A stretch of DNA of 42,984 bases from Polyangiaceae bacterium (GTDB taxonomy: Bacteria > Myxococcota_A > Polyangia > Polyangiales > Polyangiaceae), in assembly GCA_023150915.1 (NCBI GenBank), contig JAKLKA010000051.1, positions 1 through 42,984 of the forward strand, read 5' to 3'. Each line of letters starts with the position of its first letter. Position 1 is the stretch's first letter. The notes under the pieces were generated by a model. It was not told the origin of the DNA and did not search any database. It worked only from the letters and a program-made list of their open reading frames with translations. The position numbers were made by a program, and so were the translations under genes. This document shows positions 1 to 42,984 of the stretch, one piece after another.

Positions 1-140
1 TCGCGGAACGCGGCCCGCGCGGTGAGCTCCAAGCGAACGCTCGCCGGCGACAGCGGCTCGAGGCGCGCGCGAGGGGCGGGGGTCGGCGGGGTCGGGTCAC
101 CTGTCCCGGACCATGTTGATAACTCCGTCTGCGCCGGCAC
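1..140 (-). CDS. Possible 5' part of a gene running off the left edge (HNH-endonuclease-like segment?)
   Basis: The minus-strand frame that starts at a GTG at 140 stays open to the edge. It encodes a proline-rich stretch followed by RARLEPLSPASVRLELTAR. From memory, that run resembles the linker before the HNH domain in a large myxobacterial family of HNH endonuclease-like proteins. No HNH motif lies inside the window, and the helical N-terminal domain usual for that family is not in the 140-320 interval. The fragment could therefore be a remnant, a shifted frame or a chance open frame. No Shine-Dalgarno sequence is visible. The remaining bases between here and the gene ending at 320 show nothing I can support. 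Confidence 0.25.
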   Translation of the reverse strand, partial: MPAQTELSTWSGTGDPTPPTPAPRARLEPLSPASVRLELTARAAFR

Positions 141-319
141 CCGTAGAGACGCTGCTGGCGCGCCCCCGATGGAAGGGGCGCGCCGGATTGCCGTCCGTGG
201 TCTGTGGCAGCGGCAGCGTCATGGGCTCGCCGGCTCGCGAGGCGGCGTGATCGAAGACGCGTCCCTTTTCGCAACCGTCCGGCCCGACTTCCGGGCGGGG
301 ATGGTTTCGAGCCCCGCGG

Positions 320-1285
320 TCACTTGATGCTCGGCGGGATCGGCACCTGGCAGTTGTTGGCCGGGGACAGCCACTTGAGGGCGTTCAGCCAGAACAGCTC
401 GACCTGGTACTCGGGGTGGCCCTTCCACTCGCTGTCGAAGGTGAGCCACTCGTCGCCCCACATCAGCACCTTGCCCGCCGACACCTCTTGGGCGCGCAGC
501 ACAGTCCAGCTCTGTTCGCTGGCCAGGGCCAGCCCCGCGCCGTTGACCGGGTAGCCGTTGTCCACGCCGATCTGAGTCACGCCGTTGGTCACCGGGTGCT
601 TCACCCAGCCCGTGACCGGAATGGTGTTCGCGCCCGACTTCTGGAGGATCTGCTCGGGGCCGTAGCTCATGCCGAAGGGCGCCAGCAGCTGGTTCACGTT
701 CTGGATCTCGCTGGGGCCCGCATAGCCGATCAGCGTCATGAACCCGCCGCCCGCCTTGATCCAGGTCCCCAGCGCGCCCACCTCGGCGGCCGAGTAGGCG
801 TGGTTGTTGCTCACGTTCTGGCTGACGATGATCTGGAACTCTTTGAGCAGGTCGGCGGTGAGCGCCTTGTCCTTGAGCGGCGTGGTGCCATAGGTGCTGC
901 GCGCGGCCAGCCAGGCGTCGAACACGTTCGGCTGGCCCACCGTGCCGGGCTCGCCCAGGGTGGCGATGCGCAGGCAATCGCAGACGCCGTCCTTGCCCAC
1001 GTCGACGTCGTCGACGATGCCGTTCTTGTCGTTGTCGATGCCGTCGCACTTGTCTTCGTTTCCGGTGACCACGCCGCCGTCACCGGTGCCGCCGCCGCTT
1101 GCCCCGCCGCCCACGTTCAGGCCGCCACCGGAACCCGAGCCCGCGCCGCTTCCGCCACCGCCCGTGCTGCCGACACCGCTCTGACCACCGCCCGCGACGC
1201 CGCCGCTGTCTTCGGCGCCGCAGGCCGTGGCGGCGCCCAGCGCGAGCAGAAGCGCGCCCGCGGCGCCCGGAACGAACCGCATCAT
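320..1285 (-). CDS. Lipoprotein with MopE-type metal-binding motif and GATase-like domain
   Basis: The start is the upstream member of a tandem ATG-ATG at 1285. It gives a signal peptide ending in a lipobox (A-T-A-C, lipidated Cys about residue 22), so an exported lipoprotein is predicted. A Gly/Ser-rich spacer follows, then CDGIDNDKNGIVDD, which fits the putative metal-binding (MopE-like) motif common in myxobacterial surface proteins. The C-terminal ~230 residues resemble a class-I glutamine-amidotransferase-like fold: a strand pattern around FQIIVSQN, a helix with YSAAEVGALGTWIKAGGG, and a late WGDEW segment. I see no catalytic Cys-His-Glu triad, so a binding role is likelier than an enzymatic one. 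No SD is present; TATGCT lies 6 nt before the ATG, suggesting a leaderless transcript. Function is unknown. Confidence 0.8.
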   Translation of the reverse strand: MMRFVPGAAGALLLALGAATACGAEDSGGVAGGGQSGVGSTGGGGSGAGSGSGGGLNVGGGASGGGTGDGGVVTGNEDKCDGIDNDKNGIVDDVDVGKDGVCDCLRIATLGEPGTVGQPNVFDAWLAARSTYGTTPLKDKALTADLLKEFQIIVSQNVSNNHAYSAAEVGALGTWIKAGGGFMTLIGYAGPSEIQNVNQLLAPFGMSYGPEQILQKSGANTIPVTGWVKHPVTNGVTQIGVDNGYPVNGAGLALASEQSWTVLRAQEVSAGKVLMWGDEWLTFDSEWKGHPEYQVELFWLNALKWLSPANNCQVPIPPSIK

Positions 1286-1408
1286 GGTCGAAGCATAAGC
1301 GAATCGGCCCGCCCCAGCCACTCACCGCCGGCGGCCAACTCCAGGCGCCCTCCCGTCGAATGCCCATTTCCGAACGCGGCGGAAAGCTCGTACCCTGAGG
1401 GTTCGAGC

Positions 1409-2107
1409 TTGAAACATCCCCTCTCCTGGGCGCTCACCCTCATCGCTTCACTGGCTGCCTGCGCGGGTGAGCGACGCGTGCACCCGCCGCCGGAAGGCGA
1501 GTGGCTCGAGTGGGAGCCCAAGCCGGAAGGGCAGCCGAAGAAGAAGTCGTCCTCGGCCGAGCCTTCGAAGCCCGAGCCGGCTTCCAGCAAGTCCAAGCCC
1601 AAGTCCGACACCGAAGATCTCGACGCGCCCAAGGCCAGCGCCAAGCCGGCGGCGTCGGGCCTCAAGTGCGCCGCGAAGAACCTCACGCGCGAGGCGCTGT
1701 GCATCGCGATGTCCGACCTGGACGTCAAAGAGTGCCCTGCAAAGCTTCCGAAGACCGCCGCAGCGAAAGAAGCGGGCGCGTTCGAGCTGCCGCCGAACGG
1801 CGCTCGCCGCGACCCATCGCTCGAGGAAAGCTCGAAGCAGTGCTGCTACGCCTGGTGCGGAAAGATCCCGGCGGCGCGGCCGCCCACCGCGTGCAAGAGC
1901 CCCGAGCCGCTGTTCTGCTTCGAGGCCCCGGCGGCCGGCGTCTCGAACGCGGCTCCACCGCCGTACGCCGACTGCCCCGGCGGCCTGGAGAAGACCGCGG
2001 CCAAGGGTCGACGCAAGGCGGTGCCGAACGCCACCTTCAGCGCCAAGCGAACCAAAGAAGAACGCGCCGGCGAGCCCAGGGCGTGCTGCTATGACGCGTG
2101 CAAGTGA
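1409..2107 (+). CDS. Cysteine-rich lipoprotein with duplicated CP...CCYxxC module
   Basis: I start this at TTG 1409 because GAGG at 1397-1400 is well spaced and the first residues then form a lipoprotein signal peptide (ASLAAC, Cys18). A Lys/Pro/Ser-rich linker to about residue 80 follows. The rest contains two copies of a roughly 65-residue unit: Cys, Cys, a CP..L.KTAA segment, about 30 variable residues, then CCYxxC. Copy one spans C87-C150 and copy two C162-C231. The Cys spacing suggests disulphides or metal binding outside the cytoplasm. I do not recognise a named family. It overlaps the possible upstream start (2091) of the following ATP-grasp gene, so co-transcription is likely. The frame is open far upstream, but that part is antisense to the neighbouring lipoprotein gene. 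Confidence 0.75.
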   Translation: MKHPLSWALTLIASLAACAGERRVHPPPEGEWLEWEPKPEGQPKKKSSSAEPSKPEPASSKSKPKSDTEDLDAPKASAKPAASGLKCAAKNLTREALCIAMSDLDVKECPAKLPKTAAAKEAGAFELPPNGARRDPSLEESSKQCCYAWCGKIPAARPPTACKSPEPLFCFEAPAAGVSNAAPPPYADCPGGLEKTAAKGRRKAVPNATFSAKRTKEERAGEPRACCYDACK

Positions 2108-2108
2108 C

Positions 2109-3335
2109 ATGAGCCAGAACGTCGTCTTCGTCGCACCTTTCCCGTCCGAAGCGACGATGCGCTTCGTCCGCGCCGTGGCCGCGCTCGACGACGTGAAGCT
2201 CTTGGGCGTGGTCCACACGCCGCCGCCCGAGCACGAGCGGCACTTGTACGCGGATCTGGTCCGGGTGACCGAGCCGATGAGCCTGCGCGACATGCTGGAC
2301 GGCGTCGAAGTGCTGCGGCAAAGGCACGGTCAGCCCCATCGGATCATCGGCATCCTCGAGATGCTGCAGGTGAACCTGGCCCACGCGCGCGCCCGCTTCG
2401 GTGTGGCCGGCACCAGCGTGGCCACCGCCGAGCTGTTCCGTGAGAAGGCACGGATGAAAGACGCGCTCGGCGCGGCGGGGCTGCCGGTGGCGCGCCACGC
2501 GCTGGTCCGCTCGGAGGCAGAGGCCCTCGCGTTTGCGTCCGAGGTCGGGTTCCCGCTGATCCTCAAGCCGCCGGCGGGAATGGGGGCCCGGGCGACTTTT
2601 CGCGTGTCGGCGCCCAGCGAGCTCACCCGAGTGCTCTCGGGCCTGGGCGTGTCACCCGCTCTACCGGTGCTGGCCGAGCAGATGCTGCGCGGCAGCGAGC
2701 ACAGCTTCGAGACCATCACCGTGGGTGGCGTACCCCAGGCGTGGTCCATGGCGAACTACCAACCCGGTTGCCTCGAGGTGCTCGAGAACCCGTGGATCCA
2801 GTGGGCCTGCGTGCTGCCGCGCGAGGTGGACGCCCCGGCGTGTCAGCGCGCGCGAGAGATGGGCTTTGCCGCCATCGCCGCGCTGGGCCTCGAGGACGGC
2901 ATGACCCACATGGAGTGGTTCGAGCAAGCCGACGGCCGCCTGGCCATCGGCGAGATCGCGGCCCGCCCGCCCGGAGCACAGCTGCTGCACATGACGGGCG
3001 TGGTCCACGACATCGACATCTATCGCGCGTGGGCCCGGGCCGTGGTCCACGGCGTCTTGGACGCACCGTGGCGGCGGAAGTACGCCGCCGGCTGCGCCTA
3101 CGTGCGGGGCATGGGCAGCGGTCGAGTCGCCGCGGTGACCGGTGTGCGCGAGACCCACGAGGCGGTGGGCCAGTGGCTGGTCGAGGCCAAGCTGCCGACG
3201 CTTGGAGCGACGAAGAACGACAGCTACGAGGGCGACGGCTACGTGATGGTGCGGCACGAGAGCACCGCCAAGGTCCAGGCGATGATCAAGACCATCGTCG
3301 AGACGCTGAAGATCCACTACGCCCGAGAGGGCTGA
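2109..3335 (+). CDS. ATP-grasp family ligase
   Basis: A 408-residue cytoplasmic protein with an N-terminal Rossmann-like region (NVVFVAPFP) and a central ATP-grasp fold. Recognisable elements are the pre-ATP Lys strand (FPLILKPPAGMGA), the adenine-side LAEQMLRGSEHSFE segment, and the metal-binding end GMTHMEWFEQ followed by GEIAARPPG. These enzymes use ATP to join a carboxylate to an amine or thiol through an acyl phosphate. The substrate cannot be read from sequence; the layout resembles carbamoyl-phosphate-synthase-like or amino-acid-ligase-like members. An alternative in-frame ATG at 2091 would overlap the upstream lipoprotein. The gene ends 4 nt from the convergent hemG stop. Confidence 0.85.
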   Translation: MSQNVVFVAPFPSEATMRFVRAVAALDDVKLLGVVHTPPPEHERHLYADLVRVTEPMSLRDMLDGVEVLRQRHGQPHRIIGILEMLQVNLAHARARFGVAGTSVATAELFREKARMKDALGAAGLPVARHALVRSEAEALAFASEVGFPLILKPPAGMGARATFRVSAPSELTRVLSGLGVSPALPVLAEQMLRGSEHSFETITVGGVPQAWSMANYQPGCLEVLENPWIQWACVLPREVDAPACQRAREMGFAAIAALGLEDGMTHMEWFEQADGRLAIGEIAARPPGAQLLHMTGVVHDIDIYRAWARAVVHGVLDAPWRRKYAAGCAYVRGMGSGRVAAVTGVRETHEAVGQWLVEAKLPTLGATKNDSYEGDGYVMVRHESTAKVQAMIKTIVETLKIHYAREG

Positions 3336-3339
3336 GGGG

Positions 3340-4758
3340 TCACGCGCTCGAGCCAAGCCGCTCGCGCTGCACCCGCTCGACCACGCTGCGCGCTTGGCGC
3401 ACGCAGTCGGGGATGCCCACGCCGTCGTAAGCGGCGCCGGCCAGGTACAACCCCGGCAGCTCGCGCAGGCGGGCTTCCACCCGCTGCATGCGGGCGGCAT
3501 GGCCGACGACCGGCTGCGGGTTGGCGTCGATGTAGCGGAAGATGCGGGTGAAGGTCGGCGTTCCCAGCCGACCCATCAGCTGCTCGAGCGCGCGCTGGGC
3601 GATCGACGCCAACTGCTCGTCGCTGGCATTCGCGACGTCGACCTTGGCGCGGGCGCCGCCCAGGAAGGCGCGCATCAGCACGTGATCGTCGGGCGCACGG
3701 CCATCCCACTTGCTCGACACCCAGGTGCCGGCGATGAGCTCCGCTTCACCCTTCGGCGCCACGAAGCCGACGCCGTCCAAGGGTCTTTCCAAACCGGCAC
3801 GCGGGAACGCAAAGAACACCGTGGCGGTCGACAGGTAGGGGATGGCGCCGAGCTCGGCGGTGATGCGCGGGTCGGGCAGCATCTGGGCGGTGGCGTGGGC
3901 CGGTGACGCGAAGATCACGGCGTCGGCGTCGAGCACCTCACCGCCATCGAGGTGCACGCGGTACGCGCCGCCGTTGGGCTCGACCCGCAAGGCGCTGCGC
4001 CCGAGCTTCAGTGCCTCGGCCGGGATGCGCTCGAGCAGCGCGGCGACCAGCTCGCCCATGCCGCCGGTGAGTGACATGAATGGGCTCGGCGCGTCGCCGC
4101 CCTTCTTCGGGCCGCTTCCGTTCTGTTTCTGGCGCGCCAGCTGCAGAGCCAAGAGGCCCTTGGCCAGGCTGCCGTGCTTCTTCTCGACCTCGACCAGCTG
4201 AGGAAAGGTGGAGCGGATGGATAGCTCGCCGATGTCCCCCGCGTAGATGCCGCCCAAGAGCGGCGCGGCCAGGCTGCGCGCGGCCTCGCGCCCGAAGCGG
4301 CGCGCGATGAAGTCCTCGATGCTCTCGTCGCCCTCGCCGTGCCGGCGCGGCAGCACCAGATCGCCGAGCATGCGCAGCTTGCCGGGGAAGCTGACGAGCG
4401 GGGTCGACAGCATGGGCCCGATCTGGGTCGGAATGGCCAGCGCCAGGCCGCCGGGCATCGGCTCGAGCCGCCCGCGGTGCACCATGTAGACCTTCTTGGC
4501 CTCTGGCCGCGGCACGATCAGGTGGTCGCCCAGCCCGAGCTCGCGGCACAGCTCGGCGCCTTCGCGCTTGGTGCTCAGGAACGAGTCGGGGCCGCCGTCG
4601 AGCAAGAAGCCCTCGCGCCGCTCGGTCTCGATGTTGCCGCCCACGCGGTCGCGGCGCTCGACCAGGGTGATGCGCGGTCGCGGCTCGCCGCGCCCCAGCA
4701 CATACGCCGCGGTCAGGCCCGTGATCCCCGCGCCGACCACCACCACGTGGCGGGTCAT
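3340..4758 (-). CDS. hemG: Protoporphyrinogen oxidase (FAD-dependent, HemY/HemG type)
   Basis: This enzyme oxidises protoporphyrinogen IX to protoporphyrin IX, the penultimate haem step, using FAD and oxygen. The 472-residue protein begins with the dinucleotide-binding motif VVVVGAGITGLTAAY (residues 4-18) followed by an acidic strand end (LVERRDRVGGN). It has the internal substrate-domain motifs LDGGPDSFL and SLTGGMGEL, and ends with the typical LAGAAYDGVGIPDC signature. Its ATG overlaps the hemE stop (ATGA at 4755-4758), so translation is probably coupled. The same frame stays open upstream to 5172, but that part is a shadow inside hemE. Length and motifs fit the oxygen-dependent HemY family, called HemG in myxobacterial annotations. 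Confidence 0.95.
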   Translation of the reverse strand: MTRHVVVVGAGITGLTAAYVLGRGEPRPRITLVERRDRVGGNIETERREGFLLDGGPDSFLSTKREGAELCRELGLGDHLIVPRPEAKKVYMVHRGRLEPMPGGLALAIPTQIGPMLSTPLVSFPGKLRMLGDLVLPRRHGEGDESIEDFIARRFGREAARSLAAPLLGGIYAGDIGELSIRSTFPQLVEVEKKHGSLAKGLLALQLARQKQNGSGPKKGGDAPSPFMSLTGGMGELVAALLERIPAEALKLGRSALRVEPNGGAYRVHLDGGEVLDADAVIFASPAHATAQMLPDPRITAELGAIPYLSTATVFFAFPRAGLERPLDGVGFVAPKGEAELIAGTWVSSKWDGRAPDDHVLMRAFLGGARAKVDVANASDEQLASIAQRALEQLMGRLGTPTFTRIFRYIDANPQPVVGHAARMQRVEARLRELPGLYLAGAAYDGVGIPDCVRQARSVVERVQRERLGSSA

Positions 4759-5783
4759 CGGCGCGAGCGCTCGTGCACCACGTCGGCGACGAAGCGCACG
4801 CTGTCGGGTGACGTCTCGGGCAAGATGCCGTGGCCCAGGTTGAAGACGTGGCCGGGCGCCGGGCCCGCGGCCTCGAGCACCTCGACCACGCGCCGCTCGA
4901 GCAGCGGCCGGGGCGCGAACAACAAGAGCGGGTCGAGGTTGCCCTGGACCGCCACGTCGTTGCCCAGGCGCTGGCGGGCGCCGCCCAGCGGCGTGCGCCA
5001 GTCCACGCCGATCACGCTGCCGCCCGCCTCTTTCTGCAGCTCGAGCAAGCTGGCGGTGCCGGTGCCGAAGTGGATCACCGGGACACCCGTGGTGGCGACG
5101 TCCTGCAAGATGTGGCGCACGTGGGGCAAGATGAACTCGCGGTAGTCGGTGGGCGAGAGCGCGCCGATCCACGAGTCGAAGAGCTGAACGGCCTGCGCGC
5201 CCGCGGTGATCTGCGCACGCAGGTAGCGGCGCACCACCTCTGCCAGCTTGGTCATGAGCGCGCCCCAGAGCTCCGGCTCCGAGTACATCATCTGCTTGGT
5301 CTTGGCGTAGTGCGCGCTCTTCCCGCCCTCGACCAGGTAGCTGGCCAGGGTGAAGGGCGCGCCGGCGAAGCCGATCAGCGGTGTCTTGCCGTCCAGCTCT
5401 TGGCGGATCATGCGGATGGCCGCCAGCACGTGGGCCAGGCTCTCTTCCGGATCGATCACCCGCAGAGCGGCCACGTCGGCGGCGGTGCGCACCGGATGAT
5501 CGAACACCGGGCCTTCACCCGCGGCGAACTCGAAGGGCGAGCCCATGGGCTCGAGCGGCAGCAAGATGTCCGCGAACAAAATCGCGGCGTCCACCCCCAG
5601 CGCGCGCACGGGCTGCAGCGTGACCTCGCACGCCAGCTCTGGCTGCCGGCAGATCTGAAGCAGCGTGTGCTTCTCGCGGATGGCGCGGTACTCGGCCATG
5701 TAGCGGCCGGCCTGGCGCATGAACCACACCGGAGTCGCGTCTACCGGCTCGCGCCGACAGGCGCGCAGGAATCGATCCCACAT
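4755..5783 (-). CDS. hemE: Uroporphyrinogen decarboxylase
   Basis: This enzyme decarboxylates the four acetate side chains of uroporphyrinogen III to give coproporphyrinogen III in the cytoplasm. The 342 residues match the usual family length. The signature PVWFMRQAGRY sits at residues 18-28 and holds the substrate-binding Arg residues. AILFADILLPLEPMG, IGFAGAPFTLASYLVEG and the C-terminal GNLDPLLL and NLGHGILPET blocks are all present. It lies 10 nt downstream of ccmE and overlaps hemG by 4 nt, forming a haem-supply operon. No defect was seen. Confidence 0.97.
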   Translation of the reverse strand: MWDRFLRACRREPVDATPVWFMRQAGRYMAEYRAIREKHTLLQICRQPELACEVTLQPVRALGVDAAILFADILLPLEPMGSPFEFAAGEGPVFDHPVRTAADVAALRVIDPEESLAHVLAAIRMIRQELDGKTPLIGFAGAPFTLASYLVEGGKSAHYAKTKQMMYSEPELWGALMTKLAEVVRRYLRAQITAGAQAVQLFDSWIGALSPTDYREFILPHVRHILQDVATTGVPVIHFGTGTASLLELQKEAGGSVIGVDWRTPLGGARQRLGNDVAVQGNLDPLLLFAPRPLLERRVVEVLEAAGPAPGHVFNLGHGILPETSPDSVRFVADVVHERSRR

Positions 5784-5793
5784 GGCGCCTACC

Positions 5794-6375
5794 TTACCGC
5801 TTCTCGTTCTGCACAGCGGGGGCGATTGCCTGGTGGGGGGCCTCTTCGCCCTTCTGCGCGCGGTCTTTCATCTCGTACTTGGACGGGCACTTGGCCATGA
5901 TCTGGTTGGCCTCGAAGTGACCCTCGCTGGTCAGCTTGCCCTCGGCGGTGACTTCCACATCCATTCCGGGAACGTCGCGGAAGGTGTCGGGCACCACGCA
6001 CTGCGCGTAGCGCACGTCGAGCGACTTTTCGTTCTTCGAGACACTGAAGCGGTATTCGCACGGCTCGTCGCGCCGCTTCAGGGTGCCTTTGACCAGGTTG
6101 CCGGTGACCCGCACGTTGCGGCCCGCGATCCGCTCTTTCTCGGCGATCAGCTCGTCCACGCCCTTCGAGTAGACCGCCGACTGCTTGAAGCTGGTCAGCA
6201 CCAGCGCCAAGATGCCGCCGCCCATCACCAGCAGGGTCGCCACCAGGCCCAGGTTCTGCAGCTTGCGTCGGGGGGCCTTGGCGACCGGCGCCGCCGCTAC
6301 CGGGCGCTCCGAGGCGGGTGCGGCGTCTTCCGAAGCTTGGACGGCGTCTGCCAGCTCCTGGTCGAGCTTGCTCAT
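5794..6375 (-). CDS. ccmE: Cytochrome c maturation haem chaperone CcmE, CxxxY variant
   Basis: CcmE carries haem covalently in the periplasm before transfer to apocytochrome c. The 193-residue protein has a ~40-residue cytoplasmic tail, one membrane helix (about 44-62), then an OB-fold with RNVRVTGNLVKGTL and the end segment ANQIMAKCPSKY. In most CcmE proteins this end reads HxxxY with the haem-linking His. Here Cys163 takes its place (C163-x-x-x-Y167), as described for the variant Ccm system of Desulfovibrio. It leads the ccmE-hemE-hemG unit. TACGCT lies 8 nt before the ATG and a TGGACC box 17 nt further upstream; no SD is seen. The other ccm genes are not in this window. Confidence 0.9.
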   Translation of the reverse strand: MSKLDQELADAVQASEDAAPASERPVAAAPVAKAPRRKLQNLGLVATLLVMGGGILALVLTSFKQSAVYSKGVDELIAEKERIAGRNVRVTGNLVKGTLKRRDEPCEYRFSVSKNEKSLDVRYAQCVVPDTFRDVPGMDVEVTAEGKLTSEGHFEANQIMAKCPSKYEMKDRAQKGEEAPHQAIAPAVQNEKR

Positions 6376-6439
6376 CGCCCAAAAGCGTAGTCGCGGGCAC
6401 CCACCAGGTCCACCGGGTGCCGGTCCGATGCCGGTAAAA

Positions 6440-6898
6440 TCAGCCGTTTTTGCTCAGCGTGGGCCGGCGCCGCAGGCCCACGCGGGCCCCGAGCGCGGCG
6501 CCGAAGGCAGCCACCCCGCCGAGAACGAGCAGGGTGACCGCGGCCACCGGCCACGGCGCCAGGGCCCCGCTCGAGACCGTCAAGCCCCAGGCGGCCAGCA
6601 CCGCGAGGCTCGAGCCGGCCACTGCCTCGCGCGCGCGGGCGCGCCCCCCGAACCGACCCACCACGGCGCCGGTCGCGGCCGCGGCCAGCGCCAGGGAAGC
6701 CACGGCGGGGACGATCAACGCGGCAGCCGCCGCCGCTCCGGTCATGCCGGTCGACAGCCGGCGGCCCAAGGCCAGGGCCAGCATCCCCCCGGGCACCCAC
6801 AACGTCAGCGTCAGCGCCGCCGCGATCGCCACCCACTGCGAGGGCGAGCGCGGCTCACCCTCGTCACTGGATTGGATCACCGGAAGGCGGCGCGCCAT
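6440..6898 (-). CDS. Small multi-pass membrane protein, unknown function
   Basis: A 152-residue protein with about 25 polar residues at the N-terminus, then four strongly hydrophobic Ala/Leu/Val-rich segments (about 22-46, 51-75, 92-108 and 115-140) separated by short Arg-rich loops. An Arg-rich C-terminus ends in RRRPTLSKNG. This suggests a four-helix inner-membrane protein. An AAGGA Shine-Dalgarno sequence lies 9 nt before the ATG. It precedes ccmE on the same strand, but 64 nt and a separate -10-like box intervene, so it need not be in that operon. I recognise no family. Confidence 0.65.
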   Translation of the reverse strand: MARRLPVIQSSDEGEPRSPSQWVAIAAALTLTLWVPGGMLALALGRRLSTGMTGAAAAAALIVPAVASLALAAAATGAVVGRFGGRARAREAVAGSSLAVLAAWGLTVSSGALAPWPVAAVTLLVLGGVAAFGAALGARVGLRRRPTLSKNG

Positions 6899-6985
6899 GG
6901 CCAGCGATCCTTAGCGCGGAATCGGAAAAACCACACAACCCGGCAGCGACTACGCCCGAAAGGGGTGTAGCCTCTCGGCCGTCCG

Positions 6986-7792
6986 ATGCTCGCGCGTGCA
7001 TGCTTCTTCGCTCTGGTGCTGCTCGTGGGGCGCGCGCACGCGGCCGAGGCGGGCCCCACGCCCGAGCCGCCACCGCCGCCTGCACCCGCGCCCGAGCCAC
7101 CGCCGTACTCCGCGTGGCAGGGCACCGCGCACGCGCCGCCAGCGGGCGCCGCGCCCGCGTCGGCGCCGGCGCCAGCGGTGGGCACGCCGATCTACGCTCG
7201 TCGCACCGTCGAGCTGATCCCGTCGCTGGGGGTGGCGCTGGCCAATTGCCGAGCCGGGAGCGAGTCCGACGATCGCTGCGAGGGCGTCGGCGCCGGTGGG
7301 ATCGGCGGCTTCACCGGGCTCTGGCGCGTCACGCCCCATTTTGCCTGGGGCGGGGGCTTCGAGATCGCTTCGTTCCGCTACCACCCTCCGAAAGAGCTGC
7401 AGCTCGACCAAGCGGGGGCGGCGGCCGTGTGGCTGGGTTTGGTCGGGCGGGTCTACTTCAACGACGAGGGCTCGCTCGACCCCTATGTGCAGCTGGCGAT
7501 GGGCGTGGGCGCGCTCGGAACTTCGGCCAAGGACCAGGCCGGCGTCACCTGGGAAGAGACCGGCGCCGGCCCGGCAGCCCAGATCGGCGGCGGGCTGGAT
7601 TTTCACCTGTCACGCACCCTCAAGCTGGGGCCGGCGCTGACCTACACCCGGGTGTTCGTCGACAAGATCCGACGCTGCCAGGCCTCGGGGGACGGCAACT
7701 GCGTCGACGTGCCGAAAGACGAAGACGGCCACTTGAACTCGCATCTGGCACTGACCGCGCGCTTGACCATCATGCTGGGCGGAGAGCACTGA
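6986..7792 (+). CDS. Predicted outer-membrane beta-barrel protein
   Basis: The 268-residue protein has a clear signal peptide (MLARACFFALVLLVGRAHA, cleavage near residue 19-20), a Pro-rich spacer, then alternating hydrophobic/polar strands: GLWRVTPHFAWGGGFEIASF, AAVWLGLVGRVYFND, DPYVQLAMGVGAL, IGGGLDFHLSRTLKLGPAL. It ends in a strand (LALTARLTIMLGGEH). This pattern fits the OmpA/OmpX-like 8-stranded barrel proteins abundant in myxobacteria. Two paired Cys sites (NCRAGSESDDRC and CQASGDGNC) could form loop disulphides. It is followed after 1 nt by the next gene and is probably co-transcribed with it. The ligand or role is unknown. Confidence 0.8.
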   Translation: MLARACFFALVLLVGRAHAAEAGPTPEPPPPPAPAPEPPPYSAWQGTAHAPPAGAAPASAPAPAVGTPIYARRTVELIPSLGVALANCRAGSESDDRCEGVGAGGIGGFTGLWRVTPHFAWGGGFEIASFRYHPPKELQLDQAGAAAVWLGLVGRVYFNDEGSLDPYVQLAMGVGALGTSAKDQAGVTWEETGAGPAAQIGGGLDFHLSRTLKLGPALTYTRVFVDKIRRCQASGDGNCVDVPKDEDGHLNSHLALTARLTIMLGGEH

Positions 7793-7793
7793 C

Positions 7794-9110
7794 GTGGACG
7801 AGCTCGATCTGGTGCGCCTCGATCGCCAGATCTCGCGCATGGTGGGCGACTGGGTCCGCTGGCAGCGACGCCTGCGCCGCGGCGCGGCTCTGGAGCACGA
7901 TCCGTTCGTCGCCCATCCGTTCGTCTCGCGCCAGGGCTTCGAGCGCGTGCGCGATCGGCCAGAGCACGACCCGCTGCGCGGGCCCATGCTGCGCTGGCTC
8001 TACCGGCTGGTGGACGACAAGGCAAACCTGCCCGGGCTGGTGGCGCTGGCGCGAGCGCGCGCCGTCGAGCAACACCCGCTCGACCGGCCTGCCCGCGTCT
8101 CGCTGACGCTCAATCAGATCCTCGCACGCGTGCTCTCGGACCGAGCGCGTTCCGAGCACTGGATGGCCGAGTGGTTGCGGTGCGCGCCGCACGCCGCGGA
8201 GCTCGAGCGACGGGTCTGGGAGCGTCGGCGCGAGGTCGTGGAGCACCTGCGCGTCGATCCCGACGCGCTCGAGCTGCCGGCCAGTGGCATGAGTGAGCTG
8301 GCGCTGGGGTGGCTGGGCGTGACCGAGGACCGCGCTGCCGAGTTTCGAGTGTCCGAGCTCCACCTGCATCTCTTGTCCACGCTGGGGCTCGAGGCGCATG
8401 CGGGCTGGCCGACCCGGGTGAACAGCGAGACCCTGGGGGCGCTGTTCCGCCAGACGCGACTGCTCGACTCGCTGCCGCTCGACCCCGGCCCCCTGCCGGC
8501 GGCGATGGCGCCGGCCAGCTTCTTGCGCGCCCTGGCCCGGCTGGGTGCTGCCTTCGCCGATGCCCTGGCGCCGCCCGATCAGCCCTTCGTGGTGGCGCAC
8601 GACGCCTTCGGCCTGCGCCGCCTGGCCCACGGGGCGCTGTTCGCCTGGCTGGCGCTCACGCCGGCGTTCTTGCGGCGCGAGCTGGGCTTGAGCGCGGGGG
8701 CCGCGCGGGACCACCAGCGCGTGCTGGCGCGCGTGTTGTTCCACGAAGGTCGCGGGCGCGCGGTGCGCGTGCTCTTGCGCCGGGCCGCGCTCGACGGCGA
8801 CCGCCGGTACCGTGATGCATTCGAAGAGCTCACGGCGCGGCTGTTCGGTCGCCCGCTGCCCCCGGAGCTGGCCGGGGCGATGTTCGCGCCCCGGCGCGAC
8901 GACGCGCAGCGCTTCGTCTCGATGTTGCTCGCGGCACGCCACGCCCGGGAGCTGACCGAAGATCACGACGAAGACTGGTACCGGAACCCGCGCGCGGTCG
9001 AACAGCTCCGCGCCGAGGCCGCGCTGCCGCCGCTCACCACCGTGCCGACCTCGGCGCTCGAGGCCGCCGCCACCGAGCTTCGAGGCGCCCTCGAGTCGAT
9101 GCTGGGCTGA
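7794..9110 (+). CDS. Conserved-looking soluble protein of unknown function
   Basis: A 438-residue protein starting at GTG 7794, right after the preceding stop; GGAG about 10 nt upstream can serve as SD. It is mostly helical and very rich in Arg, Leu and Ala, with no signal peptide and no membrane segment. Distinctive stretches are LYRLVDDKANLPGLVALARA near the N-terminus, AHDAFGLRRLAHGALFAWLAL in the middle, and RDDAQRFVSMLLAARHARE with DEDWYRNPRA near the end. I do not recognise a catalytic motif or family. Codon use is like its neighbours. It stops one base from the convergent outer-membrane gene, so it shares transcription with the beta-barrel gene upstream. Confidence 0.75.
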   Translation: MDELDLVRLDRQISRMVGDWVRWQRRLRRGAALEHDPFVAHPFVSRQGFERVRDRPEHDPLRGPMLRWLYRLVDDKANLPGLVALARARAVEQHPLDRPARVSLTLNQILARVLSDRARSEHWMAEWLRCAPHAAELERRVWERRREVVEHLRVDPDALELPASGMSELALGWLGVTEDRAAEFRVSELHLHLLSTLGLEAHAGWPTRVNSETLGALFRQTRLLDSLPLDPGPLPAAMAPASFLRALARLGAAFADALAPPDQPFVVAHDAFGLRRLAHGALFAWLALTPAFLRRELGLSAGAARDHQRVLARVLFHEGRGRAVRVLLRRAALDGDRRYRDAFEELTARLFGRPLPPELAGAMFAPRRDDAQRFVSMLLAARHARELTEDHDEDWYRNPRAVEQLRAEAALPPLTTVPTSALEAAATELRGALESMLG

Positions 9111-10115
9111 TCAGAAGCCGTCGGGTGACGGCGTCAGGCCCGTGGACTCGAGGTGATAGGTGAACCCGAAGAAGATGGCGGTGGCCCCCGGGTCCGAGAC
9201 CACGCGCCGCACGGCGGCCTCGGCCGAGAAGGCGCGCTCGATGTAGCCGGCGCCCACGCTGACCGCGTGGCTCTTCGCGCCGTCGTCGTAGCGATAGCCT
9301 CCGCGCACCGCGAAGCGATCGGCGAGCAAGAGCTCGAGCCCGCCCATGGCGCGCACCGTGGTCCTGTCCCAGGTGGTGAAGTCGCTCACCACGTCGCCCT
9401 CGACCGTGACGTCTTTGGTGCCCACGCCAATGCCGCCGCCGACGCTGCTGGGCTGGAACCCGTGACCTGGGTTGTTCAGGTTGTTCCCCACCAGCGAGAT
9501 GGCGAAATACTCGGTGGGTCGCAGCGTGGCGCCGGCGTCGAAGGCGAAGCCCTTCACGATGTTCTCGTCCTTCAATCCGCCGGAAACCAGGCTGTCCCCC
9601 AGCGGCCCGAGGCCGTTCTGCTTCAGCCACAAGTAGCGGCCGCCGATGCCCAGCATGAACTGATCCGAGAACGGCATGGCCAGCGCGAAGCGCAGGTCCG
9701 TGGCCTGGCGATCGATGCCGTCGGGGTCTTGCAGCGTCCATACACCACCGAAGCCGCCCGCCAGGCGCGAGCTCGACACGATCGAGTCCACGGCACCGCC
9801 GCCGTAGCTCTGCCGGCCCGCCTCGGGCCAGATCTGGGCGAGCGCACCCAGGTGATAGATGCGCGACGACGCCATGTTGGCCGGGTTGATGAACAGCGCG
9901 CTGACCGAGTTGCTGTATGCGCGGAGCGCCCCGCCCATGGCGGCGCTGCGTGGGGTCTCGATCTCGCCATAGTTCCAGCCGACGGCCGGGTCGAGCGACG
10001 ACGCTTCGGCCAACACCGGCGAGCTCGCCAGGCAGCACGTGGCCAGGGCGCACGCGCCCAGAAACGCTCGCCCGATTCGGGAAGAGGCTGCGCCAGCGCG
10101 CTCGTGGTTCGACAC
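9111..10115 (-). CDS. Outer-membrane protein, PorV/FadL-like barrel
   Basis: I choose GTG 10115 because it gives a proper signal peptide (hydrophobic ALATCCLASSPVLA before EASSL); the longer open frame up to 10328 has no such feature. The mature part opens with a pattern typical of PorV/UPF0164-like and FadL-like proteins: PRSAAMGGALRAYSNS followed by FINPANMA. A long series of amphipathic strands then runs to a terminal Phe (LTPSPDGF). The likely role is transport or assembly at the outer membrane. A TAGCTG box 8 nt before the GTG fits the leaderless-type layout seen at other genes. It faces away from dnaA across a 608-base gap. Confidence 0.8.
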   Translation of the reverse strand: MSNHERAGAASSRIGRAFLGACALATCCLASSPVLAEASSLDPAVGWNYGEIETPRSAAMGGALRAYSNSVSALFINPANMASSRIYHLGALAQIWPEAGRQSYGGGAVDSIVSSSRLAGGFGGVWTLQDPDGIDRQATDLRFALAMPFSDQFMLGIGGRYLWLKQNGLGPLGDSLVSGGLKDENIVKGFAFDAGATLRPTEYFAISLVGNNLNNPGHGFQPSSVGGGIGVGTKDVTVEGDVVSDFTTWDRTTVRAMGGLELLLADRFAVRGGYRYDDGAKSHAVSVGAGYIERAFSAEAAVRRVVSDPGATAIFFGFTYHLESTGLTPSPDGF

Positions 10116-10723
10116 TCCGCCGACAGCTACCCTTCCGCGTGGACCCGGGGCAAGAAAACGACCCACCCGCCAGAACCAGCGGGTGCGCGCTGTCAAGATT
10201 TCTGCGCGTGAGCGCACGCTGAAACAGAACATCGTCAGTCTGGCTGCAGGTGCACTCTTGACTCCGAGAGCGACGATTTTGTTGCTGCGCGCAGCGACGG
10301 GTCTGTGGGCGCGATGCCAAAGTCGCATGTCCCTGCAGGGTTACGCATGCGCGTCGAAGACTCGATCCGACAACTCACGCGTGAGCCCGAGGCGCGTCAC
10401 GACAAAGCGTGGTGTTTTGCGGAGGATCGTCGGCGTCGAAAAATCCACGATTGAACTTTGTGAGCGACCGGTGCTAGCTCGACGCTCCCTTCGACGGTGG
10501 TGTCGGTCGAGATGACCCATCTGCCTTCGGGGGAACTCCGGAAGCGAACCATCGCTCTCCGGCCGGCAATGGAAGCTCATGAGCTTGGCCTTCAGGGCGA
10601 TGGGCTGGAGGGGCGTTCGTCCCTCTTCCTTTCACCCGAGCTTGGGTCGTCGAATCGGCCCGAATGAATCGTGGGGCTGCAGGCTGTCCACACCCTGTGG
10701 ACAACCTGGGGGGAGTCATCTCC
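10116..10723. promoter_or_regulatory. Gene-free region upstream of dnaA; candidate oriC / dnaA control region
   Basis: No convincing coding frame is seen across these 608 bases. The right end holds two inverted DnaA-box-like sites, CTGTCCACA (10684-10692) and TGTGGACAA (10696-10704), which form a perfect 8-bp inverted repeat with a 3-base spacer. The second matches the TTGTCCACA form used by high-GC bacteria. AT-richer pockets lie near 10256-10290 and 10437-10465. Perfect palindromes CTCACGCGTGAG (10374-10385) and AAGCTCATGAGCTT (10573-10586) add dyad symmetry. With only two good boxes, an autoregulatory role at dnaA is as likely as an origin. Confidence 0.5.
10684..10704. promoter_or_regulatory. 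Inverted pair of DnaA boxes
   Basis: CTGTCCACA and, in reverse orientation, TTGTCCACA sit 3 bases apart, 20 bases before the dnaA start codon. DnaA binding here could repress dnaA or form part of the origin. The first site differs by one base from the second, and both differ from the E. coli consensus TTATCCACA by one or two bases. Confidence 0.65.
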
Positions 10724-12187
10724 GTGGATTTCGAAGCAGCGATCGAAAGTCATCTGTTCTCAGCGCAGTCAGCAATGCAGAGCCCGACGAACTCATCCCC
10801 TCCCTGGCACGAGGCGCTCGAGCGGACGCGTGCGCGCTCGCCGGCCTCGTTCGAGCAATGGTTCTCCAGCGTTCAGATCGACTCGCTGGACGACGGCGTG
10901 CTCGCGCTCACCGCGCGTGACGAATTCGTGCGCGACTGGGTCAAGACCCACTTCTTGCCCGACCTGGTGAGCCAGCTCGAGGTCATCACCGGCGCCGAGG
11001 TCAAGGTCGAGTGGCGGGTGTCGAACACCCTGGTGAGCCCGGTGTGCGAGCCCAAGGCGCCGCGCGAGCGGCGCGCCACGCCGGCCGATCGCGCCGTGCC
11101 GTCCGAGCGGCCCTCGCCCAAGAGCGACCGCAGCCTTTCCGATCGCGCCGCGCTCGCCGCCAGCTTGAACCCCAAGCACACCTTCACCAACTTCGTGGTC
11201 GGCCCCTCGAACGAGCTGGCGTACGCCGCCGCGCTCGCCTCGGCCGGCGGCGGCGGCCCGCGCTATAACCCGCTGTTCATCGCCGGCGGCACCGGGCTCG
11301 GCAAGACCCACCTGATGCACGCCATCGCGCACAAGGTGCTCGAGAGCAATCCGCGGGCGCGGGTGATCTACACGTCGGCCGAGCACTTCACCAACGAGTT
11401 CATCGAGTCACTGCAGCACAAGAAGATGGACGAGTTCCGCGCGCGGTACCGTACCGAGTGCGACCTCTTGTTGCTCGACGACATCCAGTTCTTGGCGGGG
11501 CGCGAGCAGACGCAGGAAGAGTTCTTCCACACCTTCAACGCGCTGCGCGACGCCGACAAGCCCATCGTCGTCACCAGCGACAAGTACCCGCAGCAGCTGC
11601 AACGCATGCCCGAGCGCCTGGTCTCGCGCTTCACCTCGGGTCTGGTTGCCGACATTCAGGTGCCGCAGCTCGAGACGCGGGTGGCCATCGTGCGGAAGAA
11701 GGCCGAGCTCGAGGGCATTCCGCTCGACGACGCGGTCGCGGTGCTCTTGGCGCAGACCGTGAAGAGCAACGTGCGCGAGCTCGAGGGCGCGCTGATCCGC
11801 CTGGCCGCCAAGTCGTCGCTGACCGGGCGCCCGATCGACGTGACCTTCGCCGAGGCCGAGCTGGCCCGCGTGGCGCCGCGCCGCCCCGACGTGATGAGCG
11901 TCGAGGACATCCAGCGCATCGTGTGCAGCCACTTCCGTCTGACCAACGCCGACCTCTTGAGCAAAGACCGCCACAAGAGCGTGGCGTTCGCCCGTCAGGT
12001 CGCGATGTACCTGTGTCGGCAGCGCCTGAAGTGCAGCTTCCCCGAGCTGGGGCGCGCGTTCGGCAACCGGGACCACACCACGGTGATGAGCGCGGTGCGC
12101 CGGGTGGAAGAGCTGCGAGCGAAAGACCCGCAGGTCAACGCTCACCTCGAGGCCATCGAGCAGCGCTTGGCGTCGTCGGAAGACTGA
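10724..12187 (+). CDS. dnaA: Chromosomal replication initiator DnaA
   Basis: An ATP-dependent initiator that binds DnaA boxes and melts the origin. I prefer GTG 10724, which has GGGGGGAG at 10708-10715 eight bases upstream; the ATG at 10664 would put the DnaA boxes inside the gene and has no SD. The 487-residue product has domain I (about 1-90), a variable linker rich in Pro and Arg, and the core beginning near NPKHTFTNFVVG. Walker A is GGTGLGKTH (about 188) and Walker B LLLDDIQFL (about 249). The DNA-binding domain IV carries FGNRDHTTV near residue 445. It stands without dnaN, recF or gyrB next to it. Its 3' end overlaps the convergent lipoprotein gene by 46 bases. Confidence 0.97.
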   Translation: MDFEAAIESHLFSAQSAMQSPTNSSPPWHEALERTRARSPASFEQWFSSVQIDSLDDGVLALTARDEFVRDWVKTHFLPDLVSQLEVITGAEVKVEWRVSNTLVSPVCEPKAPRERRATPADRAVPSERPSPKSDRSLSDRAALAASLNPKHTFTNFVVGPSNELAYAAALASAGGGGPRYNPLFIAGGTGLGKTHLMHAIAHKVLESNPRARVIYTSAEHFTNEFIESLQHKKMDEFRARYRTECDLLLLDDIQFLAGREQTQEEFFHTFNALRDADKPIVVTSDKYPQQLQRMPERLVSRFTSGLVADIQVPQLETRVAIVRKKAELEGIPLDDAVAVLLAQTVKSNVRELEGALIRLAAKSSLTGRPIDVTFAEAELARVAPRRPDVMSVEDIQRIVCSHFRLTNADLLSKDRHKSVAFARQVAMYLCRQRLKCSFPELGRAFGNRDHTTVMSAVRRVEELRAKDPQVNAHLEAIEQRLASSED

Positions 12188-12816
12188 CAGCTGGCGGCGG
12201 CCGAGCCGAGCAACGCTCCGGTGCGCTTCCGGGTCGACACCGCCGGCAGGGGCCGCTGCGCCGCCGGGCGCAGCTCGGGCAGCGTTCCGATCACGCTGGC
12301 CACGTGCAGCGCCACGGCGTCTACGACCTCGCCGGCGGCACCCCCCAGGGGCCGGCCGTAGGCGAAGTCGCCCCGCGACCTGCTCGACACGCTCTCGCCC
12401 GCGAGGGGCAAGCCGTCGCGCACCAGCTGCCAGCTGCCGCGAATGCTGGCGGCATGGCCCGGGCCCGTGGCGTCGGGCGGGTGCGAGTCCACGCGCAGCC
12501 GCACGTGCAAGAGGTAGTCCCCGGGCTCTACGTCGTCGCCCTTGGTCTTCACCGCCACGTCGGGAAAGCTGGGCCACAGCGTCCGCGTGAACGCGCTGCC
12601 CAGCGCCGCCTGGATCTCGGCAAAGCACAGCGCGCGCTCGGTGGCGGTCTGCTCGCACTGGCGATCGGGCGTGCCCTCGAGCTCGATCCAGAGCCGGCTC
12701 GAGTGCGGCACCATGGCGATCGGCGGTGGCCCGAGCTCGGCAGAGTGGACGCGAGCGTGGTGATGGTGCGAGCAGGCGAGCGCGAGCCCGGCGACGACGA
12801 CCCCTGCGTGCTTCAT
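12142..12816 (-). CDS. Lipoprotein, unknown function
   Basis: The start at ATG 12816 gives a short lipoprotein signal (VVVAGLALAC, Cys15), followed by a His-run SHHHHARVH. The rest of the 224-residue protein contains DRQCEQTATERALCFAEI, GDYLLHVRLRVDSHPPD and SWQLVRDGLPLAGESV, which suggests a beta-rich periplasmic domain with one disulphide. No family is recognised. TATCGT lies 6 nt before the ATG and no SD is seen, as at several other genes here. Its last 46 bases lie inside the end of dnaA on the opposite strand, so the C-terminal Ser/Arg-rich tail may be under little constraint of its own. Confidence 0.75.
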   Translation of the reverse strand: MKHAGVVVAGLALACSHHHHARVHSAELGPPPIAMVPHSSRLWIELEGTPDRQCEQTATERALCFAEIQAALGSAFTRTLWPSFPDVAVKTKGDDVEPGDYLLHVRLRVDSHPPDATGPGHAASIRGSWQLVRDGLPLAGESVSSRSRGDFAYGRPLGGAAGEVVDAVALHVASVIGTLPELRPAAQRPLPAVSTRKRTGALLGSAAASCQSSDDAKRCSMASR

Positions 12817-12936
12817 GCGCTCACGATAGCCAGCGGCGCGCTGCGTGGCCCAGTTCGCGGCGGGCGCCAAGTGGGCGGGATGACGACGGAATCATCTTCG
12901 CGTGGGATCGCGGCCGAGATTTCTTGCCCCGGAAAT

Positions 12937-12965
12937 CTGACAGTCCCGACCCCGCCACTTATATT
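12937..12965 (+). promoter_or_regulatory. Strong sigma70-type promoter for the 70-residue gene
   Basis: CTGACA (12937-12942) and TATATT (12960-12965) are separated by 17 bases, an optimal spacing, within otherwise GC-rich DNA. The predicted transcription start falls at about 12972, next to the ATG at 12973. The transcript would therefore have little or no leader. Confidence 0.65.
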
Positions 12966-12972
12966 GCAGCGC

Positions 12973-13185
12973 ATGGCAAACATTCGGCACATCCATCAGT
13001 ACATGACGGATCGCCGCCGGGTGCTGCTCGAAGACGGCCGTGTCGGCAAGATCGTTCGAATCGACACGGATTTCCCCAAAGGCAGCACCACGGTGTCCGT
13101 ATGGACCGGTGAAGGCCCCGGTGTCGCCAAAGTCGACATCGACGCCGTCGTCGGTCCGGCGCCGCAGGCGAAGAAGATCGCCTGA
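12973..13185 (+). CDS. Small beta-rich protein (70 aa), unknown function
   Basis: A 70-residue product with dense, non-biased sequence and hallmarks of a small beta-barrel (SH3- or KOW-like): VLLEDGRVGKIVRIDTDF, then STTVSVWTGEGPGVAKVD. This reads like a real conserved domain. It has no signal peptide, so a cytoplasmic role such as nucleic-acid or ribosome binding is possible but unproven. The start is supported by a strong promoter whose -10 ends 7 nt before the ATG; a second ATG at 13003 is the alternative. There is no SD. A hairpin at 13196-13232 follows the stop. Confidence 0.75.
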   Translation: MANIRHIHQYMTDRRRVLLEDGRVGKIVRIDTDFPKGSTTVSVWTGEGPGVAKVDIDAVVGPAPQAKKIA

Positions 13186-13195
13186 CGAGCCGCGC

Positions 13196-13232
13196 GGCGC
13201 CCCGGGGTCGGCCCACGCCGACTCGGGGCGCC
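13196..13232. terminator. Long GC hairpin between convergent genes, no T-tract
   Basis: The arms at 13196-13212 and 13217-13232 pair over about 16 bp with one bulged base, closed by a CCAC loop. It lies between a plus-strand stop at 13185 and a minus-strand stop at 13260. No run of T follows on either side, so it may protect 3' ends or act as a weak two-way terminator. Confidence 0.5.
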
Positions 13233-13259
13233 AGCGGGCGGGCGGCCCGGGGGCGGGCC

Positions 13260-14033
13260 TCAGAGCGGCCAGCTCACCGGGGGGATCGGATACGCCGGCT
13301 TCGCCAAGAGGTACCCCTGCACGTAGTCGACGCCGCAGTCGCGCACGGCCTTCAGCTCGTCCAGGGTCTCGATGCCCTCGGCCACCACCTCGGCCCCCAG
13401 CTCTTTCGACAGCTCGGTCACCGACCGCACCAAGATCTGCTGGCGCCGGCTCTTGTCGAGCTCGATCACCAACTCGCGATCGAGCTTGACCACGCGCGGC
13501 TCGAGATCGAGCACACGCTTCAGGTTGCTGTGGCCGGCACCCAGGTCGTCCACCACCAGGTGCAGCCCCGAGCGCGCGCAGATCTCTTTCAGCACGCTCT
13601 TGCACAGATCGAAATAGGCGAAGGCCGCCGACTCGGTGATCTCGAGGAACACCTCGGCGTCGTGATAGTTCAGCGGGTCGTCGGGGCGCACCAGCCAGCG
13701 CGAGCTGAGCTCGTCGGGGTGCACGTTCACGAACAACCGGTGCCCCGCCCCACGGGCAAACGCCACGTCGCGAATCGGACGCCCCAGCCGCCCGGTGGAC
13801 TTCTCTTCCACCGCCTTCTCGAACAGCTTGGCGGGGTTCTTGTATTCGGGCACCTTGCAGCGCACCAGCGCCTCTTGCGCGAACGCGCGCCCCGTGGCCA
13901 CCGACACGATGGGCTGAAAGTGCACGTCGAGGTCGTCGGCCGTCAGAAAGCGCGTGCTCTTGGCCTGGCCGGCCAGCGCCGCGGCGACGTCGCCTTCGGT
14001 CGAGGTCCACTTCAGGTTCGGGGGCGGTGGCAT
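13260..14033 (-). CDS. EAL-domain cyclic-di-GMP phosphodiesterase
   Basis: A stand-alone EAL domain (257 aa) that should hydrolyse cyclic di-GMP to pGpG. The key residues are in place: EAL at residues 54-56 within QEALVR, the Asn of FVNVHPDEL, Glu in EITES, the paired Asp of DDLGAGHSNL, the Lys of VVKLDREL, Glu in EGIET and Gln of YVQGYLL. No sensor, GGDEF or membrane segment is attached, so input must come from elsewhere, through partners or expression. ATG 14033 is chosen since the domain begins soon after; the upstream extension to 14171 overlaps pmbA. The PilZ protein at 27479 is a possible effector in the same signalling network. Confidence 0.93.
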   Translation of the reverse strand: MPPPPNLKWTSTEGDVAAALAGQAKSTRFLTADDLDVHFQPIVSVATGRAFAQEALVRCKVPEYKNPAKLFEKAVEEKSTGRLGRPIRDVAFARGAGHRLFVNVHPDELSSRWLVRPDDPLNYHDAEVFLEITESAAFAYFDLCKSVLKEICARSGLHLVVDDLGAGHSNLKRVLDLEPRVVKLDRELVIELDKSRRQQILVRSVTELSKELGAEVVAEGIETLDELKAVRDCGVDYVQGYLLAKPAYPIPPVSWPL

Positions 14034-14076
14034 GGGCGACGTCTTCGCGCGAACGCAAAGCGTAACACGCCAGAGC

Positions 14077-15453
14077 TCACTTTTGGCGGCTGCCCGAAGA
14101 GAAATTGAGGCCGCGGATCCGGACCGCGGGCGCCGCCACCGAGCCGCCGGCCGACCACCAGTTCGGGGCAACGGTGAGCGCGCGGGTCATGCCGTCGGAG
14201 CGCTCGAGCGCCTCGAGCAGGCTGTCGGTGAAGCGCATGCTCTCGATCGGCTTGGTCACTTTTCCGCCCTCGATCAGGAACGTGCCGTCCCGCGAGAGCC
14301 CCGTCATGACCGCGCGGCGTGGCTCGAGGTAGCCGTTCACGTAGTGCAGCCTTCGCACATACAGCCCGCGCTCGATTCCGCCGATCAGCTCGTCCACGCT
14401 TTCGGCGCTCCCACCTTGTACGACCAGGGACGACGGGCTGGGGCCGCCGGCGCCGAACCCGCCGGGAGCCGAGGCGTTGCCGGTAGAGCCGACGCCGGCC
14501 CGCGCCGCCGTGGTTCGATCGTGGACCACCCCCTGGGCGACGCCGGCGCGGATGAGCGGGACTTGCCGGCGCGCGACGCCTTCGCGATCGAAGGGCGCAG
14601 CGAAGGCGTGAGCGCCCAGCGGATCTTCCATCAGGTCGAACGACTCGGCAGTGATGCGCTGGCCGAGCCGGCCCGAGAGGGGGCTCAGGCCCTGCTCGAG
14701 CTCGCGCGCGCCCAGCCCGATCATCGCCAGCCACTCGACCAGCTCTGCCAGCGCCAGCGCGCCGAGCACGGTGTCGTACTGGCCGGCGGGAAGGGAGCCG
14801 GCGTTCCTGCTCCGCAAGGCGTCGGTCACCGCCAGCTCGGTCTGCGCCTCCAGATCGAGCGCGCCGAGATCCACGTGCGCGCACATGCCGTGGCCTGCGG
14901 CGCCCGAGCCCCCCGCGCTCTCGAGGGCCCACACCTTGAAGGTGGCCAGCGTGCTTTCGTACGAGCGCGTGAGCCCATGCGAGGTGGCGACCGCCTCGAT
15001 GCGCGAAGTGGTATCCAGCACGCCCGTGGCCAAGAGGCCGGCGGCGCGGATGCGACGGAACACCGGCGACAAGAGCTCGACGCGCTCTTCGGCGCTGGCG
15101 CGGGCGGTGCGCTCGGAATACCGAGCCAGCGCCAGCGGGCTGGGCTCGTCGGGCCCGGCGAACCCCGGGAAGCCCTCGTCGCGCGGCACGCTGGGCGCCG
15201 TGCGCGCCGCCGTTCGGATCGCGTCGGCGATGGCCTGCTCGCCCAGCACGGTGCAGCTGGCCTCGGCCACGCGCCGGTGGCGCGCCACGCGCACCACCAC
15301 GCTGGGGTCTTCGAGCTGCATGTGCTGGCCCAGCTCGCCCACCGCGAACCGCGCGAAGCCGCGCTTCGCGAAGGTCGCGTAGACCTCGGCCTCGGGCTCG
15401 CCGGCCGCAGCGAGCGCGGCGGTGAGCATGCGCGCGAGCTCGGCCCCCGTCAC
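14077..15453 (-). CDS. pmbA: PmbA/TldE-type peptidase partner
   Basis: The 458-residue product is the TldE/PmbA half of the TldD-TldE protease, which in E. coli trims microcin B17 leader peptide and degrades CcdA. Typical features are LLATGVLDTTSRIEAVATSHGL, the central GQYDTVLGALALAELVEWL and the late LYVRRLHYVNGY with RAVMTGLSRDGTFLIEGG. As expected for this subunit, the zinc HExxxH motif is absent. The start is GTG 15453, which overlaps the tldD stop (GTGA), indicating translational coupling. It is not next to any recognisable RiPP precursor or toxin gene here. Confidence 0.9.
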   Translation of the reverse strand: MTGAELARMLTAALAAAGEPEAEVYATFAKRGFARFAVGELGQHMQLEDPSVVVRVARHRRVAEASCTVLGEQAIADAIRTAARTAPSVPRDEGFPGFAGPDEPSPLALARYSERTARASAEERVELLSPVFRRIRAAGLLATGVLDTTSRIEAVATSHGLTRSYESTLATFKVWALESAGGSGAAGHGMCAHVDLGALDLEAQTELAVTDALRSRNAGSLPAGQYDTVLGALALAELVEWLAMIGLGARELEQGLSPLSGRLGQRITAESFDLMEDPLGAHAFAAPFDREGVARRQVPLIRAGVAQGVVHDRTTAARAGVGSTGNASAPGGFGAGGPSPSSLVVQGGSAESVDELIGGIERGLYVRRLHYVNGYLEPRRAVMTGLSRDGTFLIEGGKVTKPIESMRFTDSLLEALERSDGMTRALTVAPNWWSAGGSVAAPAVRIRGLNFSSGSRQK

Positions 15454-16916
15454 GTGTGACCGACCTCCACCTTGCGGAAACGCCCGGGTGGCGCGCCGTG
15501 AGCCACCGCCATGGACTGGATGGGATCCCCTTTGCCGCACAGCATGAGCCCCCAGATGCGGGCCTCTTCCGGGCCGCAGATCGCGTCGCAGCTCTGCCAG
15601 AAGCGTGGGGTCATGCCGGTGTAGCGCGCGTCGCGAAGCAAGCGCACGCGCTTGCCGCGCTTGATCTCCCACGCCAGCTCGCACGAAAACTGGAAGTTGA
15701 GGCGCAGGTCGTCGATGCTCCAGCTCTGGTTGACGTCGAACAAGATCCCGTCGGCGGTGTCGGCCACCAGATCTTCCAGCGAGCCTGCCCGCGGTTCGAG
15801 CGACACGTTGACCATCCGGATCATCGGCACGCGGTTCCAGCCGTCGGCTCGCACCGTGGCGGTGGACTCGCGCCCCAGCGCTGCCGCCGTCTCGCGCGAC
15901 GACAGGTAGTCGACGAAGACGCCGCGGTCGACCAGCGGCGCCTTCCGCGCCGGTGAGCCCTCGTCGTCCCAGCCGAAGGTGCCGAGCCCGGTGGGCGCGA
16001 TCGAGTCGGCGGTGAGCGTGACGATCTCGGAGCCGTAGCGCAGCTTGCCCAGATCTTCGGGCTGCAAGAACGAGCCCCCCGCCAGCGAGATCTCGGCGCC
16101 CAGCGCCCGGTCGAGCTCGGTGGGGTGCCCGCACGACTCGTGGATCTGCAGCGCCATCTGGTTGCTGCCGAGCAGCACGTCACGCACGCCTTCCGGGCAC
16201 TGCTCGGCGCCCAGCAGCTCGATGGCCTCGCTGCGGACGCGCGGAGCCGCCGCCATGAGCCCGGTGCGCGCCACGATCTCGTACCCGCCTTGCTGGCCCT
16301 CCGAACCGGGGAAACCGGGGAACGAGCGCCGCTGCATGCGGCCGTCGCTGCCGACCGCGATCGCGCTCAGGCCGACCCCGCCATAGATCAGGCGTTGTGA
16401 CACGTTGGTGCCCTCGCTGGTCATGAGCAGCTTGTCGACGGCCGTCCAGTGCATCCACGCCTCGGCGCTGTGGATCGGCGCGCCGCCACGTCGAAGCTCG
16501 GCCTCGGGCGTCGCCAGATCGGCAAGCTTGGTCTCGAGCGGCACGGTGAACGGATCGATCTCCAGCGGCGTCGAGTACTCACCGACCTCGCCGCCGCGGG
16601 GCGGAAAGCGCACGGGCTTCTCCGACAGGCGCGCACTGGCCCGGGCGATGGCCACGGCCTCGTCCACCATCCGATGCACGGCGGCCTCGGCGGCGTCGCC
16701 GGTGCAGGCGAACCCCCACGCGCCGCTGGCGATCAGCCGCACCGAAAAGCCGGCGCTCCGCCCGCTCGAGATTCCATCCGGCGCGCCGTCGCGCACCCGC
16801 AGCCGCTCGCTCTGCTCGGAGAGCCAGCGCACCTCGACGTGGGTCACCTGGGCGTGCTGCTCTGCACGCCGAAGCGCGGCGCTGCACAGGTCGCGAGCCT
16901 TCGCCGGGGCTGCCAT
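15450..16916 (-). CDS. tldD: TldD-type zinc metallopeptidase
   Basis: The catalytic half of the TldD/TldE protease (488 aa). The zinc and catalytic site is HESCGH, with His259, Glu260 and His264 in the HExxxH order peculiar to this family; a later Cys in LMLCGKGDP is the likely third ligand. The flanking PTELDRALG and GGSFLQPEDL are family blocks. It forms a two-gene operon with pmbA through a 4-base overlap. There is no SD; TAGACT lies 8 nt before the ATG. The substrate is unknown. The divergent neighbour encodes an exported protease-like protein, but I see no direct functional link. Confidence 0.93.
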   Translation of the reverse strand: MAAPAKARDLCSAALRRAEQHAQVTHVEVRWLSEQSERLRVRDGAPDGISSGRSAGFSVRLIASGAWGFACTGDAAEAAVHRMVDEAVAIARASARLSEKPVRFPPRGGEVGEYSTPLEIDPFTVPLETKLADLATPEAELRRGGAPIHSAEAWMHWTAVDKLLMTSEGTNVSQRLIYGGVGLSAIAVGSDGRMQRRSFPGFPGSEGQQGGYEIVARTGLMAAAPRVRSEAIELLGAEQCPEGVRDVLLGSNQMALQIHESCGHPTELDRALGAEISLAGGSFLQPEDLGKLRYGSEIVTLTADSIAPTGLGTFGWDDEGSPARKAPLVDRGVFVDYLSSRETAAALGRESTATVRADGWNRVPMIRMVNVSLEPRAGSLEDLVADTADGILFDVNQSWSIDDLRLNFQFSCELAWEIKRGKRVRLLRDARYTGMTPRFWQSCDAICGPEEARIWGLMLCGKGDPIQSMAVAHGAPPGRFRKVEVGHT

Positions 16917-16966
16917 GCGCGCGCAGTCTAACCCGCCCGGCTCGGGAATGTGCCACCATCTGGGGC

Positions 16967-17974
16967 ATGAAGGCTCGGGGCGTGTGGGCGGCGCTGCTCG
17001 TGGTGGGCTGCAGCTCGAGCCCGGAAGAGCGCCCGGGTGAGGCGCCGCTCGCGGTCAACGGCGAGGTCGACTCGGCCGAGCAATACCCCATGGTGGTCGG
17101 ACTGGTGACGAAGAAAGGCCAGTACCTGTCCCGCTGCAGTGGCACGCTGGTGGCTCCGAACCTGGTGCTCACTGCGCGCCACTGCATTGCCGACAGCCCC
17201 GGCGGTTTCGTGACCTGCGGCCAGGCGCCGCTGGGTGCGGCCTACCCGCCCGAAAACGTGCTGGTCACGCAGAAGCACGTGCAGACCGACGAGCCGGCGG
17301 ACTACGTGTCGGTGTCGCGCACCGAGCTGGCCCCGGGGGGCGACGACACCTGCGGCTTCGACTTCGCCGCGGTGGTCCTGGTCGGCACCGGCTTCGGCTC
17401 GGGCGCGCCCACCGCTGCGCCGCGCCTGGACTTCCCGGTGGCGCCGGGCGAGCTGGTCACGGCGGTGGGGTACGGCAACACCGGCAGCGGCAGCATCGGC
17501 ACGCGACGCTTCAAGCCGGGCGTGGCGGTGAGCTGTGTCGGTTCGGCCTGCGGCTCGATCCCCGCGGCCGAGAGCGAGTGGGTCAGCGCAGATGATGCGT
17601 TCTGCCAGAACGACTCGGGCGCTGCCGCGCTGGACGCAGAGGGGCGGCTGGTGGGCACGGTGTCGCGCGGCATCAACCCGTGCACCACGCCGGTGCTCGG
17701 TGCGATGCCCGCCTGGAAGGCCTGGCTACAGCAGGTGGGGGCGCAAGCGGCAACCGAGGGCGGCTACGCGCCGCCCGCCTGGGTGACCGGCTCGCCGCCA
17801 CCGCCCGTGGACGCCGGCACCGATGCGCCGCTGCCCGAGCCGACGGTGTCGGCCCGCGATGACGGTGGTGGGTGCGCAGCGAGCGCACGGCGAACACGCG
17901 GGAACCACTGGCTCCTGTCGGCTCTCGGATTTCTATTCCTGGCGTCGAGCCGAGGCAGGCGAAATAGATTGTAA
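16967..17974 (+). CDS. Trypsin-like serine protease, lipoprotein with MYXO-CTERM-like tail
   Basis: A 335-residue exported S1-family protein. The signal ends in a lipobox (LLVVGC, Cys15). The chymotrypsin fold shows the activation-like AVNGEVDSAEQYP and the catalytic triad His72 (LTARHC), Asp132 (CGFDFAAVVL) and Ser217 (QNDSGAA). The usual GDSGGP is weakened to NDSGAA, so activity is plausible but not certain. The C-terminus has a Pro/Asp linker, GGGCAAS, a hydrophobic helix and a basic end (SRGRRNRL), resembling the MYXO-CTERM sorting signal. Carrying both a lipidation signal and this tail is odd. It diverges from tldD across 50 bases. Confidence 0.85.
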   Translation: MKARGVWAALLVVGCSSSPEERPGEAPLAVNGEVDSAEQYPMVVGLVTKKGQYLSRCSGTLVAPNLVLTARHCIADSPGGFVTCGQAPLGAAYPPENVLVTQKHVQTDEPADYVSVSRTELAPGGDDTCGFDFAAVVLVGTGFGSGAPTAAPRLDFPVAPGELVTAVGYGNTGSGSIGTRRFKPGVAVSCVGSACGSIPAAESEWVSADDAFCQNDSGAAALDAEGRLVGTVSRGINPCTTPVLGAMPAWKAWLQQVGAQAATEGGYAPPAWVTGSPPPPVDAGTDAPLPEPTVSARDDGGGCAASARRTRGNHWLLSALGFLFLASSRGRRNRL

Positions 17975-18025
17975 AACACTGTCATCGGGCGGTTTCGTCG
18001 CGCGCCGCCGAGTCAGACTTCTTTC

Positions 18026-19126
18026 ATGACCAGACGCCGTGCCCTCGCACTCGTGCTCGGAATCATCGCGCTCGTTTCGCTGGCCCACCCGCCGCTCTCT
18101 CGCTGGTGGCGCGCTGGGCGCTTGCTCACCGCGCTGGCATCGCCACCCGCCGAGGCGTCGCCGCTGATCGAGACCGACGTCTCGCTCCCCGGCCGCGACG
18201 GCCCGATCCGCGCGCGCCTGTACCAGCGCGCCGACGCGCCTCGCGCACCGGGGCTGGTGGTGGCTCACGGCGTGCACTATCGCGGCATCGACGAGCGCCG
18301 CCTGGTGCCCTTCGCACGCGAGCTGGCGCGGGCGGGCCGCGTGGTGCTCACCCCCGAGCTCCGCGACCTCACCGACTATCGCATCACCTCGCAGGGTGAG
18401 CGGATCATCGCAGACTCGGTGCGCTGGCTCTCGGCTCGCCGCGACGTGGTGACGGAAGAGCGCGTGGGCTTGCTCGGGTTTAGCTTCGCGGGCGGGCTCT
18501 CGCTGGTGGCCGCCAGTCGCTCCGAGCTCCAGGGCAAGCTCTCGTACGTGACCAGCGTCGGTGGCCACCACGATCTGCCTCGGGTGCTCCGCTTCTTGGT
18601 CAGCAATCGGATCGAGACGCCCACGGGCCCGAGCGAGCTCACGGCCCACGAATACGGCTTGGTGGTGGTCGCCTACGGGAACATCGAGCACTTCGTCGAG
18701 CCCGCGGACCAGGTCACCCTGCGCGATGCGCTGCGCCACTGGCTGCACGAGGACCGACCGGCTGCCGTCGCCCGCGCGTCGCAGCGCACCACCGCGTCCG
18801 GCGAGCGCTTGTTCCGCCTGGTCGAGAGCGGGACCCTGAGGGAGCTGGGCCCCGACCTGTTGCGCCTGCTCGACTCGAAGAAGGTCCAGCTGGGGGAGCT
18901 GTCTCCGGCCGGTCGGCTCGATCAGATCGATGCGCCGGTCTACCTGCTGCACGGCTCCGGCGACTCGGTGATTCCGCCCAGCGAAGCCGAGTGGGCCGAT
19001 CGCGAGCTGAACGGCGCGCCCCACCAGGCGTTGGTCTCACCCCTGCTCGAGCACGTCGAGGTGGACCACGAAGGCGGCCTGGCGCAGCGCTTGGCCCTGG
19101 TCGACCTGATGGCGAAGATGCTCTAA
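18026..19126 (+). CDS. Membrane-anchored or exported alpha/beta hydrolase
   Basis: The 366-residue protein starts with a basic, hydrophobic segment (RRRALALVLGIIALVSLA), either a signal peptide or an anchor. The alpha/beta-hydrolase core has APGLVVAHGVHYRG (oxyanion-side strand), nucleophile Ser153 in LGFSFAGG, Asp313 in YLLHGSGDSVIP and His348 in VEVDHEG, a complete triad. The likely reaction is ester or peptide hydrolysis with unknown substrate. There is no SD; CAGACT lies 6 nt before the ATG. The acetyltransferase gene starts 14 nt after its stop and is probably co-transcribed. Confidence 0.82.
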   Translation: MTRRRALALVLGIIALVSLAHPPLSRWWRAGRLLTALASPPAEASPLIETDVSLPGRDGPIRARLYQRADAPRAPGLVVAHGVHYRGIDERRLVPFARELARAGRVVLTPELRDLTDYRITSQGERIIADSVRWLSARRDVVTEERVGLLGFSFAGGLSLVAASRSELQGKLSYVTSVGGHHDLPRVLRFLVSNRIETPTGPSELTAHEYGLVVVAYGNIEHFVEPADQVTLRDALRHWLHEDRPAAVARASQRTTASGERLFRLVESGTLRELGPDLLRLLDSKKVQLGELSPAGRLDQIDAPVYLLHGSGDSVIPPSEAEWADRELNGAPHQALVSPLLEHVEVDHEGGLAQRLALVDLMAKML

Positions 19127-19140
19127 TTGCCGCCCTGCTG

Positions 19141-19746
19141 ATGAACGCCGACGAACCGTCGCCGGTGCGGCTCGAGACCGAGCGCGTGCTGCTCACCTTG
19201 CTTCCGCCGTCGGCTGCGCCGAGGCTGGTGGCCTACTTCCACGAGAACCGCGAGCACCTGGCGCCCTGGTCCCCGCCCAAGCCGCCGGGGTCACACAGCG
19301 AAGACTATTGGCGCTGGCGGCTCGAAGAGAACCGCGCCGAGTACCTGGCCGATCGCTCCTGTCGCTTGCAGCTGCTCGACGCCCAGAAGCCCGACGGCCC
19401 GGTGCTCGGTCACATCAGCTTCACCGAGGTGGTGCGCGGCCCGCTGCAAGCCTGCAACCTGGGCTACAACATCGACCATCGCTTCGAGGGGCGCGGGCTG
19501 ATGCGCGAGGGGCTCCTCGCCGCCATCGACTTTGCCTTCGGGCGACTCGGGCTGCACCGCCTGAGCGCCAACTACATGCCGATCAACGATCGCTCGGGCA
19601 GGCTCTTGCGCAGCCTGGGGTTTTGTGTCGAGGGCTACGCTCGCGACTACTTGTTCATCGCCGGCGCGTGGCGCGATCACGTGCTGACGGCGCTGTACAA
19701 CCCAGATCCGTCGCCGCCGGGGGCGCGGCCCGAGGCTAACGGCTGA
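19141..19746 (+). CDS. GNAT acetyltransferase, RimJ/RimL-like
   Basis: A 201-residue GNAT protein that should transfer an acetyl group from acetyl-CoA to an amine, in RimJ/RimL relatives the N-terminus of a ribosomal protein. Family marks are LETERVLLTLL at the start, NREHLAPWSPP, LGYNIDHRFEGRGLMREGL (the acetyl-CoA-binding loop is RFEGRG), and the C-terminal LHRLSANYMPINDRSGRLL with SLGFCVEGYARDY. ATG 19141 is preferred although no SD is visible; it follows the hydrolase gene closely. Its last 11 bases overlap the end of the convergent metalloprotease gene. The substrate is not proven, so no gene symbol is given. Confidence 0.88.
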   Translation: MNADEPSPVRLETERVLLTLLPPSAAPRLVAYFHENREHLAPWSPPKPPGSHSEDYWRWRLEENRAEYLADRSCRLQLLDAQKPDGPVLGHISFTEVVRGPLQACNLGYNIDHRFEGRGLMREGLLAAIDFAFGRLGLHRLSANYMPINDRSGRLLRSLGFCVEGYARDYLFIAGAWRDHVLTALYNPDPSPPGARPEANG

Positions 19747-22066
19747 GCTTCCGACGGCGTCGCACCAGCGCGATCGCGCCGGCGAGCAGGCCACCCGACA
19801 ACCACGCGCCGGGCCCACCGGGTACGCTGCTGCAGCCCCACGCCGACTCGATGGCTTGGTCGTAGCCCGGGTCGTCGGCGGCCGCGCCGCCGGTGCCGCC
19901 GCTGCCGCCGCTGCCGCCGAAACCACCGAAGCCGCCGCTGGCGCCGAAGCCGCCCATGCCCCCGGTGCCCCCGGTGGCAGCGGATTTCTGCGTCACCTCC
20001 AGCGAGGTGAAGAGCCCCATCTCGTCGCCCTTGTTGACGATCATCAGGTAAGCGTCGGTGGCGCCCGCGGGCACGTCGATGTTCACGTAGTCCCCGACGG
20101 AAGTCTCGGTGTCGACCAAGGCGCTGGCGTTCGAGCTGACGCCGGTGCTGTAGTCGAAGACGATCGGGTCGCTCGCGAACCGCACCAGCACCGCCGGAGT
20201 GTACGGATCGGCCTCTGGCCCCAGCTGATACTGGCCGCCGAGCGGATAGTTCTGCCAGTCGACGCGCAGCTTCTCGGTGTCGGGCTTCAGGGCCACGTGG
20301 ACCTGCAAGAGGCCCGGGGCGTAGCTCTCGGTCTGCTCGAAGCCCACGTACGGCTTGCCGGGCGAGTAGAAGCCGTGGGCGATCTTCCAATGCGCGCTCT
20401 GCAGCGCCTTGCCCTTGTACTCGAGCACCCGCTGGCACACCGGCAGAACGCCGCGCTTCTCGAATTCTGCCTTCAGCGCCGCCGCCACGGTCTTGCCCAA
20501 GGTCGACGCCTCGACGGTGGCGCGCATGAGCTCGGCCAGGTCTTCATAGCCGACCTCACCCGTCGGCGCGCCGATCAGCGCGGTGACCAGCGCCGTGTCG
20601 AAGGTGTTGCGATCGCCCTCGGGCAGTGCCTGGCGTACGCTCCACAGCGCGCCCGAGAACAGCGTCGAGTCGACGTGCACCTCGCCCGCCAGGCTCTTCG
20701 GGCAGGTGTCGGCGTTGTCCAGATCGCGGATCACGTCGCCGCCATAGCCGTAAGACGTGTTCTTGGCTGCGTACTCGCCCAGCTTGCCGTCACCCGTCAG
20801 CGCGCTCGAGAAGTAGTCGGCCAGGCCCTCGTTCATCGCGCCCGGAGCAGGTGTCGCCCCTTGCTCGTCGGCCTGCCAATAGGGCGCAAAGTCGATGGTG
20901 CGGTCGGTCAGTGCGTGGCCGAGCTCGTGGTAGACCACGTCGCCGTCGTAGGCGAAGTCGGCGTTGCTGCCCTGGCCGAAGAACAGGCCCCCTTCCACGT
21001 TCTCGAACATGCCGGGGTAGGGGGTCTCGGGGCTGAAGAACGCGTTGTCATAGGGCTCGAGCGGCAGCGCGGTGTTCTTCATCGCCGACACGTTGCCGGT
21101 CGACCAGCCCTGCGGGAAGCGCAGGTTCGCCACTGCCGTCAGTGGCTTGATGTCCAGCTCGGGCATGCCCAGCGTCTGGTAGAACGCGTAGGCCTTGGCG
21201 GTGTGAAAGTAGAGGCTGAGCTCGGCGAAATCGTCCTCGGCGGCGGTGTCGCTGGCGTACTTCTGGGGAAAGTCGCCGTTGCCGTCGGCCGCCGCCTTGG
21301 GGAGCAGCTCGCACATGTGGACGCCCCACTTGCCCACCAGCTTCTGCGTGTCCACGCAGGTCACCGCGCGGATCTTCGGGTCTTCCAGCTTGGTGGCGCC
21401 GGGCGCCAGCGTGCTCAGCTTCACGCTGACCGGCGTCGGCGTCGACACGGGGTTCTCTTCGTAGACGGTGGCGGCCCGGTCGAAGCGCGTGGCGTCGTAC
21501 GCCAGCACCAAGCGCCCGCTGTGCGCATCGATCAGGGCCACGGGCGAGCGCGGCGTGCCGGGAACCAGCCCGCGGTAGAGCACCCAGACCAAGCGCGCGG
21601 CGCCGAAGCGGTCGAACCAGGCGAGGCGAGCGTCACCGGCGGTGAACCCGGCGCCGCGGGCGCTTCCGTTGGCGCGCTCGGCGGCCAGGCTGGGGGTGAG
21701 CGAGGGCACGTCGCTGGTGGCGAAGTGCTCTGCCAGGCGTGCCGCCGCGAACTCGGTCGGGTTGCCCTTGGCGTCGAGCAGCACGCTGGCACCGCGCGAC
21801 AGCACCGGGATGCCGTGGTGCCGCTGGGCGAACCGCACCATCGTCTGCCCCCCGGGCAACGATTGGGTGCGCGTGTGAGTCAGCTCGAGCTTCGCGCTCG
21901 CGGGTGCGCGCGCGCCGAGCACCTGGCGGGCCTGCGCCACGCGGCTCGCAGCCCGCGTCGCCACGGGAGAGTCCGGCAGCACCAGGCGCGGCGCAGCGAC
22001 CGCGGCGGTGGAGGTGAGCAGCACGGCAAGCAGTGGGTAGAGGTAGGCCGAACGGGGCGTACGCAC
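19736..22066 (-). CDS. Secreted M4-like zinc metalloprotease with MYXO-CTERM-like tail
   Basis: The start is GTG 22066, preceded by AGGAGG at 22071-22076; it yields a signal peptide (YLLPLL-like core ending in AAVAAPR). The 776-residue protein has an FTP-like propeptide (RFAQRHHGIPVLSRGASV), then the catalytic domain with the zinc motif HELGH (His380, Glu381, His384) and a downstream Glu in MNEGLADYFS, the usual third ligand of M4/M36-type proteases. A beta-rich C-terminal part follows, then a Gly-rich linker (GGTGGMGGFG repeats) and a short Cys-hydrophobic helix-RRRRK end, as in MYXO-CTERM proteins. Likely role: extracellular protein digestion. The frame upstream of 22066 is a shadow. Confidence 0.9.
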   Translation of the reverse strand: MRTPRSAYLYPLLAVLLTSTAAVAAPRLVLPDSPVATRAASRVAQARQVLGARAPASAKLELTHTRTQSLPGGQTMVRFAQRHHGIPVLSRGASVLLDAKGNPTEFAAARLAEHFATSDVPSLTPSLAAERANGSARGAGFTAGDARLAWFDRFGAARLVWVLYRGLVPGTPRSPVALIDAHSGRLVLAYDATRFDRAATVYEENPVSTPTPVSVKLSTLAPGATKLEDPKIRAVTCVDTQKLVGKWGVHMCELLPKAAADGNGDFPQKYASDTAAEDDFAELSLYFHTAKAYAFYQTLGMPELDIKPLTAVANLRFPQGWSTGNVSAMKNTALPLEPYDNAFFSPETPYPGMFENVEGGLFFGQGSNADFAYDGDVVYHELGHALTDRTIDFAPYWQADEQGATPAPGAMNEGLADYFSSALTGDGKLGEYAAKNTSYGYGGDVIRDLDNADTCPKSLAGEVHVDSTLFSGALWSVRQALPEGDRNTFDTALVTALIGAPTGEVGYEDLAELMRATVEASTLGKTVAAALKAEFEKRGVLPVCQRVLEYKGKALQSAHWKIAHGFYSPGKPYVGFEQTESYAPGLLQVHVALKPDTEKLRVDWQNYPLGGQYQLGPEADPYTPAVLVRFASDPIVFDYSTGVSSNASALVDTETSVGDYVNIDVPAGATDAYLMIVNKGDEMGLFTSLEVTQKSAATGGTGGMGGFGASGGFGGFGGSGGSGGTGGAAADDPGYDQAIESAWGCSSVPGGPGAWLSGGLLAGAIALVRRRRKLSR

Positions 22067-22325
22067 ATCGCCTCCTAAAGGGTCCGCGGTGGGGACGCGA
22101 TCCTTGGCAGTGGGTCGCGGCCCGCGCAAGCCCCGGGCGTTTTCCGGGCTTTTGCAGCCACCGGGGGGGCGCCCGAAAGTTTTTTGGAACCCGGGGGCCT
22201 CTGCCCCTGTCAATCCCGGCAAGAACGCGACGCTGAGCGCCAGAGAGGCGGCCCTCCCACGCTGTTGTGGGACGAAGCCCCGCCGAGTTGGCCAGGCGTC
22301 CAAATCACGAGGTGTGAAGTCCATC
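22067..22325. promoter_or_regulatory. Divergent promoter region between metalloprotease and AgmX-like genes
   Basis: 259 bases between divergent start codons. On the minus side AGGAGG (22071-22076) is the SD for the protease. On the plus side a GGAAC (22186-22190) followed after 17 bases by TGTC (22208-22211) resembles an ECF-sigma promoter, and GAGGTG sits about 11 bases before ATG 22326. The ECF assignment is speculative. Confidence 0.35.
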
Positions 22326-23861
22326 ATGGCCCAGTCCAATTCCGTCAATCCGTTCCTCTCGACCTTGACCAACTTCGACGCGCGCGCCGCGTTCGGGCTC
22401 GAGCGGGCACCGGTGGCACAGGACGACGCGCCGATGGGCTATGCGCTGGTGAAGAGTGGTCCGGCGGTGGCCGCCGAAGAGTGCGAGAACGTCGCGGCCC
22501 GCGCGGTCGAAGTCACCGTGCTCTGGGGCAACAACATCATCCACGTGGTGCACCTCGACCCGCCGCGGGCCTTTGCCGTGGGTGAGCGCGCGAGCCAGGT
22601 CACCCTGCCGAGCGAGAAGCTGGGCACCGACCGCCTCGAGATCGTCAGCATGCTGGGCGGCGAGCCTTGCGTGACCGTTCCGGCGGGTGCCACGGCGCGG
22701 GTCCAGAAGCCCAGCGGCAGCGAAACGGTCGCCGCCGGCAACACCATTCCCCTCTCGCTCGGTGCGCGCATCGACCTGACCTTCGGCGACCTCTCGGTCC
22801 AGGTCTCGGGCGTTCACCCCGGCAAGCGCAGCAAGCGCGCCTACTTCGCCGACGACGACAGCTCGGCGGCTGGGTTCTTCGCGCTGTCGGCGGGCATCGC
22901 CGCGGCCTTCGTGGGGGCGATGGCCTTCTTCGTCCCGGCCATGGGCCTGACCGACGACGAGAGCAACGAGAGCGACCGCCTGGTGATGATCCAGCAGTAC
23001 TTGTCGGCCAGCGCCGAGCGCAACCGCGAGCTGGACGAGAAGACGGCGGAGAATGCCGACAGCGAGAAGGGCGGCGGCGAGCGCGCCGAGGCAGCCCGCG
23101 GCGACTCGGGTGCGCTGGGCAAGCCCACCGCCAAGCTGGTGAACAAGCGCGCCGGCGTGGCCGGCCCGAAGGACAACCTGGACCCGCGCATGGCGCGCGA
23201 GCAAGCCCTGGCCGAGGCCCGCAGCATCGGCATGATCGGCCTGCTCAACTCGGTCAACGGCGGCGACCCGAACGCCCCGACCTCGCCCTTCGGGCGCGAC
23301 TCGTCCCTTGGCACCGACGACAAGAGCGCGCAGGGCAACATGTGGGGTGACGACATCGGCGAGTCGTGGGGCTCGAACGGCCTGGGCCTGACCGGCATCG
23401 GCGAGGGCAGCGGCGGCAAGGGCGAAGGCATCGGCATCGGTGGCATCGGGACCTGCGGCGGCACGATCTGCTCTGGTCTGGAAGGTGGCTTCGGCCGCTC
23501 GCTGGGTCGGAACGCCCCGGGTCACCAGACGCGCGCTCCGCGCATCGCGATTCAACCCGCGAGCGTCTCGGGTCACCTGCCCGGAGAGGTCGTGCAGCGC
23601 ATCGTCCGCCAGAACTACGGCCGCTTCCGCATGTGTTACGAGCAGGGTCTGAACAAGAACCCGAACCTGCAAGGTCGCGTGTCGGTTCGCTTCGTGATTG
23701 GACGTGACGGCGCCGTGAGCAACGTCGCGAACGGCGGAAGCGATCTGCCCGACAGCGGGGTCGTGAGCTGCGTGATCGGCGCGTACTACGGCCTCTCGTT
23801 CCCGGCCCCCGAGAACGGCATCGTCACCGTGAGCTACCCGATCATGTTCACGCCTGGCTGA
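22326..23861 (+). CDS. AgmX/PglI-like protein with C-terminal TonB-like domain
   Basis: The 511-residue protein has an N-terminal beta-rich cytoplasmic domain (about 40-165), one membrane helix (about 181-205, AGFFALSAGIAAAFVGAMAF), a charged coiled-coil-like stretch, a long Gly-rich section (GGKGEGIGIGGIGTCGG) and a C-terminal domain from about 410. That domain has GHLPGEVVQRIVRQNYGRF and MCYEQGLNKNPNLQGRV, the AgmX/PglI C-terminal (TonB-like) signature. Relatives take part in gliding motility and envelope-spanning complexes in myxobacteria. The two Cys in CGGTICSG and the Cys in FRMCYE are conserved-looking. It is followed by a strong intrinsic terminator, so it is probably monocistronic. 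Confidence 0.85.
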   Translation: MAQSNSVNPFLSTLTNFDARAAFGLERAPVAQDDAPMGYALVKSGPAVAAEECENVAARAVEVTVLWGNNIIHVVHLDPPRAFAVGERASQVTLPSEKLGTDRLEIVSMLGGEPCVTVPAGATARVQKPSGSETVAAGNTIPLSLGARIDLTFGDLSVQVSGVHPGKRSKRAYFADDDSSAAGFFALSAGIAAAFVGAMAFFVPAMGLTDDESNESDRLVMIQQYLSASAERNRELDEKTAENADSEKGGGERAEAARGDSGALGKPTAKLVNKRAGVAGPKDNLDPRMAREQALAEARSIGMIGLLNSVNGGDPNAPTSPFGRDSSLGTDDKSAQGNMWGDDIGESWGSNGLGLTGIGEGSGGKGEGIGIGGIGTCGGTICSGLEGGFGRSLGRNAPGHQTRAPRIAIQPASVSGHLPGEVVQRIVRQNYGRFRMCYEQGLNKNPNLQGRVSVRFVIGRDGAVSNVANGGSDLPDSGVVSCVIGAYYGLSFPAPENGIVTVSYPIMFTPG

Positions 23862-23896
23862 TCGCCACCCGCATCGAACCCCGGTTCGGCCAGGCA

Positions 23897-23926
23897 GGGC
23901 CGCGTCGCAAGACGCGGCCCTTTTTC
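23897..23926 (+). terminator. Intrinsic terminator
   Basis: A perfect 10-bp stem (GGGCCGCGTC with its complement) closed by a GCAA tetraloop, followed by TTTTT at 23921-23925, 36 bases after the AgmX-like stop. It is the only classical terminator with a T-tract I found in the window. Confidence 0.93.
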
Positions 23927-23927
23927 T

Positions 23928-24269
23928 TCACAGCCGCTGGCCCGACAGCGTGCACTTGCCCGCATCCGACGTGCACTCGCCCGCCAGGGTGTCCCCCGCA
24001 ATGGCCAAGCTGCACTTCAGATCGCCTTCGAAGGTGACTTCCTTACCCGATACCTTCCCCTGGCTGGTGCCGCTCACGCCCAGCACCTTGCAGGCGAAGA
24101 CGGCATCGCAGCCGGTCTGCGCGATGTCGCAGCCTTGAACCAGGCACCCCTTCAGGTCCCACTTTCCCGAGAGGTTCTCGCAAGCGCCCGCATCGTCGTC
24201 GGGGGAGACGGTGGTCGAGCTCGAGCTGCACGCAGCGAGCAAGAAGAGCCCGGCCAGAAAGAGGCGCAT
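23928..24269 (-). CDS. Small cysteine-rich lipoprotein
   Basis: A 113-residue lipoprotein with a textbook signal (LFLLAACSSSS, Cys14) and a compact Cys-rich domain with at least eight further Cys (ACENLSGKWDLKGC, GCDIAQTGCDAVFAC, LKCSLAI, GECTSDAGKC). GKWDLKGC with beta strands suggests a small lipocalin-like or META-like fold stabilised by disulphides, but I recognise no family. GAGGTG 5-6 nt before the ATG serves as SD. The -10-like TACGCT is 12 nt upstream. It is convergent with the AgmX-like gene across the terminator and lies 10 nt after the NlpC-like gene, with which it may be co-transcribed. Confidence 0.82.
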   Translation of the reverse strand: MRLFLAGLFLLAACSSSSTTVSPDDDAGACENLSGKWDLKGCLVQGCDIAQTGCDAVFACKVLGVSGTSQGKVSGKEVTFEGDLKCSLAIAGDTLAGECTSDAGKCTLSGQRL

Positions 24270-24279
24270 GCCATCACCT

Positions 24280-24948
24280 CTAGCGTATCGGCCGCCCGAT
24301 GGCCATTTGCGTGCTCAGCACCCAAGCCGAACGCAGGCCCACCCAGCCATAGCCCACGGGTGCTCCGGTCTCGGGGCTGGCCACCACCAAGATGGTGCCG
24401 CGCCCGAACCCGGTGCGCCCCGTGCCTGCGCGCGAGTCGTCCTGGTGGCGATGGCGCGAGGCATCTGCGATCCGAACCAGATAGACGTACGGAGCGTCGG
24501 CGACCGGCTCGGGTGGCGCCAGCAAGAAGGCCACGTGACCGGTGTTCGGCGAGCGGATCTCTTTGGGCTTGAGCCATGCGATCACGTCCCCCGGCGTGGC
24601 GTCGGCCACGCGCGACACGCGCTCCCACCCGTGGCGCTCCCTGCCCGCCATCGAGCGCGCGATCTGATGGTAGTAGTCGCGCGCCAGGGGTCGGCCGCGC
24701 TTGGCGCGATGGGCCACCGCGGCCTGGGCCACCGGCGACGAGCGCCCCAGGACCCACGCGGCCATTCCCGAACAGTCGAACTCGTAGCGACCCGCGCGCT
24801 CGTCCACCAGCGTGGCGTGGGAGTATTTCGAGGCTTGCAGCGTCGAGTCGATGTGGCCCAAGGTCGAGAGTACGGCTTCGGGACCGGCTGGAGCCGCCGA
24901 GACCGAGGTGGCCGTGAGCGTGATCGCCGAGAGCACGCTGGGACGCAT
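24280..24948 (-). CDS. Exported NlpC/P60-like (CHAP-type) hydrolase
   Basis: ATG 24948 gives a signal peptide (RPSVLSAITLTATSVSA) and a 222-residue protein; the longer frame to 25110 is Arg/Pro-rich and unlikely to be coding. The catalytic Cys is Cys59 in YEFDCSGMAAWVL, the classic NlpC/P60 D-C-S-G motif, and His138 lies in NTGHVAFLL after ATPGDVIAWL. These are two of the three catalytic positions of cell-wall peptidases; the third is not obvious. A role in peptidoglycan cleavage in the periplasm is likely. CAGATT lies 6 nt before the ATG with no SD. Confidence 0.8.
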   Translation of the reverse strand: MRPSVLSAITLTATSVSAAPAGPEAVLSTLGHIDSTLQASKYSHATLVDERAGRYEFDCSGMAAWVLGRSSPVAQAAVAHRAKRGRPLARDYYHQIARSMAGRERHGWERVSRVADATPGDVIAWLKPKEIRSPNTGHVAFLLAPPEPVADAPYVYLVRIADASRHRHQDDSRAGTGRTGFGRGTILVVASPETGAPVGYGWVGLRSAWVLSTQMAIGRPIR

Positions 24949-25121
24949 CCGGGCAATCTGAACCGACGCCGCCTTCCGATCAAGCCGCCGCGCGCAGCCC
25001 GGCCGACGGCGCGGCGCGGGGCGCTGGCGCCCGACCCCCGGGGCCCGGTTCGCCCAGCTTTTTTCGGTCTGGGCCCACGCGGCCGATGACGGCCGCCCGG
25101 CCCGAAGCATAAGCTCGCGGC

Positions 25122-27410
25122 GTGCTCGGCATCGCGCGTTGGGGTCTCAGGCTCGGGGCCATGTCTTTCCTGCTCGCTTCGGCGTGCGGCGCGCCGGCGC
25201 CGCGCCCGCCCGAGACGGCAGTCACCCCGTCGGCCAAACCGTCCGAGAAGCCGCCGACCAAGCGTCAGCAGCTGATCGGCGCGCTGCGCTCGCTAGAGCG
25301 GACCAGTGATCCGATCGCGGCGCTCTCGCCCGCGCTCAAGGGCGAGCTTCGCGAGTTCGTGCAGCAGCTGGGTCAGGCGGAACGCACCGAGCTGGCCAAG
25401 CGCGAGAGCCCGCTGGTGCGCGAGCGCCCGCTGCTTCACCTGGCCGTGGGCGGCACCTCGCCAGATGCGCTTTACGAGCTCGGCACAGGGCAGCGGCTGG
25501 CGCAAGATCTGATGACCGTCCGCGCGGCGGCCGGGAAGTCCAACTTCGATGATCTGCCCGCGGCCGTGCGGGCGCTCAGCGCGAAATGCGCGAGCACCTG
25601 GCTGCGCGATCGCGCGGCCGAAGCGGCGTCCCCCACGGCGCTGACGCCCGAGCTGGCCGATCGCATCGACACCGCGGGGCAGGTGCTCGGGCGCTGGGAC
25701 GTGGTGCGGCTGGCGCGCGAGATCGCCGTCGAGCTGGTGCCCAACGACGCCGCACGCTGGGCGTCGCTGGCGCGCGTTTCGGCTCGCGAGCTCGACCTCG
25801 ACGCGACGCGGGCGGCCCTGACCGAGGCCAAGAAGTACCCGGTCGCCAACCGCATTCAGGCGGGCCGCATCGCCCGGGCCGAGAGGGCGCTGGCGGCGGT
25901 CACCCAGATCAAGCAGCTGGAGAAGACGGCCAGCGATCTGCCCAGCAAGCTCGAGCTTGCTCGCGCGCTGATCGACACCCGCCGTCTGGACGACGCGAAG
26001 AAGGTGCTGGCGCCGCACCAGGCCCAGGCAGCGAAGCATCTGGGCCTGGCCGCCGCGCTGGCCGAGACCGAGCTCGACAACGGCCTGTGCCCCGGGTTGC
26101 CGCTGGGCATGGGCAACACCTTCCTGTGCGCGCTGGCGTGGAAGCAGCAACCCCGCACCGTGAGCCTGGCCGCCGAGCTCGAGCGCGCGTGGCAGAGTGG
26201 CGGCGGCCGCGACGTCCGCGGCATCGAAGCCTATCTGGCCATCGTGCAGATCGCCCCGTGGCTGTACGGCACCGTGGGCACGGCCGGCACGTCGCAAGAA
26301 GAGCTGGGGAAGCGCTTTCTCGAGCGTCTGTCGTCGATGCAGGCCGCGGCGAAGCAAGCCGCGACCAGCGAGGCCCACTTTGCCGGCGCGGTGCTCTTCG
26401 CAGACACCATCGCCACCGGCTACGACGCCGTGGTCCACAACCAGACCAAGGTTCCGAAGGCCGCCCGCGCCGACCTGACCCAGCGCGCCATGCGGGGGAT
26501 CCAGGCCGCGCCGAAGGACGCGCTGGCGCACGCCGCGACCCTGGCCGTGGCAGCGCTGGCGTTCCGCGACGAAGACGTCCAGCCCTTGCTCGATCTCGTG
26601 CCCCCAGAGGTCGAGACCACCAACTTCATGGCGCTGCAGGTGCTGCGCCTGTGGACCGGCACGGTGAAGCAGAACGCCGGGCTGGCCCGCTCGGCCGCGA
26701 ACGAGCTGGCCTTGCTGGTGCCCGAGTACGAAGCCGACTCGCTGGACCGCGCGCGGCTGATGTTGATGCTGGCCGAGAGCGACGCGGCACTTCAGCGCAG
26801 CGACAAGGCGTTCGCAGTGCTCGAGCAGGTCGCGAAGTCGCTCAGCGGCCAGGGCGTACCCCTCGAGCTCAGGCTGCGCGCTGCCATCGACTATGCCGGC
26901 GTGCGTGCGCTGTCCGGCAAACCCGAAGAGGGCGCGCAGCTGCTCGAGCAGATCGTCGCGGCGGCGCCCATCACCCACCCGGATGCCAAAGCGCTGGGCC
27001 TGGTGGCGTCGAGCTATCTGTTCGTGCTGCGAGCGCGTGCTACCGGCGGCAGCGAGCGTGCCGAGTACCGCGACAAGTTCGTGAAGCTCGGCAGCGAGCC
27101 CGCCTTCGGCAAGGTCTCGTCGGCCACCGAGCTGTGGCGGGCGCTGTGGCTCAAAGAGCTCGACTATCTGGTCGAGTCCGATCGGTGCGGGGCGCTTCGG
27201 CCGTGCGCCGAGCGCGCCAAGCAGAAGCGGGCCGCGCCGCTGCCCGGCCTGGACGAGGCCGCCGGCCCCGAGGTCGCGAAGCTGATCCGGCGCGGAGCCC
27301 TGCCCACCGGGACGCTCAACCTGACGTTCGCGTTCGGCGCCTCAGGGCTCGAGGGCCTGGTCCAGGTCAGCCCCGCGCTGCTCGTGATGGACGCCCCACC
27401 GTCCGGGTAA
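25122..27410 (+). CDS. Large alpha-helical repeat lipoprotein
   Basis: The start at GTG 25122 gives a lipoprotein signal ending in LLASAC (Cys22); the ATG at 25161 would leave too short a signal. A Pro/Lys/Thr linker precedes a ~700-residue almost all-helical region rich in Ala, Leu and Arg, with TPR-like helical pairs such as LPSKLELARALIDTRRLDDA and RLMLMLAESDAALQRSDKAFAVLEQ. It probably forms a solenoid scaffold at the outer or inner membrane. There is no enzymatic motif. TAAGCT lies 6 nt before the GTG, with ATGACG 18 bases further up as a -35 candidate. The partner is unknown. Confidence 0.82.
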   Translation: MLGIARWGLRLGAMSFLLASACGAPAPRPPETAVTPSAKPSEKPPTKRQQLIGALRSLERTSDPIAALSPALKGELREFVQQLGQAERTELAKRESPLVRERPLLHLAVGGTSPDALYELGTGQRLAQDLMTVRAAAGKSNFDDLPAAVRALSAKCASTWLRDRAAEAASPTALTPELADRIDTAGQVLGRWDVVRLAREIAVELVPNDAARWASLARVSARELDLDATRAALTEAKKYPVANRIQAGRIARAERALAAVTQIKQLEKTASDLPSKLELARALIDTRRLDDAKKVLAPHQAQAAKHLGLAAALAETELDNGLCPGLPLGMGNTFLCALAWKQQPRTVSLAAELERAWQSGGGRDVRGIEAYLAIVQIAPWLYGTVGTAGTSQEELGKRFLERLSSMQAAAKQAATSEAHFAGAVLFADTIATGYDAVVHNQTKVPKAARADLTQRAMRGIQAAPKDALAHAATLAVAALAFRDEDVQPLLDLVPPEVETTNFMALQVLRLWTGTVKQNAGLARSAANELALLVPEYEADSLDRARLMLMLAESDAALQRSDKAFAVLEQVAKSLSGQGVPLELRLRAAIDYAGVRALSGKPEEGAQLLEQIVAAAPITHPDAKALGLVASSYLFVLRARATGGSERAEYRDKFVKLGSEPAFGKVSSATELWRALWLKELDYLVESDRCGALRPCAERAKQKRAAPLPGLDEAAGPEVAKLIRRGALPTGTLNLTFAFGASGLEGLVQVSPALLVMDAPPSG

Positions 27411-27443
27411 ACATCGGGAACTAGACTGAAATTTGGAATTGTC

Positions 27444-27470
27444 TTGCCAATGCCCACTTTATCCTACACT
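27444..27470 (+). promoter_or_regulatory. Probable promoter of the PilZ gene
   Basis: An unusually AT-rich stretch contains TTGCCA (27444-27449) and TACACT (27465-27470), 15 bases apart (shorter than ideal). The -10 box ends 8 nt before the ATG at 27479, so the transcript would be leaderless or nearly so. Confidence 0.4.
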
Positions 27471-27478
27471 GTGGGTGC

Positions 27479-27820
27479 ATGGATCACAGTCGCCGCCACT
27501 CTCGCCTTCCTGTGAGGTTCCCCGTAGCGATCGAGAGCCCCGCCAAGCCCGGCCGGGTGGGGGTGGTCCGAAACGTCAGCCAGCGCGGCGTGCTGCTCGG
27601 GACTCCCAGCCGCTACCAGCCCGGCCAGCGGGTCCGGCTGCGCTTCAAGACCCGATCCGGCGGCCCCGAGTTCGACCTGCCCGCCACCGTGGTGCGCATC
27701 GATCACGACCCCGACGGGGACTGGCTGGCCAAACTGGTTGCCTTCGAGTTCGACCGCGAGGTGAACGAGCACCGGATCGAAGAGCTGCGCCGCACCTACG
27801 AGCTCTTCTCGGCCGCGTGA
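27479..27820 (+). CDS. PilZ-domain cyclic-di-GMP receptor
   Basis: A single-domain PilZ protein of 113 residues. Both ligand motifs are intact: RxxxR (Arg5-Arg9, in RRHSR) and N-x-S-x-x-G (Asn32 to Gly37, NVSQRG), so cyclic di-GMP binding is expected. The beta-barrel continues through RVRLRFKT and FDLPATVVRI, and a C-terminal helix (VNEHRIEELRRTYELF) could mediate partner contact. It is cytoplasmic with no output domain, as in stand-alone adaptor PilZ proteins of motility or secretion systems. It converges with the kinase fusion gene, which ends 2 bases away. Confidence 0.93.
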   Translation: MDHSRRHSRLPVRFPVAIESPAKPGRVGVVRNVSQRGVLLGTPSRYQPGQRVRLRFKTRSGGPEFDLPATVVRIDHDPDGDWLAKLVAFEFDREVNEHRIEELRRTYELFSAA

Positions 27821-27821
27821 C

Positions 27822-30005
27822 TCAGTACTCGAAGCCGCTGCCGCCGATGAACTCGCGCAAGATCGAGGTCGGCGGGACGTGGTCCGGATAGATGGTCACG
27901 AAGCGGTCGAGCAGCCCCAGCAAGCGGAACGCCGTGGTGTAAGCCAGGTCCGACTGCGGAACCTCGAGCAAGTAGCGCTCGGCGAACACCTTGAGCACGC
28001 TGAGCTCGTAGATCAGCGACGAGTCGAACACCGCGTCGGCGTGGTGCTGGTAGGGGAAGATGTGCTTGCGCTCGCCGGCGCGCACGCTGGGCCAGCGCAA
28101 AATGTTCATCGCCGCGGTGGCGCCCCGCGTGTGCCGATCGCGAACGATGCGACGCAGCAGGCGCACGTCGCTGGCGTGCACCCGGGTCAGCCGATCGAAC
28201 GGCAGCTGGGCCAGCGGGCAAGCGAACACGCGATACACGCTGCTCTCGGGCAGGCTCGAGAGCAGCGTGGGGTTGATGCCGTGGATGCCCTCGAGCATCA
28301 GGATGTCGTGCTCACCCAGGGCGATCGCCTGCCCGCCGTCGGGGTGGCTGGCCCCGCTCGCGAAGTCGTAGTGCGCCGTGCGCACGGTCTCGCCGGCCAG
28401 CAGCCGCGAGATGTGCTGCTGAAGCAGGCCGACCCGCAGCGCCTCGAAGGCTTCGTAGTCGAAGTCGCCCTTTTCGTCCCGGGGCGTTTCGTCCCGGTCC
28501 ACGTAATAGTCGTCCAGCGACACGCCCACCGGGTTGATACCGTTGACCTGAAGCTGCACCTTGAGCCGCTTGATGAACGTGGTCTTGCCCGACGACGACG
28601 GCCCGGCGATGCACACCACCTTCACACCCCGGCCGCGCGAGTAGATGTCGTCGGCGATGCGGCCGATGCGCTTCTCTTGGAAGCCCTCGCTCACGCGGAT
28701 CAACTGCGACACGTCGCCGCGGATGCAGGCGTGGTTGAACGCCCCGATGCTGGTGATGTCCAGGGTCTCGAGCCAGCGATCTTGATCGCGGGTCATGGTG
28801 CTGGCCTGGTGCGACACGTCACGGGCGTGCTGCACGTGCGACGCCGGCACGCTGGGCACGCTGCCGTCGGCGGCCCCGGTCTCTTCCGAGGGCGTGCTGT
28901 AGACCATGAGCAGCGCGCCCTCGTCGGCCAGCACGCGGAACTCGGGTGAGAGCTTGCCGGTGCTGGGAAGCATGGCCCCGAACGAGAGCACGTAGACCTC
29001 GCCACAGGCGACCAACGGCACGGCCGGCTCGCGCCACAGGTCGAGCAGCTTGGCCACGTCGGCCCAACCGGCGGTGGCGAAATGCGCTCGCGCCTCGTCG
29101 ACCGTCCACCACTCTTCGCGCAGCGGGGCGTCCTCGGCGATCAGCTCGCACATGCGTCGTTCCAGCTCTGCGGCCAGCGCCCCGAGGCCCTCGGGCGCGC
29201 AGCCCTCGAGCATGACCCGCTGGGCGAATCCCACGGAATGCCCCATGCAGAGCCGCAGGCGCGGGTCCACGCGGCGCGCGGCCTCCATCAGCACCAGCGC
29301 CTGGCTGTGCCGATAGATGCGCTGCCCCTCCCAGTGGTCCACGGTCAGCGCCTCGACCGTGCAGTCCGAAGACAGCGGGCTCATGAGCGACAGTGCCTTC
29401 TTGTCGACCAGGGCGGCGACCACCAGGCGGCCCTGCTCGAAGCGCGGCAGCAACGTCTCGAGCGCAGTCCCCGTCGGTGCACGGCGGGGACTCCCGTCCA
29501 CCGTCACCCCCAGGCTGGTGCGGCGCGGCAGCGAGCGCTCGTGGAGCAACAGCCCCACGCTGTCGGTCATCTCGACCAGGCGGTTGGCCACGCCACCGAC
29601 CAGGGCGCGCACCACACGCAGCGCCAGCGCCGGCTGCTCGCGCGCGAAGTCGTCGTAGCGCTCCAGGGTGAGCACGGCGAGCTCCATCGGGGTGGTCGCG
29701 GTGATGGTGGCGGCGCGGGGCCGATCGGCGATCAGCGCCAGCTCGCCGAAGTGCTCACCGCGCCCGACCTCTCCCAGCTCGAGCCCCCGCCGCGCGATGC
29801 GCGCGCTGCCCTGGAGCACGAAATACATGGCGCGATCGCGCTCGCCCTCGGTCACGATCACCGTGCCGGGCACGGCCGCCAGCTGATCCAGGAACGGGGC
29901 GAACAGCTCACGGTCCAAAGACGACAGCTCGCGCAAGATGGGGTTCCCGCTGGCCCCCAGCTCGGTGGACGACGGAGCGACACTGGTTCTGGGTCGAATC
30001 GACAT
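27822..30005 (-). CDS. Fusion: cNMP-binding domain + TGS/SAD-like region + uridine kinase-like domain
   Basis: A 727-residue three-part protein. Residues ~22-145 form a cyclic-nucleotide-binding domain with the phosphate cassette GEHFGELALIADRPRAAT (Glu88, Arg97), so ligand binding is plausible. Residues ~164-225 resemble a TGS domain (VTVDGSPRRAPTGTALE) and ~225-370 the second additional domain of threonyl-tRNA synthetase (MGHSVGFAQRVMLEG, HFATAGW). Residues ~455-727 are a P-loop kinase of the uridine-kinase/phosphoribulokinase group: Walker A GPSSSGKTT (468-476), VGVSLDDYYVDRDETP, and LMLEGIHGINP. The TGS-SAD-kinase layout is known in bacterial uridine-kinase-like proteins; the N-terminal cNMP sensor is the unusual part. 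It likely phosphorylates a nucleoside or related substrate under second-messenger control. No SD is seen. Confidence 0.9.
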   Translation of the reverse strand: MSIRPRTSVAPSSTELGASGNPILRELSSLDRELFAPFLDQLAAVPGTVIVTEGERDRAMYFVLQGSARIARRGLELGEVGRGEHFGELALIADRPRAATITATTPMELAVLTLERYDDFAREQPALALRVVRALVGGVANRLVEMTDSVGLLLHERSLPRRTSLGVTVDGSPRRAPTGTALETLLPRFEQGRLVVAALVDKKALSLMSPLSSDCTVEALTVDHWEGQRIYRHSQALVLMEAARRVDPRLRLCMGHSVGFAQRVMLEGCAPEGLGALAAELERRMCELIAEDAPLREEWWTVDEARAHFATAGWADVAKLLDLWREPAVPLVACGEVYVLSFGAMLPSTGKLSPEFRVLADEGALLMVYSTPSEETGAADGSVPSVPASHVQHARDVSHQASTMTRDQDRWLETLDITSIGAFNHACIRGDVSQLIRVSEGFQEKRIGRIADDIYSRGRGVKVVCIAGPSSSGKTTFIKRLKVQLQVNGINPVGVSLDDYYVDRDETPRDEKGDFDYEAFEALRVGLLQQHISRLLAGETVRTAHYDFASGASHPDGGQAIALGEHDILMLEGIHGINPTLLSSLPESSVYRVFACPLAQLPFDRLTRVHASDVRLLRRIVRDRHTRGATAAMNILRWPSVRAGERKHIFPYQHHADAVFDSSLIYELSVLKVFAERYLLEVPQSDLAYTTAFRLLGLLDRFVTIYPDHVPPTSILREFIGGSGFEY

Positions 30006-30043
30006 GCGAAGGATCTCGATCGTGGCGTGCTAGGTTCGCGCAC

Positions 30044-31510
30044 GTGGCGGCCGAGGAAAAGGGCGTTGTCGCCTGGAAGCGCATCGGGCTCGGGGCGGGG
30101 CCCGCGGTTTTTGCGCTCTTGGCGTTTGCCCCCTCGAGCCTGCATCGAATCCCGGGCATGGGGCACCGCCCGGCCTACGCCGCAGCCGTCGCCGGCCTGA
30201 TGGCGGTGTGGTGGTTCACCGAAGCGCTGCCGATCGCGGTCACGGCGGTGGTCCCGCTGGTGCTCTACCCACTGTTCGGTGTCTTCGGCCGCGGACCCAG
30301 GGGCGATGCGCTCCGCACCGTCGAGCCCTATTTCGATGCATACATCTTCTTGTTTCTGGGCGGCATGACCCTGGGCGCGGCGATGGAGCAGTGGGGGCTG
30401 CATCGCCGGGTGGCGCTCATGATCATGCGCGCCATCGGCACCGAGCCCCGGCGCTTGCTGTTCGGAATGCTGGTGTCGACCGCGGCGGTCTCGATGTGGA
30501 TCTCGAACACGGCCACGGCAGTGATGATGATGCCCATAGGCATGGCGCTCTTGGCCCAGCTGGAACAGGGTCAAGGCGGTCGCCGGCTGGGGGATTTCGG
30601 CGCCAGCCTGATGCTGTCGATCGCTTATGCCTCCAACGTGGGGGGCATCGGCACCAAGATCGGAACTGGTACCAACTCGATCTTCGTCGGGTTCCTGTCC
30701 GAGAAGCTCGGATACGACATGAGCTTCTTGCGCTACATGGCCGTCGGGCTTCCGTTCGTCGTGCTGTCCATTCCCGTCGTGTGGTGGGTGCTGTGGCAGA
30801 ACGCGAAGGGCGACGCGCCGACGGGCGGGCAGGGGCGGGCCGTGCTGGATCGCGAGCTTGCCGCGCTCGGCGCCTGGTCCACGCGCGAACGGCTGGTCGC
30901 GCTGGTGTTCGTGGGCGCTGCGGTGCTGTGGATCTTCGGCGACGTGCTGCGGCCGCTGCTCGCGCCGGCGGCGGCGGGCCTTTCGCCCGGCTTCAAGCTG
31001 CTCGGCAAGCACTACGAGGCGGGGGTGGCGCTGCTCGCGGCGGCGGTGCTGCTCTCGACCGGCACCGTGAGCCGCGCGCAGCTGGCACGCGTGCCCTGGA
31101 GCACGCTGCTGTTGCTCGGCGGCAGCTTCGCCCTGGCGGCCGGCATCGAGGGCGGCGGGCTGTCGGGGTTCATGACCCAGAAGCTCGAACCCGTGGCGCG
31201 CCTCCCCCTGATCGCCCAGCTGGGCCTGGTCTCGGTGGCCACGGTCGGGCTCTCGGCCGTGGCCTCGAACACCGCCACGGTGAACGTGCTCTTGAACGTG
31301 CTGCCGCGCTCGCTACCCGTGCTCTCCGCCTGCGCCATCGCGGCTTCGTGCGACTTTGCGCTGCCCGCGGGCACGCCGCCGAACGCCATCGTGTTTGGCA
31401 GCGGATACGTGCGCTTGCCTCAGATGATGCGGATCGGGGCGGTGCTCGACGCCCTGGCCGCCGCGCTGATCACGGTCTACGCGTACTTCTACCTTCGCAG
31501 CGTGCTGTGA
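30044..31510 (+). CDS. SLC13/DASS-family dicarboxylate (or related anion) transporter
   Basis: A 488-residue inner-membrane protein with about 11-12 hydrophobic segments. The paired DASS family motifs are present: SNTATAVMMMP near residue 155 and ASNTATVNVLL near residue 407, each containing the Ser-Asn-Thr triplet that binds sodium and substrate. LFLGGMTLGAAMEQWGLHRR and the C-terminal DFALPAGTPPNAIVFG are also typical. Relatives import succinate, malate, fumarate or citrate with sodium. Start GTG 30044 has no SD; TAGGTT lies 7 nt upstream. The hybrid histidine kinase gene starts 10 nt after the stop, hinting at shared expression. Confidence 0.92.
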   Translation: MAAEEKGVVAWKRIGLGAGPAVFALLAFAPSSLHRIPGMGHRPAYAAAVAGLMAVWWFTEALPIAVTAVVPLVLYPLFGVFGRGPRGDALRTVEPYFDAYIFLFLGGMTLGAAMEQWGLHRRVALMIMRAIGTEPRRLLFGMLVSTAAVSMWISNTATAVMMMPIGMALLAQLEQGQGGRRLGDFGASLMLSIAYASNVGGIGTKIGTGTNSIFVGFLSEKLGYDMSFLRYMAVGLPFVVLSIPVVWWVLWQNAKGDAPTGGQGRAVLDRELAALGAWSTRERLVALVFVGAAVLWIFGDVLRPLLAPAAAGLSPGFKLLGKHYEAGVALLAAAVLLSTGTVSRAQLARVPWSTLLLLGGSFALAAGIEGGGLSGFMTQKLEPVARLPLIAQLGLVSVATVGLSAVASNTATVNVLLNVLPRSLPVLSACAIAASCDFALPAGTPPNAIVFGSGYVRLPQMMRIGAVLDALAAALITVYAYFYLRSVL

Positions 31511-31520
31511 GCGTGGCATT

Positions 31521-33746
31521 TTGAGCCGGGCGAGCGTGACCAGCCAGCGCAACGACAGAATCGGTCGCTACCGGGCGGCGTTCGAGGCGGCTTTCGACGG
31601 CATCTTGATGGCCGACGGCGACGGCTCGGCGCTGGAGGTGAACGCCGCCGGGCGCGAGGTGCTGGGCTTCTCGCGGGACGAGCTGGCGCGGCGGAACCTG
31701 CTCGACTTGCTCGAGCCGGGCTCGACCCTCGACTTCGAGTCGGCGCGGGCCGGGCGCTGGCTGATCTGCAAGGACGGCCGTGCCCTGCACGTCGAGCTCG
31801 AGCGCGTGGCGGATGGCTCGCTGCACTGCGTGATCTTCCGCCATCCGTTGCCGACCATGGCGGAAGAGACCCCCGCCACCCGGGAGCGACTGTTCCGTGC
31901 GCTGGTCGAGCACAGCCATGACGGCGTGGTCTTCCTCGACGCCGAATCGCGCATCACCTATGGCAGCCCGGCGGCCACTCGGATCAGCGGGTTCGCGCCT
32001 GGCGAGCTGAATCGGCGCAGCGTGCTCGAGCTGCTTCACCCCGAAGACCTGCCCCGCGCCGCCGAGCAGCTGGCCGAGCTCGCGCGCCGCCCGCGCGAAG
32101 TGGTCAGCGGGCGCTGGCGGATTCGCACCCGGGCGGGCGACTTTCGCTGGGTCGATACCACGTCGAGCAACTTGCTCGCCGAGCCGACCGTGCAGGCGAT
32201 GGTGGTGCACCTTCGCGACGCGACCGAGCTGGTGACCCACGAGGCAGAGCTGCGCCGCTTCGAGCGGGTGCTCGCGGCCACGCCCGATCTCGTCTCGCTG
32301 GTCGACGAGCGGTACGTCTACCAGCTGGTCAACCGGAGTTACCTGGATGCGCACGGGCTCTCGCCCGAGCGCATCGTCGGGCGTTCCGTCGCCGATCTGC
32401 TGGGCGCGGAAGTGTTCGAGCGCGTGGTCCGCCCGCACCTCGATCAGGCCTTGGCGGGAACGCCGGTCAGCTACGAGCAGTGGTTCGACTTTGCCGCGGC
32501 CGGCCGTCGATTCATCAGCGTCACGTACTCGCCCTATCGTGACGCCAACCGCCGGATCGTGGGGGTGATCGTCTCGGCGCGCGACCAGACCGAGCTGCGC
32601 ACTGCGGCCGACGAGCTGGAAGAGAAGGAAGAGCAGCTGCGCCAGGCCCAGAAGATGGAGTTCGTCGGCCGGCTGGCAGGCGGCATTGCCCACGACTTCA
32701 ACAACCTGTTGACGGTCATCCTGAGCTATTCGTCGCTGATCGAAGGTTCGGAGAGTATCGATCCCGACGCGCGCGAGATGGTGCTCGAGATCCGCAAGGC
32801 GGGGGAGCGCGCCGCCGCCATGACCCGCCAGCTCTTGGCGTTCAGCCGCAAGCAAGTGCTCACCCCGCGCGTGCTCGACCTCAACGCCACCGTTCAGGGC
32901 ATGAGCACCATGCTCGGTCGGCTGTTGCCCGAGAACATCGAGCTCGTCCTCGCGCTGGCGCCCGATCTGCGCCCCATCAAGGCCGACGGCCACCAGCTGG
33001 AGCAGGTGGTGCTCAACCTGGTGGTCAACGCCCGCGACGCCATGCTCCGCGGCGGGCGCATCACCATCGAAACGCGGAACCACGACGCAGAAGGCGGCGA
33101 GCAGGTGATGCTGGCGGTGTCCGACACGGGTCACGGCATCGACGCCGAAACCCGGGACAAGATCTTCGCGCCGTTCTTCACCACCAAGGCCCCGGGCAAG
33201 GGCACCGGGCTCGGCCTGGCCATGGCCTACGGATTCGTCACCCAGAGCGGCGGTTCGATCTCGGTCGAGAGCCAGCCCGGAGCTGGCACGACGTTCACCG
33301 TGCTCTTGCCCGTGGCCCAGGGGGAGGCACCGTCCGAAGCACCGCGCCGACCCACCGTGCCGGTGCGGCGACCCAGTCGCGCCACCATCTTGCTGGCCGA
33401 GGACGAAACCGCCGTGCGCGGCCTGCTCGAGCGCGTGCTCGGTCGCGAGGGCTACACGGTGCTCGCCGCCGAGAACGGGCGAGCCGCGCTGGAGCGGGCC
33501 CGCGCCTACGCCGGTGAGATCGATCTCTTGCTGACCGACGTGGTGATGCCCGTCATGGGGGGGCACCAGCTGGCAAAAGAGCTGCTGGCGGCCCGACCTG
33601 GCCTGCGCGTGCTCTACATGTCGGGGTACGCCGAGAACGTCATCGCACACCAAGGCGTGCTGGACCCGGGCGTCGTTCTGATCGAGAAGCCCTTGAGCCC
33701 GGCCGTGGTGCTGCGGCGCGTGGCGGAAATGCTCACGTCGACGTAG
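31521..33746 (+). CDS. Hybrid histidine kinase: three PAS, HisKA, HATPase, receiver
   Basis: A 741-residue soluble sensor kinase. PAS-like domains lie at ~15-110, ~122-238 (with PAC motif GDFRWVDTT) and ~245-360. The HisKA box has phospho-acceptor His391 in [11 protein letters not shown], then the N box (Asn503 in NLVVNARDA), G1 DTGHGID (535-541) and G2 GTGLGLA (561-567). The C-terminal receiver (~622-740) has Asp673 in [12 protein letters not shown] and Lys723. The layout fits the family of kinases with a receiver C-terminal to HATPase. There is no transmembrane segment, so it senses cytoplasmic cues. The start is uncertain (TTG 31521 or GTG 31536). It follows the transporter gene by 10 nt. 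No dedicated partner response regulator is visible. Confidence 0.93.
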
Positions 33747-33766
33747 ACTGAGCTGAAAGGCGCATC

Positions 33767-34981
33767 ATGACCGTCGTTTCGCGCATCGTGCACGAAGACG
33801 GGGGACCCAGGCCGGCCGGCGACCAGCGCCCGTGGTGGCAGTCGCTGGCGCCCGATTTCCACGCCTCGCGCGAGCGCTTCGCGATGACCCGCGGCGAGCG
33901 CGCGAAGGTGGCGGTCACTGCCGCCAGCGACGTGGTGCTTCGCACGCTGGGCGCCTCGCTGGTGGCCACGCTGGCGATGCCGCTCGGCTATCACCCCCGG
34001 GCGCTGGCCCGCGCGCTCTCGGACCGAGAACTGTACCGCCAGCTTGCCACGAGCGGCGACCCCGATCGCTTCTTCGAGCGCCCGCCGCGCTCGGTGAGGG
34101 TTCAGCGCCGTCGCGCCGCGCTGCCGCTGTTCCGGCCCCGCGACGGCCGCTGCGAAGACGTGCGGTTCGAGAGCCCCTTCGTGGCGGTCAACCCGCGCGA
34201 GCGCCAGGCGTTCCGTGCGCACCGCGGCAACCGCTTCGCGCACGCGCGGCACTGGCGACACGGCGACCAAGCCCGCCCGACGGTGATTGCCGTCCACGGC
34301 TTCTCTGCCGACCTGTACCACTTGAACGAGTGGTTCTTCTCCATCCCCTGGCTGTACCGCGAAGGCTACGACGTGCTCCTGGTGACGCTGCCGTTTCACG
34401 GCAAGCGCCAGACCCGGCTGTCGCCCTTCTCGGGCCACGGCTACTTTGCAGGCGGCGTCAGTCGGGTCAACGAGGCCATCGCGCAGTCGATCTTCGACCT
34501 TCGCATCTTCATGGACCACCTGCAGCACGACCTGGGTGTGCCGCAGATGGGGGTGACCGGGGTCAGCCTGGGCGGCTTCACCGCGGCCGTGCTGGCCAGC
34601 GTCGAGCCGCGGCTTGCGTTCGCCATCCCCAACGTGCCGGTGACCAGCATCGCGGATCTGGTGCTCGAGTGGCAGCCCATCGCAGGCTTCGTCAAGGCGG
34701 CGCTGGCGGGCACCGGCAAGTCGGTACACGACGCGCGCGAGTTGCTCGCGGTCAGCTGCCCGCTCAGCTATCCGCCACGCTTGCCCCGCGAGCGCCTGAT
34801 GATCATCGGCGGCGTGGGCGACCGGCTGGCCCCACCCACGCACTCGCGCCTGCTCTGGGATCACTGGGGCCGCTGTCGCATCCACTGGTTCCCGGGCAGC
34901 CACCTGATCCACCTGGACCGCGGCGACTACTTCCGCCAGATGCGCCGGTTCTTCCGCGACATCGAGTTCTCGGTCGGGTGA
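33767..34981 (+). CDS. Alpha/beta hydrolase, unknown substrate
   Basis: The 404-residue protein has a mixed N-terminal region (1-165) with one mildly hydrophobic stretch (AASDVVLRTLGASLVATLAM), then an alpha/beta-hydrolase core: TVIAVHGFSADLYHLNEWF, VLLVTLPFHGKRQ, nucleophile Ser267 in TGVSLGGFT, and a C-terminal PGSHLIHLDRG with candidate His. An Asp in IIGGVGDRLAPP fits the acid position. AAAGG 6-7 bases before the ATG is a good SD. It follows the hybrid kinase gene by 20 bases and may be its co-transcribed companion. It ends 3 bases from the convergent lipoprotein. Confidence 0.82.
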   Translation: MTVVSRIVHEDGGPRPAGDQRPWWQSLAPDFHASRERFAMTRGERAKVAVTAASDVVLRTLGASLVATLAMPLGYHPRALARALSDRELYRQLATSGDPDRFFERPPRSVRVQRRRAALPLFRPRDGRCEDVRFESPFVAVNPRERQAFRAHRGNRFAHARHWRHGDQARPTVIAVHGFSADLYHLNEWFFSIPWLYREGYDVLLVTLPFHGKRQTRLSPFSGHGYFAGGVSRVNEAIAQSIFDLRIFMDHLQHDLGVPQMGVTGVSLGGFTAAVLASVEPRLAFAIPNVPVTSIADLVLEWQPIAGFVKAALAGTGKSVHDARELLAVSCPLSYPPRLPRERLMIIGGVGDRLAPPTHSRLLWDHWGRCRIHWFPGSHLIHLDRGDYFRQMRRFFRDIEFSVG

Positions 34982-34984
34982 GGC

Positions 34985-35464
34985 TCACTCTTTCTTGCGG
35001 GTGTAGCGCACCACCATCTTCGAGTCCGCCGCCCGCACCACCATCGAGTCGTCGGCCTTGCTGATCACCTGGCGTTCCAAGGTCGTGCCCACGCGCTCGG
35101 CCTCGCAGGTGCTCTGGTCGATGTCGAAGTAGACCACGCGCTCCGAGACCCGCAGCTTGCCCCACAGGTCACAGATCGGGCGGTGCTGATGCACCGGCAG
35201 GTGGATGTGAAAGCGACCGTCGTCACTCACCGTCAGCTGGGTGCTGAGCTTGTCGTTGACCACGCCGTCCCAGGTTCCGACGAAGTAGAGGTAGGGGTCA
35301 CCGCGATCCCCCGCGTCGAGAGGTTCGCCCCGCGGCGGGGGAGTGACGTCGGACTTCTCGGAGTCGCCGTGGGTCGGGATCACGATTTCGCCTCGTGGCT
35401 GCGGCTCGGCGCGGCCGCCCGCGCAGCCGACCGCGACCCACAGCACCGGCAGCCACAGCCTCAC
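34985..35464 (-). CDS. Lipoprotein, unknown function
   Basis: GTG 35464 gives a signal with lipobox VAVGC (Cys14) and a 159-residue product. An unstructured Pro/Arg/Asp-rich part (to about residue 55) is followed by a small beta-rich domain: YFVGTWDGVVNDKLSTQLTV, FHIHLPVHQHRPICDLWGKL, RVVYFDIDQSTCEAERV, MVVRYTRKKE. Two Cys (in PICDL and STCEA) may pair. FVGTWDG hints at a lipocalin- or META-like barrel, but no family is certain. CAGGAT lies 6 nt before the GTG. It diverges from the RHH regulator gene across 87 bases, so the operator there may also influence it. Confidence 0.75.
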   Translation of the reverse strand: MRLWLPVLWVAVGCAGGRAEPQPRGEIVIPTHGDSEKSDVTPPPRGEPLDAGDRGDPYLYFVGTWDGVVNDKLSTQLTVSDDGRFHIHLPVHQHRPICDLWGKLRVSERVVYFDIDQSTCEAERVGTTLERQVISKADDSMVVRAADSKMVVRYTRKKE

Positions 35465-35513
35465 CCGCCCATCCTGACTCTGCCCGGCCCGCGGAAAAAG
35501 CTCGGGGCCCCCC

Positions 35514-35548
35514 TTGACCAGTGTGATACACGGTGATACAAGTATCAC
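35514..35548 (+). promoter_or_regulatory. Promoter with embedded palindromic operator upstream of the RHH gene
   Basis: TTGACC (35514-35519) and TGATACAAG (extended -10, hexamer 35537-35542) are 17 bases apart. Within it lies a perfect inverted repeat GTGATACAAGTATCAC (35533-35548), and a GTGATACA copy sits just upstream (35523-35530) as a direct repeat 10 bases apart. Short symmetric half-sites overlapping -10 are typical RHH repressor operators, so autoregulation is likely. The predicted transcript start is within a few bases of the GTG at 35552. Confidence 0.75.
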
Positions 35549-35551
35549 GTC

Positions 35552-36013
35552 GTGACACAGAAAGACCCCGACAGCGAACCCGCAGCGGAAAACCCCGAAG
35601 AACCGGGGGAAGATGCCGAGCCGAAGAAGGAGCGTGTGCTCCACACCCGCGTCCCGGCGGTGCTCGAGGGCGAGCTCAAGGCGGCAGCCCGCGCGCTGCG
35701 CATCCCGGTCTCGAACCTGGTGCGCACCATCCTGGAGGACGCGGTCAAGATCGCCGACCGGGCCTCGGAGCGGGTCGAAGACAAGCTGAGCCGCGCCGCC
35801 AAGACCGTGCACGACGAGCGCGACCGGCTGCGGTCGAAGGTCGAGCGGAAGTCGAGCCTCGACGACGTGGTCGCCTATCAGCCCGTGGTCATGGCCCGGG
35901 CAAGCGAGTGCGCCAAGTGCGGTGCGGCGCTCGCCGAAGGCGCTCAGGCCGGGCTGGCCGTGGGGGAAGTTCCGAGCGCGCCGCGCTTCGTTTGCGCGGC
36001 GTGCATGCCGTAG
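35552..36013 (+). CDS. Ribbon-helix-helix regulator with C-terminal zinc-ribbon-like motif
   Basis: A 153-residue protein: acidic tail (1-28), an RHH (CopG/MetJ-type) DNA-binding segment from about 29 to 70 (VLHTRVPAVLEGELKAAARA, then ALRIPVSNLVRTILEDAVKI), a charged helix likely to form a coiled coil (70-105), and a CxxC-CxxC pair (C120, C123, C148, C151) that could bind zinc. The GTG start places it directly downstream of a promoter with a perfect palindrome, supporting autorepression. A zinc ribbon joined to RHH is not a common layout. The next gene encodes an 82-residue helical protein. Regulated targets beyond itself are unknown. Confidence 0.82.
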   Translation: MTQKDPDSEPAAENPEEPGEDAEPKKERVLHTRVPAVLEGELKAAARALRIPVSNLVRTILEDAVKIADRASERVEDKLSRAAKTVHDERDRLRSKVERKSSLDDVVAYQPVVMARASECAKCGAALAEGAQAGLAVGEVPSAPRFVCAACMP

Positions 36014-36115
36014 CCGATTTCGAAAAACCCAAGGACGCCCACGCGCGAGCACGGTGCTCGCCCGGCGGGCGTGTGCCGAGCGCGCCCCAGCGGCGCGCCA
36101 CGAGAGGAGTCCATC

Positions 36116-36364
36116 ATGAACACGCAGGCCGAAACCCATCCCCGTTCCGACACCACCGAGATCGCAGCCGCATTCTTGCGCGTGGGTGCCGCGTGGGCGC
36201 GCCACGGGCTGAGCATTGCTCGCTCGTCGGTGCAGACCAGCGCACGCACGCTCGAGGTGACCGCCGATGCGCTCGGCAGGATCGCCAATCGCTTCCAGGA
36301 CCTGGCCGAAGAGCCGCCGAAGCCCGGCGACGACCTGGTGGAAACGACCGGCAAGGCGGATTGA
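36116..36364 (+). CDS. Small helical protein (82 aa), unknown function
   Basis: The start at ATG 36116 has an excellent SD (GAGAGGAG at about 36102-36108). After a Thr/Ser-rich lead, residues ~15-65 form a long amphipathic helix (FLRVGAAWARHGLSIARSSV, TLEVTADALGRIANRFQDLA), ending in an acidic tail. The pattern is phasin-like or coiled-coil-like but not diagnostic. It follows the RHH gene by 102 bases on the same strand and may be its regulatory partner or target. No homologue is claimed. Confidence 0.7.
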   Translation: MNTQAETHPRSDTTEIAAAFLRVGAAWARHGLSIARSSVQTSARTLEVTADALGRIANRFQDLAEEPPKPGDDLVETTGKAD

Positions 36365-36404
36365 ACGGCGCTCGCTCGGCGAGCTCGGCTATGCTGCCCC
36401 CACC

Positions 36405-37295
36405 ATGGGGACTCGGCACGGGCTCGTGATTGCGTTGGGTGTCTGGGCGCTGGGGTGCGGTGGCGGTGGCGCCGGAGCGGCCGGAAGCGGCCCCGGCGCC
36501 AAGGGCGCCTCCGAGGTCGAAGGGGGCGAGGGTCCGAGCGCCGCGCCCCCGGCCAAGGCCCCCGCCGCCGGCACCAAGGCCCTCGAGAAGCGCAGCGCAG
36601 CGCTCACCTTCGATCTGGTCTTGAAGAAGGGCGACGCCGCCGGTGGCATGCAGGCCGGCAGCTGGTCGCTGGAAGAAGAGCGCGCGCTCGAGGTGCTGGC
36701 CAGCGACGGCGCGGCCGTGAACAAGCTGAAGGTCGTGTTCGGAAAGCGCGAGGCCAAGCCGCTGCTCGGCGTCGAGCTCACGGTCGCGACCGCCGGCCAC
36801 ACCTACGTGCTCGAGTCGAAGGGCGGCAACGTCGACATCACCCGCGCCGACGGCAAAGAGGTCACGGGTGCCGAACGCGACGCGCTGATGACCGAGTACG
36901 ACTGGGTGGGCGGCCCCAGCCCGCTGGCCAAGTGGCTGGGTGACAGCGGGCCCGCCGAGGGCAAGAAGCTCGAGGGCGGCTCTGCCGAGACCCGCGCGCT
37001 GGTCGGCGTGCTCGCCGGGGTCGACTACCAGAGCTCGAAGGTCAGCGTGGTGTCGAAGGGCAAGTCCGGAAGCACCCTCACGCTGGACGTGACCGCCACG
37101 TTGACCCTGGTGGGTGGGCAGACCCGCTTCGAGCTCTCACTGAACGGGCCGGCGAAGGTCGATCTGGCCAAGGGCTGGGTCAGCGAGCTTTCGCTCGAGG
37201 GCACCGCGAAGGCCAGCGGCAAGCTGGATCACAAGAAGGGTGTGCTCGACGTGACCGGCAAGGGCAAGGCCGAGGTCAAGCGCCGCTCGGAGTGA
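36405..37295 (+). CDS. Lipoprotein with beta-rich domain
   Basis: A 296-residue lipoprotein (WALGC, Cys18) followed by a Gly/Ala/Pro linker to about residue 60. The rest is strongly beta-patterned with repeating Lys/Asp/Val/Thr (AALTFDLVLKKGDAAGG, LLGVELTVATAGHTYVLES, STLTLDVTATLTLVGG, KLDHKKGVLDVTGKGKAEV), like a large outer-membrane-attached beta structure. No enzyme motif is seen and no family was recognised. TATGCT lies 9 nt before the ATG and no SD is visible. It stops 3 bases from the convergent fabH gene. Confidence 0.78.
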   Translation: MGTRHGLVIALGVWALGCGGGGAGAAGSGPGAKGASEVEGGEGPSAAPPAKAPAAGTKALEKRSAALTFDLVLKKGDAAGGMQAGSWSLEEERALEVLASDGAAVNKLKVVFGKREAKPLLGVELTVATAGHTYVLESKGGNVDITRADGKEVTGAERDALMTEYDWVGGPSPLAKWLGDSGPAEGKKLEGGSAETRALVGVLAGVDYQSSKVSVVSKGKSGSTLTLDVTATLTLVGGQTRFELSLNGPAKVDLAKGWVSELSLEGTAKASGKLDHKKGVLDVTGKGKAEVKRRSE

Positions 37296-37298
37296 GCT

Positions 37299-38300
37299 TC
37301 AGAATCGGACCACGGCGCCGGCCCAGGTGAACCCGGCGCCGAAGGCCGCGAGCAGCACCGTCTTGCCGGGCGTGAGCCGCCCGTCCTGGATGGCCACGTC
37401 GAGCGCCATGGGGATCGTGGCTGCGGTGGTGTTGCCGTACTTCTCGATGTTGTGCACGACCTTCTCTTCGTCGATCTCGAGGCGCCAACCCACCAGCTGA
37501 TTGATGCGCATGTTCGCCTGGTGCGGCACGAACAGGTCCACGTCTTGGATGCCGAGGCCTGCCTTGCCCAGCACCTCATGGGCCACCTCGGGCATCTTCT
37601 CGGTGGCCCAGCGGAACACCTGCTTGCCCTTCATCTTCGGATAGTGGCGCCCTTCGTCGATCATCTCTTTGGTGATGCGCGGAATGTGCTTGGACGCCGG
37701 CGCCTCGAGCCACAGATCTTGGGCCGCCGAGCCGTCGGCGTGCAGCGCCACCGAGAGCACGCCGCTCTGGCCGTCTTTCGCGCGGCCGATCACCGCGGCG
37801 CCGGCACCATCGCCGAACAACACCGCCACGTCGCGCCCGCGATCGCTGAAGTCCAGGCCCGTCGAGTGCACCTCGGAGCCGACCAGCAGCACGTTCTGAT
37901 ACATGCCGGTGCGGATCCAGGCGTCCGCGATGCTCAGGCCGTAGATGAAGCCCGAGCACTGGTTGCGGATGTCGAGCGCGGGAACGCCGGGCAGGCCCAG
38001 CTTGTTGCCGAGCAAGCAGCCCGAGCCGGGGAAGGTGTAGTCGGGCGAGAGCGTGGCGAAGATGATGGCGTCGATCGCCTCTTTCTTCACGCCCGCGGCC
38101 GCCAGCGCGCGCTCCGACGCGGGCACCGCCAGATCGGCGGCGCCAATGCCGTCTTCCTCGATGTAGCGCCGCTCTTTGATGCCCGAGCGCTGGAAGATCC
38201 ACTCGTCGCTGGTGGTCATCAGCTTCGCCAGGTCGTGGTTGGTGACGACCTTGCTCGGGACGTGGCTCCCGACGCCCAAGATTGCGGATCGAGCTTCCAT
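37299..38300 (-). CDS. fabH: 3-oxoacyl-ACP synthase III (KAS III)
   Basis: FabH condenses an acyl-CoA primer with malonyl-ACP to start fatty acid synthesis. The 333-residue protein carries the full catalytic triad: Cys115 (IRNQCSGFIYG), His260 (FVPHQANMRI) and Asn290 (KYGNTTAA). TSDEWIFQRSGIKERR near the N-terminus and GDGAGAAVIG are family blocks. Start ATG 38300 (MEARSAIL) aligns best; an upstream ATG at 38330 shares its codon region with def on the other strand. It is not next to other fab genes. Relatives in myxobacteria also use branched or aryl primers; primer specificity cannot be read here. Confidence 0.95.
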   Translation of the reverse strand: MEARSAILGVGSHVPSKVVTNHDLAKLMTTSDEWIFQRSGIKERRYIEEDGIGAADLAVPASERALAAAGVKKEAIDAIIFATLSPDYTFPGSGCLLGNKLGLPGVPALDIRNQCSGFIYGLSIADAWIRTGMYQNVLLVGSEVHSTGLDFSDRGRDVAVLFGDGAGAAVIGRAKDGQSGVLSVALHADGSAAQDLWLEAPASKHIPRITKEMIDEGRHYPKMKGKQVFRWATEKMPEVAHEVLGKAGLGIQDVDLFVPHQANMRINQLVGWRLEIDEEKVVHNIEKYGNTTAATIPMALDVAIQDGRLTPGKTVLLAAFGAGFTWAGAVVRF

Positions 38301-38328
38301 CGGCAGCGGCGGGCCGTAACATGGGCCC

Positions 38329-38904
38329 ATGGCGATTCGCAAGATTGCTCAGATGGGACACCCGGTGCTGCGCCGGCGCGCAGAAGAGGTTCCACCAGCC
38401 GAGATCGGCTCTGCGTTCATCCAGACCTTGATCGACGACATGATCGAGACCATGCGTGACGCGCACGGTGCAGGAATCGCGGCACCGCAGGTCCACGAGC
38501 CGGTGCGCATCTCGGTGATCGAAGTCCACCAGAGCGCACGCTATCCCGACATGCCCGAGATCCCCCTGTCGGTACTGGTTAATCCAATCGTCGAGCCGCT
38601 GGTGGCGGTCGAGCCGCTGGCCGATCGCGATGCCATCGCGATGTACGAGGGGTGCCTGTCGGTCGATGGCCTTCGCGGCCGGGTCCGGCGGCCGCGCCGG
38701 GTGCGGGTGCGCGCGCTCGATCGTGAGGGCCGCTCGGTCGAGCTCACCTGGGAGGGTCTGCGGGCGGCGGTGGTTCAGCACGAGACCGATCACCTCGACG
38801 GCATCCTGTTCATCGACCGCGCCGATCCGAAAACGCTGTGCTTCTTGCCGGAATACGAGCGCTACGTTCCGCGCGAGGCGCGGATGAGCGACGGTGGGGA
38901 GTGA
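38329..38904 (+). CDS. def: Peptide deformylase
   Basis: It removes the formyl group from N-terminal formyl-Met of new proteins, using a metal (usually Fe2+). The 191-residue protein has the three motifs: GAGIAAPQ (residues 47-54), EGCLS (107-111, Cys109 metal ligand) and QHETDHLDG (His151, Glu152, His155). An insertion QSARYPDMPEIP follows the first motif, as in many proteobacterial homologues. TAACAT lies 6 nt before the ATG with no SD. It is divergent from fabH, 28 bases apart, and fmt is not adjacent. Confidence 0.97.
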   Translation: MAIRKIAQMGHPVLRRRAEEVPPAEIGSAFIQTLIDDMIETMRDAHGAGIAAPQVHEPVRISVIEVHQSARYPDMPEIPLSVLVNPIVEPLVAVEPLADRDAIAMYEGCLSVDGLRGRVRRPRRVRVRALDREGRSVELTWEGLRAAVVQHETDHLDGILFIDRADPKTLCFLPEYERYVPREARMSDGGE

Positions 38905-38964
38905 GCCGGCTTGCCTCGTGCCGCGCGTTGCCTGCTACGATGACTGCCCCCCAGCGCCCCGACC

Positions 38965-40638
<1,674 letters not shown>

Positions 40639-40669
40639 GGCGGCTCGTTTCGCGCTATACGCCCCGCCC

Positions 40670-41407
40670 GTGACCCGCAAAGAGCCTTCGGTCGACTACG
40701 TGCGCGAGTTTGCTGCCAGCATGTCACGCGCGTATCGCGGGACCCACGGCGAGTCCGAGATCCGCGAGCATGCGGGCGCCGCGCTGCGCCGCGCGGGCGC
40801 CGTCGCGCACGTCGAGCTGCTCGAGCACACCCACGGCGCTGCCGGCGTGGTGTGCGTGGTGGCCGACGATCGCCCCGGCCTGCTCGCCACCATCAGCGCG
40901 GCGTTCGTGCTCTCGGGGCTCGACGTGATCGACGCCGCGGCACACACCCGCAAGACGTCGGGCGGCCGCAAAGAGGCGGTCGATCTCTTCTGGGTGCGCT
41001 ATTCCGAGCGCGAGAAGCGGTCGGAGCGCGTCGCCCCCCAGGCGGCCACGGCAGTCGCCCAGGTGCTGGTCGATCTGCTCGAGGGCCGGGTCGATCGCGA
41101 GGTCGCGTCGCGTCGCGCCGTGCGGCCCGCCGCCAAGGCCAGCGAGACCAAGGTGCGCTTCGTCGAGAACCCCGACGGTGATCTGGCGACGCTCGAGGTC
41201 GAGACCGACGACCGCTCGGGGCTGCTCTTGGCCCTCAGCCAGGCGCTGTTCGAGCAGAAAGTGCAGATCGTCGAATCGGCGGTGAAGACCGAAGGGGCCC
41301 GGGTGCTCGATCGGTTCCAGATCGTCGAGCTCGACGGCAAGCCGATCCAGCCGGGCCGCCGCCTCGAGATCCAGGTGGCGGTGCTGTCCGCGATCCAGGT
41401 GGGCTGA
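40670..41407 (+). CDS. Double ACT-domain protein, GlnD-C-terminus-like
   Basis: A 245-residue protein with two ACT domains (~57-130 and ~170-240). The first has VCVVADDRPGLLATISAAF and LDVIDAAAHTRK; the second TLEVETDDRSGLLLALSQAL and VQIVESAVKTEG with VLDRFQIVE. ACT pairs bind small ligands, usually amino acids; this pair resembles the ACT region of the GlnD uridylyltransferase, but the nucleotidyltransferase and HD parts are missing. It starts at GTG 40670 without an SD; TATACG lies 8 nt upstream. It follows the Ser/Thr kinase by 31 bases, so co-expression is likely. The role may be ligand-responsive regulation in nitrogen or amino-acid metabolism; the partner is unknown. Confidence 0.82.
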   Translation: MTRKEPSVDYVREFAASMSRAYRGTHGESEIREHAGAALRRAGAVAHVELLEHTHGAAGVVCVVADDRPGLLATISAAFVLSGLDVIDAAAHTRKTSGGRKEAVDLFWVRYSEREKRSERVAPQAATAVAQVLVDLLEGRVDREVASRRAVRPAAKASETKVRFVENPDGDLATLEVETDDRSGLLLALSQALFEQKVQIVESAVKTEGARVLDRFQIVELDGKPIQPGRRLEIQVAVLSAIQVG

Positions 41408-41413
41408 GCGCGG

Positions 41414-42109
41414 TCAGCCCCTGAGGTCGTCGCCCTCGGCCGAACGGTTCTCGAAGCCCGGGTCGAAGCCGATTCGGCAGAGTGCGCCGGCCAGCGTGAC
41501 GTTGGTGGTCGACCGATAGCGCGAGGCCGTGTGCCGCGCGCCCAAGGTTCCGAGCACCGTGAGGCCCGCGTCGGCCAGCACCGCCCCGATTCGCTCGCCC
41601 GGACGTGAGTCGTCGCGATCTGGCCCGGTGATCACGCTGGGCCGCGCGAAGGTGAACGGCAGCCCGCTCTCGCGGATCTCGCGCTCGAGCCTGCCCCGGA
41701 CTCGCAGGTACGCGCTCTTGGACCTCGGCGACGCGCCCACGCTGGACAGGTAAACGAAGCGCGGGCGCGCCCCAGAGGCCACGGCCGCCCGGAGCAGCAG
41801 CGCCGTCAGGCCGTAGTCGACGCTTTCGTAGTCGTCGCCGGTCTCGCGTCCGCGCGCCCGCGTGGTCCCCAGCAGGGCATGGACCACCGCCGGCGCGTGG
41901 GCCCGCAGCGTTGCGGTCATTCGGACCTCGTCCCAGGGCGTGGCGTCGACCGTTGCGCCCATCGCTTCGAAGCGCGCACGCCACTCGCCCAGCCGCGGCG
42001 AGTCGGGGCGAACGTGAGCCACCACGCGCCGGCCGGACTCGGCCAGCAGGCGCACCAGCTCGCGGCCGGTGAAGCCGGTGGCGCCTGCGACGAACGCGTC
42101 GGCGCTCAT
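41414..42109 (-). CDS. NAD(P)-binding epimerase/reductase-like protein
   Basis: A 231-residue Rossmann-fold protein with the N-terminal nucleotide-binding motif FVAGATGFTGRELV and RRVVAHVRPDS after the second strand. The atypical SDR layout includes RFVYLSSVGASPRSKSAYLRVRG; in the Y-x-x-x-K active site the Lys is replaced by Arg (Tyr-Leu-Arg-Val-Arg). FARPSVITGP matches the usual substrate-binding turn of NmrA/epimerase-like proteins. It may be a reductase/epimerase or a redox-sensing binder rather than a classic epimerase. Its ATG overlaps the glycosyltransferase stop (ATGA), so the two genes are coupled. Confidence 0.82.
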   Translation of the reverse strand: MSADAFVAGATGFTGRELVRLLAESGRRVVAHVRPDSPRLGEWRARFEAMGATVDATPWDEVRMTATLRAHAPAVVHALLGTTRARGRETGDDYESVDYGLTALLLRAAVASGARPRFVYLSSVGASPRSKSAYLRVRGRLEREIRESGLPFTFARPSVITGPDRDDSRPGERIGAVLADAGLTVLGTLGARHTASRYRSTTNVTLAGALCRIGFDPGFENRSAEGDDLRG

Positions 42110-42984
42110 CGCGCCTGCGCCGCCTCTCGATACACGTCCAGGGTGGCGCGTGCCGCGCGCTCCCACGAGAAGTCTCGGGTGCGGCGCGTGCCGGCTTCGA
42201 TCAGCCGCGCCCTGAGGGGGGCGTCCGAGTCCAGGGCGCGGATCTTTGCCACCAGATCGTCGTGGTCCCGCGGGTCGGCGTGCAGCGCCGCGTCTCCGGT
42301 CACCTCGCGCACCGCCTCGGCGGTGGACCCGAGCACGGGCAGCCCGAACCCCATGGCTTCGAGCGCTGGCAACCCGAAACCTTCGTAGAGCGACGCGAAC
42401 AACAGCATGTGGGCGTGCGCGTAGAGCGTGAACAAGATCTCGTCGGTCACGTGCTCGATGGTCACGAGGAGCCGCCTCACCTCGGGCTGGGCCAAGAGCT
42501 CGGTCATCTCGGCATCGACCCGACTGAAGCGCCGCACCAGCACCAGCTTGTGGTCGGTGCGCGAGCCCATGGCGGCGACGAATGCGCGGATCATGCGCGG
42601 GTGGTTCTTGTAGGGCGAGCCCTGGCCCACGATCAGCGAGAAGCGCGTGCCCGGCGGCAGCCAAGCGTCCAGCGCCGAGCGCGGCCCGCCGCGCGAGCGA
42701 TCATGGCGGGTTGGGTCGAACCCGTGGTGGACGACCCGGACCTTCTCTCGCGCGTCGGGGTAGACCCGACCGATGACGCGGGCGGTGGCCTCGGAGATGG
42801 CGATCACCCGCCGCGCGCCGCGGATCGCGTGCCCGAAATTGGCGCGGTACCACAGGCCGTTCGCCCAGCGCACCGGCAAGAACGCCGACGCCAGCTCGGG
42901 CGCCTCGATCCACATCAGGTCGTGCACCGTCACCACCCAAGGGCAACCCAGACCCAGCGGGACGATGTCCGCCGGCGAGTGGTA
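42106..42984 (-). CDS. GT4-family glycosyltransferase, N-terminus cut by window edge
   Basis: The frame is open to the window edge (residues YHSPADIVPLGLG precede VVTVHDLMW), so the true start is outside. The visible ~290 residues form a GT-B fold: acceptor-side VTVHDLMWIEAPE, VIAISEATARVI, VRVVHHGFDP, and the donor-binding domain with FSLIVGQGSPYKNHPR, HMLLFASLYEGFGLPALEAM (the E-x7-E motif of GT4) and VLGSTAEAVREVTGDAALHADP. It probably transfers a sugar from a nucleotide-sugar in polysaccharide or glycolipid synthesis. It is coupled to the epimerase-like gene through a 4-base overlap. Confidence 0.9.
   Translation of the reverse strand, partial: YHSPADIVPLGLGCPWVVTVHDLMWIEAPELASAFLPVRWANGLWYRANFGHAIRGARRVIAISEATARVIGRVYPDAREKVRVVHHGFDPTRHDRSRGGPRSALDAWLPPGTRFSLIVGQGSPYKNHPRMIRAFVAAMGSRTDHKLVLVRRFSRVDAEMTELLAQPEVRRLLVTIEHVTDEILFTLYAHAHMLLFASLYEGFGLPALEAMGFGLPVLGSTAEAVREVTGDAALHADPRDHDDLVAKIRALDSDAPLRARLIEAGTRRTRDFSWERAARATLDVYREAAQAR

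Follow-up and report, generated by a model that had tools for sequence, protein, structure and literature searches.

A gene within a 42,984-nucleotide stretch of DNA from a Polyangiaceae bacterium (the whole stretch is called the window below) joins a cyclic-nucleotide sensor to a threonyl-tRNA synthetase (ThrRS)-like module and a P-loop kinase, and thereby raises the question of what a second messenger might control through such a protein. The answer to which we give about an even chance is a cyclic-nucleotide-gated, probably cAMP-gated, phosphotransferase that acts on a small metabolite, probably one other than uridine.

One reading frame encodes a sensor, a ThrRS-like module and a kinase

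The gene occupies window positions 27822..30005 (-), begins at an ATG and yields a protein of 727 aa, in which a cyclic-nucleotide-binding domain (cNBD) is followed by a TGS/SAD module resembling the N-terminal part of ThrRS and by a PRK-type kinase. As delimited by Pfam, alignment and fold matches, the cNBD including its C-terminal helix covers residues 12-150 (29556..29972, (-)). The TGS and SAD module covers residues 163-372 (28890..29519, (-)) and is separated by a variable linker (residues 373-404; 28794..28889, (-); major-residue fraction 0.23 for 371-402) from the kinase module (residues 405-727; 27825..28793, (-)). The latter consists of a helical front (405-460), the P-loop GPSSSGKTT (468-476), the motifs LDDYY (497-501), EGIHGINP (572-579) and RRIVRDR (618-624), and a conserved tail (666-727) ending in REFIGGSG.

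Pfam assigned cNMP_binding to residues 46-122 (57.2 bits, cut-off 27.5) and PRK to residues 463-662 (61.7 bits, cut-off 22), and listed no TGS or SAD model for the 727-aa protein up to E 1. The ThrRS-like middle was recognised by three other routes. For residues 151-727, phmmer returned a match to S. aureus ThrRS (1nyq) across TGS and SAD (E 1.2e-4), and alignment of the family profile to the genome's own ThrRS with hhalign spanned 170 columns at a probability of 98.9, the E-value being nominal in this one-sequence database. Structure prediction, proposed as a check by the earlier sequence-only reading of this DNA, gave an AF2 model of the whole protein with a mean pLDDT of 90.6 and a pTM of 0.76, for which the top Foldseek match was E. 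coli ThrRS (1qf6, E 6e-12); the ThrRS editing-domain structure 1tje was matched with a TM of 0.71 on target. Together, these matches bore out the three-part architecture put forward in that reading. Relatives with as little as 39% identity keep the full length, with every part in a single frame, and dN/dS was 0.055-0.24 for each part in two comparisons within the same genus; the fusion is therefore not due to chance, confirming that sensor, ThrRS-like module and kinase form a genuine three-part protein.

The fusion arose once within Myxococcota

At a threshold of E 1e-40, the family was found in 82 of 377 genomes of Myxococcota, the phylum to which named near relatives assign the window. In 47 of these 82, the alignment starts at residue 59 or earlier and runs to the end in one frame, corresponding to the full-length fused form. 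Alignments begin only at residue 144 or later in 23 cases, and the sensor was not found by profile in any of the 12 sequences examined from this group; the other 12 of the 82 are split, cut, partial or otherwise built. In the window's order, represented by a genome sample that overlaps with that of the phylum, 63 of 183 genomes carry the family. Here, 53 members are full-length fused, among them G603 with a TGA inside the gene, three lack the sensor (G016, G024, G025), and seven are split, partial or unaligned at the N-terminus; two of these seven (G642, G686) have a divergent sensor according to a profile trained on other fused proteins. Fused forms are present in the window's class and, within the phylum, outside that class. 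In another phylum (one with a Lachnospiraceae record), 94 of 199 genomes carry the family at E 1e-30; none of these 94 alignments starts before residue 132, and most extend to residue 720 or further.

A scan of genome contigs yielded 17 loci, comprising eight fused (L038-L044, L046), one two-frame (L045) and eight unfused members; L046, labelled Proteobacteria, shares its contig coordinates with G273 of Myxococcota. In L045, the sensor (627-1496, (+)) and the enzyme (1500-3125, (+)) lie in adjacent frames parted by a stop, which reflects either a sequencing error or a true split. Fused and unfused forms occur together in G172, and such cases are too few to claim that the two forms exclude each other.

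In a tree calculated without the sensor, 55 fused and five ambiguous rows formed one clade with an SH-aLRT of 100, the only support measure of this quick method, and all 29 unfused rows fell outside it, the outgroup rows not lying on one side of a single branch. Identical rows and rows with <480 module columns (L050, L137, L138) were excluded from the tree. The ambiguous rows (L026, L027, L045, L121, L125), all inside the fused clade, were counted as neither form, and L023, in which only part of the sensor is in frame, was counted as fused. Because all fused rows fall into one clade, there was one fusion event, in an ancestor within Myxococcota, followed mainly by retention. The unfused L029, L030 and L031 of the window's own family group with other unfused rows and are therefore not sensor losses.

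Most fused proteins retain an intact cyclic-nucleotide cassette

VIA matched the N-terminal domain to 3gyd (Z 19.1, rmsd 2.9, 158 aligned) and 4ev0 (Z 18.2, rmsd 1.6, 130 aligned), which together with the cNMP_binding score above its cut-off identifies a cNBD of the PKA/CRP type. The phosphate-binding cassette FGELALIADRPRAAT (residues 86-100, inside 29556..29972, (-)) carries the Glu and Arg of such domains as E88 and R97, at the very positions named in the sequence-only reading, so that its claim of an intact cassette stood; judged from these residues, the domain is likely to bind a cyclic nucleotide. Each of E88 and R97 is present in 46 of 54 distinct fused proteins (both in 44), and when the 135 cNBD columns are ranked by conservation, the two fall within the top 11. 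At cassette position 98, Ala is associated with cAMP and Thr or Ser with cGMP; this residue is Ala in 34, Thr in 11 and Ser in 4 of the 54.

In the same 54 proteins, the commonest residue had an average share of 0.73 in the kinase and 0.82 in the C-terminal tail, compared with 0.55 in TGS, 0.54 in SAD and 0.49 in the sensor (0.66 in its cassette). In two within-genus comparisons, dN/dS was 0.06 and 0.12 for the kinase module and 0.09 and 0.24 for the sensor, indicating purifying selection on the latter. The weaker conservation of the cNBD relative to the kinase nevertheless counts against a gated phosphotransferase, as does the loss of E88 and/or R97 in 10 of the 54, in several of which most of the cassette is gone. 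These ten proteins are scattered over several places in the tree, L021/L123 and L022/L124 being sister pairs; sensing was therefore probably lost several times while the domain was retained, and ligand binding would be dispensable in those lineages. The broken cassettes on several branches, together with the score of L046 against cNMP_binding (19.3 bits, below the cut-off), are what might be expected if the N-terminal domain no longer sensed a cyclic nucleotide and had a structural or dimerisation role. Since both key residues are intact in the protein studied here and in 43 others, and exceed most of the domain in conservation, we consider this quite improbable.

The window's genome contains ten class III cyclase-domain matches, and at least one such match was present in all 22 fused-type genomes tested and in 19 of 22 unfused-type genomes. 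With cyclases frequent in both genome types, their presence does not discriminate between them and shows only that the messenger can be present; their occurrence in unfused-type genomes is a further point against the gated phosphotransferase. Cyclase co-occurrence (median of 8 matches in fused-type versus 2.5 in unfused-type genomes, 22 each) was rejected as support, fused-type genomes also tending to be larger.

The ThrRS-like module has lost most of the editing ligands

The editing (SAD) domain of ThrRS uses the ligands of an HxxxH and a CxxxH motif. We located these positions through alignment to the genome's own ThrRS and compared them in an alignment of 45 sequences (A1). This alignment left out the copy from the window itself (L001), duplicate or nearly duplicate rows (L038, L039, L044, L055, L056), fragmentary or split genes (L023, L026, L027, L045), L018, whose start is unsettled, and L049, L050, L053, L058, L061, L068 and L074. 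In the studied protein the four zinc/editing positions read H233, L237, S341 and M345. The first is His in 7 of the 45 proteins, the second and fourth are His in none, and the third is Cys in none. With three of four ligand positions replaced, an active editing domain is ruled out, and the suggestion of the sequence-only reading that the SAD-like part binds an aminoacyl group lost its footing.

Foldseek also matched the AF2 model to a chain from the large subunit of the mitochondrial ribosome (7o9k, 3j7y), which we take to be mL39. By analogy with this chain of the same fold, the TGS/SAD module more probably serves for scaffolding or binding than for editing. The ribosomal match and the presence of the ThrRS-N-like module in the family also lend themselves to a different view of the whole protein, namely a translation-linked regulator in which TGS/SAD would bind tRNA, mRNA or the ribosome and the P-loop domain would be an ATPase switch set by the cyclic nucleotide. 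We regard this as rather unlikely: conservation is highest in the kinase module and moderate in TGS/SAD.

The kinase core is intact and differs from uridine kinase in its pocket

All 45 aligned proteins keep G468, G473, D498, E572, R618, R619, R622, D623 and R627, and 44 of 45 keep K474 and E645; the ATP-binding core is thus intact. D498, R622, R627 and E645 would be residues expected of a phosphotransferase and not of a plain ATPase, which argues against a translation-linked ATPase switch.

Since the VIA matches to the whole model lay mostly within residues 6-156, the kinase module was folded and searched alone. The nearest folds were PRK-superfamily metabolite kinases, with type I pantothenate kinase closest (Z 16.7, rmsd 3.2, 222 aligned), followed by UCK2 (Z 14.5, rmsd 3.4, 185 aligned), while Foldseek ranked uridine-cytidine kinase (UCK2) first, above pantothenate kinase. 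Which substrate is used does not follow from a common fold. Further matches to the kinase fold were the N-domain of Tad2, an adenosine deaminase of fission yeast, and the kinase part of TTM1 from plants (7eey, 7z67), other examples of a PRK-like domain joined to another enzyme. In L137 (G180), L138 (G289) and G268, with frames of 464-530 aa, the kinase part alone aligns (residues about 414-727); these represent a further family architecture without a recognised TGS/SAD part.

The sequence-only reading had proposed nucleoside phosphorylation under cyclic-nucleotide control, that is, a cAMP-gated uridine/cytidine kinase for pyrimidine salvage. In line with this, the PRK/uridine-kinase profile matches, the catalytic core is intact, uridine kinases are the nearest solved sequences by family profile, and UCK2 leads the Foldseek ranking. 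However, both curated uridine-kinase equivalog models scored the fused protein far under their cut-offs (74.3 versus 180 and 66.8 versus 220.3 bits), all three unfused family members tested also fell short of the cut-offs, and the genome of the fused protein encodes a separate canonical Udk (EC 2.7.1.48; L008) at 281.8 bits against the cut-off of 180. Compared with this Udk, the family retains the P-loop, the catalytic-type Asp D498 and the YDF, EGI and RR-RD motifs, but carries an insertion ahead of the RR helix and an extra, conserved tail. In addition, G551 takes the place of the His of YDFSTH, with Gly in 44 of the 45 aligned proteins, and E518 that of the leading Asp in FDHPD (aligned to 517-521), with Glu in 45 of 45; the latter is a mild change and tells slightly in favour of the salvage enzyme. 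In UCK2, these Asp and His positions presumably bind base and sugar.

Published assays on a protein of this architecture point in the same direction. TmUK of Thermotoga maritima is reported to consist of a nucleoside-kinase domain and a threonyl-tRNA-synthetase domain; neither the full-length protein nor the truncated kinase formed UMP, and hydrolysis of ATP took place with uridine present (PMC10248530). Model scores, pocket changes, the separate Udk and these assays together disfavour a plain uridine kinase; the proposed uridine phosphorylation thus found no backing, the salvage reading is weak, and we consider it distinctly unlikely. The same assays also weigh against our preferred phosphotransferase, TmUK being the sole described protein of this architecture and having hydrolysed ATP instead of phosphorylating uridine. 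They favour a role in translation, and the authors, citing Wolf 2000, themselves prefer 'autoregulation of translation' (PMC10248530).

No ortholog of a neighbouring gene was found beyond the genus

We compared the window with 24 regions (20 genome regions and four loci, up to about 8 kb per side, some shorter) and found no neighbour retained as an ortholog beyond the genus, a pattern expected of an add-on regulator on a stand-alone enzyme. Nor was any conserved linkage to translation genes seen in the 24 regions, a further argument against the translation-linked regulator. At E 1e-25 and half-length coverage, and with the family itself and antisense shadow frames set aside, one cluster occurred in at least four regions, a sensor-kinase-like gene. 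A protein-kinase gene at 38965-40638 (+) of the window (also delimited as 38944-40635; PF00069, 156.5 bits), probably of a common family, has relatives of 31-42% in four other regions of the 24 at E 1e-12. At this threshold a further gene is common to four regions, in three at 95-98% mutually and in L040 at 39-41%. As distances vary and such kinases belong to common families, we read these shared genes as chance or close kinship and discarded them as an operon clue.

Immediately beside the fused gene, window 30044-31510 (+) encodes, in divergent orientation, a sodium:sulfate/DASS-type symporter (PF00939, 182 bits); 38 bases separate its called start from that of the fused gene. The two genes also adjoin each other in two further genomes of the genus and in none of the other compared regions. 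The symporter gene is followed by a PAS-HisKA-HATPase-receiver hybrid sensor kinase (31521-33746, (+)). Downstream of the fused gene, the frames 25122-27410 (+) and 27425-27817 (+), neither with a Pfam match, have relatives among the 24 regions only in the same-genus G001 (76% and 82%).

A possible mechanism and its implications

In the gated phosphotransferase that we prefer, a PKA-type cNBD was joined once, in a Myxococcota ancestor, ahead of an otherwise unchanged ThrRS-N/PRK enzyme. A cyclic nucleotide, most likely cAMP from the genome's class III cyclases, would occupy the N-terminal cassette and shift the C-helix (125-155), and the catalytically dead TGS/SAD module may relay this motion to the kinase. 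The kinase would thereby be opened or closed, switching ATP-dependent phosphorylation of a small metabolite, probably not uridine. If gated in this way, the fused protein would enlarge the set of bacterial enzymes under direct cyclic-nucleotide control by one enzyme class.

In a variant that we hold to be fairly unlikely, the switch set by cAMP would instead lie on a P-loop protein that derives from ThrRS and associates with RNA or the ribosome, and whose 'kinase' would be an ATPase or a modifier of an RNA- or amino-acid-linked substrate. If true, such a switch would provide a direct second-messenger input to translation in Myxococcota.

The ThrRS-N/PRK family is widespread, as the 94 of 199 genomes of one other phylum illustrate, and its active site is almost invariant. 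We found no established reaction for it, the sole activity test found being negative for the annotated function (PMC10248530). The fused form offers a handle on this family in that a cyclic nucleotide could serve as activator or probe in substrate screens, and Myxococcota supply natural pairs with and without the sensor.

Comparison with known systems

The fused protein belongs to the ThrRS-N/PRK-kinase family, in which a ThrRS-like TGS/SAD module precedes a PRK-type kinase. Eight rows of unfused relatives, with 33-39% identity, align over residues from about 160 to 727; when only the kinase module is compared, identity is 38-49% (25 rows). With unfused members of other phyla, the alignment is end to end at 33-37% (L047, L048, L051, L052, L054; the phylum of L051 is not named). 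Four of eight matches in a plasmid collection bear the name 'nucleoside kinase' and the other four are nameless.

Compared with Udk and UCK2, the fused protein shares the P-loop kinase fold and core motifs, but differs in the His to Gly and Asp to Glu exchanges, the insert before the RR helix, the helical front and the tail of about 60 aa. When the kinase module is compared in VIA together with its front helices, type I pantothenate kinase (CoaA) reaches the top Z; at 16% identity, the resemblance seen is one of fold only. With the N-terminal TGS and editing domain of ThrRS, the fused protein shares the fold and residual sequence similarity, but it lacks the aminoacylation domain and, in the 45 aligned proteins, has three of four zinc/editing ligand positions replaced.

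An N-terminal cNBD is also found in the M. tuberculosis lysine acetyltransferase Rv0998, whose activity is under cAMP control. Rv0998 structures match residues 9-147 of the fused protein (4avc, Z 15.8, rmsd 2.5, 130 aligned; 4avb, Z 15.7, rmsd 2.6, 131 aligned), whereas its catalytic domain, an acetyltransferase, is unrelated to the kinase.

The three-domain 'uridine kinases' of Thermotoga maritima (TmUK) and Treponema pallidum likewise combine a ThrRS-like N part with a C part of the nucleoside-kinase superfamily, as described (PMC10248530). Unlike the fused protein, TmUK and the NCBI 'nucleoside kinase' have no cNBD, the likeness to TmUK being drawn from its description and from the name 'nucleoside kinase' among the plasmid-collection matches. 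Among the matches listed in the literature searched, including PMC1949818 and PMC1779556, no description of a cNBD fusion was found, subscription papers lying largely outside this coverage. The link that the sequence-only reading had called undescribed can be upheld in this literature for the fusion itself. The ThrRS-N/PRK parent, called 'nucleoside kinase', is a known and named but functionally orphan family, of which the cNBD-fused protein is a new form.
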